Below, piece after piece: positions 1-64,000 of a stretch of DNA of 64,000 nucleotides; the first letter of the stretch is position 1, and each line of letters opens with the position of its first letter. Under the pieces are notes generated by a model. The model did not search any database and was not told the origin of the DNA. It saw nothing but the letters and a program-made list of their open reading frames with translations. Source of the DNA: Corynebacterium crudilactis. GTDB taxonomy: Bacteria > Actinomycetota > Actinomycetes > Mycobacteriales > Mycobacteriaceae. A program made the translations under genes and the position numbers. The stretch is from contig NZ_CP015622.1 of assembly GCF_001643015.1 (NCBI RefSeq), positions 1,005,358-1,069,357 of the forward strand. The letters run 5' to 3'.

Positions 1-1
1 T

Positions 2-613
2 GTTCGCCTCGTCGGTGAAGCCGTTGAAGCATATCGCGCGCTTGCTGATGGAAAAGCAGTGGATGGCACAGTGAAGGGGCCAAAGGAAATCCGCGTGGAT
101 CTTCCCGTGGATGCGCATATTCCGGAAAAGTACATCAACGCCGAACGTTTGCGCCTAGAGATCTATCGCAAGCTTGCACAGTCTGAATCTGAAGTAGATT
201 TGCGCCTTGCAGTCGAAGAAATGGAAGACCGCTACGGTCCAATCCCTGAAGAAGTCTCACGCTTGCTGTCTGTGTCGCGCTTGCGCCATCTCATGCGGGA
301 AGCACACTTGACAGATATTGCCGTGCAAGGAACCCGCATCAAGGTCCACCCTGTGGATCTGGCGGATTCCCAGCAAGTTCGCCTCAAGCGCCTGTTCCCA
401 GGCGCCACCTACCGGGCTGCAGCTAAAGCTATCCAGCTGTCTTTCCCGAAGGCAGGCAAGAAGGTGACAGATCCTTTGCTTCGCGACGTCGACCTGCTCC
501 AGTGGGTCGCGGACTTTATTTCCAACATGTTTAATTTGGAAGAAATCGATGTCCGCGGACCACAACCTGGAAAGCCTAAGAAGAAATCAACGGTGATCTC
601 CGTCAGTACTTAA
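2..613 (+). CDS. mfd: Transcription-repair coupling factor Mfd, C-terminal part (5' truncated by window)
   Basis: The frame is open from base 2, so only the last 203 codons are present and the start lies outside the window. Mfd is a cytoplasmic DNA translocase that removes RNA polymerase stalled at lesions and recruits UvrA. The visible part carries the PEKYINAERLRLEIYRKLA stretch typical of the TRCF C-terminal (UvrA-interaction, D7) domain, followed by the DRYGPIPEEV motif. The helicase motors are not in view. The 3' end overlaps the end of the convergent ABC transporter gene by 27 bp. Identification is by family resemblance. Confidence 0.93.
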   Translation, partial: VRLVGEAVEAYRALADGKAVDGTVKGPKEIRVDLPVDAHIPEKYINAERLRLEIYRKLAQSESEVDLRLAVEEMEDRYGPIPEEVSRLLSVSRLRHLMREAHLTDIAVQGTRIKVHPVDLADSQQVRLKRLFPGATYRAAAKAIQLSFPKAGKKVTDPLLRDVDLLQWVADFISNMFNLEEIDVRGPQPGKPKKKSTVISVST

Positions 614-2554
614 ATCTGACTCAATGATGGAGGGGGCGTTGAATTGGGAGTTGTATAACGTCCAATACGCCCCCTTCTTCGCCATCAATTCACGATGATT
701 TCCCTGCTCCACGATCTCTCCGTCTTTCATCATCAAAATGAGATTGGCATCGCGGATAGTGGACAGTCGGTGTGCGATAACAAAAGCAGTGCGGTCTTGG
801 CGCAATTTCGACATGGCGCGCTGAATCAATAATTCTGTACGCGTATCTACTGACGAGGTTGCCTCATCCAAGATCAACAACCGCGGGTTTGCCAAGAATG
901 CGCGAGCAATGGTGACCAACTGACGTTCTCCTACAGACAGGTTCACTGCTTCATCATCTAATACAGTGTCGTAGCCATCGGGGAGTGAACGCACAAAACG
1001 ATCCACATAAGCAGCCTTGGACGCATTAAGCATCTCGTTCTCGGTTGCTTCCGGCCGGCCATAAAGGATATTTTCCCTAATCGTTCCAGCAAACAACCAC
1101 GTATCTTGGAGCACCATACCGGTGCGTGAACGCAGATCCTCGCGGGTCATATCCTGAATATCAACGGCCGTATCTGCGGTGCGGCCCAAAGTAATGGAAC
1201 CACTGTTGAGGTCATAGAAACGCATGATCAGGTTCACCAGCGTGGTTTTACCAGCACCAGTAGGGCCCACGATGGCAATCGTACTGCCGGAGCGAACTTC
1301 GAGATCTAGATTATTGATCAACGGGCGCTCTTCTGTGTAGCCGAAGGTGACGTTCTTAAATTCCAAACGATTGGCATCATCTGCAACAGTTTCAGGCTGC
1401 GCAGGATCACTGTCCTGTTCCTTTTCGTCGAGAAGCTCAAACACGCGCTCGGCGCTGGCCACGCCGGACTGCAGCAGATTGGCCATGGAACCTAATTGCG
1501 ACAGCGGTTGGGTAAATTGGCGGGAATATTGGATGAAGGATTGCACGCCACCGATAGACAAAGAACCAGAAGCAACTTGCAAACCACCCACCACAGCGAT
1601 GGCCACATAGCTTAAATTACCCACGAACATCATGGTGGGCATGATGATACCGGAAATAAATTGAGCTCCGAAGCTGGCTTTATAAACAGCCTGGTTTTCT
1701 TCTTCAAAAGCTTTTTGCGCTTCCTTTTGGTGCCCAAAAACCTTTACCACCGCATGGCCGGAATAGGTTTCCTCCACGCGTGCATTCAAGATTCCTGTTT
1801 GTTTCCATTGCTCCGCAAACAGCTTTTGCGAGCGGCTCGCTACTAAAACAGTGACTAGGACAGTAACCGGAATAGATACCAGCGCAACCAAAGCAAGCAA
1901 CGGGGAGATGATAAACATCATCACCAACACGCCCACGACTGTGAGTAGGGAAGTGATTGCCTGCGACAACGTCTGTTGCAAGGACTGCCCAATATTATCT
2001 ACGTCATTGGTAACACGGCTGAGCAAATCACCACGTTTGATGGAGTCAAAATAGCTCAATGGCAAACGGTGAATCTTTTCCTCCACCTCCATGCGCAGGC
2101 GGTGCATTGCTCCTTGCACAATGCGGTTTAAGATACGAGCCTGGAATAATGCCAGCACGCTACCGAAAAGATAAGCGGCTATCACGAATCCCAAAATCAT
2201 GGCTAATTTATCAAAATCAATGCCTGACCCTGGAACAATATGCATATCTTCCAGCATGGATGCCTGATTATGCTCACCGGCAGCTTCCAACTGTGCAATT
2301 ACTTGCTCTTTGGAACTACCGAGGGGCAAGCGCTTGGACAGGAAGCCTTCAAAGACTACGTTGGTGGCTTTACCTAATAGCCATGGACCCAACACCGTGA
2401 GACCAACGCTAAGAATTGCCAGAATAAGCACAAAGATCAACGTGTTTCGGTCTTGGCTGAGCAATCCAAAAAGCCTTTTTGCGGAAGGCTTAAAATTCTG
2501 TGCCTTTTGATTCGGTGCAGTTTCACTGCTTCTGGAACGTCCATGGTGACTCAT
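587..2554 (-). CDS. ABC exporter half-transporter, consensus-site subunit
   Basis: A 655-aa type IV ABC exporter half: an N-terminal membrane domain (about residues 35-370) fused to a nucleotide-binding domain. Walker A (GPTGAGKTT) is at 430-438, Walker B with the catalytic Glu (LLILDE) at 559-564, and the switch His at 596. Its signature loop is altered to LSVGE (539-543). Residues about 70-115 form an extra loop between the first two membrane helices. Its ATG overlaps the stop of the upstream ABC gene by 4 bp, so the two are translationally coupled and probably form a heterodimer. Multidrug or lipid export is the family expectation; the substrate cannot be read from sequence. Confidence 0.92.
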   Translation of the reverse strand: MSHHGRSRSSETAPNQKAQNFKPSAKRLFGLLSQDRNTLIFVLILAILSVGLTVLGPWLLGKATNVVFEGFLSKRLPLGSSKEQVIAQLEAAGEHNQASMLEDMHIVPGSGIDFDKLAMILGFVIAAYLFGSVLALFQARILNRIVQGAMHRLRMEVEEKIHRLPLSYFDSIKRGDLLSRVTNDVDNIGQSLQQTLSQAITSLLTVVGVLVMMFIISPLLALVALVSIPVTVLVTVLVASRSQKLFAEQWKQTGILNARVEETYSGHAVVKVFGHQKEAQKAFEEENQAVYKASFGAQFISGIIMPTMMFVGNLSYVAIAVVGGLQVASGSLSIGGVQSFIQYSRQFTQPLSQLGSMANLLQSGVASAERVFELLDEKEQDSDPAQPETVADDANRLEFKNVTFGYTEERPLINNLDLEVRSGSTIAIVGPTGAGKTTLVNLIMRFYDLNSGSITLGRTADTAVDIQDMTREDLRSRTGMVLQDTWLFAGTIRENILYGRPEATENEMLNASKAAYVDRFVRSLPDGYDTVLDDEAVNLSVGERQLVTIARAFLANPRLLILDEATSSVDTRTELLIQRAMSKLRQDRTAFVIAHRLSTIRDANLILMMKDGEIVEQGNHRELMAKKGAYWTLYNSQFNAPSIIESDLSTDGDHR

Positions 2555-4284
2555 GATTGGGCCTGCGCAGTCTCTTGAGAATCCACAATTTCTTTATAGG
2601 TGGTGCACGTTTTTAATAAGTTCTCGTGATTGCCAATCCCTGCGATTTCTCCATTCTCAAGCACCACAATTTGATCAGCATCTCGGATGGTACTGACACG
2701 TTGCGCCACAATCAGCTTGGTGGCATTCGGCAAATGAGTACTCAAAGCTCTACGAAGTGCTGCGTCAGTGCTGACGTCCAATGCAGAGAAAGAATCATCA
2801 AAGATATAGATCTCAGGCTGCTTCAATAATGCTCGAGCGATTGCTAAGCGTTGTCGTTGTCCACCGGAGACATTGGTGCCACCCTGCGCGATCTCGGAAT
2901 CAAGCCCATCAGGTAACTCACGAACGAAATCTGTTGCCTGGGCAATAGCGAGAGCTTCCCAGAGCTGCGCGTCGGTTGCTTCTTCATTGCCGTAGCGCAG
3001 GTTGCTGGCGATCGTTCCAGAAAAGAGGAAAGACTTCTGCGGAACCAAACCAATTCGTGACCATAGCTCCAGTGGCTCAAAATCACGCACATTGGTGCCA
3101 TCGACAGTGATAACGCCTTCGGTGGCGTCGAAAAGCCGCGGTACCAGGCCGATCAGCGTTGACTTGCCCGCACCCGTGGAACCAATGATTGCTGTGGTGC
3201 TGCCAGGTTTCACCTGGAAGCTGACACTGTTGAGTACTGGTTCATCAGCGCCGGGGAAAGCGAAAGTAGCTTTGTTAAAGACAATCTCTCCGGTGCTTTT
3301 TGCTGGTGTAATTGGTTTCTCAGGTGCTTTGACAGACAGCGTGGCATGAAGCACTTCACCAACACGATCAGCTGATACAGCAGCGCGGGGCACCATGACA
3401 AACATGAAGGCCGCCATCATCACACCCATGAGAATCTGCATGATGTACTGCAAAAAGGCGAAAAGCGTGCCAATTTGCGTTTCGCCGGATTCCACTTGGA
3501 AAGCGCCAAACCAAATAACGGCAACTGCCGAAAGGTTCATCACCAGCATCACTGCGGGAAACATCAATGCCATGAGATTACCGGTGCGAAGACCAATCTC
3601 CGCGACGTTCTTACTCGCGGTAGTAAAACGCTCATGCTCTTCATCCTCACGGACAAAAGCACGGATCACACGGATACCAGTGAGCTGCTCTCGCATGATC
3701 TGATTAATACGGTCGATGCGCTTTTGCATAAGTTGGAACATGGGCACCATGCGCACAATAATCAGCGACACAATGATGATGAGCGCTGGAATACTGACCA
3801 CCATGAGCCACGACAAACCCAGATCTTGGCGAACAGCCATGATAATGCCGCCGATAGCCAGCATCGGTGCAGAAATCATCAAGGTGGATGTCATCTGAAC
3901 CAACATCTGGATTTGCTGGACATCGTTGGTATTGCGGGTGATCAGTGATGGAGCACCAAATTGACCCATCTCGCGTTCGGAGAAGTTCACCACTTTGTCA
4001 AAGATTGCCGCACGCAGATCGCGGCCCACACTCATGGCGAGCTTGGAACCGAAATAAACACCGGCAATGGCGCAGGCAACTTGAATTAAAGTAAGTGCCA
4101 GCATGATGCCACCAGTGCGCCAAATATATCCGATATCGCCTGTGACCACACCATTGTCAATGATGTCTGCGTTGAGCGTTGGCAACCACAGTGAGGTAAT
4201 TGATTGCGCTAATTGAAAAATAATGACCGCTAAAATTAACGGCCATGCGGGTTTAAGAAACCTCACTAATAAAGACCACAGCAT
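2551..4284 (-). CDS. ABC exporter half-transporter, degenerate-site subunit
   Basis: A 577-aa half-transporter: membrane domain about residues 10-310, ATPase domain about 335-577. Walker A (GSTGAGKST) is at 368-376 and the canonical signature VSGGQ at 472-476. Walker B ends in IFDD, with Asp497 where the catalytic Glu should be, and the switch position is Gln528 (VAQRVS) instead of His. This is the usual pattern of the non-catalytic partner in heterodimeric exporters such as TM287/288 or BmrCD. It is first in a two-gene operon with the 655-aa subunit (4-bp overlap). Confidence 0.92.
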   Translation of the reverse strand: MLWSLLVRFLKPAWPLILAVIIFQLAQSITSLWLPTLNADIIDNGVVTGDIGYIWRTGGIMLALTLIQVACAIAGVYFGSKLAMSVGRDLRAAIFDKVVNFSEREMGQFGAPSLITRNTNDVQQIQMLVQMTSTLMISAPMLAIGGIIMAVRQDLGLSWLMVVSIPALIIIVSLIIVRMVPMFQLMQKRIDRINQIMREQLTGIRVIRAFVREDEEHERFTTASKNVAEIGLRTGNLMALMFPAVMLVMNLSAVAVIWFGAFQVESGETQIGTLFAFLQYIMQILMGVMMAAFMFVMVPRAAVSADRVGEVLHATLSVKAPEKPITPAKSTGEIVFNKATFAFPGADEPVLNSVSFQVKPGSTTAIIGSTGAGKSTLIGLVPRLFDATEGVITVDGTNVRDFEPLELWSRIGLVPQKSFLFSGTIASNLRYGNEEATDAQLWEALAIAQATDFVRELPDGLDSEIAQGGTNVSGGQRQRLAIARALLKQPEIYIFDDSFSALDVSTDAALRRALSTHLPNATKLIVAQRVSTIRDADQIVVLENGEIAGIGNHENLLKTCTTYKEIVDSQETAQAQS

Positions 4285-4300
4285 GAATGAATTCCTTATG

Positions 4301-4348
4301 GGTGAGAGGCTGGATATTCACTGACATTCCAGTCAATGGTTTCTCACC
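4301..4348. promoter_or_regulatory. Nested inverted repeat upstream of the ABC exporter operon
   Basis: Outer arms GGTGAGA (4301-4307) and TCTCACC (4342-4348) enclose inner arms CTGGA (4310-4314) and TCCAG (4328-4332). It lies 17 bp upstream of the exporter start, downstream of the preceding gene on the same strand. It could be a 5'-leader hairpin, an operator, or a weak terminator of the lipid synthase gene; there is no clear U tract. Confidence 0.35.
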
Positions 4349-4364
4349 TAGGTTACGCGTTTAT

Positions 4365-6875
4365 TCAGCTGTGGATTGTGGCTCGAGTTGTTGTCTTTTT
4401 CAACCAGCTTGGTAGGGGAAATTCATTGAGATAACATGCAGCAACACCAAGCCCAATTCCAGGCAACGCTAGTTCATCTCGGTAACACAGATACCAACCG
4501 TGGTGTTCGGGGTGAAACTTATTTTTGGACGCTGCTAAGGAACGGAAACCATAAAACGGCTCCATTGCTCGGCCCAAGAGCTCTAGAATGGCGCTGATGG
4601 TGCCACCACCATCATCTTCCACACCTTTAGGCGTGCTTAACGGCGCACCCGATAGGGACATCCATTCCAGATCATGATCTCTGGCGAACACTACAGCCTC
4701 GGAAATCAAGAATTCAATGACAGATTTGAAGCCTTGTGGATCTCTGCGCATTACATCGAGTGTGTAACCAACAATGCGGCCGCTTTCATATACCGGCAAC
4801 CAACTGGTCACACCGTGGAGATAGCCTTCGTCATCGATTGCGAGAAGAAGATAAGTATCTGGATCGGATAGCTCATTGACAGTTCCAAGCGTAAAACCCA
4901 TTTCCGGCAAAGCCTTCTCAGACACCCATTCTTCAGAAAGAGCAATGATCTTGTGCTGCATTTCTACACCGAGTTCATCCCATGATGACCACGTAGATGT
5001 CACTCCAGCTTTGGCAGCACGGTTGCGAGCGGTACGCACATTTTGAAAGTTTTTTCCTTTAAAGTCCGCATTGGCAGAACTTAAAACAGCTTCCTCAGCA
5101 ACCCTAAGTCTATGATGCCCTGCTGTTACTCGATTTTCTGCGAATTTTTCACCCACCGAATACCATGCGACTACCCAGCCTTGGCTGTAGGCGAAGTCTT
5201 CAAAAAGAGAAGCGAGCTCATCCTGAGAGCCCGAAACCCTACCTGCCATAACAGGTTCACCAAGGGTAATCGCTACTCCTTGTTTCACTCTATAAGCAAC
5301 ATAACCTGAGTCTTCTGGCGCCCACCAATAGGTATTTCCACTCCAGATAGTCATCCAGGAGAGATGATCTCCACTGCCGGAACGTAGTACAGATGCCGCT
5401 TTTATCTGATCTTGCTGTGCTTTCAGATTAGGCACACCCATGAGTAAGTGATAGAGCACTGCAGCTGTGACTAGCCAAAATAGAGTCCCGGTCCATTCAA
5501 ACACTGCCCATCCTGCAGGGCTTTTAGGAAAGAGCTGGTGGTTGAGCACCGTGTCGATAGTGGGTGGTAAATAACGAAATGGCAGTTCTTTGAATGCAAG
5601 ACTGAACGTGGGGTGTGGATGGAACGCATGGGGGAGAAATAGCGTGGCAAGAAGCCAGAACACGGCGGTAAGAACCCAAGTGGAAATAAGAACAAACACT
5701 GACTTGGAAATCCTTGTGGTGTCAATTTTTACTTTGAATGCCGGGCGTGAAATAAGCAAGATAAAAAGCGCAAACAGCCATGGAATAATCACACTGAAAA
5801 CATTGACTGACCACAATAGATCCGTTGTATCTGCTGAGAGCTTAGTAAGTTGGAAAACCAACACTGCAATTGACAGGATTTGAGCAAGTACTGCCAAAAT
5901 CCAGGCTGCTCGACGTCCCTTACTTAAACCCAACGCAAGAATTACAGTAAGAATTAGAGGAATGAGGTTCGCTACCGAAGGGCCAAAGCCATGTTGCTGA
6001 AGCTGAATGAGTGCATTTTGGCACGCATCAGAATTCGCATCAGCATGACAGAGGTGATGCATATTCTCTTCAGTTACTAGAGGCTGCCAAATTAATTCCG
6101 TTGACATGGAAAAAGGCCCATGCGTTAGTGGATTTAATGCTGCCAAAACAGGTCCAGCTGCCACAATAGTAATCAAAATAGCTGTCAGGATGCGCGCTTC
6201 GCGCACTGTAAAGGATCCCGGCAACCAGGTTGCGGAAGTTAAGCGATGCCGGCGTATTTCTCCTGCAATGCTGCCGATGATGGTGGCGGTGAGCATCGTG
6301 ACGTCGGCAAGCGTGCCAGTGTAAAGCAATAAGGTCAGCCCAACGCTAAAGAGCACTAGCCGTGTGCGCCGGCGCCATAAAAGTGGCATAGAGCCAGAAG
6401 CGAAAGCTGCAACGCCAAATACCCAGAAATCTGGGGTGAGCAAAACATCTGATAGGAGATCATTACCCCAGCGATTGAGATCGGCCTCTTCAATGAGATG
6501 CGCGATACCGATCCCCAGTGGTATTGAGCTTAAATGCACCACAATTACAGCGCAGAAAAAGCGAAGGCTGCCAAGGACTCTTTCAGAAGGAACTGCCAGC
6601 ACCAATATCCATAAAGTAGACATTAACGCCGATGTTGTAGTGGCTGAGCTTAAACTTGCAGTGAAAAACCGAGGATCATTCAGAGCCCAAGGCAGAGTGA
6701 GACCCAGGTGCTCCACCATCGAATGATTGGTGGGATCTTCTGCACCAAAAACTACCCGTAATCCCCACATCAAGGCGATTAAGAGGAGGCTAATGGGCGC
6801 AAAGCGGAGAGACTTGCCCAGCCAATTAATAACAAACAGAAGGTATGCCTGTGCGGCCGTTGTTGAATTTTTCAT
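4365..6875 (-). CDS. Aminoacyl-lipid synthase, MprF/DUF2156 family
   Basis: A large membrane protein (836 aa from ATG 6875; an alternative ATG at 6914 gives 849 aa). The N-terminal half (to about residue 520) holds many hydrophobic helices. The C-terminal third is a DUF2156 domain like the catalytic part of MprF/LysX-type tRNA-dependent aminoacyl-phosphatidylglycerol synthases, with the typical GHHRLRVAEEAVL, QNVRTARNRA and MSLSGAPLS stretches. Such enzymes move an amino acid from aminoacyl-tRNA to phosphatidylglycerol or diacylglycerol. The favoured ATG lies one base past the stop of the upstream esterase, which suggests translational coupling. The amino acid and lipid used are not evident; alanylation of lipids has been reported in C. 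glutamicum. Confidence 0.82.
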   Translation of the reverse strand: MKNSTTAAQAYLLFVINWLGKSLRFAPISLLLIALMWGLRVVFGAEDPTNHSMVEHLGLTLPWALNDPRFFTASLSSATTTSALMSTLWILVLAVPSERVLGSLRFFCAVIVVHLSSIPLGIGIAHLIEEADLNRWGNDLLSDVLLTPDFWVFGVAAFASGSMPLLWRRRTRLVLFSVGLTLLLYTGTLADVTMLTATIIGSIAGEIRRHRLTSATWLPGSFTVREARILTAILITIVAAGPVLAALNPLTHGPFSMSTELIWQPLVTEENMHHLCHADANSDACQNALIQLQQHGFGPSVANLIPLILTVILALGLSKGRRAAWILAVLAQILSIAVLVFQLTKLSADTTDLLWSVNVFSVIIPWLFALFILLISRPAFKVKIDTTRISKSVFVLISTWVLTAVFWLLATLFLPHAFHPHPTFSLAFKELPFRYLPPTIDTVLNHQLFPKSPAGWAVFEWTGTLFWLVTAAVLYHLLMGVPNLKAQQDQIKAASVLRSGSGDHLSWMTIWSGNTYWWAPEDSGYVAYRVKQGVAITLGEPVMAGRVSGSQDELASLFEDFAYSQGWVVAWYSVGEKFAENRVTAGHHRLRVAEEAVLSSANADFKGKNFQNVRTARNRAAKAGVTSTWSSWDELGVEMQHKIIALSEEWVSEKALPEMGFTLGTVNELSDPDTYLLLAIDDEGYLHGVTSWLPVYESGRIVGYTLDVMRRDPQGFKSVIEFLISEAVVFARDHDLEWMSLSGAPLSTPKGVEDDGGGTISAILELLGRAMEPFYGFRSLAASKNKFHPEHHGWYLCYRDELALPGIGLGVAACYLNEFPLPSWLKKTTTRATIHS

Positions 6876-6876
6876 T

Positions 6877-8157
6877 TCACACCGGCAGTCCGCCACGCTG
6901 TGCAACCCAATCAAAAGTGTTAGCTAATGCAACTCTCCACACCTGGAAAGAGTGCCCTCCAGTGACCGTATCAAAGGTGGTGGACATGCCTGCCTGGTTA
7001 CTTAAATCATTGAGATGAGTCAGCGCACGCACTGCATTCTTGTCAGAACCTCCGGCGATAAATTTTCCAGCAATCCCGCTAAAAGTAGTTGCCTTAGAAT
7101 CAATAGCCTGGTTGAGGAGATCTTCTGGATTGACGGCTTTAAATGCTTCTTCATCGCCGCCGAAAAGCTGATTAACGGTGTCTTGGTGCTTACCTAAGGT
7201 GGGCTCTTCTTGACCGGAGAAATTGAGAAATGATCCATAAGATTCTGGATGGTTAGTCATAATCTGCAAAGCACATGTTCCGCCGTAGCTTAAACCACCA
7301 ATTGTCCAGGCACGTTGATCAGGATTTACTCGAAATTTCTCTTTGATCAACATTGGGACATCTTGAGAGAGATAACTCATAACAAGCTGAGCATCCGAAT
7401 CCACACAGGCTGGGTTTCCGCTAAAAGAGCCAGTTCCATCAACGCTGATAACAATTGGACTGATTCCGTCATGGGTAGCTTGAAAATCATCTGCAATCTG
7501 TCCAGCATTTCCACTGCTAAACCATTGGTCGGGTTGCCCTGGATTTCCGGGAAGCAAAACTAACACGGGAAGTTGCGAGTTGGGGTTATTCCAATAAGCA
7601 GGTGGAATATATGCGTAGGCATCGCGGGCATTAAAATCTGATACTGAATTATCAGTTGTCCCAGCCATGGGAACCTGTACGAGAGCTCTAACTTCACGAT
7701 TATCTAATGTCGGTGCAGTTTTCTGTGCTTGAAAATCTGCGTAAGTCATGGGCACTGTGGTCGGGGCTGCATTGAAAGAACCCACAGTGGGGTAAGGCTG
7801 GTAAATCATATTGACCACTAGCGCAGTGTTGAGCAAGGCAATGACAGTGAGTACCAGCATCACAACTTTTGTTCGACCCTGGCGGAAAAAGATGCTCAAA
7901 AGGGAAAATACTGCGATGCCACCAGCAGCATAAATTGTCCACGGGTTAGCATCAGGAAACGGCTTCCAGAGCTTTTCAATAAAGAGCCACACACCACCAG
8001 TGAACACGATGGATAGCAGCAAGGACCACAGCGTGCGCTTGCGGGAGTGAGCAGAAAACACTCCAAGCAAAGCCACGATGAGAGTGAGAGCTGCTATACA
8101 AATAATCACGGCCAGAGCAGTGCTATCTATAAGCGATATCGTTCGCCATTCATTCAC
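6877..8157 (-). CDS. Membrane-anchored esterase (alpha/beta hydrolase)
   Basis: 426 aa. About four hydrophobic helices (residues 10-33, 41-60, 75-91, 99-118) precede an extracytoplasmic alpha/beta hydrolase domain of the esterase D/mycolyltransferase-like type. The nucleophile is probably Ser290 in GGLSYGG; the likely catalytic His is 402 in TGGHSFQVW near the C terminus. The oxyanion region LLPGNPGQPDQW begins at about 201. It is directly upstream of, and coupled to, the aminoacyl-lipid synthase gene. I infer a role in hydrolysing or remodelling aminoacylated lipids; a role in mycolate or other acyl-ester metabolism is the alternative. Confidence 0.8.
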   Translation of the reverse strand: MNEWRTISLIDSTALAVIICIAALTLIVALLGVFSAHSRKRTLWSLLLSIVFTGGVWLFIEKLWKPFPDANPWTIYAAGGIAVFSLLSIFFRQGRTKVVMLVLTVIALLNTALVVNMIYQPYPTVGSFNAAPTTVPMTYADFQAQKTAPTLDNREVRALVQVPMAGTTDNSVSDFNARDAYAYIPPAYWNNPNSQLPVLVLLPGNPGQPDQWFSSGNAGQIADDFQATHDGISPIVISVDGTGSFSGNPACVDSDAQLVMSYLSQDVPMLIKEKFRVNPDQRAWTIGGLSYGGTCALQIMTNHPESYGSFLNFSGQEEPTLGKHQDTVNQLFGGDEEAFKAVNPEDLLNQAIDSKATTFSGIAGKFIAGGSDKNAVRALTHLNDLSNQAGMSTTFDTVTGGHSFQVWRVALANTFDWVAQRGGLPV

Positions 8158-8268
8158 ACAGTTATTATTCTCTTCTAATTTCCAAGAAAGAGAGGGAAAA
8201 CTGACGAGGTAACAGTTAATTAGTTGTAAGAACTACGTGGAATTGCTGTAAAAACAGCAGGCACATTT

Positions 8269-9774
8269 TTAGAGCGACAGCGTGCCGTTGGCCAAACCAA
8301 TAGCTCCTGCGCTGGCTGCAATAACGAGAACAACCACTACGCCTACCTCAAAGCGGTTAAAAACTTGTTCGCGGCGATAAAGGCGGGTCCAGACATAAGG
8401 GATCAAACCAGTCAGCATAGCCATCGCACCAAAGAGCACATACTGCGGTTCAGCGGCATAAAACAGCCATACTGAATAAACTAGAGCCACGATACCCACA
8501 ATTAAGTGTTTGCGGTTTTCCTGACTAGAAATCTCTGGGCCGGAATCATTAAAACGAGTACCAGCATGTGGATGCGTAATGCCTTTTCCGCGAGTAGCAA
8601 GCAGAACTAGATAGATCGCAGAGAACAGATAAGGCACAAGATAAAGATTTGTGGCCAACTGAACCATAGAGACATAGGTGGTCTCGTTGAAGAAGAACAC
8701 AATGACAACGATCTGGATAACGATGGTCGAAATCAGTTGAGCCATCCATGCTGCACCACGGCGATTAATAGCACCGATTTTCTTTGGAATTAGCCCATCC
8801 ATTGCCATCAATGCAAGCGGTTCCGCACACAGCATCTGCCAGGACACATATGCACCCAGCACAGAAAGGCAGAGGCCGAGAGAAATCAACGCTGCACCCC
8901 AAGGGCCAACCACAGCTTCTAGGACAGAGGCCATGGAATTATCTGGCAGTGCTGCCAATTCAGCTTGAGTAAGAACACCGAAGCTCAACGAAGAAATAGA
9001 CACCAATAACAGCAAGACCGCAACAAAACCAATGATGGTTGAGCGACTGACATCGCTGCGGGAGCGTGCTTGTCGGGAATAGACCGATGCACCTTCAATA
9101 CCAATAAAGACCCACACGGTATACACCATGATGCCCTTGACCTGATCAAAAATACTGCCCACATCGCCGTCACGTGCCCAAAAATCAAGCGTGAACTTTT
9201 CCCAGCTAAAGCCTAAGAAAGCCACCAAAATGATAAAGCACAGCAGTGGAAGGATCTTGGCCACTGTTGTAACAGTGGTTAAGAATGCTGCCTGGCTAAT
9301 TCCCCTAGACACCACTCCGAAAACCAACCATGTCAAAGCACTCACTGCGAGCGCTGAGATAAAAGGGTGATCCGAGGAAAACAGCGGCACATAATGGCCG
9401 ACCGTAGAGAAAAACAATGTGGCATAGCCGACCTGCGCGATGACAGAACCAAGCCAATATCCCCACGCAGAGGAAAAACCTACGTAATCACCTAAGCCCA
9501 CACGCGCATATGCGTACACGCCGGAATCTAAATGAGGTTTCCTTCGCGCAAGGACGTGGAACACGAAGGCAACGGAAAGCATACCCACGCCTGCGATTAG
9601 CCAGCCGATCAGCATCGCGCCGGGTCCGGCAACTGATCCAATATTTTGGGGGATGGAGAAAATTCCAGCGCCGACAGTTGATCCAATGATCAGCGCGATA
9701 AGGGTTCTGATAGATACAGTGCGGCTTGTGGCCGCTGCTTCGCTAGAACTAACAGCATTTTGTTGATTATGCAC
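8269..9774 (-). CDS. lysI: L-lysine permease LysI
   Basis: 501 aa, the same length as C. glutamicum LysI and nearly identical to it as I recall that sequence, except for the first 10-12 residues. It is an APC-superfamily basic amino acid transporter with about 12-13 membrane helices. The first helix carries the unwound substrate motif GSTVGAGIFSIP. In C. glutamicum LysI mediates lysine uptake/exchange. It is divergent from the small MT0933-like gene, with about 100 bp between them. A short hairpin (GCTGT/ACAGC) just past the stop, near 8249, may help end transcription. Confidence 0.95.
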   Translation of the reverse strand: MHNQQNAVSSSEAAATSRTVSIRTLIALIIGSTVGAGIFSIPQNIGSVAGPGAMLIGWLIAGVGMLSVAFVFHVLARRKPHLDSGVYAYARVGLGDYVGFSSAWGYWLGSVIAQVGYATLFFSTVGHYVPLFSSDHPFISALAVSALTWLVFGVVSRGISQAAFLTTVTTVAKILPLLCFIILVAFLGFSWEKFTLDFWARDGDVGSIFDQVKGIMVYTVWVFIGIEGASVYSRQARSRSDVSRSTIIGFVAVLLLLVSISSLSFGVLTQAELAALPDNSMASVLEAVVGPWGAALISLGLCLSVLGAYVSWQMLCAEPLALMAMDGLIPKKIGAINRRGAAWMAQLISTIVIQIVVIVFFFNETTYVSMVQLATNLYLVPYLFSAIYLVLLATRGKGITHPHAGTRFNDSGPEISSQENRKHLIVGIVALVYSVWLFYAAEPQYVLFGAMAMLTGLIPYVWTRLYRREQVFNRFEVGVVVVLVIAASAGAIGLANGTLSL

Positions 9775-9878
9775 TCATTTAAGGTAGTTGACCTTTAACG
9801 TTTGCGCGAAACTTCGAGTACCCTCGGCCTTGCAAAATAGTGGCAGGTGAACTGCTAAAGAAAGGTAGGAGACCTCTC

Positions 9879-10073
9879 ATGGGTATCTTCGATAATGTTA
9901 CAAATAAAGCAAATGACTTCCTCAATTCCGAGGCTGGCGAGAAGAAAACAGATGAGATCTTGGACAAGATCTCAGATGCTGCTCGTGGTCGCCTTGGCGA
10001 GGATAAAGCCGATCAGATCAACAAGGTTCGCGATGCAGTAGATGAGCGCATTGGAAAGACCGATAGTAACTAG
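9879..10073 (+). CDS. MT0933-like small protein (annotated as antitoxin family)
   Basis: 64 aa, start chosen at ATG 9879 behind a good ribosome site (GAAAGGTAGGAG). It is an acidic, helical cytoplasmic protein that begins MGIFDNVTNKA and has repeated amphipathic stretches (EKKTDEILDKI, DKADQINKVRDAVDE). It fits the MT0933/Rv0909-like family (PF14013), called antitoxins by association with a toxin in Mycobacterium. No toxin gene is adjacent here, so an antitoxin role is doubtful. It lies 11 bp upstream of mazG and is probably co-transcribed with it. Confidence 0.75.
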   Translation: MGIFDNVTNKANDFLNSEAGEKKTDEILDKISDAARGRLGEDKADQINKVRDAVDERIGKTDSN

Positions 10074-10084
10074 AATAAGGCGTT

Positions 10085-10660
10085 ATGCGCGTTATTTTTG
10101 TTGATCCGAAGCACCCCGTCTTGCCGGTTCCTTTTGTGGAAGCTGTGTTCGGACGGGGTGAATCTGTTTTTGTAGACCCAGATTTTCCGGTCGATATTGA
10201 AAAATGGGGGATTGAAGCGTCGACAAGCGCTCAGTGGCTGGTTACCGCAAACCCGAGCCTGACAAGCATGCTTATCGACGCGCCCCTTGATCCTTTGCTT
10301 GAGGCAGTCGGCGTGATGCAGGCGGCTGTGAGCCGCGGTGAATGGGAGCGGGAACAAACCCATGAGAGCTTGATTCCGTATTTGGAAGAGGAATCGCAAG
10401 AGTTTATTGAAGCGATTGAGATAGGCAACGACAAAGAAATGAAAAATGAGCTTGGGGATGTGCTGCTCCAGGTCCTTTTTCATGCAGAAATCGCCGCCCG
10501 TCAAGGTCGATTCGATATTTTTGACGTGGCGGCGAGTTTCGTTGCGAAAATGAAATCGCGTTCACCGTACTTGTTCGATGGTTCTACTGGGATTGTGGAT
10601 TCCGAAGAGCAAGAACGGCTCTGGGCTATGGGGAAAGCCCAGGAAAAATTAGGAAGATAG
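10085..10660 (+). CDS. mazG: MazG-family nucleoside triphosphate pyrophosphohydrolase
   Basis: 191 aa. The C-terminal half holds the MazG metal-binding signature: the EEESQEF helix (about 122-128) and the ELGDVLLQVLFHAE helix (about 138-151). The family converts NTPs, including damaged ones, to NMP and pyrophosphate. The first about 75 residues are a short lineage-specific segment instead of a second MazG repeat, so the protein is shorter than E. coli MazG. The last 12 bp overlap the end of the convergent porC gene. Confidence 0.88.
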   Translation: MRVIFVDPKHPVLPVPFVEAVFGRGESVFVDPDFPVDIEKWGIEASTSAQWLVTANPSLTSMLIDAPLDPLLEAVGVMQAAVSRGEWEREQTHESLIPYLEEESQEFIEAIEIGNDKEMKNELGDVLLQVLFHAEIAARQGRFDIFDVAASFVAKMKSRSPYLFDGSTGIVDSEEQERLWAMGKAQEKLGR

Positions 10661-11005
10661 GTTAGAAGAGAACTGCTGCAGCTGAGCCATGAAGTCCTGT
10701 GGGTCTTCCTTGACAATGCCACAGGTCAAAGCGCGGTTTGCGATGCGCTCGGAATAAGCAGTGGCGACAAGGTTCAAAGGAATCTCTAGCTGGCTGACTG
10801 CTGCGGAATTACGGAGGTTGGCTGCAAGTTCAGCACGGGTGGAATTCTCGTGTGCAAGACCTGTGGTGTAGACCGTGGTGCGCAGTACACCACAATCGAA
10901 GTTGTCGATGATGGCGCCAAAATCCTGTGCTGAAGCAGAGGGGGTAAGGCCAGCAGCAAGCGCGACAGTAGCGGCAGCAATGGTTACAAGACGCAGTTTC
11001 TTCAT
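10649..11005 (-). CDS. porC: Small secreted outer-membrane porin PorC
   Basis: 118 aa with a clear Sec signal peptide (MKKLRLVTIAAATVALAAG, probable cleavage after SASA at about residue 26). The mature protein is short with two cysteines (CGVL and LTCGIV), and the CG spacing and Ser-rich end match the neighbouring PorB. PorB and PorC form a C. glutamicum porin family acting in the mycolic acid outer membrane. The gene follows porB on the same strand, but a strong terminator separates them, so PorC probably has its own promoter or depends on read-through. Confidence 0.9.
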   Translation of the reverse strand: MKKLRLVTIAAATVALAAGLTPSASAQDFGAIIDNFDCGVLRTTVYTTGLAHENSTRAELAANLRNSAAVSQLEIPLNLVATAYSERIANRALTCGIVKEDPQDFMAQLQQFSSNLSS

Positions 11006-11039
11006 GGGTTTTCCTTAAGTGAGAGATGTTAAATACATA

Positions 11040-11090
11040 GAAAAAGTCACAACAGTTCAGATCATACGTTAATGAAGTGACTGTTGTGAC
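11040..11090 (-). terminator. Rho-independent terminator after porB
   Basis: A perfect 11-bp inverted repeat, GTCACAACAGT (11046-11056) with ACTGTTGTGAC (11080-11090), loop 23. In the porB direction it is followed by a run of five T residues. It should stop most porB transcripts before porC. Confidence 0.75.
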
Positions 11091-11123
11091 TAGTGTTACT
11101 AATGGGGTTGCCCCCGGGATTAC

Positions 11124-11504
11124 TTAAGAGGAGAAGTTAGCGGAGAACTCAGAAAGGTAGGTATCAGCCTTTACGAGGCCACAAGCCTGCGCGCGGTCAG
11201 CAAGGGATGCTGCCTGGCCAGCATTCCACTCGCCAACCTGTGGGAACTGCTGGGTCAATCCACTTTCACCCTTTGCGGTAATAGCTTCAGCGAGCTCACG
11301 GTTGTACTGGCCCTCTTCCAAAACATCAGCAGAGTTGAGCCCAATTTCGAGTACGCCGCAAGGCATCCAGTCGTACTGGGTAGATAGTTCCTTGTTGATG
11401 GAGGAAAGGCTTGCGAAATCAGATGCAGATGCTGGTGCTGCCAAAGCTGCAACAGCAACGCCAGCGGTGGCGCCAATGATGGCAATACGGCGTGAAAGCT
11501 TCAT
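11124..11504 (-). CDS. porB: Anion-selective outer-membrane porin PorB
   Basis: 126 aa. The signal peptide runs to about residue 27 (cleavage near APASA) and the mature protein is about 99 residues, as in C. glutamicum PorB, which forms anion-selective channels in the mycolate layer. Two cysteines (MPCGVL, QACGLV) are shared with PorC. The ribosome site AAAGGAG precedes the ATG. A likely -10 hexamer, TACAAT, sits at 11572-11577 on the minus strand, giving a 5' leader of about 60 nt. Confidence 0.95.
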   Translation of the reverse strand: MKLSRRIAIIGATAGVAVAALAAPASASDFASLSSINKELSTQYDWMPCGVLEIGLNSADVLEEGQYNRELAEAITAKGESGLTQQFPQVGEWNAGQAASLADRAQACGLVKADTYLSEFSANFSS

Positions 11505-11821
11505 GGGTCTAGATCTCCTTTGGTTGGGAAATTGCTCTGCCTACAGGAAAAGTTGGCAGAACTTTCCTTAAATTGTAGTTTTGTGACTAATTTCATCGAA
11601 TTCGCTACCATTCGATGGGACTCTTTGAAACAGTAGGAAACATTGCCTTGACACTGTCTATGTGAATGCTCTGCCAATTGAATTGGAACTTGAATTAGTC
11701 TGAATTTCTTATGTATTTCTGCACTTTAAAGAAATATTTTCAAGGGAAAATCTTTTCATTATCGGCAGGGTTTTTCTTTAAAATGCTGGAGTTTGGGGCC
11801 TAGCCGGTACTATCGACCCCC
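11505..11821. promoter_or_regulatory. Divergent promoter region of porB and the transglycosylase gene
   Basis: 317 bp with no gene. To the left, TACAAT (minus strand, 11577-11572) is a probable porB -10 element. To the right, TACTAT at 11808-11813 lies 8 bp from the ATG at 11822, which fits a leaderless transcript. The middle is AT-rich; I see no clear operator. Confidence 0.5.
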
Positions 11822-12610
11822 ATGAGTTCAGGGGTTAAAAAAGCGTTCGGATGTGGCTGCGGTTCGGTGTTGGCCGTAGTCATGGTGGTCTCATTTGTTG
11901 GTTGGGCGCTGAGCTTCATGGATGGAACGGCTCCTATTCGCCAGCTTCAGCCAATCCCTGATGATGTTCCCCCTGTACATGGTGAAATGGTTCCGCAGAT
12001 TGATACTGGGGCTGAGGGGCGCACATCGGATCAATTGCGTTTTTGGGCTGAACCTTTAGCTCAAGACATCGGTGTCTCAGTTCAGGCAGTTGCCGCTTAT
12101 GGCAATGCGGAGCTTATTGCTGCACTCGCGTGGCCTGGGTGCAATCTTTCATGGAATACATTGGCCGGTATTGGTCAGATTGAAACACGGCACGGAACAT
12201 ACAACGGCAAGATGTTTGGTGGCAGCTCATTAGATGAAAATGGTGTTGCAACTCCGCCGATTATTGGCGTGCCTTTGGATGGTTCTCCAGGATTTGCGGA
12301 GATTCCGGATACAGATAACGGTGAGCTAGACGGTGATACGGAATATGACCGGGCAGTAGGACCAATGCAGTTTATTCCAGATACCTGGCGTCGATTGGGC
12401 TTGGATGCCAATGGTGATGGGGTAGCGGATCCGAATCAAATTGATGATGCGGCCTTAAGTGCTGCGCATCTTTTGTGTTCCTATGAACGTGACCTGGCAA
12501 CTCCTGAAGGGTGGACTCAAGCAGTGCACTCTTACAATATGTCCAATCAGTACCTCAAGGATGTTCGAGATGCCGCAGCTTCCTATGCTTTGCGACAGCC
12601 AGCGATCTAA
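11822..12610 (+). CDS. Secreted or membrane-anchored lytic transglycosylase
   Basis: 262 aa. An N-terminal hydrophobic helix (about residues 13-33) anchors or exports the protein. The rest is a lytic murein transglycosylase domain of the SLT_2/MltB type: AGIGQIETRHG carries the probable catalytic Glu (about 122), then AVGPMQFIPDTWRRLGLDANGDGVADP and a DDAALSAAHLLC helix close the fold. It cleaves peptidoglycan glycan strands between MurNAc and GlcNAc. The -10-like TACTAT lies so close to the ATG that the mRNA may be leaderless. It is followed by eno, which has its own upstream region. Confidence 0.87.
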   Translation: MSSGVKKAFGCGCGSVLAVVMVVSFVGWALSFMDGTAPIRQLQPIPDDVPPVHGEMVPQIDTGAEGRTSDQLRFWAEPLAQDIGVSVQAVAAYGNAELIAALAWPGCNLSWNTLAGIGQIETRHGTYNGKMFGGSSLDENGVATPPIIGVPLDGSPGFAEIPDTDNGELDGDTEYDRAVGPMQFIPDTWRRLGLDANGDGVADPNQIDDAALSAAHLLCSYERDLATPEGWTQAVHSYNMSNQYLKDVRDAAASYALRQPAI

Positions 12611-12752
12611 AACCCAACATCGGAACCTCCGAATTTATGGCAATGTGTCTGATCAAACACGCTCGGGCTGGGGGTTTAAGTAGTGTTAGCCACAAATTTG
12701 AACTGATTGCTTCATCGAAACAAGATTCATGCAACAATTGGTCTTAGACGTG

Positions 12753-12779
12753 ATCGAAAACATTTTATTGCTTTTCGAT
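12753..12779. promoter_or_regulatory. Inverted repeat in the eno upstream region
   Basis: Perfect 8-bp arms ATCGAAAA (12753-12760) and TTTTCGAT (12772-12779) with an 11-nt AT-rich spacer, about 50 bp before the eno start. A TAATTC element follows at about 12787. This is a candidate operator or leader hairpin of eno; no protein is identified. Confidence 0.35.
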
Positions 12780-12817
12780 TGCGTGAATAATTCTGGTTAG
12801 CTCCCAAGTTGGCATAG

Positions 12818-14104
<1,287 letters not shown>

Positions 14105-14118
14105 ATAATTGCGCTTTT

Positions 14119-14152
14119 CGACGCCCGGTAGCCGCAAGGTTGCCGGGCGTCG
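14119..14152 (+). terminator. Hairpin after eno
   Basis: Perfect 10-bp arms CGACGCCCGG (14119-14128) and CCGGGCGTCG (14143-14152), loop 14. Only a weak T-rich tail follows, so it may be a partial terminator or an RNA-stabilising 3' hairpin. Confidence 0.6.
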
Positions 14153-14193
14153 TTGCCTTCTTACTGTTACTGGTGTGACTATGATCGAGGATT

Positions 14194-14736
14194 ATGGCAA
14201 AGCAGAAGAAAACTCATAAAGGCATCGTTCCTGTCTCAAGTAGGGAACGCGCTTCAGAGTCAGTTTCTGCCACCCGTGCCCCTTTCCAATTGGGCGCGGT
14301 AGGAATTGGTGCGATTGCACTTGTCATCCTTTTAATTTTATTTGTTATCGCCATACCAGTGCGAAACTATTTCCAATTGCGTTCTGATATCGCCCAAACT
14401 GAAGCCTCAATTTCTGCTAAAGAAAAGCAGATCGATCAACTCGAATCGGACCTTACTAGGTACCAATCCGAGGCATACATCCGAGAACAAGCACGACTGC
14501 GTCTCGGCGTAATTGAGCCAGGCGAAACGGCTTTCAGAATTGTAGATCCAGCCTTGCGCACAGATACCTCTGTTACCTCAGATGGCACTGAGGTTGAGCC
14601 TCTTGATCCTTGGTATGAAAATCTATGGAATTCCGTCACCGAACCAGAAGCACTTGGTGAGGGAGAATTAGAACCACCAGTTCTTGAAGGAGAAGTGCCA
14701 ACTATTGCGCCAATAGAGGAAGAACCTGTGCAATAG
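14194..14736 (+). CDS. divIC: Septum formation initiator, FtsB/DivIC family
   Basis: 180 aa. A short cytoplasmic N terminus, a single membrane helix at about residues 36-57, then a coiled coil (RSDIAQTEASISAKEKQIDQLESDL region) and the conserved IREQARLRLGVIEPGE motif of FtsB/DivIC proteins. The C-terminal tail is acidic and proline-rich. These proteins join FtsL and FtsQ in the divisome. The eno-divIC-DUF501-ppx order is typical of actinobacteria; the next gene starts 35 bp on. Confidence 0.88.
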   Translation: MAKQKKTHKGIVPVSSRERASESVSATRAPFQLGAVGIGAIALVILLILFVIAIPVRNYFQLRSDIAQTEASISAKEKQIDQLESDLTRYQSEAYIREQARLRLGVIEPGETAFRIVDPALRTDTSVTSDGTEVEPLDPWYENLWNSVTEPEALGEGELEPPVLEGEVPTIAPIEEEPVQ

Positions 14737-14771
14737 CGCTTCAGGCGCAGACTCATGACAGAATAGAAACC

Positions 14772-15326
14772 ATGAGTGTGAATGATGCAGATCTGAAAGC
14801 TGTCGAAGAGCAATTGGGAAGGGCTCCACGTGGAGTCCTCGAGATCTCCTACCATAGCCCCGATGGGGTACCGGGTGTTGTGATGACCACCCCAAAGCTT
14901 GATGATGGCACCCCATTCCCAACCCTGTATTACTTAACTGATCCACGCCTGACCACCGAAGCATCTCGTTTGGAAGTTGCTTTGATCATGAAGTGGATGA
15001 CAGAGCGCCTTGCTACCGATGAAGAACTCCGTGCGGATTACCAGCGCGCCCACGAGCACTTTCTTGCTAAGCGCAATGCTATCGAAGACTTGGGTACCGA
15101 TTTCTCTGGCGGTGGCATGCCTGATCGCGTGAAGTGCCTCCACGTCCTCATTGCCTACGCATTGGCCGAAGGTCCAGAGCATTTCCGTCTCGGTACTGAA
15201 GCTGTCGCAATGGCTGCAGAACACGGCAACCTGCGCGGAACCGCCATCCCAGAGGATTGGCCAACTGTGCAGGAACTCGGCATCAACATGGAGGACTTCG
15301 ATTTCTCCCGAGCAGGTGGCGCTTAA
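14772..15326 (+). CDS. DUF501 family protein
   Basis: 184 aa, soluble. It starts with DLKAVEEQLGRAPRGVLEISYHSPDG and contains FPTLYYLTDPRL and MPDRVKCLHVLIAYALAEG, all typical of DUF501 (PF04417). The biochemical function is unknown. Its stop codon shares one base with the ppx2 start (TAATG), so the two are translationally coupled. In actinobacteria it is regularly found between divIC and the exopolyphosphatase gene. Confidence 0.88.
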   Translation: MSVNDADLKAVEEQLGRAPRGVLEISYHSPDGVPGVVMTTPKLDDGTPFPTLYYLTDPRLTTEASRLEVALIMKWMTERLATDEELRADYQRAHEHFLAKRNAIEDLGTDFSGGGMPDRVKCLHVLIAYALAEGPEHFRLGTEAVAMAAEHGNLRGTAIPEDWPTVQELGINMEDFDFSRAGGA

Positions 15327-16282
15327 TGACCCGCTACGCGGCTATTGATTGCGGAACAAACTCTATCCGCCTGCTGATAACTGAAGTTACCCCTGAAGGT
15401 TTCAAAGAAATCACTCGCGAAAACATCATTGTTCGACTTGGCAAAGGTGTAGACGCCACAGGACAGCTAGATCCCGAAGCAATTAAGCGCACTCGCGTAG
15501 CGCTGGAAACTTATGTCGAGCTCATGGAAAAGCATGAGGTAGAAACCGTCCGGATGGTTGCGACTTCCGCAACGCGTGACGCCTCCAACCGTGAACTGTT
15601 CTTTTCCATGACTCGTCAGCTGCTCTCCCGAATTCGTCCGGGGTATCAAGCTGAAGTAATTTCTGGTGAAGAAGAAGCCCTCTTGTCCTTCCGAGGTGCA
15701 ATTGTGGATCTCCCTGCAGATCAAGGACCTTTTTGTGTCATTGATCTTGGTGGCGGATCCACAGAATTTATCGTAGGCACCTACGAAGGCGAAATTCTGG
15801 GATCACATTCCACGCAAATGGGATGTGTCCGCCTGACCGAAAGGATCATGCGGAGCGATCCACCTACCCCTACTGAGGTAGAAATCGCTCGGGACTATGT
15901 TGCTGAGCGTATTCAGGATGTTAAAGCCATCGTTCCAATTTCAAAGGCAAAAACCTTTGTTGGATGCGCGGGTACTTTCACCACCATCTCTGCATGGGTA
16001 CAAGGCCTAGAAAGCTATGATCGCGCTGCGATTCACCTTTCTGCGCTCAATTTCGATGCATTGCGTGTTGTTACAAATGAGATCATTTCAGAATCAGCTG
16101 CCCAACGCGTGAGCAATCCGGTTGTAGACGCCGGCCGTGCTGATGTCATTGGTGGCGGATCTGTAGTTGTGCAAGCAGCCATTGACCTTGCTGAGTCAGA
16201 AGCTGGTGTTGATTACATCATCATTTCGGAAAAAGATATTCTCGACGGCCTCATTCTTGGCCTGGTAGAAGCTAGTTCTTAA
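15326..16282 (+). CDS. ppx2: Exopolyphosphatase / Ppx-GppA phosphatase
   Basis: 318 aa from the ATG at 15326, which overlaps the DUF501 stop by one base. It is an ASKHA-fold enzyme: DCGTNSIRLL (about 7-16) is phosphate loop 1, SGEEEALLSFRGA carries the catalytic Glu region, and DLGGGSTEF is phosphate loop 2. At just over 300 aa it is the short form without the C-terminal HD domain. It hydrolyses terminal phosphates of polyphosphate and possibly pppGpp. C. glutamicum has two such genes; this position, next to eno-divIC-DUF501, corresponds to ppx2. Confidence 0.92.
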   Translation: MTRYAAIDCGTNSIRLLITEVTPEGFKEITRENIIVRLGKGVDATGQLDPEAIKRTRVALETYVELMEKHEVETVRMVATSATRDASNRELFFSMTRQLLSRIRPGYQAEVISGEEEALLSFRGAIVDLPADQGPFCVIDLGGGSTEFIVGTYEGEILGSHSTQMGCVRLTERIMRSDPPTPTEVEIARDYVAERIQDVKAIVPISKAKTFVGCAGTFTTISAWVQGLESYDRAAIHLSALNFDALRVVTNEIISESAAQRVSNPVVDAGRADVIGGGSVVVQAAIDLAESEAGVDYIIISEKDILDGLILGLVEASS

Positions 16283-16389
16283 GTGAATTGAGACCCTATT
16301 TTAAATGTCTAGGGCATCATGTTCTATGATGTTTAAGCAGCAAGAAAATAGCATTGAAAGAATACATATGTATCCTTACAATGCGGCTT

Positions 16390-16466
16390 GCCCCCATAGC
16401 CCAATCGGCAGAGGCGGTTGACTTAAAATCAATACAGTGTGGGTTCGAGTCCCACTGGGGGCACCA
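16390..16466 (+). tRNA. tRNA-Leu (anticodon UAA), short variable arm
   Basis: 77 nt including encoded CCA. Acceptor arms GCCCCCA and TGGGGGC pair fully. The anticodon stem GTTGA/TCAAT encloses CTTAAAA with anticodon UAA. The T arm is GTGGG-TTCGAGT-CCCAC. The discriminator base is A73, as expected for leucine. The variable loop has only 5 nt, so it is class I in shape, although leucine tRNAs are normally class II with a long variable arm. It ends in a strong terminator. Confidence 0.92.
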
Positions 16467-16469
16467 TAA

Positions 16470-16503
16470 GGCCAGGTCAGAGAATTTCTGACCTGGCCTT
16501 TTT
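16470..16503 (+). terminator. Terminator of the tRNA-Leu gene
   Basis: Perfect 11-bp stem GGCCAGGTCAG (16470-16480) and CTGACCTGGCC (16488-16498), 7-nt loop, then five T residues. Confidence 0.85.
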
Positions 16504-16806
16504 GCATGAACCCTACAAAAACCCCACAGAAAATAAATGGAACAGTTCTGATCGTTGCAGGTCAGGTCTATCGAAATTTTTACGTTAAGGGCTGTTTTCT
16601 CTGGTTTGGATATTATTTGGACATCATTGATTGCTCTACTGGACGGAAGTGTGGGAGTAAAAAATTCTGCTCTCCAGAAAGTCTCCATAAAAGAAATCCT
16701 CCATCGTTGTAAAGGCGGTGGAGGATTTCTTCATGCCGATAAATCCGGAGATGAATTAGTCTCTTGCAATACCTTGCTAGGGGACTGTAACATCACACCA
16801 GAAGAT
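16504..16806. other. Non-coding stretch between tRNA-Leu and ripA
   Basis: About 300 bp without a recognisable gene; the open frames here are short and have no family features. It holds a perfect 13-bp inverted repeat, 16691-16703 with 16719-16731 (arm AAGAAATCCTCCA, loop 15), flanked by A and T runs, which looks like a bidirectional terminator with no gene left to serve upstream. It may mark a lost gene. Confidence 0.5.
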
Positions 16807-16825
16807 AAGGTAAGCGTAGCCTAAA
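16807..16825. promoter_or_regulatory. DtxR-type iron box upstream of ripA
   Basis: TAAGGTAAGCGTAGCCTAA matches the 19-bp DtxR consensus TWAGGTWAGSCTWACCTWA closely, keeping the AGGT and CCTAA half-sites, and lies 27 bp before the ripA ATG. DtxR with Fe2+ is known to repress ripA in C. glutamicum, so low iron should release RipA. Confidence 0.85.
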
Positions 16826-16851
16826 TTAACAATTTTTGGTGAGGGTGCAAT

Positions 16852-17847
16852 ATGAAGTCTGCCAGCTTGTTGTGGTGTCATTCCGGAGTAGCGACAGTTC
16901 ATTTAGATAAGATGATTTTCACTCTTGTTGCAGGTGATTTACTGTTTGCGCCAGAAGCAGCATTCATTGATGATGATTCTCAAGGTCTTGTACTAGATAT
17001 TTGCTTTGAGAAATTAGCAATAACTGGTCCAGCGCGTCGAATCCATCTTGGACAGACCTGGAATGACCGTTTGACCTTTGAGTACAGCCGTTCTCTTTTG
17101 GGTAAAGATACGCTATCGGCAGATATCGTCAAGCTTTTTACTGACCGTGTGCCGACCCCGCCGCTTCCATCTCCTCGGAAAGCTCGCGCTGTGGCACAGG
17201 TTTTGGTGTCTAATCCAGCTGATCAAACTAGTTTGGATGAGTTTGCGGTACTACATCAGATTTCGGGGCGCACGCTGCAGCGTCAATTCCTCAAATCCAC
17301 AGGGTATACGTTCAGTGAGTGGCGTGCTGCCCAGCGTGTATGCGTCGCAGCGAGCCTGCTGGCTCATGACTTCAGCATTTCAGTGGTTGCGAACCTCGTC
17401 GGGTTCGCCGCAACGAGCAGCTTGACCAGAGCTTTTCGACGCCACACTGGTGCAACTCCCTCCGCCTTTACTAATGGGCAGATCGGCATGGGCACTGTAG
17501 GCCAACCATCACTTATTCCAGCGACAACAACTTTTGCCCAATTAGCCCAGGACCAACAGTTGTGGATTTACAGTGGCACTGCAACGGTGACGACGCCAGG
17601 ATATTGTAGGTTCTTAGGCCAAGGCGATATGGTCACGATTCCAGCTGCAACTCATACTCGTATTGATATCGCAGCTGGATCTATCGCGCTCCCTGTACCT
17701 GTTGGATTTGATGAGCGGGAGATGGAACTCCCGCGTGTGGTGGCTGCTCATAATCAGCACCGGAAACCTTTGCGAGTCCTTGAGGAATCTGAATGGAAAC
17801 AGCTAAGTGAGGAACTTCTTAATACTCCAGTACCTGTGCAGATCTAA
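16852..17847 (+). CDS. ripA: AraC-family regulator RipA (repressor of iron proteins)
   Basis: 331 aa, the length of C. glutamicum RipA. The AraC-type double helix-turn-helix is in the middle (about 110-207), with [22 protein letters not shown] and [24 protein letters not shown]. Cupin-like sensor segments lie on both sides. In C. glutamicum RipA represses iron-rich enzymes (aconitase, succinate dehydrogenase, nitrate reductase, catalase) under iron limitation. A DtxR box directly upstream supports the assignment. The ATG follows GAGGGTG. Confidence 0.92.
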
Positions 17848-17954
17848 GAGGTAGTAAACAGATAAAAATAGTTCTTAACGTGGGGAACTATACTGATCCT
17901 TGATGCGTTATTTGATTGAATAGCGAAAATCTAACTGAAAGGATCGGGGACCCC

Positions 17955-18776
17955 GTGCGAAGCAGCAATCCCGTTTTTAGTTCCCTTACGGAAACCAAAC
18001 GTCCACAAGGCCAGAACCCATACGGTGGTTACGACAACTTCGGTGGTGCCTACCAGCAAAACGTAGCTCCGCAGAAGGCGGAGCGCCCAATGACCGTCGA
18101 TGATGTGATCACCAAAACTGGTATCACTCTCGCGGTTATTATTGTTTTTGCCCTCGTCACCGCCGGCACATGGCTGTTTATTAGTCCTGGTCTCGGTATG
18201 ATCCTGACGATTGTCGGTGCTATCGGCGGATTTATCACTGTTTTGGTCAGTACTTTTGGTAAGAAGTATGGATCTGCAGCCGTCACCTTGATTTACGCTG
18301 TGTTTGAAGGCCTTTTTGTTGGTGGCATTTCACTGTTGCTTTCTGGTTTCACCGTTGGCAATTCTAATGCTGGTGGACTCATCGGGCAGGCAGTTCTTGG
18401 CACTATCGGTGTGTTCATCGGAATGCTCTTTGTGTACAAGACTGGTGCCATCAAGGTCACCCCTAAGTTCAACCGCATCATGACTGGCATGATGGTCGGC
18501 GTTTTGGTGCTTGTCTTGGGTAATGTTGTCTGGGCATTGTTCACTGGTGGTGCAAGCCCACTGCGTGATGGCGGAGTAATCGCGATTGTTTTCTCCCTCT
18601 TCTGCATCGGCCTGGCAGCGTTTAGCTTCCTTTCTGATTTTGATGCAGCTGACCGTCTCGTACGTGAAGGTGCACCAGCAAAGATGGCTTGGGGCGTTGC
18701 GCTCGGCCTGGCCGTGACCTTGGTGTGGTTGTACACCGAGATCCTGCGTCTGCTGAGCTATTTCCAGAACCGCTAA
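17955..18776 (+). CDS. Bax inhibitor-1/YccA-like membrane protein
   Basis: 273 aa from GTG 17955, chosen because GAAAGGATCGGGG precedes it; a TTG at 17916 would add 13 residues. A Gly/Tyr/Gln-rich cytoplasmic N terminus (NPYGGYDNFGGAYQQN) is followed by seven hydrophobic helices from about residue 60 on, as in the Bax1-I/YccA family (DUF4870/BI-1-like). Family members are linked to ion leak and stress protection, but no function is established for the corynebacterial protein. It is monocistronic, ending in a strong terminator shared with the convergent lipoprotein gene. Confidence 0.85.
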   Translation: MRSSNPVFSSLTETKRPQGQNPYGGYDNFGGAYQQNVAPQKAERPMTVDDVITKTGITLAVIIVFALVTAGTWLFISPGLGMILTIVGAIGGFITVLVSTFGKKYGSAAVTLIYAVFEGLFVGGISLLLSGFTVGNSNAGGLIGQAVLGTIGVFIGMLFVYKTGAIKVTPKFNRIMTGMMVGVLVLVLGNVVWALFTGGASPLRDGGVIAIVFSLFCIGLAAFSFLSDFDAADRLVREGAPAKMAWGVALGLAVTLVWLYTEILRLLSYFQNR

Positions 18777-18784
18777 ATACTGAA

Positions 18785-18830
18785 AAACAATAATGGCTCC
18801 GACTTGAAAAAGTCGGAGCCATTATTGTTT
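18785..18830. terminator. Bidirectional terminator
   Basis: A perfect 21-bp inverted repeat (18785-18805 with 18810-18830) around a GAAA tetraloop, with an A tract on the left and T-rich sequence on the right. It can serve both the membrane protein gene (+) and the lipoprotein gene (-). Confidence 0.92.
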
Positions 18831-18838
18831 GTCTTTAT

Positions 18839-19282
18839 TTAAAGAAAGACAACCTGTCCATCTACAGTGACCTGGGTAAATACTAGGCCTTGGGAAGACT
18901 GGGTAGGGAAGGAGAGCTTAACCGCAACGTCTTCAGTTTCGGTCTCTTCACCAGTGTCTGAAACTACTACGCGGGTACCGGTTCCAGTTGCAGAATCAGC
19001 AGTCCACGCACTCCAAGAAATATCAGTCAGCTGGTCAATGTCCATGGCGCAGTTGAGGGAGATTTCAGAAGGCTGCTGAGTAGGTGCAGCCACGCAATCG
19101 ATGTAGCCTGGTGCATCCGTTGCTGCTGCAGTGGAAGTGCTCTTTGCTGGGGCTTTGACACCAGTTGCGGTTGCAACCTTCAGATCAGAGTCATTCTGAT
19201 TTGGTGGGGTACATGCAACGAGAGCGATTGCAGCCAGAGCGGTGGCGCCAGTGGCGAAGAACTTACGAGAAAGAGTAGTCAT
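18839..19282 (-). CDS. Secreted lipoprotein of unknown function
   Basis: 147 aa. The N terminus has a signal peptide ending in lipobox LVAC (Cys24), so the mature protein should be lipid-anchored. A Ser/Thr/Ala-rich linker (about 35-55) leads to a small C-terminal domain with two cysteines (IDCVAA, LNCAMD) that may form a disulfide, and beta-rich sequence to the end. This resembles small DUF4333-like actinobacterial lipoproteins, but I do not recognise it firmly. It is downstream of greA on the same strand with a 21-bp gap, so co-transcription is likely. Confidence 0.75.
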   Translation of the reverse strand: MTTLSRKFFATGATALAAIALVACTPPNQNDSDLKVATATGVKAPAKSTSTAAATDAPGYIDCVAAPTQQPSEISLNCAMDIDQLTDISWSAWTADSATGTGTRVVVSDTGEETETEDVAVKLSFPTQSSQGLVFTQVTVDGQVVFL

Positions 19283-19303
19283 TTTTAAACTATGAATCCT
19301 TGG

Positions 19304-19828
19304 TTAGTTATTGCTGCGCAGTGCAGCTGCCTTTGCAGAGTTGTATGGTTCTGCAGACACGACGGTCACAGAGATTACGGAACCATTTGGTGAGTTGTAC
19401 TGGCGAGTTTCGCCTTCCTGAGCGCCGAGAATGGCAGCACCTAGTGGAGACTGCTCAGAGTAGGTCTCAAGATCTGGGTTCTCAGATGCGCCAGCGCGGG
19501 TACCGATGAGGAAGGTTTCCTTATCGCTGTGGTCACCGTCGTAGTAGACGTGAACAACGGAACCTACGTGTGCAACACCTTCGATGATGCCTTCACGCTC
19601 AGTGGTGGCGTTTGCAAGCAATTCAGAGATCTGCTTGATGCGAGCCTCTTCTTGGTCCTGCATTTCACGAGCTGCATCGTAGCCAGCGTTTTCTTTGAGG
19701 TCGCCCTCTTCGCGGCGCTCATTGATTTCTGCAGCAACTGCAGGGCGGTTTGCGATGAGAGCGTTGAGCTCTTCCTCTAGCTTGGCCTTGGTTTCTGGTG
19801 TGATGTATTGCTTGCTTACACTTGCCAT
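19304..19828 (-). CDS. greA: Transcription elongation factor GreA
   Basis: 174 aa. The N-terminal coiled coil (residues about 9-80) with TPETKAKLEEELNAL and the REEGDLKENAGYDAAREMQ motif carries the acidic tip that enters the RNA polymerase secondary channel. The FKBP-like C-terminal domain ends in SPLGAAILGAQEGETRQY. GreA stimulates transcript cleavage in backtracked complexes. The ATG follows AGGAGGGTAA. It lies downstream of the DUF4307 gene past a hairpin and upstream of the lipoprotein gene. Confidence 0.95.
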   Translation of the reverse strand: MASVSKQYITPETKAKLEEELNALIANRPAVAAEINERREEGDLKENAGYDAAREMQDQEEARIKQISELLANATTEREGIIEGVAHVGSVVHVYYDGDHSDKETFLIGTRAGASENPDLETYSEQSPLGAAILGAQEGETRQYNSPNGSVISVTVVSAEPYNSAKAAALRSNN

Positions 19829-19894
19829 AATTACTTACCCTCCTGGGGAACAGTAGAGGTGGATCATCGGAAAAACAGAGAATAAAATCATAAG

Positions 19895-19920
19895 ATTGGC
19901 CCCGGCTGTCCGGGGCCAAT
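19895..19920 (-). terminator. Hairpin between the DUF4307 gene and greA
   Basis: A perfect 11-bp stem ATTGGCCCCGG (19895-19905) and CCGGGGCCAAT (19910-19920) with loop CTGT. In the gene direction it is followed by a T-rich stretch, which fits a terminator after the DUF4307 gene ahead of the greA promoter. Confidence 0.75.
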
Positions 19921-19999
19921 AGGCTTAACTTTTACGGTAACTATTTACCGACGATGTCAACGTACGTTTCTGCTGCAAATTTTAGCACAGCAAATTTTT

Positions 20000-20491
20000 C
20001 TAGTTTTTGAGGTTCATATGAGACGGGATGACGGAGGAACAACCGTAGACACCACCGGAAACTGCTGGTTCACGAGTGGGGATCAATGTGGAGATACGTA
20101 CCGTTGAATGCTCGCTCGGCTCCACGAGAACTTCTCGGCGCCCAACCTCAGCGTGTGAGTAGTCTTTCGCGGTGACAATGCAATAAGCGACTTGGCTTGG
20201 ATCATCACGGGAGACATCGACCTCGAAACGCAATGTGTCATCGTCGATACGCTCGAAAGCTCCCATTTGACCCGATACGGTCTGGGCTTCACGATTTTTC
20301 AAGAAGTTTGCGCCGACAATCACAATAGCGATTACCAACAACACTCCTACGACAGCAATGATTTTTCCGCTGATGTTTCTTCCAGCAGCAGCCTCTGGTC
20401 GACGAGCATTGTATCGATCAGCAGGGCGTTGGGTGTTTGGAATGTTCGATGAACTTGAAGTGTTGGATGGAGAGTTGGAATTAGTGCTCAT
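20000..20491 (-). CDS. DUF4307 membrane protein
   Basis: 163 aa. A disordered Ser/Asn-rich N terminus, one membrane helix at about residues 45-66, then a beta-rich extracytoplasmic domain with AYCIVTAKDYSHAEVGRREVLV, as in DUF4307 (PF14155). The function is unknown. In mycobacteria and corynebacteria it sits next to the mycothiol conjugate amidase gene mca, as here (divergent, 197 bp apart). Confidence 0.85.
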   Translation of the reverse strand: MSTNSNSPSNTSSSSNIPNTQRPADRYNARRPEAAAGRNISGKIIAVVGVLLVIAIVIVGANFLKNREAQTVSGQMGAFERIDDDTLRFEVDVSRDDPSQVAYCIVTAKDYSHAEVGRREVLVEPSEHSTVRISTLIPTREPAVSGGVYGCSSVIPSHMNLKN

Positions 20492-20688
20492 GATGGAAGT
20501 GTGTCTACATCCTCTTCAAAGGCCGAATCGAGTTGGTCCTTATACATCTTAGTCAATGTAGGAAAAACTGTTAACCGAGGTCTATGCGTGCGAAATGAGG
20601 CATGGGATTGGAAACGACTATCATGAATGCAATACACATCAACTAAACCCTGTAGAAGCATTTGGTGCTTCAAGGAAGGATGAGACAC

Positions 20689-21564
20689 GTGAGTGGTTTA
20701 CGCCTACTGGCGATCCACGCCCACCCTGACGATGAGTCGAGCAAGGGGGCAGCAACCATGGCGCAGTACGCCGCTGAAGGTAACCGAGTAATGGTTGTGA
20801 CCTGCACAGGTGGAGAGCGTGGAGACATTCTCAACCCTGCAATGGATAAGCCTGGAATCTTAGATAATATTTCTGCGGTTCGTCAGGAAGAGATGGCTAA
20901 AGCGATGGAAATCCTTGGCACCGAGCACAAGTGGCTGGGTTATGAGGATTCCGGATTACCCCAAGGTGATCCTTTGCCACCTCTACCAGAGGGCTGCTTT
21001 GCACTAGAGGACTCGGAGAAAGTTACCCGAGATCTAGTGAAAATTCTTCGTGAGTTCCGCCCGCACGTCATTATTACTTATGACGAAAACGGTGGATATC
21101 CGCACCCAGATCACCTCAAGGTGCATGAGGTTTCTATGCTTGCCTGGGAAAAATCAGGGGATGCGGCTTTTGCCCCAGAGCTTGGTGCTGCATGGGAACC
21201 ATTGAAGTTGTACTACACCCATGGCTTTATCCGCCAGCGCATGGAGATGTTCCATAATTTGTTGCTGGAGCAGGGAAAGCCAAGTCCATATACTCCGATG
21301 CTGGAGAGGTGGCGGGCTAATCAGGCTGACATCATGGCTAGGGTAACTACTCAAGTTCCAAGTGAACGCTTCTTTGATCAGCGTGATGATGCACTCCGTG
21401 CGCATGCAACACAGATCGATCCAGCAGGTGCTTTCTTTGGCACTCCAGTTGAAGTGCAGCGTCGACTGTGGCCAACTGAGGAGTTCGAATTAGCCAAGAC
21501 TCGGGTGAAAACTTCGATCCCTGAAGATGACCTGTTTGCCGGAATCGCACCCGATACAGAATAA
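20689..21564 (+). CDS. mca: Mycothiol S-conjugate amidase
   Basis: 291 aa from GTG 20689, chosen because AAGGAAGG lies 9 bp upstream; an in-frame ATG at 20680 touches that ribosome site. Zn-dependent LmbE/PIG-L family: AHPDDE near the N terminus and HPDH (about 144) give the metal ligands. Mca cleaves mycothiol S-conjugates of electrophiles to a mercapturic acid for export plus GlcN-Ins for recycling. It is Mca rather than MshB because of its DESSKGAATMAQYAAEG start and length. A small membrane protein gene follows 39 bp downstream. Confidence 0.93.
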   Translation: MSGLRLLAIHAHPDDESSKGAATMAQYAAEGNRVMVVTCTGGERGDILNPAMDKPGILDNISAVRQEEMAKAMEILGTEHKWLGYEDSGLPQGDPLPPLPEGCFALEDSEKVTRDLVKILREFRPHVIITYDENGGYPHPDHLKVHEVSMLAWEKSGDAAFAPELGAAWEPLKLYYTHGFIRQRMEMFHNLLLEQGKPSPYTPMLERWRANQADIMARVTTQVPSERFFDQRDDALRAHATQIDPAGAFFGTPVEVQRRLWPTEEFELAKTRVKTSIPEDDLFAGIAPDTE

Positions 21565-21603
21565 TGCAGTTAGACCACATCCTTTAGGAAGGACCTTTTC
21601 GGC

Positions 21604-21924
21604 GTGATTGACCTTAGCTCTGTATTCACTACAGCTGCCGGCATGTATAACGACACCACCATGACTATCTTGGCTCAACAGCAGCAAGGTGGACCGCTTG
21701 GACCAGAATTCGGAAAGGCCTCGCCGGTTGGTTTATTGCTAATTATCGCGATGCTGGTTGCCGTGCTTGTTCTGGGCTGGGCATTCCATCGACGCTGGTC
21801 TCGTATGAATCGTCGGCGTATCTTCGCAGAGCGTAATGGGCTTGATCCATTTGATATCGAGGGCGTGCGTATTGCCATGGCAGAAGCAGGCTTGAATGAA
21901 AATTCCAAAAAGGGCTTCCTTTAA
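21604..21924 (+). CDS. Small single-pass membrane protein
   Basis: 106 aa, start GTG 21604 behind AGGAAGGACC. One hydrophobic helix at about residues 40-61 and a basic patch right after it (HRRWSRMNRRR) put the C terminus in the cytoplasm. The end, NGLDPFDIEGVRIAMAEAGLNE, is soluble. I know similar proteins only as conserved hypotheticals next to mca in corynebacteria. It is probably co-transcribed with mca. Confidence 0.75.
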   Translation: MIDLSSVFTTAAGMYNDTTMTILAQQQQGGPLGPEFGKASPVGLLLIIAMLVAVLVLGWAFHRRWSRMNRRRIFAERNGLDPFDIEGVRIAMAEAGLNENSKKGFL

Positions 21925-21951
21925 AAAGAAACTGTGTTAAGGTCGGAAACT

Positions 21952-22029
21952 ATGTTCGCAGCACGATTTTATTTTATGACCGGCTCCGGGGCCTCCCCGC
22001 GCAAGCTGGCCATTAATTGTGCCAGCTAA
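21952..22029 (+). CDS. aroR: Leader peptide of the aroF attenuator (AroR type)
   Basis: A 25-codon frame that starts ATG 21952 after an AAGGTCGGA ribosome site and ends TAA 22027-22029. It encodes MFAARFYFMTGSGASPRK and seven further residues. Codons 6-8 are Phe-Tyr-Phe, suited to sensing charged aromatic tRNAs. It precedes competing hairpins and a terminator ahead of aroF. An aroR leader controlling aroF has been described in C. glutamicum; this matches in position and design. Confidence 0.85.
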   Translation: MFAARFYFMTGSGASPRKLAINCAS

Positions 22030-22091
22030 AACGCGAACAACATCCGGAGTCGAGCAGCACCTCCCCGCAAGGGTAGAGGGGCTGCTTTTTT
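21984..22091 (+). promoter_or_regulatory. Ribosome-mediated transcription attenuator of aroF
   Basis: Segments that can pair: CTCCGG (21984-21989) with CCGGAG (22044-22049); AGCTGGC (22004-22010) with GCCAGCT (22021-22027), overlapping the leader stop; and the terminator 22053-22091, AGCAGC-A-CCTC with GAGG-G-GCTGCT followed by TTTTTT. Ribosome stalling at the Phe-Tyr-Phe codons, which lie just before these segments, should change which pair forms and let transcription into aroF. Confidence 0.8.
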
Positions 22092-22132
22092 GTTACCTAG
22101 ATAAATTAAGTCCCTTAAGAAAGACATACACC

Positions 22133-23233
22133 ATGAGTTCTCCAGTATCACTTGAAAATGCGGCGTCAACCAGTAATAAGCGCGTCGTTGCGTTCCATGA
22201 GTTGCCTAGCCCGACAGCTCTGATTTCTGCTAATCCATTGACTCCGAAGCAAGCAACCAAGGTAGAAAAGGATCGTCAGGACATCGCCGATATTTTCGCT
22301 GGCGATGATGACCGCCTTGTCGTTGTTGTGGGGCCGTGTTCTGTGCACGATCCAGAAGCTGCGATCGATTACGCAAACCGCCTGGCTCCATTGGCTAAAC
22401 GCCTGGATCAGGATCTGAAAATTGTGATGCGCGTGTACTTCGAGAAGCCACGCACTACCGTGGGCTGGAAGGGCTTGATCAACGATCCTCACCTCAACGA
22501 AACTTACGATATTCCTGAGGGCCTGCGCTTAGCGCGCAAAGTGCTTATCGACGTTGTGAACCTGGATCTTCCAGTCGGCTGCGAATTCCTCGAACCTAAT
22601 AGCCCTCAGTACTACGCAGATACCGTGGCGTGGGGCGCAATCGGCGCTCGCACCACTGAATCGCAGGTGCACCGCCAGCTGGCTTCAGGAATGTCCATGC
22701 CAATTGGATTCAAAAACGGCACTGACGGCAATACTCAGGTGGCAATTGATGCTGTGGAAGCAGCGAAGAACCCACACTTCTTCTTCGGCACCTCTGATGA
22801 CGGCGCGCTCAGCGTCGTGGAAACCGCTGGCAACAGTAACTCGCACATCATTTTGCGCGGCGGTACCTCCGGCCCGAATCATGATGCTGCTTCGGTGGAG
22901 GCCGTCGTCGAAAAGCTGGGTGACAATGCTCGTCTCATGATTGATGCTTCTCACGCTAACTCTGGCAAAGACCATATCCGCCAGGCGGAAGTTGTGCGTG
23001 AAATTGCCGCACAAATCGCGGGTGGATCCGATGCTGTGGCTGGCATCATGATTGAGTCTTTCCTCGTGGGTGGCGCGCAGAACTTGGATCCTGCAAAACT
23101 GCGCATTAATGGAGGCGAAGGTTTGGTCTACGGCCAGTCTGTAACCGATAAGTGCATTGACATTAATACCTCAATTGATTTGCTGGCAGAGTTGGCGGCA
23201 GCAGTAAGGGAGCGTCGAACAACAGCTCAGTAA
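22133..23233 (+). CDS. aroF: DAHP synthase, class I
   Basis: 366 aa from ATG 22133, the length of C. glutamicum AroF; a longer upstream frame would run through the attenuator and is rejected. It joins phosphoenolpyruvate and erythrose-4-phosphate, the first step of aromatic amino acid synthesis. Class I (AroFGH) motifs: VVGPCSVHDP, MRVYFEKPRT, GARTTESQVHRQ, PIGFKNGTDGN and IDASHANS. Family members are feedback-inhibited, in this branch mainly by tyrosine. Expression is probably set by the upstream leader-peptide attenuator. Confidence 0.95.
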   Translation: MSSPVSLENAASTSNKRVVAFHELPSPTALISANPLTPKQATKVEKDRQDIADIFAGDDDRLVVVVGPCSVHDPEAAIDYANRLAPLAKRLDQDLKIVMRVYFEKPRTTVGWKGLINDPHLNETYDIPEGLRLARKVLIDVVNLDLPVGCEFLEPNSPQYYADTVAWGAIGARTTESQVHRQLASGMSMPIGFKNGTDGNTQVAIDAVEAAKNPHFFFGTSDDGALSVVETAGNSNSHIILRGGTSGPNHDAASVEAVVEKLGDNARLMIDASHANSGKDHIRQAEVVREIAAQIAGGSDAVAGIMIESFLVGGAQNLDPAKLRINGGEGLVYGQSVTDKCIDINTSIDLLAELAAAVRERRTTAQ

Positions 23234-23256
23234 GCAAGGGCGCTAGACTAATAGAT

Positions 23257-24027
23257 GTGTTAAACCTGCCCAGATTGCTGTACCCGGTTTATGAGCGTCG
23301 TCTCCTAAAAGAACTAGACGGCGCTAAACAGCCCGGTCATGTTGCCATTATGTGTGATGGCAACAGACGTTGGGCCAGAGAAGCAGGATTTACAGATGTC
23401 AGTCATGGGCACCGCGTCGGCGCTAAGAAAATCGGTGAAATGGTACGCTGGTGTGACGATGTCGATGTCAACCTAGTGACCGTCTATTTGTTGTCGATGG
23501 AAAATCTTGGACGTTCCTCAGAAGAACTACAATTGCTTTTCGATATCATCGCTGATGTCGCGGACGAACTCGCACGACCTGAAACCAATTGTCGGGTTCG
23601 TCTCGTTGGGCACCTAGATCTCCTCCCGGATGCTGTTGCTTGCAGGTTGCGAACAGCCGAGGAAGCCACTGCAGAACACACAGGTATCGCAGTGAATATG
23701 GCTGTTGGCTACGGCGGACGTCAAGAAATCGTGGACGCAGTGCAAAAGCTGTTGACCATGGGAAAAAATAACGGTTTGGGTGTTGATGAACTCATCGAAT
23801 CCGTCGCAGTAGATGCGATCTCCACCCATCTGTACACCTCTGGCCAGCCGGATCCAGATCTTGTTATCCGAACTTCTGGCGAACAGCGGCTCTCTGGATT
23901 TATGCTGTGGCAGTCAGCGTATTCAGAAATCTGGTTCACCGATACTTATTGGCCAGCTTTCCGACGCATCGACTTCCTCCGCGCCCTCCGTGACTATTCT
24001 CAGCGCAGCAGAAGATTCGGAAAATAA
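23257..24027 (+). CDS. uppS: cis-Prenyltransferase (short-chain isoprenyl diphosphate synthase, UppS family)
   Basis: 256 aa, GTG start. UppS-family signatures: the diphosphate-binding loop MCDGNRRWA (about 31-39), and near the C terminus RTSGEQRLSGFMLWQSAYSEIWF. It condenses isopentenyl diphosphate in cis configuration. Length and context resemble mycobacterial Rv1086, which makes Z,E-farnesyl diphosphate for decaprenyl phosphate synthesis; C. glutamicum carries a second, long-chain paralogue elsewhere. The chain length is inferred. It lies 23 bp downstream of aroF and 18 bp upstream of the flavodoxin gene. Confidence 0.88.
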   Translation: MLNLPRLLYPVYERRLLKELDGAKQPGHVAIMCDGNRRWAREAGFTDVSHGHRVGAKKIGEMVRWCDDVDVNLVTVYLLSMENLGRSSEELQLLFDIIADVADELARPETNCRVRLVGHLDLLPDAVACRLRTAEEATAEHTGIAVNMAVGYGGRQEIVDAVQKLLTMGKNNGLGVDELIESVAVDAISTHLYTSGQPDPDLVIRTSGEQRLSGFMLWQSAYSEIWFTDTYWPAFRRIDFLRALRDYSQRSRRFGK

Positions 24028-24045
24028 TTATTCTCAAGGAGAAAC

Positions 24046-24564
24046 ATGTCTGACTTCATCGTTGCATTTGAATCTGCGTATGGTTCCACACAGCAATATG
24101 CCGAAGCACTGGCGAAACGCTTCGGAGTAAAAGCTCTGAGCCTTGACCAAGCACGAGCTGAACTTGTTGGGAAAACAGATGCACGTGTTGTTGTATTGAG
24201 CTTTGTTCACGGGCCATTAAATCCAGGTGCAAAATTCATCGTGGATACCGAACTTTCCGGACATCGCGTAGCACTATGCACAGTCGGCATGACCTTGGAT
24301 GATGTTGCGCAAAAGAAAGACGGGGTAGCGAAATCTTTGGGCCGTAAAGCTGATCAAGTCACGCGTTTCTACCTACCCGGCCGACTTAATTACTCAGAGC
24401 TTTCCACCGCGCACCGCAGCACCATGTGGACCATTGTCAACATGCTGAAAGCTAAGCCTTTTAAAAACGACAATGAAAAAATGATGATCGACACTTTTGA
24501 TAAAGATGTGGACCGCGTGGATCTGAGTAACTTAGATGCTGTAGAAAAGTGGGCGCGCAGCTAG
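24046..24564 (+). CDS. Flavodoxin-domain protein
   Basis: 172 aa. The N-terminal loop ESAYGSTQQYAEALA has the FMN phosphate-binding form T/S-x-x-G-x-T of flavodoxins, and the chain has the alternating beta-alpha pattern to the end. The KPFKNDNEKMMIDTFDKDVDRVD stretch recalls HemG-like flavodoxin-type protoporphyrinogen oxidases, but there is no heme context. It is likely an FMN-dependent redox protein in the cytoplasm with unknown partner. RBS AAGGAGAAAC precedes the ATG; it probably shares a transcript with uppS. Confidence 0.78.
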   Translation: MSDFIVAFESAYGSTQQYAEALAKRFGVKALSLDQARAELVGKTDARVVVLSFVHGPLNPGAKFIVDTELSGHRVALCTVGMTLDDVAQKKDGVAKSLGRKADQVTRFYLPGRLNYSELSTAHRSTMWTIVNMLKAKPFKNDNEKMMIDTFDKDVDRVDLSNLDAVEKWARS

Positions 24565-24620
24565 TTTTTGCATACTGGGGGCTTGCTTCTGGTGCTGTTT
24601 CAGTGCTTGATGGTGAGGGG

Positions 24621-24681
24621 CCAAACCACAGTGCCCACGAGTCAGGTTTTATGGTGTGGTGGGCATCCCTGTGTGGTCTGG
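24621..24681. repeat. Long imperfect inverted repeat downstream of the flavodoxin gene
   Basis: CCA, ACCACA and GCCCAC (24621-24638) pair in order with GTGGGC, TGTGGT and TGG (24659-24681), with 20 nt in the loop and small bulges. No T run follows. It lies in the 257-bp gap between convergent genes, so it may be a 3' stabilising hairpin, a terminator of unusual form, or part of a small RNA. Confidence 0.55.
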
Positions 24682-24821
24682 TGGAAAGTCGCTTTCAATG
24701 CCCAGAAAAAGTGCCCTTCCAGAATCGTTTTTAAGCGCCTCTGGACACCTTCTCCATACAAACCTCATTTTAAAATCTGAGGGCTGTTAAACAGGCTTTT
24801 GCACTAGCTCGCAAGCCGCAG

Positions 24822-25808
24822 TTAAATTTTGCGCATCCGCACCCGCTCCACGAGGTGATCACTGCCTTTTTTGAGCACCAAAGACGCTCGAACTCTGGTG
24901 GGGAGAATATTTTCTACCAAGTTGGGCAGGTTGATGGATTGCCATAATTCACGTGCAACTTTTGAGGATTCTTCATCAGCCATATCGGCATAGTGGGAGA
25001 AGTGCGCGCCAGGCCGACGGAATGCAGTATCGCGTAGTTGAAGGAAGCGGTCGATGTACCATTTTTCGATGTCTTCGGTGCGGGCATCTACGTAGACGCT
25101 GAAATCGAAAAGGTCACTGACCATCAACGTTGGGCCGGTTTGTAGAACGTTAAGGCCTTCTACGATGAGAATGTCTGGCTGTCGGACGGTAGTGAACTCA
25201 CCGGGGACGCGGTCATAGGCAGTGTGGGAATATACCGGAGCATCAACGGCGAGTTTTCCAGATTTTACGTCGGTGACAAATCGAAGGAGAGCTCGTTGGT
25301 CGTAGCTTTCTGGAAAACCTTTTCGGGCCATCAAACCACGACGGGTTAATTCTGTGGCGGGGTAGAGGAATCCATCGGTGGTGACTAGATCAACCCGGGG
25401 GTGGGAATTCCAGCGCTGTAAAAGTACCTGTAGCAAACGCGCGGTGGTGGATTTTCCAACAGCAACAGAACCTGCCACACCAATGACAAATGGGACAGAT
25501 GCGGATGGGGAAGTGCCAAGGAAGGTTTCGGTGGCTGCGGTAAGTTTCTGCCGGGCTGCGACCTGTAGGTGGATTAGACGAGAGAGTGGAAGATAGACTT
25601 CGGCTACTTCTTCCAGATCAATATTTTCACCGATTCCGCGCAGCTCAATGACCTCTTTTTGGGTCAACACCTGAGGCATTGAGTTTCGAAGCTCACGCCA
25701 TTGTGCGCGATCGAAATCAAGATAGGGGCTGAAATCTGGGGTGCGCGGTGAGTTTTTTACACCATGTGTTCCTGCAGCAATTCGCTCTGCCATGAATCCA
25801 TTGTGCAC
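24822..25808 (-). CDS. coaA: Pantothenate kinase, type I
   Basis: 328 aa from ATG 25808; an alternative ATG (MAER) lies 5 codons in. P-loop kinase: [17 protein letters not shown] carries Walker A, followed by [12 protein letters not shown] and [10 protein letters not shown] typical of bacterial type I CoaA. It phosphorylates pantothenate, the first and controlling step of coenzyme A synthesis, and family members are inhibited by CoA. It is divergent from glyA, with about 200 bp between, and convergent with the flavodoxin gene. Confidence 0.95.
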
Positions 25809-26009
25809 CGTGGCTACTTAGAAAGTGTGATCGGGGTTAATTTTTCACTTTGAGAGATAGCTAAATGGCAAGGAAAGAGGAGGCTTTTAAGCTGAGTTTA
25901 AGCCCACACTTTTCTATCTGGGTGCCAGAGGTCTATGCTTGGGGGCGTACCTGTCCCGCGAGTGAGGTCTTACGCGCGGGATTCGTCTTGTGAAAGGTTA
26001 GCTGACCTG

Positions 26010-27314
26010 ATGACCGATGCCCACCAAGCGGACGATGTCCGTTACCAGCCACTAAGCGTGCTTGATCCTGAGGTGGCTGCTGCCATCGCTGGGGAACTTG
26101 CCCGCCAGCGCGATACTCTTGAGATGATCGCGTCTGAGAACTTTGTTCCCCGTTCTGTTTTGCAGGCGCAGGGTTCAGTTCTTACCAACAAGTATGCCGA
26201 GGGTTACCCCGGTCGCCGCTACTACGGTGGTTGCGAACAAGTAGACATCATTGAGGATCTTGCACGTGATCGTGCGAAGTCACTTTTTGGTGCTGATTTT
26301 GCTAACGTTCAGCCTCACTCAGGTGCGCAGGCTAATGCTGCTGTCCTGATGACCTTGGCTGATCCAGGCGACAAGATCATGGGCCTATCTTTGGCTCATG
26401 GTGGTCACCTGACTCACGGAATGAAGTTGAACTTCTCCGGAAAGCTGTACGAAGTTGTAGCTTACGGTGTTGATCCTGAGACCATGCGTATCGATATGGA
26501 TCAGGTTCGTGAGACTGCTCTGAAGGAACGGCCAAAGGTTATTATCGCTGGCTGGTCTGCGTACCCTCGTCACCTCGATTTCGAGGCGTTCCAGGCAATC
26601 GCACAAGAAGTTGGAGCGAAGCTGTGGGTTGATATGGCTCACTTCGCTGGTCTTGTTGCAGCTGGTCTGCACCCAAGCCCAATTCCTTACGCTGATGTTG
26701 TTTCCTCCACTGTTCATAAGACTTTGGGTGGACCTCGTTCCGGAATTATCCTGGCTAAGCAGGAGTACGCGAAGAAGCTGAACTCTTCTGTATTCCCAGG
26801 TCAGCAGGGTGGTCCTTTGATGCATGCGATTGCTGCGAAGGCTACTTCTTTGAAGATTGCCGGCACTGAGCAGTTCCGCGATCGTCAGGAGCGCACTTTG
26901 GAAGGTGCTCGCATTCTTGCTGAGCGTCTGACTGCTTCTGATGCTAAGGCAGCTGGCGTGGATGTCTTGACTGGTGGCACTGATGTGCACCTAGTTTTGG
27001 CTGATCTGCGTAATTCCCAGATGGATGGCCAGCAGGCGGAAGATCTGCTGCACGAGGTTGGCATCACTGTTAACCGCAATGCAGTTCCTTTCGATCCTCG
27101 TCCACCAATGGTTACTTCCGGTCTGCGTATCGGTACTCCTGCGTTGGCTACCCGTGGTTTCGATGCAGCTGGATTCACTGAAGTCGCTGATATCATCGGT
27201 ATTGCATTGGCTAATGGTAAGTCCGCAGATGTGGAAGCACTGCGTGGCCGTGTAGCAAAGCTTGCTGCAGATTACCCACTTTATGAAGGCCTGGAAGACT
27301 GGACAATCGTCTAA
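26010..27314 (+). CDS. glyA: Serine hydroxymethyltransferase
   Basis: 434 aa from ATG 26010, matching C. glutamicum GlyA; the longer upstream frame is unsupported. PLP enzyme interconverting serine plus tetrahydrofolate with glycine plus methylene-THF. Signatures: [32 protein letters not shown], and [13 protein letters not shown] with the PLP lysine. An imperfect palindrome AGGTTAGCTGACCT sits just before the start. It precedes the folate genes pabAB and pabC in the same direction, a sensible metabolic link, although a hairpin separates them. Confidence 0.97.
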
Positions 27315-27333
27315 GTTTTCTTAAGTTTTACAA

Positions 27334-27370
27334 GAAGGCATCGTCGGCTTCGGCCGGGCGGTGCCTTTCT
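27334..27370 (+). terminator. Hairpin between glyA and pabAB
   Basis: AAGGCA (27335-27340) pairs with TGCCTT (27362-27367), with further GC-rich pairing inside (TCGGC/GCCGG), followed by a T-rich tail. It is a likely glyA terminator that leaves pabAB to its own promoter or to read-through. Confidence 0.6.
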
Positions 27371-27391
27371 CGTTGTCGGAGGATGTTTCTC

Positions 27392-29254
27392 ATGCGTGTT
27401 TTAATAATCGATAATTATGATTCTTTCACTTTTAATCTGGCCACTTATGTGGAAGAAATAACTGGTCAGGCGCCTACTGTGGTGCGCAATGACGAACGCA
27501 TAGATGAGACGCTTTTCGACGCCGTCATCCTCTCACCCGGTCCTGGCCACGCCGGAGTTGCGGCAGATTTTGGTATCTGTGCAGGGATTATTGAGCGCGC
27601 CCTCGTGCCGATTCTTGGGGTGTGTTTGGGCCATCAGGGTATTGCGTTGGCACATGGTGGAACTGTGGGGTTAGCACCTCGTCCGGTGCATGGTGAAGCA
27701 TCAGAAATCACGCATAGTGGAGCTGCGCTTTTTGCAGATATTCCGACACATTTTCAGGCGGTGCGCTATCACTCCATGGTGGCCACGCAAATACCAGATT
27801 CGATTACAGTGACAGCCACCAGTGAAGATGGTCTAGTGATGGCGTTAGAACATAAATCTTTGCCACAGTGGGGAGTCCAATTCCATCCAGAATCCATCGG
27901 TGGGCAGTTCGGGCATCAGATCATTAGAAATTTCCTTAATTTAGCACGCAATTATACGTGGGAAATTTCAGAGAAAACCATCAGCCTCAAGGTTGATCCT
28001 GCGGCAGTGTTTGAAACATTGTTTGCAAATTCTACACATGCATTTTGGCTTGATGGTGCAACCGGAACTAGCTATCTTGGCGATGCCAGTGGACCATTGT
28101 CACGGATAAAAACCCACCATGTTGGAGATGATGATTTCTTTACCTGGCTCAAGGACGATCTTGCCGCAAATGCTGTGTCTCCTGGGCAAGGTTTTCGTTT
28201 GGGGTGGGTAGGCTACCTCGGCTATGAAATGAAGGCGGAAAGTGGCGCAGCGGTGCACCATAAATCTTCCTTGCCTGATGCACATTTCATTTTTGCAGAT
28301 CGTGCTATTGCGGTGGAATCAGATCATGTTCGACTCATGGCGATCGGGGAGCAGGAGCAGTGGTTTGCAGAAACTATTGAGCAGCTCCAAGCGCTGAAGG
28401 CTCCACGCAGTCCTTATGCCGGCGAGATTGATTTAAAAGTGCGGGATTCAGAATCAGATTATCTTGCTAAAATCCGGCGTGCACAAGAACTCATTACTCA
28501 TGGTGAATCCTATGAGATCTGCTTGACAACACAGCTAAGTGGTACCACTGACGCAGATCCTTTAGCTGCATATCTGGCGTTAAGGAAAGCGAATCCCACC
28601 GCATATGGCGCCTTCCTTCAACTCGGTGACGTGGTTGTTTTAAGTTCTTCTCCTGAAAGATTTATCACCATCGATGCTGCAGGGCACGTGGAATCTAAGC
28701 CGATTAAAGGCACTCGACCACGCGGACACAGCGCAGCAGAAGATCAAGCAATCATCGCTGAGCTGCGTGCGAATCCTAAAGACCGCGCAGAAAACCTGAT
28801 GATCGTTGATCTTGTGCGAAATGATTTAGCACGAGGCGCGCAGCCTAGCAGCGTTAAAACTTCAAAGCTTTTCGACGTCGAAACCTACGCCACTGTCCAT
28901 CAGCTAGTGAGCACTGTTTCTGCAGAGCTGGGTCATAAAAACGCTATTGATTGCGTGCGTGCAGCTTTTCCAGGCGGTTCGATGACTGGAGCTCCAAAAC
29001 TGCGCACGATGGAAATTATCGATGAGCTAGAAACTGGACCGCGAGGTATTTACTCAGGAGGCCTGGGGTATTTTTCTCTGGATGGTTCTGTTGATTTATC
29101 CATGGTGATTAGAACTCTTGTTATGCACAATAATCATGTGGAATATGGCGTTGGAGGTGCGATTCTTGCGCTGTCTGATCCTCAAGCGGAGTGGGAAGAA
29201 ATCCGCGTAAAGTCTAGGCCGTTGCTCAACCTGTTTGGAGCTAAGTTCCCATGA
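27392..29254 (+). CDS. pabAB: Aminodeoxychorismate synthase, fused PabA-PabB
   Basis: 620 aa from ATG 27392 (RBS GGAGG). Residues about 1-190 are the glutamine amidotransferase: NYDSFTFN, GVCLGHQGIALAHG with the catalytic Cys, and VQFHPES. The rest is the chorismate-binding PabB domain: SSSPERF, SKPIKGTRPRG, LMIVDLVRNDLARG and GGSMTGAPK. It turns chorismate and glutamine into 4-amino-4-deoxychorismate for folate synthesis. The fused form is usual in Corynebacterium and Streptomyces. It overlaps pabC by 4 bp. Confidence 0.95.
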   Translation: MRVLIIDNYDSFTFNLATYVEEITGQAPTVVRNDERIDETLFDAVILSPGPGHAGVAADFGICAGIIERALVPILGVCLGHQGIALAHGGTVGLAPRPVHGEASEITHSGAALFADIPTHFQAVRYHSMVATQIPDSITVTATSEDGLVMALEHKSLPQWGVQFHPESIGGQFGHQIIRNFLNLARNYTWEISEKTISLKVDPAAVFETLFANSTHAFWLDGATGTSYLGDASGPLSRIKTHHVGDDDFFTWLKDDLAANAVSPGQGFRLGWVGYLGYEMKAESGAAVHHKSSLPDAHFIFADRAIAVESDHVRLMAIGEQEQWFAETIEQLQALKAPRSPYAGEIDLKVRDSESDYLAKIRRAQELITHGESYEICLTTQLSGTTDADPLAAYLALRKANPTAYGAFLQLGDVVVLSSSPERFITIDAAGHVESKPIKGTRPRGHSAAEDQAIIAELRANPKDRAENLMIVDLVRNDLARGAQPSSVKTSKLFDVETYATVHQLVSTVSAELGHKNAIDCVRAAFPGGSMTGAPKLRTMEIIDELETGPRGIYSGGLGYFSLDGSVDLSMVIRTLVMHNNHVEYGVGGAILALSDPQAEWEEIRVKSRPLLNLFGAKFP

Positions 29255-29970
29255 CTTATTTGCTGTGGGATGGAGATACCCTGTATAAAGGCGCATCGCA
29301 GAGATCGCCTCAAGTTGTAGATTCCTATTTGGTTCAGGATAAACACGTGGTGCGTTGGGATCTTCATGAAAAAAGATTTGCCGCAAGCAGCACTCCAGAA
29401 GCGTGGCCATTTTTAAGTGAAGTGCGTAAAGCAATTCCAGAAAAAGGAGCATGGTTTCCTCGTGTTGAGTGGCATGGTGCCGATAATTTTGCCGTCGCTC
29501 TTCGACCCGCTCCGCCATTGCGTAAAACAAGTTCCCTGTGGCTTCCAGAATCACCTGACCCACGCACATTCCCCACGATTAAAGGACCAGACCTCAAAGT
29601 TTTAGCCTGGTTGCGGAGTCGAGCTCATGATAATGGTTTCGATGATGCGCTTTTAATAAGCCCTGATGGCACCATCATGGAAGCTGCTAACGCCGCAGTA
29701 GTTTTTTGGGCAGATAAGAAGACTGTGATCTTGCCTAAGCAAGAGGTGTTGCCGTCCATAACGGTTGCAGCCACATTGCCGCTGTGGGAAAAGGACGGCA
29801 TTACCATCATCAGAGAAGATATCCGGCGCATTGATATTCCTGCGTGGTGTGGAAGTTCTCTTCATGGCTGGACGCCTGTGGTGAGTTGGGGCAGAGGTTT
29901 AGGCAGAATTGCTGCTGCCCAAGCTCCGTCGGTAAAGCCATGGAATACACAACTGCGCCCGTTCCTTTAA
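29251..29970 (+). CDS. pabC: Aminodeoxychorismate lyase, class IV aminotransferase family
   Basis: 239 aa. PLP fold-type IV protein: the likely PLP lysine is in TIKGPDLKVLAWLR, followed by GFDDALLISPDGTIMEAANAAVVFW, the typical cofactor-phosphate motif. It releases pyruvate from aminodeoxychorismate to give p-aminobenzoate. It overlaps pabAB by 4 bp, which supports the assignment. A GC-rich hairpin (CTGCGC ... GCGCAG, about 29953-29985) covers the stop codon and may be the operon terminator. Confidence 0.88.
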   Translation: MTYLLWDGDTLYKGASQRSPQVVDSYLVQDKHVVRWDLHEKRFAASSTPEAWPFLSEVRKAIPEKGAWFPRVEWHGADNFAVALRPAPPLRKTSSLWLPESPDPRTFPTIKGPDLKVLAWLRSRAHDNGFDDALLISPDGTIMEAANAAVVFWADKKTVILPKQEVLPSITVAATLPLWEKDGITIIREDIRRIDIPAWCGSSLHGWTPVVSWGRGLGRIAAAQAPSVKPWNTQLRPFL

Positions 29971-29992
29971 GGAATCGAGCGCAGTAGGGGAA

Positions 29993-30388
29993 TTAAGCTT
30001 CGGTGGTTTCTTCAGTTTCTTTAGTTGCGGTGTCGCGACCTTCAGCAAGCTGAGTGCGTGCAGCGCGCAACCATTCTGGCTGATTTTCCAGAAGTGCCTT
30101 GATATCGGCGGTGGTTAGCGGTTTGTCCAATTCGTTCTTTTTTAGAGCCGCGATGGTGATGCCCAATTTTTGAGCTACCACTGGACGAGGGTGTGGACCT
30201 TCGCGACGTAGTGTTTGGAGCCACTCCGGTGGATTTTCCTGCAGGTTTTTGAACTCTTGATGAGTTACTGCACCTGTTTGGAACTCCTCTGGCGTGGCGG
30301 GCAAAAACAGACCGAGCTTCTTAGCGGCAGTCTGTGGCTTCATAGCCCGGCCCGATGGCTGGCGTACAGATTCTTCGTTCACGCCCAT
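29993..30388 (-). CDS. DUF5997 family protein
   Basis: 131 aa from ATG 30388; a second ATG at 30343 (MKPQTAAKKLGLFLPATPEEFQ) gives 116 aa and may be the real start, since the region before it looks unlike the family. Two repeats of a short helical motif, NLQENPPEWLQTLRREGPHPRPVVAQKLGI and LLENQPEWLRAARTQL, are visible. The family is conserved in actinobacteria without a known role. It is divergent from the LysR-effector-like gene; only 18 bp separate the start codons if the long form is right. Confidence 0.78.
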   Translation of the reverse strand: MGVNEESVRQPSGRAMKPQTAAKKLGLFLPATPEEFQTGAVTHQEFKNLQENPPEWLQTLRREGPHPRPVVAQKLGITIAALKKNELDKPLTTADIKALLENQPEWLRAARTQLAEGRDTATKETEETTEA

Positions 30389-30393
30389 AACGG

Positions 30394-30399
30394 TAGCAT
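30394..30399 (+). promoter_or_regulatory. Probable -10 element of a leaderless gene
   Basis: TAGCAT fits the corynebacterial -10 pattern TANNNT and ends 7 bp before the ATG at 30407. No ribosome site is present, so the transcript probably starts at the ATG. Confidence 0.45.
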
Positions 30400-30406
30400 T
30401 GTTTTC

Positions 30407-31081
30407 ATGCTGACCTTAAGTTTCATCACTGGCACCGAGCCAGGAAAGTGGTTTACCCGTTTCCGGGATCGGACACATCATGGTCGATTTGAGACGATTG
30501 ATTCGGATGATGCACTTGGTGAGATGCTTGCTGGCCAGGCACAACTCGCATTAAGTCGGCTCCCAGACGCGCGTATCGACGACTCCCTTCACGTGGTTAA
30601 ACTGTATGAAGAAAGTCCCGGTATCGCTTTTCCCAAAGACTTCTTTTTAAGTGCTGAAGAAGGTGCCGTGGACCCGGCTGAATTAGATGGGGAGATCATT
30701 AACTGGCAGATGCCAGACTCCGGAGAAGTTGATACTGCAGCCGTGCGGGATGCCCTCCAAATCGTTGCGGCAAACGTTGGTGTCGTTATTGCTCCACGTC
30801 CGTTGCTGAAAGTGTTGAGCAAGAAATTAGTTGAACACAGAGAGCTCAAAGGCGGGATAGAAACAACCATCGCGTTGGTATGGAAAAAAGACGAGGATTC
30901 TGAGGAAATTCAGGACTTCGTGGGAATCGCTCGCGGTCGAACCCGTAATTCCAGCAGGAAACCTACGGTAAAGCTCAGCGCTCGTGAGAAATCTCTGGCA
31001 AAACAGGCCCGCAGACAGGGGGAGAAACCAAAAACCCAAAAACGGACTCCACCTAGAAAACGGCCTCAAAAACGGCGATAA
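30407..31081 (+). CDS. LysR-type effector-domain protein without DNA-binding domain
   Basis: 224 aa from ATG 30407. The sequence is read as the periplasmic-binding-like effector domain of LysR regulators (FITGTEPGKWFTRF opening, VVKLYEESPGIAFPKDF, IVAANVGVVIAPRPLLKVLSKK), but there is no helix-turn-helix in front of it. The last about 50 residues are strongly basic (KQARRQGEKPKTQKRTPP and on), which suggests nucleic acid contact or disorder. Its partner gene is the divergent DUF5997 gene, and the pair is conserved in corynebacteria. The function is unknown. Confidence 0.75.
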   Translation: MLTLSFITGTEPGKWFTRFRDRTHHGRFETIDSDDALGEMLAGQAQLALSRLPDARIDDSLHVVKLYEESPGIAFPKDFFLSAEEGAVDPAELDGEIINWQMPDSGEVDTAAVRDALQIVAANVGVVIAPRPLLKVLSKKLVEHRELKGGIETTIALVWKKDEDSEEIQDFVGIARGRTRNSSRKPTVKLSAREKSLAKQARRQGEKPKTQKRTPPRKRPQKRR

Positions 31082-31138
31082 GGTTCACCCATTCTTTTCC
31101 GGTTGCCGATTGAAGTAATTATCTGGACAATTGCGGGC

Positions 31139-31669
31139 ATGGTTGAAAAAGACTTCACTATCCGACCAATCCGCGAGGGTGATTTCCCTCAGGTGAGGGA
31201 CATCTACGAATTGGGACTGGAAACGGGACATGCGTCTTATGAGACTTCTGGTCCCACGTGGGAGCAGTTCACCCAAATGAAAATTATGGATACCGTTATG
31301 GTCGCGGTAGAAAACAATGACCCCAACTTCATTCTTGGATGGGTATCTGCAGCACCGATTTCAACAAGGCAGGTTTTTCACGGAGTGGTGGAGGATTCTA
31401 TCTATATCCACCCTCAAGGCCAGGGGCGCGGTGTCGGAGGCGCTTTGCTTAATGCACTGATTGAGTTGTGTGAAACCAGCGGAGTGTGGTCTATCCACTC
31501 GTGGATTTTCCCCGAAAATTCAGGCTCTGCGAAGCTTCATGAATCTCGGGGGTTTGTGAAAGTAGGCACCATGCATCAAATGGCTCGTATGCCTTATGGC
31601 GAAATGGAAGGACAATGGCGCGATTGCGATCTGTGGGAACGCCTCTTGTCCGTTCCAGCGCAGGTTTAA
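31139..31669 (+). CDS. GNAT acetyltransferase, phosphinothricin acetyltransferase-like
   Basis: 176 aa from ATG 31139; an upstream TTG at 31103 is possible. GNAT fold: TIRPIREGDFPQVRDIY at the start, GWVSAAPISTR strand, and acetyl-CoA loop YIHPQGQGRGVGGALL. The order resembles phosphinothricin/methionine-sulfone N-acetyltransferases, which act on small amino-acid-like amines. It overlaps the end of the convergent pxpC by 4 bp. The substrate is inferred from family resemblance only. Confidence 0.85.
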   Translation: MVEKDFTIRPIREGDFPQVRDIYELGLETGHASYETSGPTWEQFTQMKIMDTVMVAVENNDPNFILGWVSAAPISTRQVFHGVVEDSIYIHPQGQGRGVGGALLNALIELCETSGVWSIHSWIFPENSGSAKLHESRGFVKVGTMHQMARMPYGEMEGQWRDCDLWERLLSVPAQV

Positions 31670-32547
31670 GCCAAAGTAAATCTAACTCGGTCGCCTGGTA
31701 AAAGTTGTGCAGACCTATCGCAAGATTCGGAAGTTAACACGGCAATGACTGGGTAACCACCAGTCACAGGGTGATCGGGGCCAAACACCACGGGGTTTCC
31801 GCCAGGAGGGACTTGGATGGAACCCCGAACCATTCCTTCACTTTTTAATTCTCCTCTCATCCGTCGCTCCAGCGGTATTGCGGAATTCAACCGCAAACCA
31901 ATGCGATTGGAATCATTACTCACGGTGAAAATTTGAGTGAAGAAGCTATCCAAGGATTCCGGTGTAAACCATTTATCACGTGGACCACGAATGACATTGA
32001 GTGTTTCTATATGCCGCTGTTGCCAAGCCACAGGAAGCTGGCGCAGCTTGGGCCACCACTGAGAATCAGCAATGTCGGTGGCAAGGGAGATAACATCATC
32101 TATTTCAAGCGGTGGTGGTCCCATGCGTGAAATCAGATCTGTGGAGGCAGACCCTAAAGTTTTCTCTACGGCAAACCCACCTCTTGCTGCGAAATAGGCA
32201 CGCATACCTAAAGCAGCAGGCTCGAGTCGAATGCAATCGCCAGGTGCCACATCAATGATGGTGTTGGTGGTTGCATTTTTAGAGTGGCCCGCAGCTGTTC
32301 GTACAGAAACGGCAGCCTCTGTTCCGGTAAAAATAATTGAGGTGATGGCTTGTGCTTCTATCTCAAACCCGCCGAGCAAAATTTCTACGACGGTTGCATT
32401 GGGATCGTTGCCCACGGCGTGGTTAGCGCGAGCTGCAGAGAGCCGATCAAAGGAACCAGAAGTACCTACACCCGAGCTGGCAAACCCAAAGCGACCGCGA
32501 TCTTGAAAGATTGCCTGGGGGCCAGTGGATATTACTTTGAAACTCAT
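31666..32547 (-). CDS. pxpC: 5-oxoprolinase subunit C (biotin-dependent carboxyltransferase fold)
   Basis: 293 aa. KipA/PxpC family: FQDRGRFGFASSGVGTSGSFDRLSAARANH at the start, ARGGFAVEKTLGSASTD in the middle, and GGNPVVFGPDHPVTGGYPVIAVL near the end. With PxpA and PxpB it hydrolyses 5-oxoproline to glutamate using ATP. Its start overlaps the pxpB stop by 4 bp. It is last in the NRAMP-pxpA-pxpB-pxpC operon. Confidence 0.92.
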   Translation of the reverse strand: MSFKVISTGPQAIFQDRGRFGFASSGVGTSGSFDRLSAARANHAVGNDPNATVVEILLGGFEIEAQAITSIIFTGTEAAVSVRTAAGHSKNATTNTIIDVAPGDCIRLEPAALGMRAYFAARGGFAVEKTLGSASTDLISRMGPPPLEIDDVISLATDIADSQWWPKLRQLPVAWQQRHIETLNVIRGPRDKWFTPESLDSFFTQIFTVSNDSNRIGLRLNSAIPLERRMRGELKSEGMVRGSIQVPPGGNPVVFGPDHPVTGGYPVIAVLTSESCDRSAQLLPGDRVRFTLA

Positions 32548-33194
32548 TTTTTCACCTGCACAAATTTGACAGAATCACCGGGTTTGAGAAGCGAGGGCTG
32601 CCACCGATCGACATCCCACATGGGGATTTTCGTGGTGCCAAGGAGCTGCCAACCGCCAGGAGATTGCTGTGGGTACACCGCGCTGAACTCACCTGCCACG
32701 GCGACGGAACCCGCCGGAATTTTGGTGCGAGGTGATTCTAATCGTGGAATATCCCACAGTGGGCTCTGGGGGATTAAGTAGTAGAAACCGGGAGCGAATC
32801 CGCCAAAAGCAGCAGTCCATAGAGTGTTTGAGTGCTGTTCAATAACTTGTTCAACGCTTAATCCGGTGTGTTTTGCTACTGCCTCTAAATCCGGACCATC
32901 ATAAACAACTGGTATTTCCACAGTTTCAGATGCCTTTTCCGCGGCCCCTGAAGGAGTCAACCGAATGGAATCGACGATCTCCGCGAATCTGCTCGGAGTG
33001 ATCTGCGTGGTATCGAAAGTAACCAAGAGCGTTTGGGCAGCGGGAACCGTATCAATAATTCCCGGCACTTGCATGCCAACCAAGGATCGATTAAGCGCCA
33101 AAACAGCATCTAAGACACTTCCTCTAACAGCAGTAGCATCTTCTGTAAGGAAATCAATGATGACAGCCTGATCGCCACACGGTCTAATGAGCAT
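32544..33194 (-). CDS. pxpB: 5-oxoprolinase subunit B
   Basis: 216 aa from ATG 33194 (CAGG upstream); a longer start at 33212 is possible. KipI/PxpB family: RPCGDQAVIIDF opening, TGLSVEQVIEQHSNTLWTAAFGGFAPGFYYL and the PAGSVAVAGEFSAVYPQQSPGGWQLLG motif, all diagnostic. It works with PxpA and PxpC on 5-oxoproline. It overlaps pxpA by 11 bp upstream and pxpC by 4 bp downstream, so the three subunits are translationally coupled. Confidence 0.92.
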   Translation of the reverse strand: MLIRPCGDQAVIIDFLTEDATAVRGSVLDAVLALNRSLVGMQVPGIIDTVPAAQTLLVTFDTTQITPSRFAEIVDSIRLTPSGAAEKASETVEIPVVYDGPDLEAVAKHTGLSVEQVIEQHSNTLWTAAFGGFAPGFYYLIPQSPLWDIPRLESPRTKIPAGSVAVAGEFSAVYPQQSPGGWQLLGTTKIPMWDVDRWQPSLLKPGDSVKFVQVKK

Positions 33195-33942
33195 AGGAAA
33201 CCTGCACATCATGTGCGCTTAGCGAAGACACGATTTTTTGAACCAAGGCTAAAGCCTGCGGGTTGTCACCATGCACACAGATGGAGTCGGCGTCGACAAG
33301 CACGCTTTCACCGGTGATTGCAGTGATGGGGCGGCCGGTCGCAAACGCCAAGGCCTGCGTGGCTGCGGTTTGTGGGTCGTGGTGCACCGCGCCGGGCAGC
33401 TTGCGGGAAACCAGCTGGCCGTCGGCGGTATACGCGCGGTCGGCGAAGGTTTCTTGTTCCACCTGAAGGCCGGCGACACGCGCTTGTGCGACAATCTGTG
33501 AACCTGCCAATGCCATCAGCGTTAATGAAGGATCAACCAATAGGATGCCTTCAATGACAGCGGCAGCCTGGGCTTCATTAACCGCAATGGTGTTGTACAA
33601 AGCGCCGTGGGGTTTTACATAGTCCACGGTTGCACCGCTTGCTGTCGCTGCCGCCTTGATAGCTCCAATTTGATAGATGGTTTCAGCAACCAGGTCATCG
33701 TGGGCGTAATCGATGTTCCGGCGCCCAAAACCTGCAATGTCGTTGTAACCAATGTGGGCGCCAATGCGCACCCCGCGAGCATGTGCCGCGCGCACTGTTT
33801 TCAGCAATACTGTGGCATCACCTGCGTGGAAACCGCACGCAATATTTGCGCTGGAGACAAGGTCAAGAACGGCTTCGTCGTTGCCCATGATCCAGTTGCC
33901 GTAGCTTTCGCCGAGGTCGCTGTTGAGATCGATGGTGGTCAT
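33184..33942 (-). CDS. pxpA: 5-oxoprolinase subunit A (LamB/YcsF family)
   Basis: 252 aa from ATG 33942, chosen for the AAAGGA ribosome site and the family start TTIDLNSDLGESYGNW. Further LamB/YcsF motifs: SANIACGFHAGDA, GAHIGYNDIAGFGRR and YVKPHGALYN. PxpA is the hydrolytic subunit of the prokaryotic 5-oxoprolinase. It lies 22 bp after the NRAMP-like transporter gene. Confidence 0.94.
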   Translation of the reverse strand: MTTIDLNSDLGESYGNWIMGNDEAVLDLVSSANIACGFHAGDATVLLKTVRAAHARGVRIGAHIGYNDIAGFGRRNIDYAHDDLVAETIYQIGAIKAAATASGATVDYVKPHGALYNTIAVNEAQAAAVIEGILLVDPSLTLMALAGSQIVAQARVAGLQVEQETFADRAYTADGQLVSRKLPGAVHHDPQTAATQALAFATGRPITAITGESVLVDADSICVHGDNPQALALVQKIVSSLSAHDVQVSYAH

Positions 33943-33964
33943 GAAAATTGTCCTTTCAAAACTT

Positions 33965-35239
33965 TTAACTACTGAGCAGATCGAAAACTCCACCGAAGGA
34001 GATATACGCCAGGAACCACGCGATGATCAGGCCAATCACACCGACAATAATGAGCCATAAGGGGTATTTATAACCCTTGAGGAGATCTTTTTGTCGGAAG
34101 ATCGCCACATAGACCATGAGGGTGAATCCGATGGGGAGCACGAGGCCGTTAAACGCTCCGGCGAAGACCAAGAGGGTTGCTGGGGCAGTGCCGAGGAAGA
34201 TGAAAACGGAGCAAGAAATAAGGATGAATGCGATGGTTACCCAGTTTTGCAGACGCTGTTTTTCTGGCTTGTTTTCCACCAGGAAGGTTGCTGAGGTGTA
34301 GCTGGCGCCGATCACTGAGGAGATGGAAGCAGCCCACAAAACAGCACCAAAGATGCGGAGTCCGATATCACCGGCAGCGTGCTGGAATGCTTCTGCAGCT
34401 GGGTTTCCATCGGTGGATAGGGTTACGCCACCAGCGACAACGCCAAGTACGGCGAGGAACAGAACAACGCGCATGAGACCGGTGATCAAGATTCCGGTGA
34501 TAGAAGAGTTAGACACAGATTTAACATGATCGGGACCAGTCAGGCCGGAATCAAGCATGCGGTGGGCACCAGCGTAAGTGATATAACCGCCAACAGTGCC
34601 GCCGACAAGGGTGGTGATAACTAGCCAGTTGATGGTGTCGGGAAGAACTGCATTTTTCAGTGCCAAACCAACAGGAGGCTGGGAGACAAAGGCAACGTAG
34701 ATGGTCAGTGCGATCATGACGACGCCGAGAACGACGAGGAATTTATCCAGTGCTGCACCGAGTCGTTTGAATAAGAAGATGGCAATGGCGATGGCTGCGG
34801 TGATGACACCGCCGACTTTCACATCCCAACCCAGTAGGGCGTTCAGACCTAAGCCGCCACCGGCGATGTTGCCGATATTAAAGACTGCGCCACCGATGCA
34901 GACCAGCACCGCCAAGACCCAGCCCAAGCCAGGAACAACAGTGTTGCCCAGTTCTTGTGCGCGCATGCCGGAAATTCCGATGATGCGCCACACATTTAAC
35001 TGCACGGCGATATCAATGAGGATGGAAATAAGGATGGCGAAAGCAAAGGCGGCGCCGAGCTGATTTGTGAATACTGCAGTTTGAGTGAGGAAGCCCGGGC
35101 CGATTGCAGAGGTTGCCATCAAGAAGATGGCACCCATCAGTGCACTGCGGCCGGAGGCGCTTACTGCGGCTTGTTTCAGAGACGGTGCATTCGCTTTGGC
35201 GATTGCTTGGGCATCGTGTTGTTCATGGGAAGAATCCAC
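33965..35239 (-). CDS. NRAMP-family transporter of the oxoprolinase operon (YcsG-like)
   Basis: 424 aa from GTG 35239, chosen for AAAGGAG 7 bp upstream; the frame is open 79 codons further, into the GntR gene, and that extension is rejected. About 11 membrane helices. ATSAIGPGFLTQTAVFTNQLGAAF corresponds to NRAMP helix 1, but the metal-binding DPGN motif is replaced by GPGF, as in the YcsG branch linked to pxpABC. I infer transport of an organic substrate such as 5-oxoproline, or a cation coupled to it, rather than Mn2+ uptake. It is first in the operon and is probably controlled by the divergent GntR regulator. Confidence 0.88.
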   Translation of the reverse strand: MDSSHEQHDAQAIAKANAPSLKQAAVSASGRSALMGAIFLMATSAIGPGFLTQTAVFTNQLGAAFAFAILISILIDIAVQLNVWRIIGISGMRAQELGNTVVPGLGWVLAVLVCIGGAVFNIGNIAGGGLGLNALLGWDVKVGGVITAAIAIAIFLFKRLGAALDKFLVVLGVVMIALTIYVAFVSQPPVGLALKNAVLPDTINWLVITTLVGGTVGGYITYAGAHRMLDSGLTGPDHVKSVSNSSITGILITGLMRVVLFLAVLGVVAGGVTLSTDGNPAAEAFQHAAGDIGLRIFGAVLWAASISSVIGASYTSATFLVENKPEKQRLQNWVTIAFILISCSVFIFLGTAPATLLVFAGAFNGLVLPIGFTLMVYVAIFRQKDLLKGYKYPLWLIIVGVIGLIIAWFLAYISFGGVFDLLSS

Positions 35240-35263
35240 TATCGCACTCCTTTCATCCAGGGG

Positions 35264-35282
35264 AAGATTGTTGAACAATCTT
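35264..35282. promoter_or_regulatory. Perfect 9-1-9 palindrome between the oxoproline operon and its GntR gene
   Basis: AAGATTGTTGAACAATCTT, arms of 9 bp around one G, 25 bp upstream of the transporter start. A second, shorter palindrome TTGTG-CCA-CACAA lies at 35315-35327. The size and symmetry suit a GntR/FadR-type dimer, and the regulator gene is next door. No experimental support is known to me. Confidence 0.65.
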
Positions 35283-35402
35283 GGTGAGCTGAGGATGAGT
35301 TTAGACTGAATGTGTTGTGCCACACAATCTTTTTGTTCAATATTGAGGTGCGGATCAAGCCCAACCACCCCCGCTGATAGTTGATCTACTAAAATCAGCG
35401 AC

Positions 35403-36056
35403 ATGACGCAGGCAATTGCAGTATCTCTGGATTTGGCGGCGCGCATCACTGCAAAGATTGACCGGGGAGAACTCACCCCAGGTACCCGGCTTTCAGAAGT
35501 TGCGCTGGCGGAGGAACTAGGTGTTTCTAGAAATACCCTGCGGGAAGCATTCCGAGTGTTGATGCGGGATGGATTGGTTGATCACATCCCTAACCGTGGT
35601 GTTTTTGTCCATACTTTTACACGGGCAGATGTTGAAGATCTGTATGCCTATCGCATGTTTATAGAGATCTCTGCAATTCGTGCAGCGCGCCACAAGTCTG
35701 AGATCCTTGAGAAATCATTGGATACAATGCGGGAAGCTTATGAGCGGGGTGCAGCAGCAAATGCTGTGGGGGATTGGCAGACTGTTGGGTCCGCTAATAG
35801 TGCATTTCACCTGGCCATTGTGGATTTGGCGGGGGTGGCACGTTTATCTGCAGATGCCCGAAAAGTGTTGGCGCTTGCACGCATTGGCTTCATGGCTACC
35901 TACAATGTGGAAACTTTTCACAGCATCTATGTGGAAATGAATCATCAGATCTTGAAGTATCTGGTTGCCAAGGAATTTGAGGAGGCGGAAAAGTACGTGG
36001 AAAAATACTTTGAATACTCACGCCGTGATCTTTTTGAGCATCTACCAGAAAATTAG
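35403..36056 (+). CDS. GntR/FadR-family regulator, probable regulator of the oxoproline operon
   Basis: 217 aa. The winged helix at about residues 10-75 has LTPGTRLSEVALAEELGVSRNTLREAFRVLMRDGLVDHIPNRGVFV, the full GntR signature. A helical FCD effector domain follows, with conserved FHLAIVDLAG and His/Asp positions that bind a metal and a carboxylate ligand in this family. It is divergent from the transporter-pxpABC operon. The ligand is inferred to be 5-oxoproline or glutamate-related. Confidence 0.88.
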   Translation: MTQAIAVSLDLAARITAKIDRGELTPGTRLSEVALAEELGVSRNTLREAFRVLMRDGLVDHIPNRGVFVHTFTRADVEDLYAYRMFIEISAIRAARHKSEILEKSLDTMREAYERGAAANAVGDWQTVGSANSAFHLAIVDLAGVARLSADARKVLALARIGFMATYNVETFHSIYVEMNHQILKYLVAKEFEEAEKYVEKYFEYSRRDLFEHLPEN

Positions 36057-36134
36057 AATTACGCTAGGATAGGTGCCTTAAGTGTCACAACCAGCGAGAT
36101 CTTGGTTGTAGCGCCAGGGAAGGAGGCTCACCCC

Positions 36135-37286
36135 ATGGCATTTGGATTTTTTGGTCGTAAAAAGGAAAGAAAAGATCGTCATAGTGGCGATCCAGAACGG
36201 GATTCTAAAAGTCGGCTTACTTCAGCAGATTTATTGCCGGATACAGATCTGCCACAGTTGAATCGTTCACGCGCAAATATGTTGCGCCAAGAATTGGAAT
36301 ACCGCTTTGCGCTGCAGGATGCACACATTAATATCGATGGTCATTCCGCAATGGTGCAGCGTGCTGATGGTGGGGCAGCGCATGTTTCATTGCGTACGCT
36401 CGCAATGAATGCGGCTGGGCTGGAAAATTTTGATCAATTGCCTGAGCTGGTGGAGAATTTCGTTCACGGCACCCTTGCTGATGCGACGTTGAAGGATCTT
36501 TCCACGGCGGACCTTTATAAGGCACTGCGCCTTCGGTTGTTGCCAACACCAAGTGAAAATGATGAGCTGGCGGAGTATGGCTTAACTATTGAGAGCAAAA
36601 TCCGCGATGACTCCATTTTGCGTACTTTCACTTCTGATATGTCGATTGCGCTGGTGCTCGATACTGAGCATGCTATTCGCATCCAGCCGCTCAAAGAGCT
36701 CGAGCGCTTTGATGACCTCGGCGCCCTAGAGCGGGCTGCGGATCGCAATACTTGGCAGGAGCTTTACGACGCGTCCGTGGACGTTACCTTCGTCGACGCC
36801 GAATCAGACAGCGAAGGTTCATCATTTTGGACCTTTGAATCCAACTCGTATTACCTCGGTAGTGCTCCGTTGTTCCTTGGCGATCTGCTCGCTAAGTGGG
36901 CACCAGATTTGGATCAGAGCGATGGGGTGATTTTTGCTGTTCCAGATCGTGACCTGTTAATCGCACGGCCTATTTCCACTGGTGAAAACCTGATGAATGG
37001 CATCACTGCGATGGTAAGAACTGCGATGCGCTTTGGCCTCGGGAACCCGACGTCGATAAGCCCGCGCTTGCACATGCTGCATGACAATCAGGTGATTACC
37101 TTTACCGACTACCGCATCGTCTCTCCTGAAATGGAGGCGGAGTGGGAAGAAAATTCTTTCGACGCGCCACCTGCTGGTGCCATCGGCATCGAAGTCCGCC
37201 CAGACCCCTACTTGATGGAGAGACTCCAACAGGGCGGGTTTGGGGATTTCGGTGATTTCGGAAAACCGCGCGATTTAGGGATGTAA
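36135..37286 (+). CDS. Conserved hypothetical protein, cytoplasmic
   Basis: 383 aa from ATG 36135 (GGAAGGAGG upstream). I do not recognise a family with confidence. The N terminus is highly charged (FGFFGRKKERKDRHSGD), there is no signal peptide or membrane helix, and the body is acidic with alternating helices and strands, including SMSIALVLDTEHAIRIQPLKEL-like and VIFAVPDRDLLIARPI stretches. The C-terminal tail is FGDFGDFGKPRD. It lies between the GntR gene and fumC and ends in a shared terminator. Confidence 0.78.
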   Translation: MAFGFFGRKKERKDRHSGDPERDSKSRLTSADLLPDTDLPQLNRSRANMLRQELEYRFALQDAHINIDGHSAMVQRADGGAAHVSLRTLAMNAAGLENFDQLPELVENFVHGTLADATLKDLSTADLYKALRLRLLPTPSENDELAEYGLTIESKIRDDSILRTFTSDMSIALVLDTEHAIRIQPLKELERFDDLGALERAADRNTWQELYDASVDVTFVDAESDSEGSSFWTFESNSYYLGSAPLFLGDLLAKWAPDLDQSDGVIFAVPDRDLLIARPISTGENLMNGITAMVRTAMRFGLGNPTSISPRLHMLHDNQVITFTDYRIVSPEMEAEWEENSFDAPPAGAIGIEVRPDPYLMERLQQGGFGDFGDFGKPRDLGM

Positions 37287-37321
37287 AAAAAGGGAGGAGA
37301 CTTAAAGTCTCCTCCCTTTTT
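37286..37321. terminator. Bidirectional terminator between the hypothetical gene and fumC
   Basis: AAAAAGGGAGGAGACT pairs with AGTCTCCTCCCTTTTT around a TAA loop; it serves both convergent genes. Confidence 0.9.
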
Positions 37322-37326
37322 ACAAA

Positions 37327-38748
37327 CTAGAAGTTGTTCTTGCGCTCGGTGTGAGCCATAGCGAGAACGTCGAGGCGCTTGTCCAGCTCTTCCTCCGTAA
37401 GCTTCACGCCATCAACCAAGCCCATATCAATGACAGTCTGGCGGATGGTCTTGCCCTCTGCCAGAGCGGTTTTAGCGACCTTCGCAGCAGCTTCGTAGCC
37501 GATTGCGGAGTTCAGTGGGGTGACGATGGAAGGTGAAGACTCAGCGAGCTGCTTCATGTGCTCTTCGTTTGGCTCGATGCCATCTACAAGGCGGGTAGCG
37601 AACACGCGGGAGGTATTAGCCAGCAGGCGAGCAGACTCAAGCACGTTGCGAGCCATCACTGGGATGAACACGTTGAGCTCGAACTGGCCCTGGGTACCGG
37701 AGAATGCAACAGCTGCATCGTTGCCGATAACCTGAGCGGAAACCTGGGTAGCGGTTTCGCACAGAACTGGGTTGACCTTGCCTGGCATGATGGAAGAACC
37801 TGGCTGCAGATCTGGAAGACGAATCTCGCCAAGACCGGTCAGTGGGCCAGAGCCCATCAGACGGATATCATTAGCGATCTTGTACAGGGAAACAGCGATA
37901 ACACGCATTGCGCCGGAGAACTCAACAAGAGCATCGCGAGCAGCCTGAGCCTCGAAGTGGTTCTCAGCCTCCTTGAGCTCCTTGACCTCAGTGAGGTTGA
38001 TGAGCTCAGCAACGACCTTGCCGCCGAAATCAGCGGAGGTGTTGATACCGGTACCAGCAGCGGTGCCACCGATTGCCAGCTCGCCCAAGCGAGGAAGAGT
38101 TGCCTCAACGCGCTCGATACCAAGCTGAATCTGGCGAGCGTAACCACCGAATTCCTGGCCTAGGGTAACTGGAACAGCATCCATGAGGTGGGTACGGCCG
38201 GATTTTACAACCTCAGCCCACTCATTCGCCTTCTTAGCCAAGGACTCGTGCAAGACCTTCAGGCCTGGAATGAGGTCATTGACAGCAGCTTCGGTTGCAG
38301 CAACGTGAGTTGCAGTTGGGAAGGTGTCATTGGAGGACTGGCCCATGTTCACGTGGTCATTAGGGTGAACCTCAACGCCGTTAGCCTTCGCGATGGAAGC
38401 GATAACCTCATTGGTGTTCATGTTGGAGGAAGTACCGGAACCAGTCTGGAACACATCAATTGGGAACTCTGCATCGTGCTTACCGGATGCGATTTCCTTG
38501 CCTGCTGCGATGATGGCATCTGCCTTATCGCCATCCAGCGCACCAGAATCCTTGTTTACCTGTGCACATGCTGCCTTCAGCAGGCCCATTGCACGGATCT
38601 GTGCAGATTCCAGACCGCGACCAGAGATCGGGAAGTTCTCCACTGCACGCTGAGTCTGTGCTTGCCACAGAGCCTTTGCTGGGACCTTCACTTCACCCAT
38701 GGTGTCGTGTTCAATACGGAATTCCTGCTCGGTCATGAAATCACTCAT
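37327..38748 (-). CDS. fumC: Fumarase, class II
   Basis: 473 aa from ATG 38748; a start at the fifth codon ([16 protein letters not shown], 38736) gives 469 aa as in C. glutamicum Fum. It interconverts fumarate and malate in the TCA cycle. The superfamily signature [11 protein letters not shown] is present, with [32 protein letters not shown] and the catalytic TAAGTGINT region. Codon use is that of a highly expressed gene. It is single, not part of an operon. Confidence 0.97.
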
Positions 38749-38931
38749 TTCTTACTGAGAATTAAATCGGCTGTCACAAGCTTACCTTCCTCGTAAGTGA
38801 TAAACACCAGGGTACCCACCAAAAGTGGGGTAGCTCCCTAAAGAGAGGTCTTAAATACTTCGTAGCTAAACTGAGTTAGAGTGTTCTTTCCTTATATTTT
38901 GCAACAAACTCAACCAAAAAAAGGGGTCATA

Positions 38932-39702
38932 ATGCATGATTCTGAAGATCTTTCGGGCGCAGTGTCTTTGACTAATAATGCTGCGAATCAGGAACTATTC
39001 CGTGACAATATGCGCGCTTTGTTGGTTCGTAGTTTGGGAGTGCGAGATCGTGAAGATTCTCTCGTCGCTCAAATCGCCGGAGACGTCGGTATGCGGATCA
39101 TTGAAGGTGAACTCTTGCCTGGTGATGAAGTGAATTCTGTTGGATTAGCAAAGCAATTTGGCACCAGTAGAACTCCCGTCCGTGAGGCATTATTGCTTTT
39201 GGAAAAGCACCGGATGGTGGAAGTTCCCGCGCGCCGTCGGCCACGGGTCTCTGAAGTCCATGATGTTTCAATTAAAGAGCTCTATCACGCGCGAGCATTG
39301 CTCACTGGTTATATGTCTGCGGCAGTGTGTAATAACTGGTCAGGTAATGATTTAGAGCCAGTGCGGGAAAAGATCTCGCAAATGGTTCAAGCTTGTGAAG
39401 CCAACGATGTAAATGCGTTTTTCTGGGCGAATATCACCATGGGAGAAATTGCTACGAACATTGCTGGCAATAGTATTGTTGCTGGATTTATTGATTCTGT
39501 TGGCTTATCTAGCCTGCGTTTACGTCGAAAGTCAATGACATTACCTGGAAGGATGCAGGAATCTACGCGAGATCATGAGCGCTTGTTGCTTGCTTTTGAG
39601 CGCCGTGACGGACAGCTAGCTAAGGCTTTATCCATGGGGATTATCCGAGATGCGTATCTCGCTCTGACTAAAGATGATCCGCGGAATTGGAATATGTCTT
39701 AA
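38932..39702 (+). CDS. GntR-family regulator next to the TRAP/CoA-transferase block
   Basis: 256 aa from ATG 38932 (AAGGGG upstream). The winged helix (about 45-115) has IIEGELLPGDEVNSVGLAKQFGTSRTPVREALLLLEKHRMVEV. The second half is a helical FCD-type ligand domain. It is convergent with the CoA-transferase remnant and separated from it by a shared terminator. It probably controls the TRAP cluster, but no operator is proven. This block sits between fumC and glpX, a position where I recall different genes in C. glutamicum ATCC 13032. Confidence 0.85.
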   Translation: MHDSEDLSGAVSLTNNAANQELFRDNMRALLVRSLGVRDREDSLVAQIAGDVGMRIIEGELLPGDEVNSVGLAKQFGTSRTPVREALLLLEKHRMVEVPARRRPRVSEVHDVSIKELYHARALLTGYMSAAVCNNWSGNDLEPVREKISQMVQACEANDVNAFFWANITMGEIATNIAGNSIVAGFIDSVGLSSLRLRRKSMTLPGRMQESTRDHERLLLAFERRDGQLAKALSMGIIRDAYLALTKDDPRNWNMS

Positions 39703-39712
39703 GGCATGAGAA

Positions 39713-39747
39713 AAGGTGGCAGGGAAGTATCCCTGCCACCTTTTTAG
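39713..39747. terminator. Bidirectional terminator between the GntR gene and the CoA-transferase remnant
   Basis: AAAAGGTGGCAGGGA and TCCCTGCCACCTTTTT pair around an AGTA loop, with A and T runs on the two sides. Confidence 0.9.
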
Positions 39748-39751
39748 TCTT

Positions 39752-40519
39752 CTAGTCCACCGAAACCTTTTGCAGTGGCGCTGTCACGATGCCTGCGGAA
39801 AGTAGGTTATCGATTTCCTCGGGGGTTTTGCCCAGCACAGTCTGCAAGATGTCGGCAGTGTGCTCACCGAGAGCTGGTGGGAAGGTATCCGAACCGCGAG
39901 GAGCACGAGATAGCTTAATTGGGTTGCCGAGGGTCTTCACGGAAGTTCCGTTGTCATCTGCAAGTTCAACAACCATGTCGCGGTGCAAGACTTGTGGGGA
40001 AGTCAAAGCTAGGTCAAGGGTATTAACCATTCCTACTGGGATGCCAGCTTCGTTGAAAAGTCGGACCCATTCTGCGGCTTCTTTGGTAAGGAATGCCGGT
40101 TCGATAATGCTCCACAGTGCTTCTTTGTTTTTCAGTCGATCGCGGTTGAGTGTGAAGCGAGGGTCTTCAAGAAGCTCTGGGTGTCCCAGCACCTCTGCCA
40201 TGGCCTTCCACATACGCTCGGTGTTAGCGGTGGTGACAATGTCGCGCCCATCGCCGGCGGTGAACTGGCGGTAAGTAGGAATCGCATCGTGTCCGCTACC
40301 TTGGAGTCCCGGTACAGCGCCAGATTCTAGGTAGTAAGTGCCCTGGTAGGACAGCATTGTCACCAGGCAGTCGAGCATGGAGATGTCGATGAATTCTCCT
40401 TGGCCGGTTTCTTTGACGTTGTGCAGTGCTGCCAAAATGCCGATGACGGCGTGCAGTCCTGCAGCCAGGTCGCCGACAGGGATGCCGGTGCGCACTGGGT
40501 GTCCGCCGCGTTCGCCTGT
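39752..40519 (-). pseudogene. CaiB/BaiF CoA-transferase, 5'-truncated remnant
   Basis: About 255 codons of a class III CoA-transferase: TGERGGHPVRTGIPVGDLAAGLHAVIGILAAL, GEFIDISMLDCLVTMLSYQG and the C-terminal domain are intact. Family members have about 400 residues, so about 145-150 N-terminal residues, including the usual CoA-binding start, are missing. Reading upstream in frame meets TAG (40522-40520) right at the fusion to dctM. A GTG at 40495 would give 247 aa, but no ribosome site supports it. The likely cause is a deletion joining the gene to dctM. The substrate acid is unknown; the TRAP transporter next to it suggests a dicarboxylate-type acid. Confidence 0.82.
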
Positions 40520-41756
40520 CTACGTCTAGCGCATTCAGTGTAGGGAGCATCACAGGAACACTGAGCAGCATCAGTGAGATGGGGTCCATAAACATGCCAA
40601 GCACGATCATGATGATGAGAGCTGCGATGACGAACTGGGTACTGGATAGTCCCATGGATTCGATCCACTCGGTGAACAGGAATGGGATGCCACTTAACGC
40701 CAGCATTCGGGTGACAAATGCTGCACCAATCAGGAGGAAGAACACGCCGCCGGTGGCATAAACGGTTCCGGCAAGAGCGCTACCGATGGTGGATAGGAAC
40801 TCGCGGCCTTTGTACGCCATAGCAATCAGTATGGCACCGATACAGCCGACTGCTGCAGCTTCTGTGGCGGTAAAGAAGCCGCCATACATGCCACCAAGGA
40901 TGATTGTGACCAGAATTGGCAAAGGCCAGACCTGGCCAAGTGATACCCAACGTGCTTTCCATCCAACAGCAGGTAATTTTTCTCCAGCAACTGATGGAAA
41001 TGCAATGGCCAAGATGATGATAGCTGCGTTAACTACTAGGGCCAGGAGGATTCCGGGAATAACACCGGCGAGCAACTGTGGGCCAACCGGAAGGTTTGCA
41101 ATTCCGGCATAAACTACCAGTAAGAGGCTAGGTGGGATCAGCTGACCAGGAAGGCCTGCCATGATCACAGAACCCAGGGCCAGGCGCTTGTCGTATCCAG
41201 ATTTCAACATTTCAGGGATACCAATTCGGCTAATCGCATAAGCAATGCCAATGGTAGATCCACTGGCAGCGGCCAAACCTGCACCGGCCATATTGGTGGT
41301 AACTGCAAGTCCACCCGGCAGCCAATTTAGCCAGGCACGTGCAGCATCGAAAATGCGTGTTGTGGCTCCACTTTTCCATAGCAGCAGACCCATGAAAATG
41401 AACATGGGAATGACTGAAAGTGACCAGCTTGCTCCATTGGCTGCAGGGAGATCGACCAGGCTGCGTTCTACTACTGATGATCCACTAATGCGCCAGATAC
41501 CGAGGATTCCAGCGATGCCCATGGCGACGGCGATAGGAACTTTCCAGGCCATCAGGGTGAGGAGCAAAACTAGGCAAACACCGGCTACTTGATATTTTGT
41601 GGTCAAAAGACCTGAGAAAATCAGCCCTACTTCTCCGAGGAGAATGACGGCCATGATGGTTAGCGTGATTGACGTAGGTTTGCTGGACTTTTTAAGAGAG
41701 CCTAAAGCTGCATTTTCGACGCTAGGTGTCGGTTTTGTTTGCACTGCTAAAGTCAT
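40518..41756 (-). pseudogene. dctM: TRAP transporter large permease DctM, 3'-truncated
   Basis: 413 recognisable codons of the 12-helix TRAP large subunit: WKVPIAVAMGIAGI, FIFMGLLLWKSG, GLAAASGSTIGIAYAISRIGIPEM and MDPISLMLLSVPVMLPTLNALDVD. Right after ALDVD the homology stops; the frame runs 73 nonsense Arg/His/Pro-rich codons to 40296 through the CoA-transferase gene in another frame. Intact DctM proteins continue about 70 residues with another helix. The frame starts with a 4-bp overlap with dctQ. The transporter is therefore probably inactive. Confidence 0.82.
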
Positions 41757-42391
41757 TTGTTTGTGCTCCTTTCAGAAGAGTCTTCTGCCACCAGTTGTGT
41801 TTCTAGATCTGCCAATACATCAGCTTCTTCACCAGTAGCGTCCATTTCAGCGGAAAGTACGGCGTCTTTATTGACTAATAATTGGATGATGTTGGCGACG
41901 ACGACGAGGAAGAAAGCGAGGCAGGCTAGTGGGATCGCAAAGCGAGGAGGCCACACGGTGACACCGGTGGAGGAGTCATACTCTCCCACAGACATCTGTT
42001 CGAGAGCATTGTTGAAACCAGCCCAACCGATCATTAATACGAAAATGCCGGTGAATGTTAATGCCACGATGGACATAATTTGCTGTCCGCGAGGAGTGAG
42101 ACGCTCGTAGACGAGTGGGAGATCGGTATGCTCACCGTAGTGTTGTGCTGCTGCAATCCCAAAGAAGACGAGTGGAAGCATCCACCAGAAGGAAACAAAC
42201 TGGTTGGTGCCTTGAATTGGCATGTTGAGGCCGAACCGTAATGCCACATCCAAAAACACATTTATAACCATTCCAAAGGCTGCCACCGCACCTAAGACAA
42301 TGGAAAGACGGATGAGGATTTTGACCGATAGATCAATTCCACGGATCAAAGAACTTGGTTGCTCTGCCTGAGTCTTAAGTGTGCTACTCAT
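41753..42391 (-). CDS. dctQ: TRAP transporter small permease DctQ
   Basis: 212 aa. Four hydrophobic helices (about 33-52, 66-85, 106-127, 145-170) and the small-subunit motif NQFVSFWWMLPLVFFGIAAAQHYGEHT. In TRAP systems it joins DctM to form the sodium-driven permease fed by DctP. The acidic C-terminal tail (ADVLADLETQLVAEDSSE) is cytoplasmic. Its stop overlaps the dctM start by 4 bp, and it lies 24 bp after dctP. Confidence 0.88.
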   Translation of the reverse strand: MSSTLKTQAEQPSSLIRGIDLSVKILIRLSIVLGAVAAFGMVINVFLDVALRFGLNMPIQGTNQFVSFWWMLPLVFFGIAAAQHYGEHTDLPLVYERLTPRGQQIMSIVALTFTGIFVLMIGWAGFNNALEQMSVGEYDSSTGVTVWPPRFAIPLACLAFFLVVVANIIQLLVNKDAVLSAEMDATGEEADVLADLETQLVAEDSSERSTNK

Positions 42392-42415
42392 GTCTATCCT
42401 TTAATGGTTGCGGGA

Positions 42416-43663
42416 TTAGGAGAGTGTGTTGAAGATTTCTTCATCGAGCTTGTCTGCCCATGGCTGGAGATCTACAGAATCTGTGCCAAGGGATGTTGCC
42501 CAATCCTGGTGATTGGCGTATCCGCCGTCGTAGCCAAGGTCTTCGACGATGCCGACCCACTTTTCACGGAGCTGCTCGTATTCGGTGACTGCCGCATTGG
42601 AATCAGAGACTGCTGCTGGTGGGTTATCAATCATGTCCTGGCGAACTTGTGCGAAGTGGGAATCTAACGCTTGCTGTAGATCTGCCGCTGGCTCGTGGTA
42701 ATTCAGTGCCATGGCATCCTGCTCTTGGTGGAAACGCTTCTGTTCATCGAAGTAACCGGTGTAGTAGATCTTGAGGAATTCAGCGCGGTTATCGTCGAAA
42801 GCAGCTTTTTGCTCTGCGGTCAGGGAATCCATGAAGTTATTGGAGGAAGCTAGGGAGATAGAACTCCAACCAGGGAAATCGACCTTGGTGAAGTTCTTTC
42901 CAATTTCCCAGAGGCCAAGGCCAGTCATGTCGGGTTCTGCGCCAACGAAGCAGTCGACGACTCCACGTTCAAAGCCTTCATAAATTTCTGCGCCGGACAG
43001 GGTTACGGGAGTCATTCCTAGAGCGGTGACTGCCTTGGAGTACATTTCGCCACCGACACGGACTCGTTTACCGCGTGTATCTTCGAGAGATTCCACGGGC
43101 TCTTTGCAAAGCATCTGGTAGTTATCATGATTTTGGAAACGTGGGATAAGCGGATAAATACCCTGGTCACTTAGTTCGTTAGATACCTCAGGGTGGTTAT
43201 ATGCCCATTCAATGGCAGCAGCGGCATTGGCCAGGAGACCCACGACAGGTCGATCATCGCCGCCGTATCCAAGCTGGGCTGCCCAAGCATCAATTGGGAA
43301 AGACGCGGGAGTGTAGGCCATTCCTAGATAGCCAAGATCGATGATTCCACCGGTGATGCTGGTGGCAACCTCAGGTTGTTTGACGAGGGAATCGGCGAAG
43401 TAATGCTCGAATGTCAGCTCACCATTGGATGCTTCAGAGACGACATCGCCGAACTGTGTCATAGCCGTGCTCATCATATGATCGGGACCATATGGTGGGT
43501 TTGCCTTAACCACTACGTTGGCGCCGGGGTCTGCGGATCCTTCAGCAGCTAGACCGCCACCACCACAAGCTGTAAGAGCCAATGCGGAGACAAGCGCAGT
43601 TGTGGATAAAAAGCCACGCTTAATACAGCGGGAGTGGAGCGCTGACGTAAAACCAGAAACCAT
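42416..43663 (-). CDS. dctP: TRAP transporter solute-binding lipoprotein DctP
   Basis: 415 aa from ATG 43663 (AAAGGGGAATCAC upstream). A signal peptide ends in lipobox LTAC (Cys about 33), so the protein is membrane-anchored outside the cell. The DctP fold is visible: RFQNHDNYQMLCKEPVESLEDTRGKRVRVGGEMYSKAVTALGMTPVTLSGAEIYEGFERGVVDCFVG, with the conserved Arg region that binds the substrate carboxylate. It probably binds an organic acid; the exact ligand is unknown. First gene of dctP-dctQ-dctM'-CoA-transferase'. Confidence 0.88.
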   Translation of the reverse strand: MVSGFTSALHSRCIKRGFLSTTALVSALALTACGGGGLAAEGSADPGANVVVKANPPYGPDHMMSTAMTQFGDVVSEASNGELTFEHYFADSLVKQPEVATSITGGIIDLGYLGMAYTPASFPIDAWAAQLGYGGDDRPVVGLLANAAAAIEWAYNHPEVSNELSDQGIYPLIPRFQNHDNYQMLCKEPVESLEDTRGKRVRVGGEMYSKAVTALGMTPVTLSGAEIYEGFERGVVDCFVGAEPDMTGLGLWEIGKNFTKVDFPGWSSISLASSNNFMDSLTAEQKAAFDDNRAEFLKIYYTGYFDEQKRFHQEQDAMALNYHEPAADLQQALDSHFAQVRQDMIDNPPAAVSDSNAAVTEYEQLREKWVGIVEDLGYDGGYANHQDWATSLGTDSVDLQPWADKLDEEIFNTLS

Positions 43664-44011
43664 GTGATTCCCCTTTGGGTTGTAAACCAAAACTATTATG
43701 TGTCGACAGTTTAAGTTTGACCCAATATTAAGACAAGTGTTTCTCCTCACTTTATTTGAATCATGTTACCCCCATCTCTTAATATTTTTGCTGCTAAATT
43801 CAGGGAATAAAAACGGGGAGTAGTCTTTTATTTAAGCTAAAGAAGCTTCAACCTTGGTGTATGGGAATATTCATTGTGTGTACTCCCAACTTTTAAAGAC
43901 TGGGAGTTTGTATAAATTCTGGGGGTAATGAGTGATGTTGGAAGTTGGGCGACTATCCCTTAAAGTCGACACAATTCTATATTGGTAACTTTTAAGAACG
44001 CATAAAAATAA
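43664..44011. promoter_or_regulatory. Upstream region of the TRAP operon with inverted repeats
   Basis: About 350 bp with no gene. It holds ACTCCCA (43882-43888) with TGGGAGT (43901-43907), perfect 7-bp arms with a 12-nt spacer, and TTACCCCCA (about 43765) with TGGGGGTAA (about 43920), 9-bp complementary arms about 150 bp apart. These are candidate sites for the GntR regulator and DNA looping; no -10 element is certain. Confidence 0.4.
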
Positions 44012-44044
44012 CCCCCTGTCACCTCATGAAAAGGTAACAGGGGG
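44012..44044 (-). terminator. Terminator of glpX
   Basis: CCCCCTGTCACCT (44012-44024) pairs with AGGTAACAGGGGG (44032-44044) with one wobble, followed in the gene direction by a T-rich tract. Confidence 0.85.
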
Positions 44045-44064
44045 CTCTAAAACCCTGGAAAGGT

Positions 44065-45069
44065 TTAGGTAGTAGTGGTGTAATCCACTACGGAGTATTC
44101 CTGGAGCTTAGCGAGCTGGTGCACAGACTCAATGTGGCGGATGGTTCCAGACTTGGAACGCATAACCAATGAGCGAGTGGTGGCGCCGTTAGCGCGGTAG
44201 GAGACACCACGAAGCATGTCACCGTTGGTGACACCGGTTGCTACGAAGTAGCAGTTGTCGGAGCTGACGAGGTCATTGGTATGCAAGACTTTGTTGAGCT
44301 CGAGGCCTGCATCGGCTGCCTTCTGGCGTTCGAAGTCATTCATTGGCGCCAGGATTCCCTGGATTTCGCCACCCATGCACTTCATTGCACAAGCGGTGAT
44401 GATGCCTTCTGGGGTACCACCAGTGCCCATCATCATGTCTACAGAGTTGGAAGCCTGTGCTGCTGCAACTGCACCTGCAACGTCGCCGTCAGAGATGAGA
44501 CGAACCTTTGCTCCTGCACGGCGAATGTCAGAGATCAATTCGATGTGGCGAGGGCGGTCAAGGACAATAACGGTGACATCGGAAGCATTGATGCCCTTGG
44601 CTTTTGCCACTGCGTTGATGTTGTGTGCAACTGGAGCTTCAATATCAACCTTTCCAGCAGCTTCAGGTCCAACGGCCAGCTTTTTCATGTAGAAAACTGC
44701 GGAAGGATCGTACATGGAGCCACGCTCGGCAGCTGCAAGTACGGAAATTGCGTTGGGACGGCCTTCGGCCATCAAGGTTGTTCCATCAACTGGGTCAACT
44801 GCGATGTCTACTTCAGCGCCAAAGCCGGTTCCGACCTCTTCGCCGTTATACAGCATTGGAGCTTCGTCTTTTTCGCCTTCACCGATGACAACGACGCCGC
44901 GCATGGCTACAGAGTTGATGAGTTGACGCATGGCATCGACAGCGGCACCGTCACCTTCGTTTTTCATACCGCGTCCAACCCAGCGTCCGGAAGCCAAGGC
45001 TGCAGCTTCCGTAACTCGCACCAGTTCCATTGCGAGGTTACGGTCCGGCATTTCGGCGTTAAGGTTCAT
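44065..45069 (-). CDS. glpX: Fructose-1,6-bisphosphatase, class II
   Basis: 334 aa from ATG 45069, behind AGGAGG; the longer frame is rejected. It removes the 1-phosphate of fructose 1,6-bisphosphate in gluconeogenesis and is the sole FBPase known in C. glutamicum. GlpX motifs: [32 protein letters not shown] with the metal-binding DPxDGT, and [22 protein letters not shown]. It is divergent from the DUF4245 gene, as in mycobacteria. Codon use suggests strong expression. Confidence 0.96.
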
Positions 45070-45240
45070 GTGAAGGGCCTCCTGGGGGCACTTGATCCGA
45101 CCTAGGGTAACTAGGCGCGTTATTGAAGTATCGACGCTTGGGTGTTTCACCCGCACTTTATCCATTGTTGCACTTTTGTGTCCGTAGTTTTGGTTTCTGG
45201 ACACCCAAAAGGGGGACTGGGGGCAAAGTCATGCCATACT

Positions 45241-45822
45241 ATGCGAGTGGCTGAGAAACGACCGAAAATATTTGATGGCAGTCGAGACATGATTATCTCG
45301 CTCGTGGTGTCCGCAATCATCATGTTGTTAGCGGTGGGTTTTACGGGAATGTGTTCATTCAACACCGGAACCCCAGAAAATGGGCAAGTACCGTCAGTTG
45401 ATGCTTCTACTTTTATGTCCATGGAAGCTCGCGCGATGGCTGATGATCATGCCACCCGTTTGCCAGAAACTCCTGAAGGCTGGACTACAAATTCAGCTCG
45501 ACGCACCATGGTGGATGATTCCCCTGCGTCAGTAATTGGATATGTCACCGCGCAGGAAGGCTATATTCAGCTGACCCAAACTGGTGAAAACATTGAAGAT
45601 TCAGTTGTTGGATATGACTCTCGTTGGCGTGATCTTTCTGATTCTTATGATCTTGATGGGCATCCAGTGGGTATTTATACCTCTCAAGAATCTGATGTGC
45701 GTGATCTGCGGGTGATGGATCTGGGCGATGCTCGCGTGATGGTTTCTGGAGCAGCAACAGATGAGGAGTTCAATGAACTTCTGAGTGCTGTTGCCGCTAC
45801 GCAGCCACTGCCAACCAACTAA
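45241..45822 (+). CDS. DUF4245 membrane-anchored protein
   Basis: 193 aa from ATG 45241; a GTG two codons on is also possible. A single membrane helix at about residues 17-37 leads to an extracytoplasmic domain with TPEGWTTNSARRT, AQEGYIQLTQTGE and a C-terminal MVSGAATDEEFNELLSAV segment, as in DUF4245 (PF14030). The function is unknown. Its place beside glpX is conserved in mycobacteria and corynebacteria. The last 4 bp overlap the convergent MFS gene. Confidence 0.85.
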   Translation: MRVAEKRPKIFDGSRDMIISLVVSAIIMLLAVGFTGMCSFNTGTPENGQVPSVDASTFMSMEARAMADDHATRLPETPEGWTTNSARRTMVDDSPASVIGYVTAQEGYIQLTQTGENIEDSVVGYDSRWRDLSDSYDLDGHPVGIYTSQESDVRDLRVMDLGDARVMVSGAATDEEFNELLSAVAATQPLPTN

Positions 45823-47000
45823 TTTAGAGATGCTTTTCGACGCAAACCCAAGGCGATAATCGCCAGGATTAAGCCGAATGAAGTCATGAGGCCTCCAACT
45901 ATTCCAACGGATGCGAGTCCTAAGGAAGTGGAAATAGTCGCACCGGCTAACCAGGCAGCGATCGCGTTTCCTAAGTTGAACGCTCCAATGTTGAGTGAAG
46001 ACGCCAGCGTTGGGGCGCCGGAGGCATATTCGAGGACCACTGATTGTAGGGGTGCAATGGTGGCCATGCCGAAGAATCCTATAAAGAAGACTGTGGCTAG
46101 CGACAGTAAAGAACTATGGGCAGTGAATGTCAGTGCGAATAGTGAGATTGCTAGAAGAAGCAGCATTCCGAGCACTGTGTGCATTAGTGAGCGATCTATG
46201 AGCTTTCCACCTGTCCAGTTTCCTGTGAACATGCCAATTCCGACGATGATCAAAATCCAGCTCATGGAGTTTTCGGAGAAGCCGGCTACCTCGGTCATGA
46301 TGGGGGTGAGGAAGGTGAGTGCTGCAAAGACGCCACCAAATCCGAATAAGGTCATTAGTAAGGCAAGAATTACTTGTGGGTGACGCAGTGCCTTGATTTC
46401 TCGCTTGATGTTGACATCTTTGGGCGAGTGTAGATGTGGAATGAATAAGGCGATCGCCGCGGTTGTGAACGCGCTAAGGGCTGCGATAATAAGGAATGTA
46501 GTGCGCCAATTTGTTACTGTGCCGATCCATGTTCCGATTGGGACACCGATGAGGTTGGCCAGGGAAATTCCGCTGAACATATAGGCTACGGCGGCGCCTC
46601 GTTGGCCAGGTGCTGCGAGCTCCGCGGCTACAACGGTGCCGATTCCGAAGAATGCGCCGTGGGTGAACGAAGTGATGACGCGTCCCAGGATAAGAAGGGC
46701 GAAGTTGGGTGCTAGGGCGGAGAGGAGGTTGCCGGCAATAAGCAGCATCGTTAAAAAGAGCAGCATCTGCTTTCGGGGGCGCCTGATGCTGAGCAGTGTC
46801 ATGATTGGGGCGCCTATCGTGGCTCCGGCTGCGTAGGAAGAAATTACCCAACCAGTAACGGGGATGGAGGTTTCAAAGGTGTGCGCAATTTGGGGGAGGA
46901 GTCCGACTGGAACGAATTCAGTGACCCCTACAGCGAATACGCCTAATGCTAGAGCGGTGAGTTGAATGGATTTACTTGCAGGCGCGTTATATTCGCTCAT
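45819..47000 (-). CDS. MFS transporter (sugar/drug efflux, AraJ/PbuE-like)
   Basis: 393 aa from ATG 47000. Twelve helices; the opening ALALGVFAVGVTEFVPVGLLPQIA and SSYAAGATIGAPIMTLLSIRRPRKQMLL are typical of the DHA1 AraJ/YdhP-like group of efflux proteins. There is no ribosome site before the ATG (the bases are pyrimidine-rich), so translation may be leaderless or the start may differ. It is divergent from a MarR regulator, the usual layout for a regulated efflux pump. The substrate is unknown. Confidence 0.85.
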   Translation of the reverse strand: MSEYNAPASKSIQLTALALGVFAVGVTEFVPVGLLPQIAHTFETSIPVTGWVISSYAAGATIGAPIMTLLSIRRPRKQMLLFLTMLLIAGNLLSALAPNFALLILGRVITSFTHGAFFGIGTVVAAELAAPGQRGAAVAYMFSGISLANLIGVPIGTWIGTVTNWRTTFLIIAALSAFTTAAIALFIPHLHSPKDVNIKREIKALRHPQVILALLMTLFGFGGVFAALTFLTPIMTEVAGFSENSMSWILIIVGIGMFTGNWTGGKLIDRSLMHTVLGMLLLLAISLFALTFTAHSSLLSLATVFFIGFFGMATIAPLQSVVLEYASGAPTLASSLNIGAFNLGNAIAAWLAGATISTSLGLASVGIVGGLMTSFGLILAIIALGLRRKASLN

Positions 47001-47036
47001 GCAAGGAGAATTTAGTTGCAGGCGCGTGATATTGCA
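46976..47036. promoter_or_regulatory. Paired 18-bp repeats at the MFS/MarR divergent start region
   Basis: TTGCAGGCGCGTTATATT (46976-46993) recurs with one change at 47016-47033 (TTGCAGGCGCGTGATATT), 40 bp apart, on the same side of the helix. Each ends in a TGCAA that mirrors the opening TTGCA (46976-47004 and 47016-47036). The first covers the first codons of the MFS gene, the second lies just upstream. They are likely MarR operators. Confidence 0.6.
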
Positions 47037-47075
47037 AGTGTTAGTATTATTGAAGAAGATTTGAGGAGGTGAGCC

Positions 47076-47510
47076 ATGACAAAGATGGAAACCGGACTTG
47101 CGCAACGGTGGTGTGCGCTCAAAGTTATCCATGACCGGATTGAGACTCATGTAGAAAAGGATTTACAGGCACACCACGGAATCAGTGTGCGGGAGTTCTC
47201 ATTGCTCAGAGTGTTGAGCCGGCAACATGATGGGGAAGATGGTCACCTCACCATGGCGGCACTTGCTAAGTCTGTGGCACTAAGTCAAAGTGCAACGACT
47301 CGGTTGGTCTCGCGATTAGAGGAGCGCGGACTGCTCACAAGGTATATTTGCGCGACGGATCGTCGCGGAATCTATACCGATATCACCACTTTTGGCAGTG
47401 AATTGCTGGAGGACGCAACACCAACAAATGATGCGTCCTTGGAAGTAGTGTTAAATATTTTGCGCGATGAACCCGAATTAACACCGTTCATCGCGGTTAT
47501 GGAGTCCTAA
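47076..47510 (+). CDS. MarR-family regulator
   Basis: 144 aa, ATG 47076 behind GAGGAGGTGAG. Winged helix: LTMAALAKSVALSQSATTRLVSRLEERGLLTRYICATDRRGIYTDIT contains the recognition helix and the DRR wing. Helices at both ends form the dimer. It is divergent from the MFS gene and probably represses it (and itself) through the paired repeats in the short gap; a small phenolic or drug ligand would release it, as in the family. Confidence 0.9.
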   Translation: MTKMETGLAQRWCALKVIHDRIETHVEKDLQAHHGISVREFSLLRVLSRQHDGEDGHLTMAALAKSVALSQSATTRLVSRLEERGLLTRYICATDRRGIYTDITTFGSELLEDATPTNDASLEVVLNILRDEPELTPFIAVMES

Positions 47511-47529
47511 AAGGAGCCGTCGATAAGCG

Positions 47530-47775
47530 TTATTCTGCGGTCTTTAAGGCTTGCTCGACGCGCGCTGAGGCGCCGGCGAGATGCTCTTCGCAGCGCTTGG
47601 CTAGGGCTTCGCCACGCTCCCAGTATTTGAGAGATTCATCGAGGCCCATTTGGCCGAGCTCCAAAATTTTAACAATTTCCACGAGCTCATCGCGGGCGCG
47701 TTCGTAGGAAAGCTGTGCAACAGATTCAAAAGAGTCGTTGCCGCTGCCGGAACCAATAATATCTGGATTGGTCAT
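47530..47775 (-). CDS. xseB: Exodeoxyribonuclease VII small subunit
   Basis: 81 aa from ATG 47775 (TAGGAG upstream). XseB motif: [47 protein letters not shown], the helical hairpin that binds XseA. Exonuclease VII degrades single-stranded DNA from both ends. It lies 19 bp after xseA. Confidence 0.93.
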
Positions 47776-47794
47776 TTTAATATCTCCTAAATTA

Positions 47795-49036
47795 TTAGTT
47801 TGCTTGCTGGACGCCCATGGACGCTGCGGTGATGGAGCCGTCTGCAACGCGGATGCGTAGCTGGCTGCCGGGAGGGGACTGCTCAATAGTGGTCACAACT
47901 TCAGCTGGACTACCGTCGCGGGGCAGTACCTGAACCACGGAATAGCCGCGGGCCAATGTTGCTGAAGGTCCCAGCGCAGCAACCTGGGCGCGCAAGGAGG
48001 TAACCATGGCTTGTTCGGTGCGCACAAGATGCGTGACATCGCGCCTAATCAAGTTCACGGCCTGGTTTATTTCTTCACGTCGGCGATTAATCGGAGTCAT
48101 CGGATCAGAAAGTACGGGCCGAGACCGGATCGCGGTGAGCGCTTGCTGCTCTCGCTGCACCCAACCACGCAATGCAGCAGCACTTCGGCCACGAAGCTGT
48201 GCGATCAGCAGGCGTTCTTCTGCAACATCAGGGACTACCCGTTTCGCAGCATCCGTAGGAGTGGCAGCGCGCAGATCCGCCACATTATCTAGCACTGGCG
48301 TATCAGGTTCATGACCAATGGCGGATACCACTGGAGTCTGGGTTGCCGCTACGGCACGCTGCAGAGCTTCCTCAGAGAAAGGAAGTAGATCCTCCACAGA
48401 ACCACCACCACGGGCAATGATGATGACATCAACGCGCGGATCTTGATCCAGGATGCGTAGCGCATCGATAATTTCCGGAACAGCAGATGCACCTTGGACC
48501 GCAGTGTTGATGACCTCAAATTGGACCTCAGGCCAACGATCCTGCGCCACACTCAATACATCGCGCTCTGCAGCAGAACCACGGCCAGTGATCAGACCAA
48601 CACGATTGGGAAGGAAAGGTAAGCGCTTTTTGCGAGAAGGATCAAATAGTCCCTCTGCAGCAAGTTTCTTACGCAGCTCTTCAATACGTGCAAGCAGCTC
48701 ACCGATACCCACTGGGCGGATATCGGTTACCCAGAGAGAAAAGGTGCCACGGCCAGCAAAAAATGCTGGTTTGCCGTACACAATTACTCGATCGCCATCT
48801 TTTAGCGGGGTAGGACGATTGCGGATGATATCGGTTGGGCACGTCAGCTGCACGGAAACTTCTTGTTCAACATCACGCAAAGTGAGATAAGAAAGCTTCC
48901 AATTCGGCTTGACATTGATTTGAGCTAATTGTCCTTCCACCCAGAGGTGGCCCAGCCGTTCAATCCATTGTTTAACTTGGGTATTTACTTCCCGTACTGG
49001 CCAGGGGGCTTCGGGGGTTGATTTCGCAGACGGCAC
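47795..49036 (-). CDS. xseA: Exodeoxyribonuclease VII large subunit
   Basis: 413 aa. N-terminal OB-fold domain (about 10-110; [26 protein letters not shown]), then the catalytic domain with [47 protein letters not shown] and [27 protein letters not shown], followed by a coiled-coil region for XseB and a short C-terminal strand domain. Usual length for the family. It is divergent from ispH, about 80 bp apart, an arrangement common in actinobacteria. Confidence 0.95.
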
Positions 49037-49117
49037 AGGCGTGTGATTCTCCTTCTTCCAAGCGGTTGCTTTCCCCAGTCTAGGTGTTTGCCCTCAAGGT
49101 TGGATACGCTGGGAGGC

Positions 49118-50095
49118 ATGAGCTCACCAGTTATTAGCCCTAAAATTAAAACCGGAAAGAAGATCCTGCTTGCAGCCCCTCGCGGATACTGCGCCGGCGT
49201 GGACCGCGCAGTGGAAACCGTAGAGCGCGCATTGGAAGAATACGGTGCACCAATCTATGTCCGTAAAGAAATTGTGCACAACCGCTACGTTGTAGATACC
49301 TTGGCGGAAAAGGGCGCAATCTTTGTCAATGAAGCATCTGAAGCTCCAGAAGGTGCCAACATGGTATTTTCTGCGCACGGCGTGAGCCCAATGGTCCACG
49401 AAGAAGCAGCTGCCAAAAATATCAAGGCGATCGACGCAGCGTGCCCGCTGGTAACTAAGGTGCATAAGGAAGTGCAGCGCTTTGATAAGCAGGGCTTCCA
49501 CATTCTTTTCATCGGCCATGAAGGCCATGAAGAGGTAGAAGGCACCATGGGCCATTCTGTAGAGAAGACCCACTTGGTTGATGGCGTTGCAGGTATCGCA
49601 TCTTTGCCGGAGTTCTTGGCAGATGAGCTGAACCTGATTTGGTTGTCCCAGACCACGCTGTCAGTGGATGAGACGATGGAGATCGTCCGCGAGCTCAAGG
49701 CCAAGTACCCGCAGCTGCAGGATCCACCATCAGATGATATTTGCTATGCCACCCAGAACCGCCAGGTTGCAGTCAAGGCCATTGCAGAACGTTGTGAGCT
49801 GATGATTGTGGTGGGTTCACAGAACTCCTCCAACTCAGTTCGCCTGGTAGAAGTTGCTAAACAAAGCGGTGCAGACAACGCCTACTTGGTGGATTATGCT
49901 CGCGAAATTGATCCAGCGTGGTTTGAAGGCGTAGAAACTATCGGCATTTCCTCTGGCGCTTCTGTTCCAGAAATTCTCGTGCAGGGAGTCGTTGAGCGTT
50001 TGGCGCAATACGGCTTCGACGATGTTGAGGAAGTTACCTCGGCCGCAGAGAAGATCGTGTTCGCGCTGCCTCGCGTGCTGCGCCACAAGAACTAA
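49118..50095 (+). CDS. ispH: 4-Hydroxy-3-methylbut-2-enyl diphosphate reductase
   Basis: 325 aa from ATG 49118. It carries the three cysteines that hold the [4Fe-4S] cluster: [23 protein letters not shown] and [11 protein letters not shown], plus the VHNRYVV, HGVSP and [14 protein letters not shown] motifs. It makes IPP and DMAPP at the end of the MEP isoprenoid pathway, feeding the cis-prenyltransferase at 23.3 kb among others. It ends in a terminator shared with the convergent membrane protein gene. Confidence 0.97.
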
Positions 50096-50126
50096 AAAAA
50101 TCCCCGCCAATGAGCGGGGATTTTTT
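50094..50126. terminator. Bidirectional terminator after ispH
   Basis: AAAAAATCCCCGC (50095-50107) pairs with GCGGGGATTTTTT (50114-50126), 6-nt loop. It covers the last codons of the convergent gene. Confidence 0.92.
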
Positions 50127-50883
50127 AGCTATAAAGGTCATCGTCCAGCGAGCTGCGGCGGCGAGGCGCTTGTCGACGCTCGGTCGCTTCAGGCGCCCTC
50201 GGGCGTGGCTTGGGTGGCGGCACAACAGGATGACGTTGCCCAACGTGCTGACGGCGCTCTTGGCTCCTCTTGATCAACTCATCAACAGTTACCTGTGAAC
50301 CTTCACCAGCAGGCTGTGCACGGCGACTTCGCACCTTGGTGGATTGTGCACGAGCACGACGCGCTGCCGCTTGATTAGCTTGTTCAGCTTCACGTTGCGC
50401 ACGCCTCGTGCGTTCTCCAGAAACTTGTTGAGTCTCCTGATTCCTCCGTAGCAAAATGATTCTGATGACTGCGATCAGCGCCGCCACGAGTGTCACCATG
50501 ATCAATGTGGGGAAGAGCTGCGCCAACGGGTAGATAGCCGTGAGGATTTCTGTGGCAGAAACTCCGGGGGAGGCACTAGATACAGAGCCTTTTTGGGATA
50601 CAAACCACGCAGTAAGCGGTGTGAAAATGCCAAATAGGAGTGGAATAGACGCGACTGTTAAAAAGAGTCCGCGGGCTTCAACCAACAATGTCACGCCGAG
50701 CGTGGCAATGATGAAAACCAGCTGGAAGGGCAGTCCAATCACACCCATCAACAAGCTGATAAGCATTCCCGTAATAAGGGACGCGAAAACAACTGAAGGG
50801 CCAGACCATGTGGGCAAACCTATGAATGCAGTTTGCTGTGATGGCTTGGAGCTTCTCCTCGACGATGCTGATCCATGTGACAC
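50125..50883 (-). CDS. DUF6542-like membrane protein
   Basis: 252 aa. Four hydrophobic helices between about residues 25 and 145 (GPSVVFASLITGMLISLLMG is the first), followed by a long, basic, Arg/Gln/Ala-rich cytoplasmic tail (ERTRRAQREAEQANQAAARRARAQSTK) and a Pro/Arg-rich end. The domain resembles DUF6542, found next to ispH/xseA in actinobacteria; the function is unknown. The tail is probably disordered. Confidence 0.78.
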   Translation of the reverse strand: MSHGSASSRRSSKPSQQTAFIGLPTWSGPSVVFASLITGMLISLLMGVIGLPFQLVFIIATLGVTLLVEARGLFLTVASIPLLFGIFTPLTAWFVSQKGSVSSASPGVSATEILTAIYPLAQLFPTLIMVTLVAALIAVIRIILLRRNQETQQVSGERTRRAQREAEQANQAAARRARAQSTKVRSRRAQPAGEGSQVTVDELIKRSQERRQHVGQRHPVVPPPKPRPRAPEATERRQAPRRRSSLDDDLYS

Positions 50884-50938
50884 GTGTGATTACTTTACCG
50901 GTCTAATAGCTATTTACTAATTAAGTCGACTTGAATAT

Positions 50939-52348
50939 CTAGTTCTTTTTGCGCATTTTATCTAATGTCTGCCGTGCAGAGGTGAATCTTCGTTTTAATT
51001 CTCTGCGCCGGACCTCATTAGGATCCAAGGACTCAGGATCTACATCCACAAAATCCGGAAGATTGAGGTCATTGCCCTCCGCATCGCCAAGGAGATTCTG
51101 GTAGTAGCGTTTGCGGAACAACTCTCCATCGGCTTCCATGGCATGCCCCGCTGCCTCGCCATAAGTGCTCGCGAATGTCATATCAGCTGCCATTTTTTCA
51201 CCGGCACGCAAAGAAGTCATGTCCTGGAAATAACGGAAGACCACAGCAATCATCGCAGCTACTGGCACTGCGAGGAAGGCGCCAATAATATTAAAGAGTG
51301 TGCCGCCAACGGTGACTGACAATAAGACCAGAACGGGGTGCAAATTCATCGCCTTGGATTGCAACAGCGGAGACAAAATATTGCCTTCCAATTGCTGTAC
51401 GGCAACAACAATGACCAAAACAATGACAGCTTCGGTGAATCCTAAGGAAACTAAAGCAACTAAAACTGCGAGAGCTCCTGCGGTGAATGCTCCAATGATG
51501 GGGATAAAACCAGCAACGAAGGTAATCACTGCGAGAGCCAACGCCATAGGCACTCCGACAATTAATAAGCCGATGCCAATGAAAACCGCATCAACCGCAG
51601 AAACTACAGCTTGGGCTCGAATGAAACCCGACAGGGTAGTCCAGGCACGAGTGAGCAATTCAGTGGCGTGCCAACCGGAATTTTCGCCACCAATCTTACG
51701 GACCCAGGGTAAGAAACGGTGCCCATCTTTAAGGAAGAAGAACGTCAGCACCAACACCACACCAAGGGTGATGATGACGCTGGTTGCAGCACCCAAGCCT
51801 GAGAAGATCTCACCAGCAATCGTGCCAGCCTGGTTTTGCAACCACGCCGCAGCCTCATTGAAATAGCTATTGAGATCTTCTGAATCTAGGTTCAGTGGGG
51901 GACCTTGGAGCCATAACTGAATGCTCAAGATACCTTCAAAAGCTTGGAAATATAACACCTGAGACTGCTGCGCGATACTTGGCGCAATCACCCACATGAC
52001 AGCACCCATGATGGCGAAAAAGGTGCCAATGGTAATTAATGCCGCCAGTGCGCTCGGTACTCCGTGCCTACGCAGCCAAGAGTTCGGAGAAGACAACACC
52101 GTGCAAATGATAATCGCGAGAGTAACCGGCAAAATACCTTGCCAAAATCTTCCAATTACCCACCACACAACGAAAGCTGCTGCAGCTACGAAAACCAAGC
52201 GCAAGCTCCACATGGAGATGCTTTTGAAATAATCGCTAATAACAACAGCACGGTCAATGCGGTCTATGCGACTGCCTGATTGCGCTTTCTCGGTTGATTC
52301 ACCGGTTGAGCTGTCAGGGTCTTGAGTGAAGTCATCCATTGTTGCCAC
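50939..52348 (-). CDS. AI-2E/PerM-family membrane protein
   Basis: 469 aa. About eight hydrophobic helices; the family core FFFLKDGHRFLPWV and GFIPIIGAFTAGALAVLVAL ... VVAVQQLEGNILSPLLQSKAMNLHPVLVLLSV is clear. The PF01594 family includes the E. coli AI-2 exporter TqsA and sodium/proton antiporters; the substrate here is unknown. The C-terminal 100 residues are a charged cytoplasmic extension. The start has the acidic MATMDDFTQDPDSS stretch. Confidence 0.85.
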   Translation of the reverse strand: MATMDDFTQDPDSSTGESTEKAQSGSRIDRIDRAVVISDYFKSISMWSLRLVFVAAAAFVVWWVIGRFWQGILPVTLAIIICTVLSSPNSWLRRHGVPSALAALITIGTFFAIMGAVMWVIAPSIAQQSQVLYFQAFEGILSIQLWLQGPPLNLDSEDLNSYFNEAAAWLQNQAGTIAGEIFSGLGAATSVIITLGVVLVLTFFFLKDGHRFLPWVRKIGGENSGWHATELLTRAWTTLSGFIRAQAVVSAVDAVFIGIGLLIVGVPMALALAVITFVAGFIPIIGAFTAGALAVLVALVSLGFTEAVIVLVIVVAVQQLEGNILSPLLQSKAMNLHPVLVLLSVTVGGTLFNIIGAFLAVPVAAMIAVVFRYFQDMTSLRAGEKMAADMTFASTYGEAAGHAMEADGELFRKRYYQNLLGDAEGNDLNLPDFVDVDPESLDPNEVRRRELKRRFTSARQTLDKMRKKN

Positions 52349-52378
52349 GATTATCTATTTTGCATGGTTATTGTCTTT

Positions 52379-52410
52379 AAAGCACGAAACACTCTTAAAG
52401 GAGTGCTTTT
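52379..52410 (-). terminator. Hairpin at the end of metS
   Basis: AAAGCAC and GTGCTTT arms (52379-52385, 52403-52409) with an inner CACTC/GAGTG pairing, overlapping the metS stop. Probable terminator of metP-metS. Confidence 0.5.
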
Positions 52411-52591
52411 AAACGTTTGATGGGCGTTCAAATTCTTGTTCAATAAGAACCGTGTCGGTGGCATAAGGAGAAGCTCCAAACAAGCCGACCTTCTCATCAG
52501 GGGAGCGGCGCAGTGCCAACGTGCTGTACACCAGGCCACCCCAAATGATGACTATGAACAACACCATCATGATGATTGCAGTAGTACTCAT
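52409..52591 (-). CDS. metS: Methionine/alanine importer small subunit MetS
   Basis: 60 aa. One membrane helix at residues about 5-27 (IIMMVLFIVIIWGGLVYSTLALRRSPDE), then a short charged cytoplasmic tail. In C. glutamicum MetS is the small essential partner of MetP for sodium-dependent methionine and alanine uptake. Its ATG shares a base with the metP stop (TAATG), so the two are translationally coupled. Confidence 0.93.
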   Translation of the reverse strand: MSTTAIIMMVLFIVIIWGGLVYSTLALRRSPDEKVGLFGASPYATDTVLIEQEFERPSNV

Positions 52592-54282
52592 TATGACTCC
52601 TTAGCTTCAGGGTTAGTGACTGCAATGGTAGGGAAGCGGGAAGCGTCTTCTGTGGCATCGAAGGGCACGATCGGATCCGTAGACGCCCAACGGCGAGGTC
52701 GGTGCAATGAACGCTTGAACTCCGGCAGGACGCCAAAATCGGAGCCAGGTGGGCCGTCGACAAGCGTGCCCTTTGGCCAAGCCACTAATGGGAGCAGGAA
52801 TGCTGCCACCAAGATCACTCCGAGCACACCCCAGCCAAACAGGCCATTTTGTAGCACCGTATAACCGCCGTAAGGCTCATTGATAAGAGAGATGAGCTCA
52901 AGTGCCAGGGTAGAGCCCAGAACCAACGTGGTGATGTTGACTACAGAAATGCGCCAAATTGTGTTCACCTTGAATGCTGAGATCGCATTGAGGTGCGTGG
53001 AGAATTCATCGATGCGACGCAGCACCCAGTCAATGGTGACCACAGCGATTAAAGCCACCGCCACGATGCCGATATTGTTGGTGAATTTATCCATGATGTC
53101 GAGTGTCGCCAAACCAGAGGTAGTGGAGAACAGTGCGAGAGACAAAATGGCCATGAAGATACCCACACCAATAGCTGCAGTTTTACGCGGCAACCCAAAT
53201 TTATCCTTGACCGCAGAGACCACAACTTCCAACAGTGAGAATAGGGAAGTAAAGCCAGCAATGGTCAGCGAGCTGAAGAACAAGAAACCAAACAGCGCAC
53301 CAAAAGGCATCTCATTGATGATGGCCGGGAAAGCTACGAAGGCAAGACCAATACCCGAAGTAGCAACCTCATCCACACCTACGCCAGCATTAGCAGCCAT
53401 AAAACCAAGTGCTGCGAAAACACCGATACCGGCAAGAACCTCAAAAGAAGAGTTAGCAAAACCAGTAACAAGGCCTGTGCTGGTGAGATTTGTACGTGGC
53501 TTGAGATAAGAGGAATAGGTGAGCATGATGCCGAAACCAACAGACAAGGAGAAGAAAATCTGCCCATACGCAGCAATCCACACCGTTGGATTCTTCAGCG
53601 CTTCCCAGTTAGGGGTAAACAGCGCATCCAAACCAACCTCCGCGCCGGGGAGTAAAACAGCCTGAACGACCACGATGATGAAGATAATGACCAGCAGAGG
53701 CATGAAGACCATGTTGACTCGGCCAATGCCCTTATCCACACCAATGGCAAGAACCACAACGGCCGCGATCCATACGACAAACAGCGCGATTGCGATCTGC
53801 GGAACAATATCGAGAGACACCACAGCAGCGGAATCAAACTTCAAGAAGTCGGCGAAGAAATAAGTATCGGGATCATCTCCCCATGCTTTATTCAATGATT
53901 TGAAAGCATAAAGCCCAGCCCAACCGATGATCGCTGCGTAATAAATGGTGATAAAGAATGCGATTCCGACCTGGATCCAACCGATGGTTTCGGTTTGCTT
54001 TTTAAAACGTCGAAAAGCAAGGGGCGCTGAGCCCCTATAACGGTGACCGAGTGCGAAATCTAAGAACAACAGCGGGATACCCGCAGTGAGCAGGGCGATG
54101 GCATAAGGGATGAGGAAGGCACCGCCACCATTGTCATAAGCGACATAAGGGAAACGCCAAATATTGCCCAGACCGACCGCAGAGCCAATCGCAGCAAGGA
54201 TAAACACAGAACGGGAAGAAAATACTTCGCGGCGCTCGCCTTTTGGGGCAGTTGTTGAGGCCGCATGTTGTGGAGTTGACAT
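52591..54282 (-). CDS. metP: Methionine/alanine importer MetP (sodium:neurotransmitter symporter family)
   Basis: 563 aa, LeuT fold with 12 helices. Opening AAIGSAVGLGNIWRFPYVAYDNGGGAFLIPY is the SNF/NSS helix 1 signature with the Na+/substrate unwound stretch. Further ILTYSSYLKPRTN and GIGVFAALGFMA are conserved. Together with MetS it forms the C. glutamicum secondary uptake system for methionine and alanine. The preceding gap to ychF (257 bp) holds its promoter. Confidence 0.94.
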   Translation of the reverse strand: MSTPQHAASTTAPKGERREVFSSRSVFILAAIGSAVGLGNIWRFPYVAYDNGGGAFLIPYAIALLTAGIPLLFLDFALGHRYRGSAPLAFRRFKKQTETIGWIQVGIAFFITIYYAAIIGWAGLYAFKSLNKAWGDDPDTYFFADFLKFDSAAVVSLDIVPQIAIALFVVWIAAVVVLAIGVDKGIGRVNMVFMPLLVIIFIIVVVQAVLLPGAEVGLDALFTPNWEALKNPTVWIAAYGQIFFSLSVGFGIMLTYSSYLKPRTNLTSTGLVTGFANSSFEVLAGIGVFAALGFMAANAGVGVDEVATSGIGLAFVAFPAIINEMPFGALFGFLFFSSLTIAGFTSLFSLLEVVVSAVKDKFGLPRKTAAIGVGIFMAILSLALFSTTSGLATLDIMDKFTNNIGIVAVALIAVVTIDWVLRRIDEFSTHLNAISAFKVNTIWRISVVNITTLVLGSTLALELISLINEPYGGYTVLQNGLFGWGVLGVILVAAFLLPLVAWPKGTLVDGPPGSDFGVLPEFKRSLHRPRRWASTDPIVPFDATEDASRFPTIAVTNPEAKES

Positions 54283-54539
54283 ATTTAAGAGCGTCTCCAG
54301 TCATGCATGAAGGATTAATAAGAATGCCCCAAGCATCAGAACAGTCCTGTGTGTGGTCCGAACCTAACGCTCTCCTCGTTCTACGCCTGGTGTGGCCGTT
54401 GTCTGGAAAATCGGGGGTGATCAAAATTAAGCTGAAATTATCTTAACAGTGCAACAGGTAGAAGTTCTCAAAAGTTTGCTACCTAATTTTCTACCGCGTT
54501 ATTTAGGTTCCCTCAAGAGGATTGATAGGATATGTGCCT

Positions 54540-55625
54540 GTGACCCTTACTCTTGGAATTGTCGGACTGCCCAACGTTGGCAAGTCCACCCTGTTCAATG
54601 CACTGACCCGCAACGATGTGCTTGCAGCGAATTACCCATTCGCCACCATCGAGCCAAACGTGGGACTCGTTGAGCTCCCTGACTCCCGCTTGAACCGTCT
54701 TGCGGAAATCTTTGGCTCCGAGCGCATTCTGCCCGCAACCGTGTCTTTCGTGGATATCGCAGGCATCGTCAAGGGTGCTTCCGAGGGGGAAGGAATGGGT
54801 AACGCCTTCCTCGCTAATATCCGCGAAGCTGACGCCATCTGCCAAGTTGTGCGCGCTTTCTCTGACGAAAACGTTATCCACGTTGACGGTGAAGTTAACC
54901 CGGCAACCGATATTGCGGTGATTAACACCGAGCTGATCCTCGCGGATCTACAGACGGTGGAAAAGGCGCTGCCACGCCTTGAGAAGGATGCGCGCAAGGA
55001 TAAGGCGCTTCTCGACGTCGTCTCGGAGACAAAGAAAGCTCTCGATATCTTGAGCGATGATCGCACCCTGTTCTCTGCAGAAAAGAGCGGTGACATCGAT
55101 CTTGCACTGCTCCGCGACCTGCACCTGATGACTGCGAAGCCCTTCCTGTACGTCTTCAACTCCGATGAGGGAGTACTGACCGATGATGCGAAGAAGGATG
55201 AACTCCGCGCATTGGTTGCACCAGCTGACTGTGTCTTCCTTGACGCTCAGACTGAGACTGAACTTCTTGAACTCGAAGAAGATGAAGCTGCTGAACTTCT
55301 AGAAGGCGTTGGCCAGACTGAGCCAGGACTGCACTCTCTCGCACGCGCAGGCTTTGAGACCCTAGGGCTGCAGACCTACCTCACCGCCGGTCCTAAGGAA
55401 ACACGCGCATGGACCATCAACAAGGGTGATACCGCTCCTCAGGCTGCAGGCGTTATTCACTCTGATTTTGAGCGTGGCTTCATCAAGGCAGAAATCGTGT
55501 CCTTCACAGACCTCGACGCTGCTGGCTCCATGGCTGACGCTAAGTCACAGGGCAAGGTCCGCCAAGAAGGCAAGGACTACGTTATGGCCGATGGTGACAT
55601 CGTAGACTTTAAATTCAACGTCTAG
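54540..55625 (+). CDS. ychF: GTPase-like ATPase YchF
   Basis: 361 aa from GTG 54540 (TLTLGIVGLPNVGKSTLFNAL), 9 bp after AGGA; upstream in-frame ATG/GTG codons are too close to that site. OBG-family protein: P-loop GLPNVGKST, VDIAG (G3), a helical coiled-coil insertion, and a C-terminal TGS domain (TAGPKETRAWTINKG ... DFERGFIKAEIVSF). YchF binds ribosomes, hydrolyses ATP rather than GTP and responds to redox. Usual length. A terminator follows. Confidence 0.95.
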   Translation: MTLTLGIVGLPNVGKSTLFNALTRNDVLAANYPFATIEPNVGLVELPDSRLNRLAEIFGSERILPATVSFVDIAGIVKGASEGEGMGNAFLANIREADAICQVVRAFSDENVIHVDGEVNPATDIAVINTELILADLQTVEKALPRLEKDARKDKALLDVVSETKKALDILSDDRTLFSAEKSGDIDLALLRDLHLMTAKPFLYVFNSDEGVLTDDAKKDELRALVAPADCVFLDAQTETELLELEEDEAAELLEGVGQTEPGLHSLARAGFETLGLQTYLTAGPKETRAWTINKGDTAPQAAGVIHSDFERGFIKAEIVSFTDLDAAGSMADAKSQGKVRQEGKDYVMADGDIVDFKFNV

Positions 55626-55657
55626 GAACAAAAACCAAGAGTTTTTATTGACTCTCT

Positions 55658-55685
55658 GACCCACACTTATTTTCAAGTGTGGGTC
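55658..55685 (+). terminator. Terminator after ychF
   Basis: Perfect 11-bp arms GACCCACACTT (55658-55668) and AAGTGTGGGTC (55675-55685), 6-nt loop, then ATTTTTGTG. Confidence 0.88.
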
Positions 55686-55689
55686 ATTT

Positions 55690-56166
55690 TTGTGTAAAAA
55701 TTATGTTTTTAGCACCCCTTAGTGGAGGGCTACTTATTTCTGTGTTTTTCAGGATGGTTTAGTGCATGAGTAATTGTAGATATCTTGCTTGTAATGCTCT
55801 GAGCTGTTCAAAGAATGTACTGTGGGCTGCAGGTTTCACTCGAATTGTGATTGTGCAATTAGGTATGACCTTGTAATTCTGTTCTGTACCCTTGTGCATT
55901 GGGGCGTTGTGTGCCTACCATGCTGTGGTTGGCTCTGCAATCCGCTCGACTTTGAGACCTGCATATTCTGTGGCACACTAGATGGTGGTCGCGGTTTCTG
56001 TGCGCAGTGTCTAGTCGCTCGCGGGAGATGCATACGCGTGCGCCTAGTTTTCCTCATCTGTGCAGTAACTGCAGAAGTTGATGGTCGACGAGGAGTTCCA
56101 ACGACCCGGACGCTAGTGAACTATGCTGGTGGCCGTACATGATCTCATTAGAAAAAGGTAATACAT
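55690..56166. other. Gene-free region upstream of the cold-shock gene
   Basis: About 480 bp. Overlapping frames on both strands (106 and 73 codons) look spurious: no ribosome site, odd Cys/Trp-rich composition, no family. A TATGCT at 56122-56127 may be the -10 of the cold-shock gene, giving a short leader. ACTAGA (about 55978) and TCTAGT (about 56010) could pair. I see nothing else firm. Confidence 0.4.
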
Positions 56167-56370
56167 ATGGCACAGGGAACTGTTAAGTGGTTCAACGGCG
56201 AAAAGGGCTTCGGCTTCATCGCTCCAGCTGACGGATCTGCTGATCTTTTCGTTCACTACTCTGAGATCCAGGGTGGCGGCTTCCGCACCCTCGAAGAGAA
56301 CCAGCCGGTTGAGTTCGAGGTCGGCGAGGGCGCTAAGGGTCCTCAGGCTCAGCAGGTTCGTGCGCTCTAA
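56167..56370 (+). CDS. cspA: Cold-shock protein, CspA family
   Basis: 67 aa, a single OB-fold cold-shock domain. RNP1 KGFGFI and RNP2 LFVHYS are present with the aromatic residues that stack on single-stranded nucleic acid. It binds RNA and DNA and acts as an RNA chaperone. The ATG follows AAAAGGTAATAC. C. glutamicum has several such genes; this one closely resembles the 67-aa CspA type. Ends in a GC-rich terminator. Confidence 0.93.
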
Positions 56371-56390
56371 GCCACTAGCTTGTAAAGAAT

Positions 56391-56422
56391 AACCGCCACA
56401 CCGTGAGGTGCGGCGGTTTTTT
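56391..56422. terminator. Terminator after the cold-shock gene
   Basis: ACCGCC-A-CACC pairs with GGTG-C-GGCGGT around GTGA, followed by TTTTTT. Confidence 0.88.
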
Positions 56423-56452
56423 CATGCCTTGAGGCTTTGCTCTGGGCTAGTT

Positions 56453-56932
56453 TTATACATTGAGCCATAACTCTTCGTAGTATTTAAGCCGCTCTTGGGG
56501 AAACGCAATGAGATATCTGCCCTCAGGAACCCGCTTACGAAATCCTGTGACCAGAAAGCCGAGCTTCGGGAATAATACGCCGGTGTTGCCTATACCTTCT
56601 GTGGTTTGCTCCCGTTCACACAGCAACTCGAACCCATCTTTATCGAGGATCTCGATCTCATCGTGAAATACTGGCACATAGGGTACTTTTCCTAGCTGTT
56701 CACGGATAGCCTTTCCGCGGCCTGGCTTGTACACCAAAATGGCAATGAGCGTGCCAGTGTCATCATCGAACTTAAACTCAGAGGCACCGTATTGTGCAAA
56801 GGTCAGATTAACGATGTCCTCGTGTCGTACTTGGTCTGGTGTGCCGAGCACCTGTGTGACTTGTTCAAGCGTCATACCGAATCGAATATCATCGATACCT
56901 TTGTACGGAATGAGTAGATGTTGTGCACTCAT
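56453..56932 (-). CDS. Hypothetical soluble protein
   Basis: 159 aa. I do not recognise a named family. The opening LLIPYKGIDDIRFGMTLEQVTQVLGTPDQVRHEDI has the G-hydrophobic-T/S-x-E-x-V-x-x-x-L-G-x-P pattern seen in BamE/SmpA-like and related small domains, followed by beta strands (FAQYGASEFKFDDDTGTLIAILVY). No signal peptide or membrane helix. The end LIAFPQERLKYYEELWLNV is basic/aromatic. It stands alone between the cold-shock gene and the broken NAD(P)-binding gene. An immunity-protein-like role is possible but unsupported. Confidence 0.65.
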   Translation of the reverse strand: MSAQHLLIPYKGIDDIRFGMTLEQVTQVLGTPDQVRHEDIVNLTFAQYGASEFKFDDDTGTLIAILVYKPGRGKAIREQLGKVPYVPVFHDEIEILDKDGFELLCEREQTTEGIGNTGVLFPKLGFLVTGFRKRVPEGRYLIAFPQERLKYYEELWLNV

Positions 56933-56995
56933 AATCTCGCCTTACTGTGGTGTTTTTTGACACAATATCACCCAGCTAGATATGACGCTTGATGA

Positions 56996-57581
56996 CTATT
57001 TCGAGCTGATTCCGAAGGCCTTGTGCACGATTATGGGATCGCTCAACACCTGAAGCATGAATGCGGCTAGATCATGGCGTGAAATTGATCCATTAAGCCG
57101 GCCTGCTTCTCCAACTTCTAAAGCTATCCAGCTGCCAGTGCCAGGTTTATTGTTTAGACCAGTGCGTCGAACGATATTCCACTCTAAGCCAGATGCTTGT
57201 ACGAGCTCTTCTTGAGCAATGTGATCTGTGAGAGGCTTGGCGAGCAGTACCTTTGTTATGAATCCGATAGCGCCTGGTAGCTGACTGATGGAATCACCAG
57301 CCCCCAGGGAAGACTGCACCGATGACAGTTTCAGTGACGTGTGAGCGAGCATTCTTCACCCCTTTAGAGCCACCCACAGTGATGGCTACCGCATCGGCAC
57401 CGTGAATCGCTGAAGTGATGAAGCCCGGATCAGAAGCATCGCCGTTGAGCTGTTTAATGCGTGGGTCTGCAGTGGTTGATCCGCTGCGCGAAACAACAGT
57501 CACCTCATGTGATTGTGCGAGAGCAGCTTCTGCAAGCAGGGCGCCCGTACCACTGTTTCCGCCAATAATTAAAAGTTTCAT
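56996..57581 (-). pseudogene. NAD(P)-binding (NmrA/SDR-like) protein, frame broken
   Basis: Two frames make one protein. The first (57581 down to 57294) starts with the Rossmann loop MKLLIIGGNSGTGALLAEAAL and runs to about TETVIGAV. The second begins in another frame with VQSSLGAGDSISQLPGAIGF and goes on to WNIVRRTGL and the C terminus at 56996. Between them about ten residues expected in the family are missing, so a small deletion that is not a multiple of three broke the gene near 57310. The intact relatives are atypical SDR sugar-epimerase-like or NmrA-like oxidoreductases. Confidence 0.82.
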
Positions 57582-57756
57582 GTATTCCTTTGAACAGATT
57601 GTTGCTTGATCTTATGGACATCTAGCCAGGGCTTGCTAAATGATCCTATAAATTTGCTCTGGAATGTTTACGCAGGATGAATACACCGACTAGGGGAGAC
57701 GTCGACAAGCAATTAGCTTCGTGCCTGTGGCACGCTCAGTGGTCTAACCTGAACAA

Positions 57757-58188
57757 ATGAGTTTTAATGCGTTTGAGGAATATGCAGCCCACATCGGAAT
57801 GATGGCTGAGGTGATGTCGGAAACGCAAAATAGTGATTATGAATCAGGCATCGCCAAGTTCGGAAATGAAATGTGGCATATTCGCACGTCGAGAAATACT
57901 CCAACTAAACCCGGTGCCTTTGTGGCCTTCTGGACACGGGAGCAAAGTGGAGACACCGGACCGTTTAACAGCGAGAATGTGCACGCAGGACTGTTTGTAT
58001 TTGTAGAACAATTGGGCAAGCGTGGAGTTTTTCGCTTTACCGCGAAGCACTTGGATCAGCTGGGAATTATTTCGGGGCAACGTTCCGGCAAGCGAGGTTT
58101 TCGTGTTTATCCCAGCTGGTGTGTCCAACTGAATCCGCAAGCACAAGCTACTCAAAAAGCTCAGGCTCCTGCCTTTCAGGAGTACTGA
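57757..58188 (+). CDS. MepB family protein
   Basis: 143 aa. YESGIAKFGNEMWHIRTSRNTPTKPGAFVAFWTREQSG and GLFVFVEQLGKRGVFRFTAKHLDQLGI ... GKRGFRVYPSWC are the MepB (PF08877) core. MepB is named for its place in the staphylococcal mepRAB operon; the biochemical role is unknown. There is no efflux pump next to it here. The start lies close to the promoter region shared with the divergent broken gene. A 2H phosphoesterase gene follows 50 bp downstream. Confidence 0.82.
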   Translation: MSFNAFEEYAAHIGMMAEVMSETQNSDYESGIAKFGNEMWHIRTSRNTPTKPGAFVAFWTREQSGDTGPFNSENVHAGLFVFVEQLGKRGVFRFTAKHLDQLGIISGQRSGKRGFRVYPSWCVQLNPQAQATQKAQAPAFQEY

Positions 58189-58238
58189 TTAAAGTTGCAG
58201 GTGGGAAATATTCGGCATGAATAGAGGAGTGAGACACA

Positions 58239-58751
58239 ATGGCATCGCCTGAAAATATCTTGCTGTATCTTGATCCTGCAGAGGAGAAATATATACGAGA
58301 AATTTTCGATCGTTTGGAAGAGCGTGGTTTTCCTCGGCAGAATCAAACACCTCATATCACCATCACATTTTCACCAATGATGCCAGCAGATGTTGTGCAG
58401 CGCGCAGCCACGTTGCTTCCTTCTGAGATTCCAGCCCGCTTTGCGCGGGTCGGGACTGTGGTCTTCGGGACCAAAAGAAAACAGACGGTTGCATGGTTGC
58501 TTGAAGCTTCTGAAGAGCTGGAAGCTGCTGCTAGGGAACTTAGCGGTCTTAATCCGGATGGTCGAGGCAGACGGTGGACACCTCATTTGACCATGGGACT
58601 GCGGCTGCCAAAAGAGATTGTTCCAGAGTACCTTTATGCATTGAATGAGGTAACATCGACGCATTTCAAAGAGATTACGGCTGTCACCGCAGCTTATTGG
58701 AAACCTCAAACCCAGGAACTCAGGGTTTTTAGCGATTCAGAGGTGTCTTGA
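58239..58751 (+). CDS. 2H phosphoesterase / 2'-5' RNA ligase-like protein
   Basis: 170 aa, ATG 58239 (GAGTGAGAC upstream). Two HxTx motifs define the fold: HITI at about residues 39-42 and HLTM at about 115-118, symmetrically placed on a duplicated beta-alpha core. Family members cleave or join 2',5' or cyclic phosphodiester bonds of RNA or nucleotides. The exact substrate is unknown. It is cytoplasmic and lies between MepB and SulP genes. Confidence 0.82.
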   Translation: MASPENILLYLDPAEEKYIREIFDRLEERGFPRQNQTPHITITFSPMMPADVVQRAATLLPSEIPARFARVGTVVFGTKRKQTVAWLLEASEELEAAARELSGLNPDGRGRRWTPHLTMGLRLPKEIVPEYLYALNEVTSTHFKEITAVTAAYWKPQTQELRVFSDSEVS

Positions 58752-58814
58752 AAGAATTGATTTTAGCTTCTTAAAACACCTTTTGACGTGAGTTTTCTAG
58801 GTACGTTATAGAGC

Positions 58815-60554
58815 ATGAAGGAGAAGCTAGGTCGTATTTTTCCAGGGGTTACCGCTTTGCGAGAATATCAACGTTCCTGGTTTAAAGGTGATGTCATTGC
58901 CGGCTTAACAGTGGCGGCTTATCTCATTCCGCAGGTGATGGCTTATGCCGTTATTGCAGGTCTTCCTCCCGTTGTTGGGCTCTGGGCAGTTCTCATGCCG
59001 ATGATTGTGTACTTTTTTCTGGGTACCTCGAGAAAACTATCCATCGGGCCGGAATCCACCACTGCACTGATGGCAGCAGCAGGCGTTGGCGCATTAGTTG
59101 GTGCTGCAGGTGGACCAGAAAGATATGCGGAAGTAGCTGCAATCATGGCGATTGCAGTGGGAATAGTCTGTATCGTAGGTTTTGTTAGTCGTCTGGGATT
59201 TTTAACCAGATTGTTGTCTCGACCAGTGCTGATTGGTTATCTCATTGGCATTGCACTGTTGATGATCGTCAGTCAATTGTCCAAAGTGACACAAGTTGAC
59301 GTATTAGGGGACAATACGTGGCAAGAGTTGCGTTCATTTTTCCAACAGGTGCACTTAGTTCATATTCCGACATTAGTCATGGCTGGCGCAGTTTTAATCA
59401 TGCTGTATGCCGCGAAGTGGAAATTTCCCAAAGCCCCGACCTCGTTATTTGCGCTGCTTTTAGCAGCCGGGGCAGTGGCTATTTTCGGGTTAGACAAGTT
59501 CGGTTTGGATGTTATCGGGGAAGTGCCTCGAGGGTTGCCTACATTAAGAGTCCCCAATTTCGGTGATGTAGAGATCTGGTCTTTGTTGCCTTATGCGATT
59601 GGTATTGCCGTGGTGGGATTCTCAGATAATATTTTGACCGCCAGAGCATTTGCTTCTGGTAAGGGGGAGGTCATTGATTCCAATCAAGAGTTATTGGCTT
59701 TAGGCGCTGCCAATATTGCCAATGGCTTCTTTCAGGGATTTCCGGTCTCTTCTAGCGGTTCGCGCACCGTGTTAGGAGATACTGCTGGCGCACGCACACA
59801 AATTCATTCTTGCGTGGTGATCATGCTGGTGGTGATGGTTCTAGTATTTGCGGGACCGATCTTAGAAACTTTTCCAGTTGCGGCGTTGGGTGCATTAGTG
59901 ATTTATGCTGCTACGCAACTTATTGATGTGGCAGAAGTTAGAAGAATTGCACATTTCCGGAAAAGTGAGTTGATCATTACTGCTGGTACTGCGGTTGCAG
60001 TAGTGTTTTTTGGCGTTTTGGCTGGTATCGGAGTGGCAGTGGCGATTTCCATTTTGGATCTCATTCGAAGGATTACAAAACCCTATGCTGATGTATTGGG
60101 GTATGCACCTGGAATAGCTGGAATGCATAGCTTGCAGGATTATTCTGATTCCATTCCAGTCGAAGGGTTAGTGGTGTTTAGATATGATTCGCCACTATTT
60201 TTTGCCAATGCTGATGATTTCTTTGCACGTGCAATTGAGGCAGTAGATAACTCTGAACAGCCTGTGCACTGGTTTTTATTGAATGCTGAGGCAAATACTG
60301 AAGTTGATCTCACCGCTGTAGATGCTTTAGAAAAATTGCGCTCAACTTTTGCAGATCAAGGAATTAGATTTGCTATGGCACGTGTGAAACAAGATCTGCA
60401 AAGAAGTTTAGATCCAACAAAGTTTACTGACAGGGTTGGGGAACAGTTTATTTTCGCAACGCTGCCCACTGCAGTACAGGCCTATGTTCAGGAGTTTCGA
60501 TCCAAGGAAGGACGAAATCCAGAAGGTGTGCCAGAAGAAATTTTGGATGCTTGA
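58815..60554 (+). CDS. SulP/SLC26-family anion transporter
   Basis: 579 aa. About 12-14 helices with the SulP signature near the N terminus (YQRSWFKGDVIAGLTVAAYLIPQVMAYAVIAGLPPVVGLWAVLMPMIVY is the region) and SIGPESTTALM. A STAS domain fills about residues 440-560 (EGLVVFRYDSPLFFANADDF). Such proteins carry sulfate, bicarbonate or other anions, usually with Na+ or H+. The substrate cannot be told. The last 67 bp overlap the end of the convergent DUF4386 gene. Confidence 0.9.
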   Translation: MKEKLGRIFPGVTALREYQRSWFKGDVIAGLTVAAYLIPQVMAYAVIAGLPPVVGLWAVLMPMIVYFFLGTSRKLSIGPESTTALMAAAGVGALVGAAGGPERYAEVAAIMAIAVGIVCIVGFVSRLGFLTRLLSRPVLIGYLIGIALLMIVSQLSKVTQVDVLGDNTWQELRSFFQQVHLVHIPTLVMAGAVLIMLYAAKWKFPKAPTSLFALLLAAGAVAIFGLDKFGLDVIGEVPRGLPTLRVPNFGDVEIWSLLPYAIGIAVVGFSDNILTARAFASGKGEVIDSNQELLALGAANIANGFFQGFPVSSSGSRTVLGDTAGARTQIHSCVVIMLVVMVLVFAGPILETFPVAALGALVIYAATQLIDVAEVRRIAHFRKSELIITAGTAVAVVFFGVLAGIGVAVAISILDLIRRITKPYADVLGYAPGIAGMHSLQDYSDSIPVEGLVVFRYDSPLFFANADDFFARAIEAVDNSEQPVHWFLLNAEANTEVDLTAVDALEKLRSTFADQGIRFAMARVKQDLQRSLDPTKFTDRVGEQFIFATLPTAVQAYVQEFRSKEGRNPEGVPEEILDA

Positions 60555-61087
60555 AATCCAGACCACATCAGCCATATTAAGAGGATCACTTCGCCGATAA
60601 AGGTGAACTCAGACAAGGTGATGGTCTCAATATTGAGAAACACCATCAGTGCATCAAAAGCATATCCGCCGCCGGCTAACACTAATAAGATGCCAATTGG
60701 TGTGGGGAGGTTAGGTGAGCGCCAGAGCGCGATGCCACAGAGGAGTAAATGTAGACCAAAGATTCCTAAGATGCGGTCCCAGAGGAATATAAACTGCCCG
60801 CCATCAGAACTAGCAATCAAAATGATTGTGGCTATGTAGAGACCGATTGAATAGATGATTCTCAATAAGGAAATGACTATTGAGAGTAGGAAACCCCCGC
60901 TTTTGAGAATCGGGAACAGCAATAATGCGACGGCAATGTCTAAGGTAGCAACGATAAAACCGACAATAGCTGTGAGACTAAAAAGGCCTTGTGGCAAGGC
61001 AACAAGGAAGCCGATGGGAGAAATAATTGCCATGGTGAGAAGAGAAAAACCTGCAGCAAGACGGAAAGCCGACTGATGGGTATCCAT
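60488..61087 (-). CDS. DUF4386 membrane protein
   Basis: 199 aa, six hydrophobic helices. LAAGFSLLTMAIISPIGFLVALP at the start, LRIIYSIGLYIATIILIA, LWDRILGIFGLHLLLCGIALWRS and LLVLAGGGYAFDALM match DUF4386. No function is known. It starts 2 bp after the VOC gene and is probably translated with it. Confidence 0.82.
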   Translation of the reverse strand: MDTHQSAFRLAAGFSLLTMAIISPIGFLVALPQGLFSLTAIVGFIVATLDIAVALLLFPILKSGGFLLSIVISLLRIIYSIGLYIATIILIASSDGGQFIFLWDRILGIFGLHLLLCGIALWRSPNLPTPIGILLVLAGGGYAFDALMVFLNIETITLSEFTFIGEVILLIWLMWSGFQASKISSGTPSGFRPSLDRNS

Positions 61088-61089
61088 GA

Positions 61090-61485
61090 CTAACCAGCGT
61101 TGTGATCTGGCTGGTGGATTCCAAAAACATTTCCATCTAAGTCAAGGAAATATCCTTGCCAAGCCATTCCAGGGAGTGCGTATTTTTCTAGTGCTACAGT
61201 TCCACCAGCAGTGAGGATTTTTTCTGCGCAGGCATCAAAATCTTCAACTCCCATGGTTAATACAGCACCATTTATGGGTCCGCCGGCCGCTGCAGCTGTG
61301 CCTTTTCTTTGCGTAAGAGCACCATTTATTCCGGGCTCATTTTCAGATCCTGTGAGGATTCCGAAATAAGGCATTCCAGCAAAAGCAGAATAGTCTTCGT
61401 ATGTCCAACCAAATATATCTGCATAGAATGTGGCTGCTTTGGGAACATCGTTGGAATGGATTTCAAAGTGGATTGGTCTAGACAT
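61090..61485 (-). CDS. VOC-family (glyoxalase-like) protein
   Basis: 131 aa with two beta-alpha-beta-beta-beta repeats. PIHFEIHSNDVPKAATFYADIFGWTYEDY opens it, and GYFLDLDGNVFGIHQPDHNAG closes it, as in the YP_001051499/CFP30-like glyoxalase/bleomycin-resistance group. His6 and Glu8 near the start, and His in FGIHQ near the end, could bind metal. The reaction is unknown. It is the first gene of a pair with DUF4386. Confidence 0.85.
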   Translation of the reverse strand: MSRPIHFEIHSNDVPKAATFYADIFGWTYEDYSAFAGMPYFGILTGSENEPGINGALTQRKGTAAAAGGPINGAVLTMGVEDFDACAEKILTAGGTVALEKYALPGMAWQGYFLDLDGNVFGIHQPDHNAG

Positions 61486-61538
61486 TATCCCTCATTATCA
61501 ACGGCGGAATTCCACACCATTATGACAGTAAACCGAGA

Positions 61539-63494
61539 TTAGTGCCTGTAATGCAGGTATTCCTCCACTACGGCGGCACCTAAACCATCTAGATCAGGTG
61601 CTACTACTCGGCCAGCTACGCGGTCTGCTAATTGATTGAGGAATTTCTGCAGACCGTAATCATGGCCCAATCTGAAAAAAGTCGTGCGAGTGCCACGTTT
61701 GGTCACTTTATCTAATTGGGTGATCGTAGTGGATAGAGTCTCTTGATCAGTTGGCCAATTAAACCATGCGTGTCCATCGGGTTGTAGGAAAGCTGTGGGT
61801 TCGCCGTCTGTGACAATCAGCAGTGTGGGTTGCATAGACGGGTGTCGTGCAAAAAACCTTTCAGCCAAGAGCAATCCATGATGAAGATTGGTGCCTTGTT
61901 CATGAACTGGGGGAAGGACAGTGAGCTGATTAATATCGGTGGTTAGCGCATGTCTGCCGAAAGTGATCAGGGCTAGTTCATCATTGCGGAATCGAGTGCT
62001 GATCAGATGATGCAATGCTAGAGCAGTTTGTTTCATGGGAACCCAGCGACCTTCGGCCGCCATGGAATAGCTGGTATCTACTAGTAACGCGACTGCATTT
62101 TGGGTGCGTTGCTCAGTTTCTACGACTTCGATGTCGTTGAGGTGAATCTTTAAGGCTTCATTAGTGTCTGCGCTAGCCGTTCTAGTTATTGCGTTGGTGA
62201 TTGTGCGTGTGACATCCCACGGCTGGGTATCACCAAATTCATAGGGGCGTGAGCTGCCTGTTTGTTCTCCACTGGTACCGGTGATGCGGGAATCGCGGGC
62301 TCCGGAGCGGGAGGAAAGCTGTTCTGTAGCGCTATCTAAAAGTGCTTTTCCAAGGCGACGCATGGCTTGTGGACTTAGTTTTAAGGAGCCGTCAGGGGAG
62401 CGTCCCAACAGTCCGCTGTCTTGCAGTGCTTTATCAATGCTGTTGAGCAGCTCTGCGGAAACTGCTGCCTCTTGGCCAAGCTGACGTTTTACTGCATCAA
62501 GATCGAGATCAGTATGTGAATGGCGCAGCTGTTCCGCGAGGTTATCTAGCTCAGCTAAATCTTGCATCGCACCGGTGCCATCACCAAGTCCCATTCCTTG
62601 GTCACCGGAGAACTCTTCAGAGCTATTCCAATCGAGTTCTGGGCGCAGCCCTTGGAGATTTCCAGCCAGATCTCCGAGTAGTTCCTGGAGCTGTGGGCTG
62701 CCAAAAGCTTCGGCAGAAAGCTCTAAGAGTTCTCTGCGTTGTTCTTCCGACATGGAGTTAAGCATGCGTTGAGCCGCGGCAGATCTCGCAGCCAAGGTAT
62801 CAATGAGTTCGTCTATAGTGCGCGGATTCTCCGGGAAGTGTGCACCATGTGCAGCCATGAAATTGGCGAAATCAGTGGGTGTGTCTGTGCCTGCTCGGTG
62901 TTTATTAAGGAGAGCATTAAGGTCGTGCAGCATCTGTGCAATTGCTGCTTTATCTTCTTCGGTGGCTCCTTCCAGTGCCTGTTTCATTCCAGAGAATTGT
63001 TGGTCCAGCATTTCACGGCCAAGTAAGTCTCGGATCTGCTCAAATTTCTGGCGAGCTTGCTCCGATTGCCAGTCGTAGGAGTTCAGTTCAGATACTGCTG
63101 CTGGGGTGGACTCTGGGAGGTTGCTGATCTGCATTTCTTTGAATGCGCGGTCAGTGTCATCGAGGTCGATGTCTCTGGCAAGTTGTGCACGTTCCAGCTT
63201 CAGGGCGTCGTCAAGCAAAGCTTTGACCTCGCGCAAGGTGCCGCCAAGATTATTGCGCTGCAGCAATTCTTGGCGTTTTTGTGCAGCTTGCCACGCGAGC
63301 TCATCAAACCCATCAGACCCCTTGGTACCTCGCCGCAGATATTCGCGTAGAGCCTGCTCAGGGGAGTATCCAGCCATGACATCCTCTGCAATTTCACGCA
63401 GCGCATCGCTGAGATCTACCGGTGGGGCGAGTGGATCTGGGCCACCGGTGTATCTGCTATACCGGCTTCTACGGGGACCTAGGGGGTGGGTCAT
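61539..63494 (-). CDS. VWA-domain protein, partner of the AAA ATPase
   Basis: 651 aa, cytoplasmic. The first about 430 residues are helical and charged with a Met/Gln/Leu-rich coiled-coil character. The C-terminal von Willebrand A domain (about 455-650) has the MIDAS motif DTSYSMA and ITFG, and TDGEPTA. It pairs with the MoxR/ChlI-like ATPase directly upstream (11 bp gap), the usual arrangement of VWA and AAA partners such as CoxE/CoxD or BchD/BchI. It likely helps load metal or remodel a target protein, which is unknown. Confidence 0.87.
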   Translation of the reverse strand: MTHPLGPRRSRYSRYTGGPDPLAPPVDLSDALREIAEDVMAGYSPEQALREYLRRGTKGSDGFDELAWQAAQKRQELLQRNNLGGTLREVKALLDDALKLERAQLARDIDLDDTDRAFKEMQISNLPESTPAAVSELNSYDWQSEQARQKFEQIRDLLGREMLDQQFSGMKQALEGATEEDKAAIAQMLHDLNALLNKHRAGTDTPTDFANFMAAHGAHFPENPRTIDELIDTLAARSAAAQRMLNSMSEEQRRELLELSAEAFGSPQLQELLGDLAGNLQGLRPELDWNSSEEFSGDQGMGLGDGTGAMQDLAELDNLAEQLRHSHTDLDLDAVKRQLGQEAAVSAELLNSIDKALQDSGLLGRSPDGSLKLSPQAMRRLGKALLDSATEQLSSRSGARDSRITGTSGEQTGSSRPYEFGDTQPWDVTRTITNAITRTASADTNEALKIHLNDIEVVETEQRTQNAVALLVDTSYSMAAEGRWVPMKQTALALHHLISTRFRNDELALITFGRHALTTDINQLTVLPPVHEQGTNLHHGLLLAERFFARHPSMQPTLLIVTDGEPTAFLQPDGHAWFNWPTDQETLSTTITQLDKVTKRGTRTTFFRLGHDYGLQKFLNQLADRVAGRVVAPDLDGLGAAVVEEYLHYRH

Positions 63495-63505
63495 GGGAAA
63501 ACTCC

Positions 63506-64000
63506 TTAGCCGTAAATGGTTTCGCCTTCGCCAGAATCCTTGGCAATTTTCCTAGAGAGGAACAACCCTTCTAAAGCCAGCTCGATGGCGTTGGCGCGGG
63601 CACCTTCGGAGATTGCACCAAAGGCGGTGGCGATGTCATCATAGAGCGTGGTTTCGCCGAGATCTGGCAGGCCATTGAGGAACTCTTCGGCTGAGACATT
63701 CGCGCCGGTTGATACCGTGATACTGCCGTCAAGCGCTGCGATAAGCGGATTAAGATCCAGGGAACGGAGTGTCGATCGTAGCGCTTCAGCAGTGGAGGTG
63801 CGAAGGACATAATCCAGGATTTCCCATTCGCGGCCTTCCTCACCGGATTCAAACTCAATTTTTCCGCCGAGAACTTCTACGGCTGATTCCACATCAACAA
63901 GTCGGGCAACAGCTTCTGATTCACCACGAATACTTGCGCGGTGCAGGGCAGCAGCTGCAATAGTTTCTGCTCCAGCGATGGCAAAACGAGCAGAAACACC
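63506..64000 (-). CDS. MoxR/magnesium-chelatase-like AAA ATPase, C-terminal part (5' truncated by window)
   Basis: The frame is open to base 64000; 164 codons are visible and the ATPase core (Walker A and B) lies outside. The visible part begins GVSARFAIAGAETIAAAALHRA and SEAVARLVDVESAV, a typical ChlI/MoxR-type sensor 2/lid helix region, then a C-terminal domain ending ALEGLFLSRKIAKDSGEGE. It drives the VWA partner that follows 11 bp later. I judge this from order and family resemblance, not from the full gene. Confidence 0.85.
   Translation of the reverse strand, partial: GVSARFAIAGAETIAAAALHRASIRGESEAVARLVDVESAVEVLGGKIEFESGEEGREWEILDYVLRTSTAEALRSTLRSLDLNPLIAALDGSITVSTGANVSAEEFLNGLPDLGETTLYDDIATAFGAISEGARANAIELALEGLFLSRKIAKDSGEGETIYG

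Follow-up and report, generated by a model that had tools for sequence, protein, structure and literature searches.

A deletion scar joining truncated dctM and class III CoA-transferase genes in Corynebacterium crudilactis

Bacterial deletion and pseudogenisation scars left by illegitimate recombination have a recognizable form. Two unrelated half genes abut, microhomology at the junction is short or absent, the genes that lay in between are missing, and relatives retain the intact arrangement. The scar described here touches two protein families. Class III (CaiB/BaiF, PF02515) CoA-transferases include SUGCT and formyl-CoA transferase, and in the latter the catalytic role of an aspartate, Asp169, is established. 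TRAP transporters are composed of the DctP, DctQ and DctM proteins. A literature search found nothing.

The DNA analysed here, called the window, is a stretch of 64,000 nucleotides from C. crudilactis (genome G000, contig NZ_CP015622.1). The locus lies between fum (37327-38748) and glpX (44065-45204), both named from sequence. Next to fum there is a complete gene for a GntR/FCD regulator (38932-39702, plus strand; PF00392 and PF07729), with an ATG at 38932 that is preceded by AAAGGGG; the mechanically listed open reading frame starts from a GTG at 38881. The regulator is divergent from the dct and transferase genes, which are on the minus strand, and it adjoins fum also in G187, G157, G145, G044 and G046 (tblastn). 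At the other end, dctQ (41753-42391, minus strand, 212 aa, PF04290) has a complete frame and is 75% identical to its G187 counterpart over the full length (tblastn). The same holds for the frame of dctP (42416-43663, minus strand, 415 aa, PF03480), which is 80-82% identical to the G046 and G157 sequences over nearly the full length (tblastn).

Between these genes, the match to one gene gives way to the match to another at a single point (40518-40520; blastn and tblastn). Read on the minus strand, DctM homology extends as far as NALDVD, whose second Asp is encoded at 40518-40520. The CoA-transferase homology begins at TGERGG in a different frame, with the Thr codon at 40517-40519, and the codon just before it, as read from the sequence, is an in-frame TAG (40520-40522). 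In blastn comparisons with the G187 locus L073, window positions 39810-40519 align with 3555-4264 (76.8% identity) and positions 40519-43075 align with 17377-19986 (75.1%), so that both alignments break at one window base, 40519. On the dctM side, the break is also at 40518-40519 against loci L074, L078 and L075. The sequence-only reading had proposed a fusion at about 40518 with a frame change and a TAG, and the blastn and tblastn breaks at 40518-40520, together with the Pfam matches, confirm it.

The ends of the breakpoint can be read from the aligned flanks of G187, G046, G157 and G088, which have ..CCGGT[C/G]AGGCT.. on the transferase side and ..AG[A/G]TCCAC.. on the dctM side. Together with the blastn breakpoints, they place the junction at 40518-40520, where the bases GTC, up to 3 bp, may be attributed to either side. 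Short direct repeats at the ends, for which the earlier reading suggested looking, are not present in the aligned flanks beyond this microhomology. Chance alone quite commonly produces a match of 2-3 bp, which therefore identifies no mechanism.

Both genes are truncated. The 3' part of the transferase gene (39752-40519, minus strand, 255 codons) corresponds to residues 163-417 of the intact protein in G187, which is 417 aa long, with 81% identity, and lacks the N-terminal 162 residues; the open reading frame as mechanically listed is 39752-40495, from a GTG at 40495. Its CoA_transf_3 match starts only at position 148 of the 366 in the Pfam profile. The 5' part of dctM, which encodes the large TRAP permease (40518-41756, minus strand, 413 codons), aligns with residues 10-423 of G187 DctM (507 aa), with 85% identity, and the C-terminal 84 residues are gone. 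The Pfam match of the window DctM stops at profile position 351 of 413, whereas that of the intact G187 protein reaches 383. The dctM open reading frame continues beyond the junction (40296-41756, 486 aa), although the Pfam match stops at residue 414; the out-of-frame tail, read from transferase DNA (40296-40517, minus strand), adds 73 Arg-rich residues without homology. The truncation of both genes was thus correctly recognized from the sequence, but the losses, then put at about 70 DctM and 145 transferase residues, were underestimated.

Both truncated products are expected to be inactive, to judge from the parts that are missing. The expected catalytic Asp, D150 in G187 numbering, is in the lost part of the transferase, since the fragment starts only at residue 163; in alignments this residue falls on the YD motif that formyl-CoA transferase and SUGCT have. 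The lost part of DctM includes a TPPVG stretch, at which the solved TRAP permeases have TPPMG in the alignment, and the C-terminal membrane region is incomplete.

The full arrangement is preserved between fum and glpX in G187, where it is continuous (L073 and L094; blastn). The positions homologous to the breakpoints are L073 4264 and 17377, 13.1 kb apart. Relative to G187, the missing segment comprises at least 10 whole genes, the 5' half of the transferase gene and the 3' end of dctM. The missing genes encode an SDR, an ALDH, an MmgE/PrpD protein, an Amidohydro_2 amidohydrolase, a ferredoxin, a second SDR, a CYP199-like P450, a third SDR, an MBL-fold lactonase or hydrolase, a ferredoxin reductase with Reductase_C, and an AbrB-like membrane protein. 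These identities are from Pfam domains, except for the ferredoxin, a 106-aa [2Fe-2S] ferredoxin-like open reading frame (L073 9508-9828) with a cysteine motif read by eye. The solved structures nearest to the G187 P450 are CYP199 enzymes. As an observation in its own right, L073 4838-17120 presents an intact CYP199-like P450, ferredoxin, reductase, SDR, ALDH, MmgE and amidohydrolase cluster together with a TRAP transporter. The comparison with an intact relative that the earlier reading had called for thus gives good support to a single deletion inactivating both genes, as first proposed, but the deletion is not a small one between neighbouring genes, and its extent had been underestimated.

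The missing DNA is absent elsewhere in G000. The 13.1 kb of G187 DNA gives only five matches in this genome, of 76-186 bases, and no orthologous copy on any contig; translocation of the segment within the genome was rejected on this basis. With the G187 P450 as query, no orthologue was found in G000, only paralogues of 25-28% identity. A search of the plasmid collection returned a single distant match of 157 bp.

The genes that remain do not look eroded. The sequence-only reading regarded dctP, dctQ and the regulator gene as relics in decay, yet all three frames are open in G000, with no frameshift or stop. Nonsynonymous distances (dN) were compared alone, because saturation at synonymous sites in several of the pairs made dN/dS ratios untrustworthy. 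For the dctM part, dN is 0.092 between G000 and G187 and 0.091 between G187 and G046; for the transferase part, it is 0.103 between G000 and G046 and 0.102 between G187 and G046. Distances to G088, an outlier, are all much the same, and most pairs with G000 do not exceed those between lineages with intact clusters. For gntR and dctQ, dN is slightly higher in some pairs (dctQ, 0.192 for G000-G046 against 0.156 for G187-G046), as it is for dctP (0.106 against 0.074 for G157-G046), but these increases track the larger synonymous divergence of G000. Since dN is not raised, decay of dctP, dctQ and gntR is not supported. As a rough argument, prolonged neutral evolution on the branch leading to G000 would be expected to show in these distances, which leaves either a recent deletion or remnants that remain under constraint. 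The equal nonsynonymous distances favour recency, and the deletion is probably recent on the species time scale.

The 4.8 kb region was found in seven of the 242 genus genomes searched, G000 included, and no other genome among the 242 shares the G000 junction. In the metagenome-assembled genome G046, pieces of the cluster are on three contigs (C58, C164 and C186). In G088, the cluster genes are in another order and at another place in the chromosome (blastn and tblastn); the cluster, far from fum and rearranged (L075), has thus moved between chromosomal sites. Genome G145, which we take to be C. efficiens YS-314, has a different scar, in which CoA-transferase residue 221 is joined to DctQ residue 62 at a shared 10-bp repeat, GGTGCCCTGG, and dctP has a frame break late in the gene. 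The resulting in-frame chimera (L076 6920-7690; DctQ residues 1-62 and CoA-transferase residues 221-417, 256 aa) could appear in annotations as a genuine gene. Genome G157, presumably C. gallinarum (record NZ_JACSPR010000008.1), lacks the stretch from SDR1 to the P450 and most of the transferase. At the site of the lost transferase 5' end and P450 half, it carries a Fic-domain-like open reading frame (L074 7606-8292), with HPFREGNGR read by eye. In G044, only shattered transferase and dctP pieces are left (tblastn). No remnant was detected by blastn or tblastn between fum and glpX of G212 (which we assume to be C. glutamicum ATCC 13032), G090, G117 and G205.

In the fum and glpX trees, in which most forks are moderately supported, G000 groups with G212 and G090, and G145 groups with G157. 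The nearest relatives of G000 thus lack the cluster, and its history within the clade is only partly traced. A G145 deletion nested in a G000-like one was considered and rejected, as the sister genome G157 retains dctM with its 3' end, AbrB, FdR, MBL and SDR3. As the breakpoints differ and G157 keeps what a G000-like deletion would remove, the cluster was broken independently in G000 and G145 at the least.

It is highly probable, judging from these genome comparisons, that a single deletion joined dctM codon 423 to CoA-transferase codon 163 (G187 numbering) and removed some 13 kb of the catabolic cluster, centred on a P450, which relatives carry between fum and glpX. The junction, the two truncated genes, the intact G187 arrangement, the absence of the missing DNA elsewhere in G000 and the open frames of the remaining genes are shown directly, whereas the inactivity of both truncated products, the loss of the pathway and the recent date are inferred. 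The size and the gene list are estimates, since the ancestral cluster is reconstructed from other species that are about 75% identical. A single strain represents this species. The deletion would have been an illegitimate recombination event that involved little or no homology. Loss in several successive steps, for example starting with the P450 half, appears unlikely, although G157, which lacks that half, shows that the cluster can be lost in part: only one junction is visible, which makes one event the simplest account, even if earlier internal deletions would leave no trace. Assemblies can also lose segments, and the strain might still have the 13 kb if the assembler had joined the ends wrongly. 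Such a misjoin is very unlikely, as G000 is assembled into 3 contigs totalling 3.2 Mb, with a completeness of 99.99%, the missing DNA is on no contig, and G145, G157 and G044 have natural deletions at the same cluster. Moreover, no more than about 3 bp are common to the two ends, which rules out a long repeat that could have collapsed, the usual cause of this type of error.

The truncated genes might instead still make useful proteins, with the short transferase C-terminal domain and the chimeric DctM under selection. The 255 transferase codons are free of stops, nonsynonymous change is not raised, and G145 keeps a similar C-terminal part in its DctQ fusion. A recent deletion accounts equally well for the open frame, however, and the transferase has lost the N-terminal portion of its fold together with the Asp expected to be catalytic, DctM lacks a conserved part of its membrane region and carries the Arg-rich tail, and the transferase remnant is shattered in G044. 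Selection for such products is very unlikely. It is a similarly faint prospect that the transferase C-terminal half, which separate deletions have left in place in G000 and in G145, still serves a purpose by itself, for example as a short expressed protein or in a role tied to the adjoining conserved GntR regulator.

This reading corrects the annotation to two pseudogenes instead of short functional genes, and the strain is predicted to be unable to run the P450-centred pathway. With respect to the known families, the window dctP and dctQ products are complete TRAP family members by Pfam, and DctM differs in ending before the conserved TPPVG stretch. Both the transferase remnant and the intact orthologue in G187 are members of the class III CoA-transferases, from which the remnant differs by the absence of its N-terminal part with the expected catalytic residue; the NCBIfam scores of the intact protein are far under every equivalog cut-off and thus assign no substrate. 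The junction is a real deletion scar, larger than first proposed, and a case of ordinary reductive evolution by gene loss. It has the general form of known bacterial deletion scars and is not unusual among them. The same cluster has been broken independently in several related species, which adds an example of one catabolic cluster repeatedly lost in the C. glutamicum and C. efficiens group to what is otherwise ordinary genome erosion.
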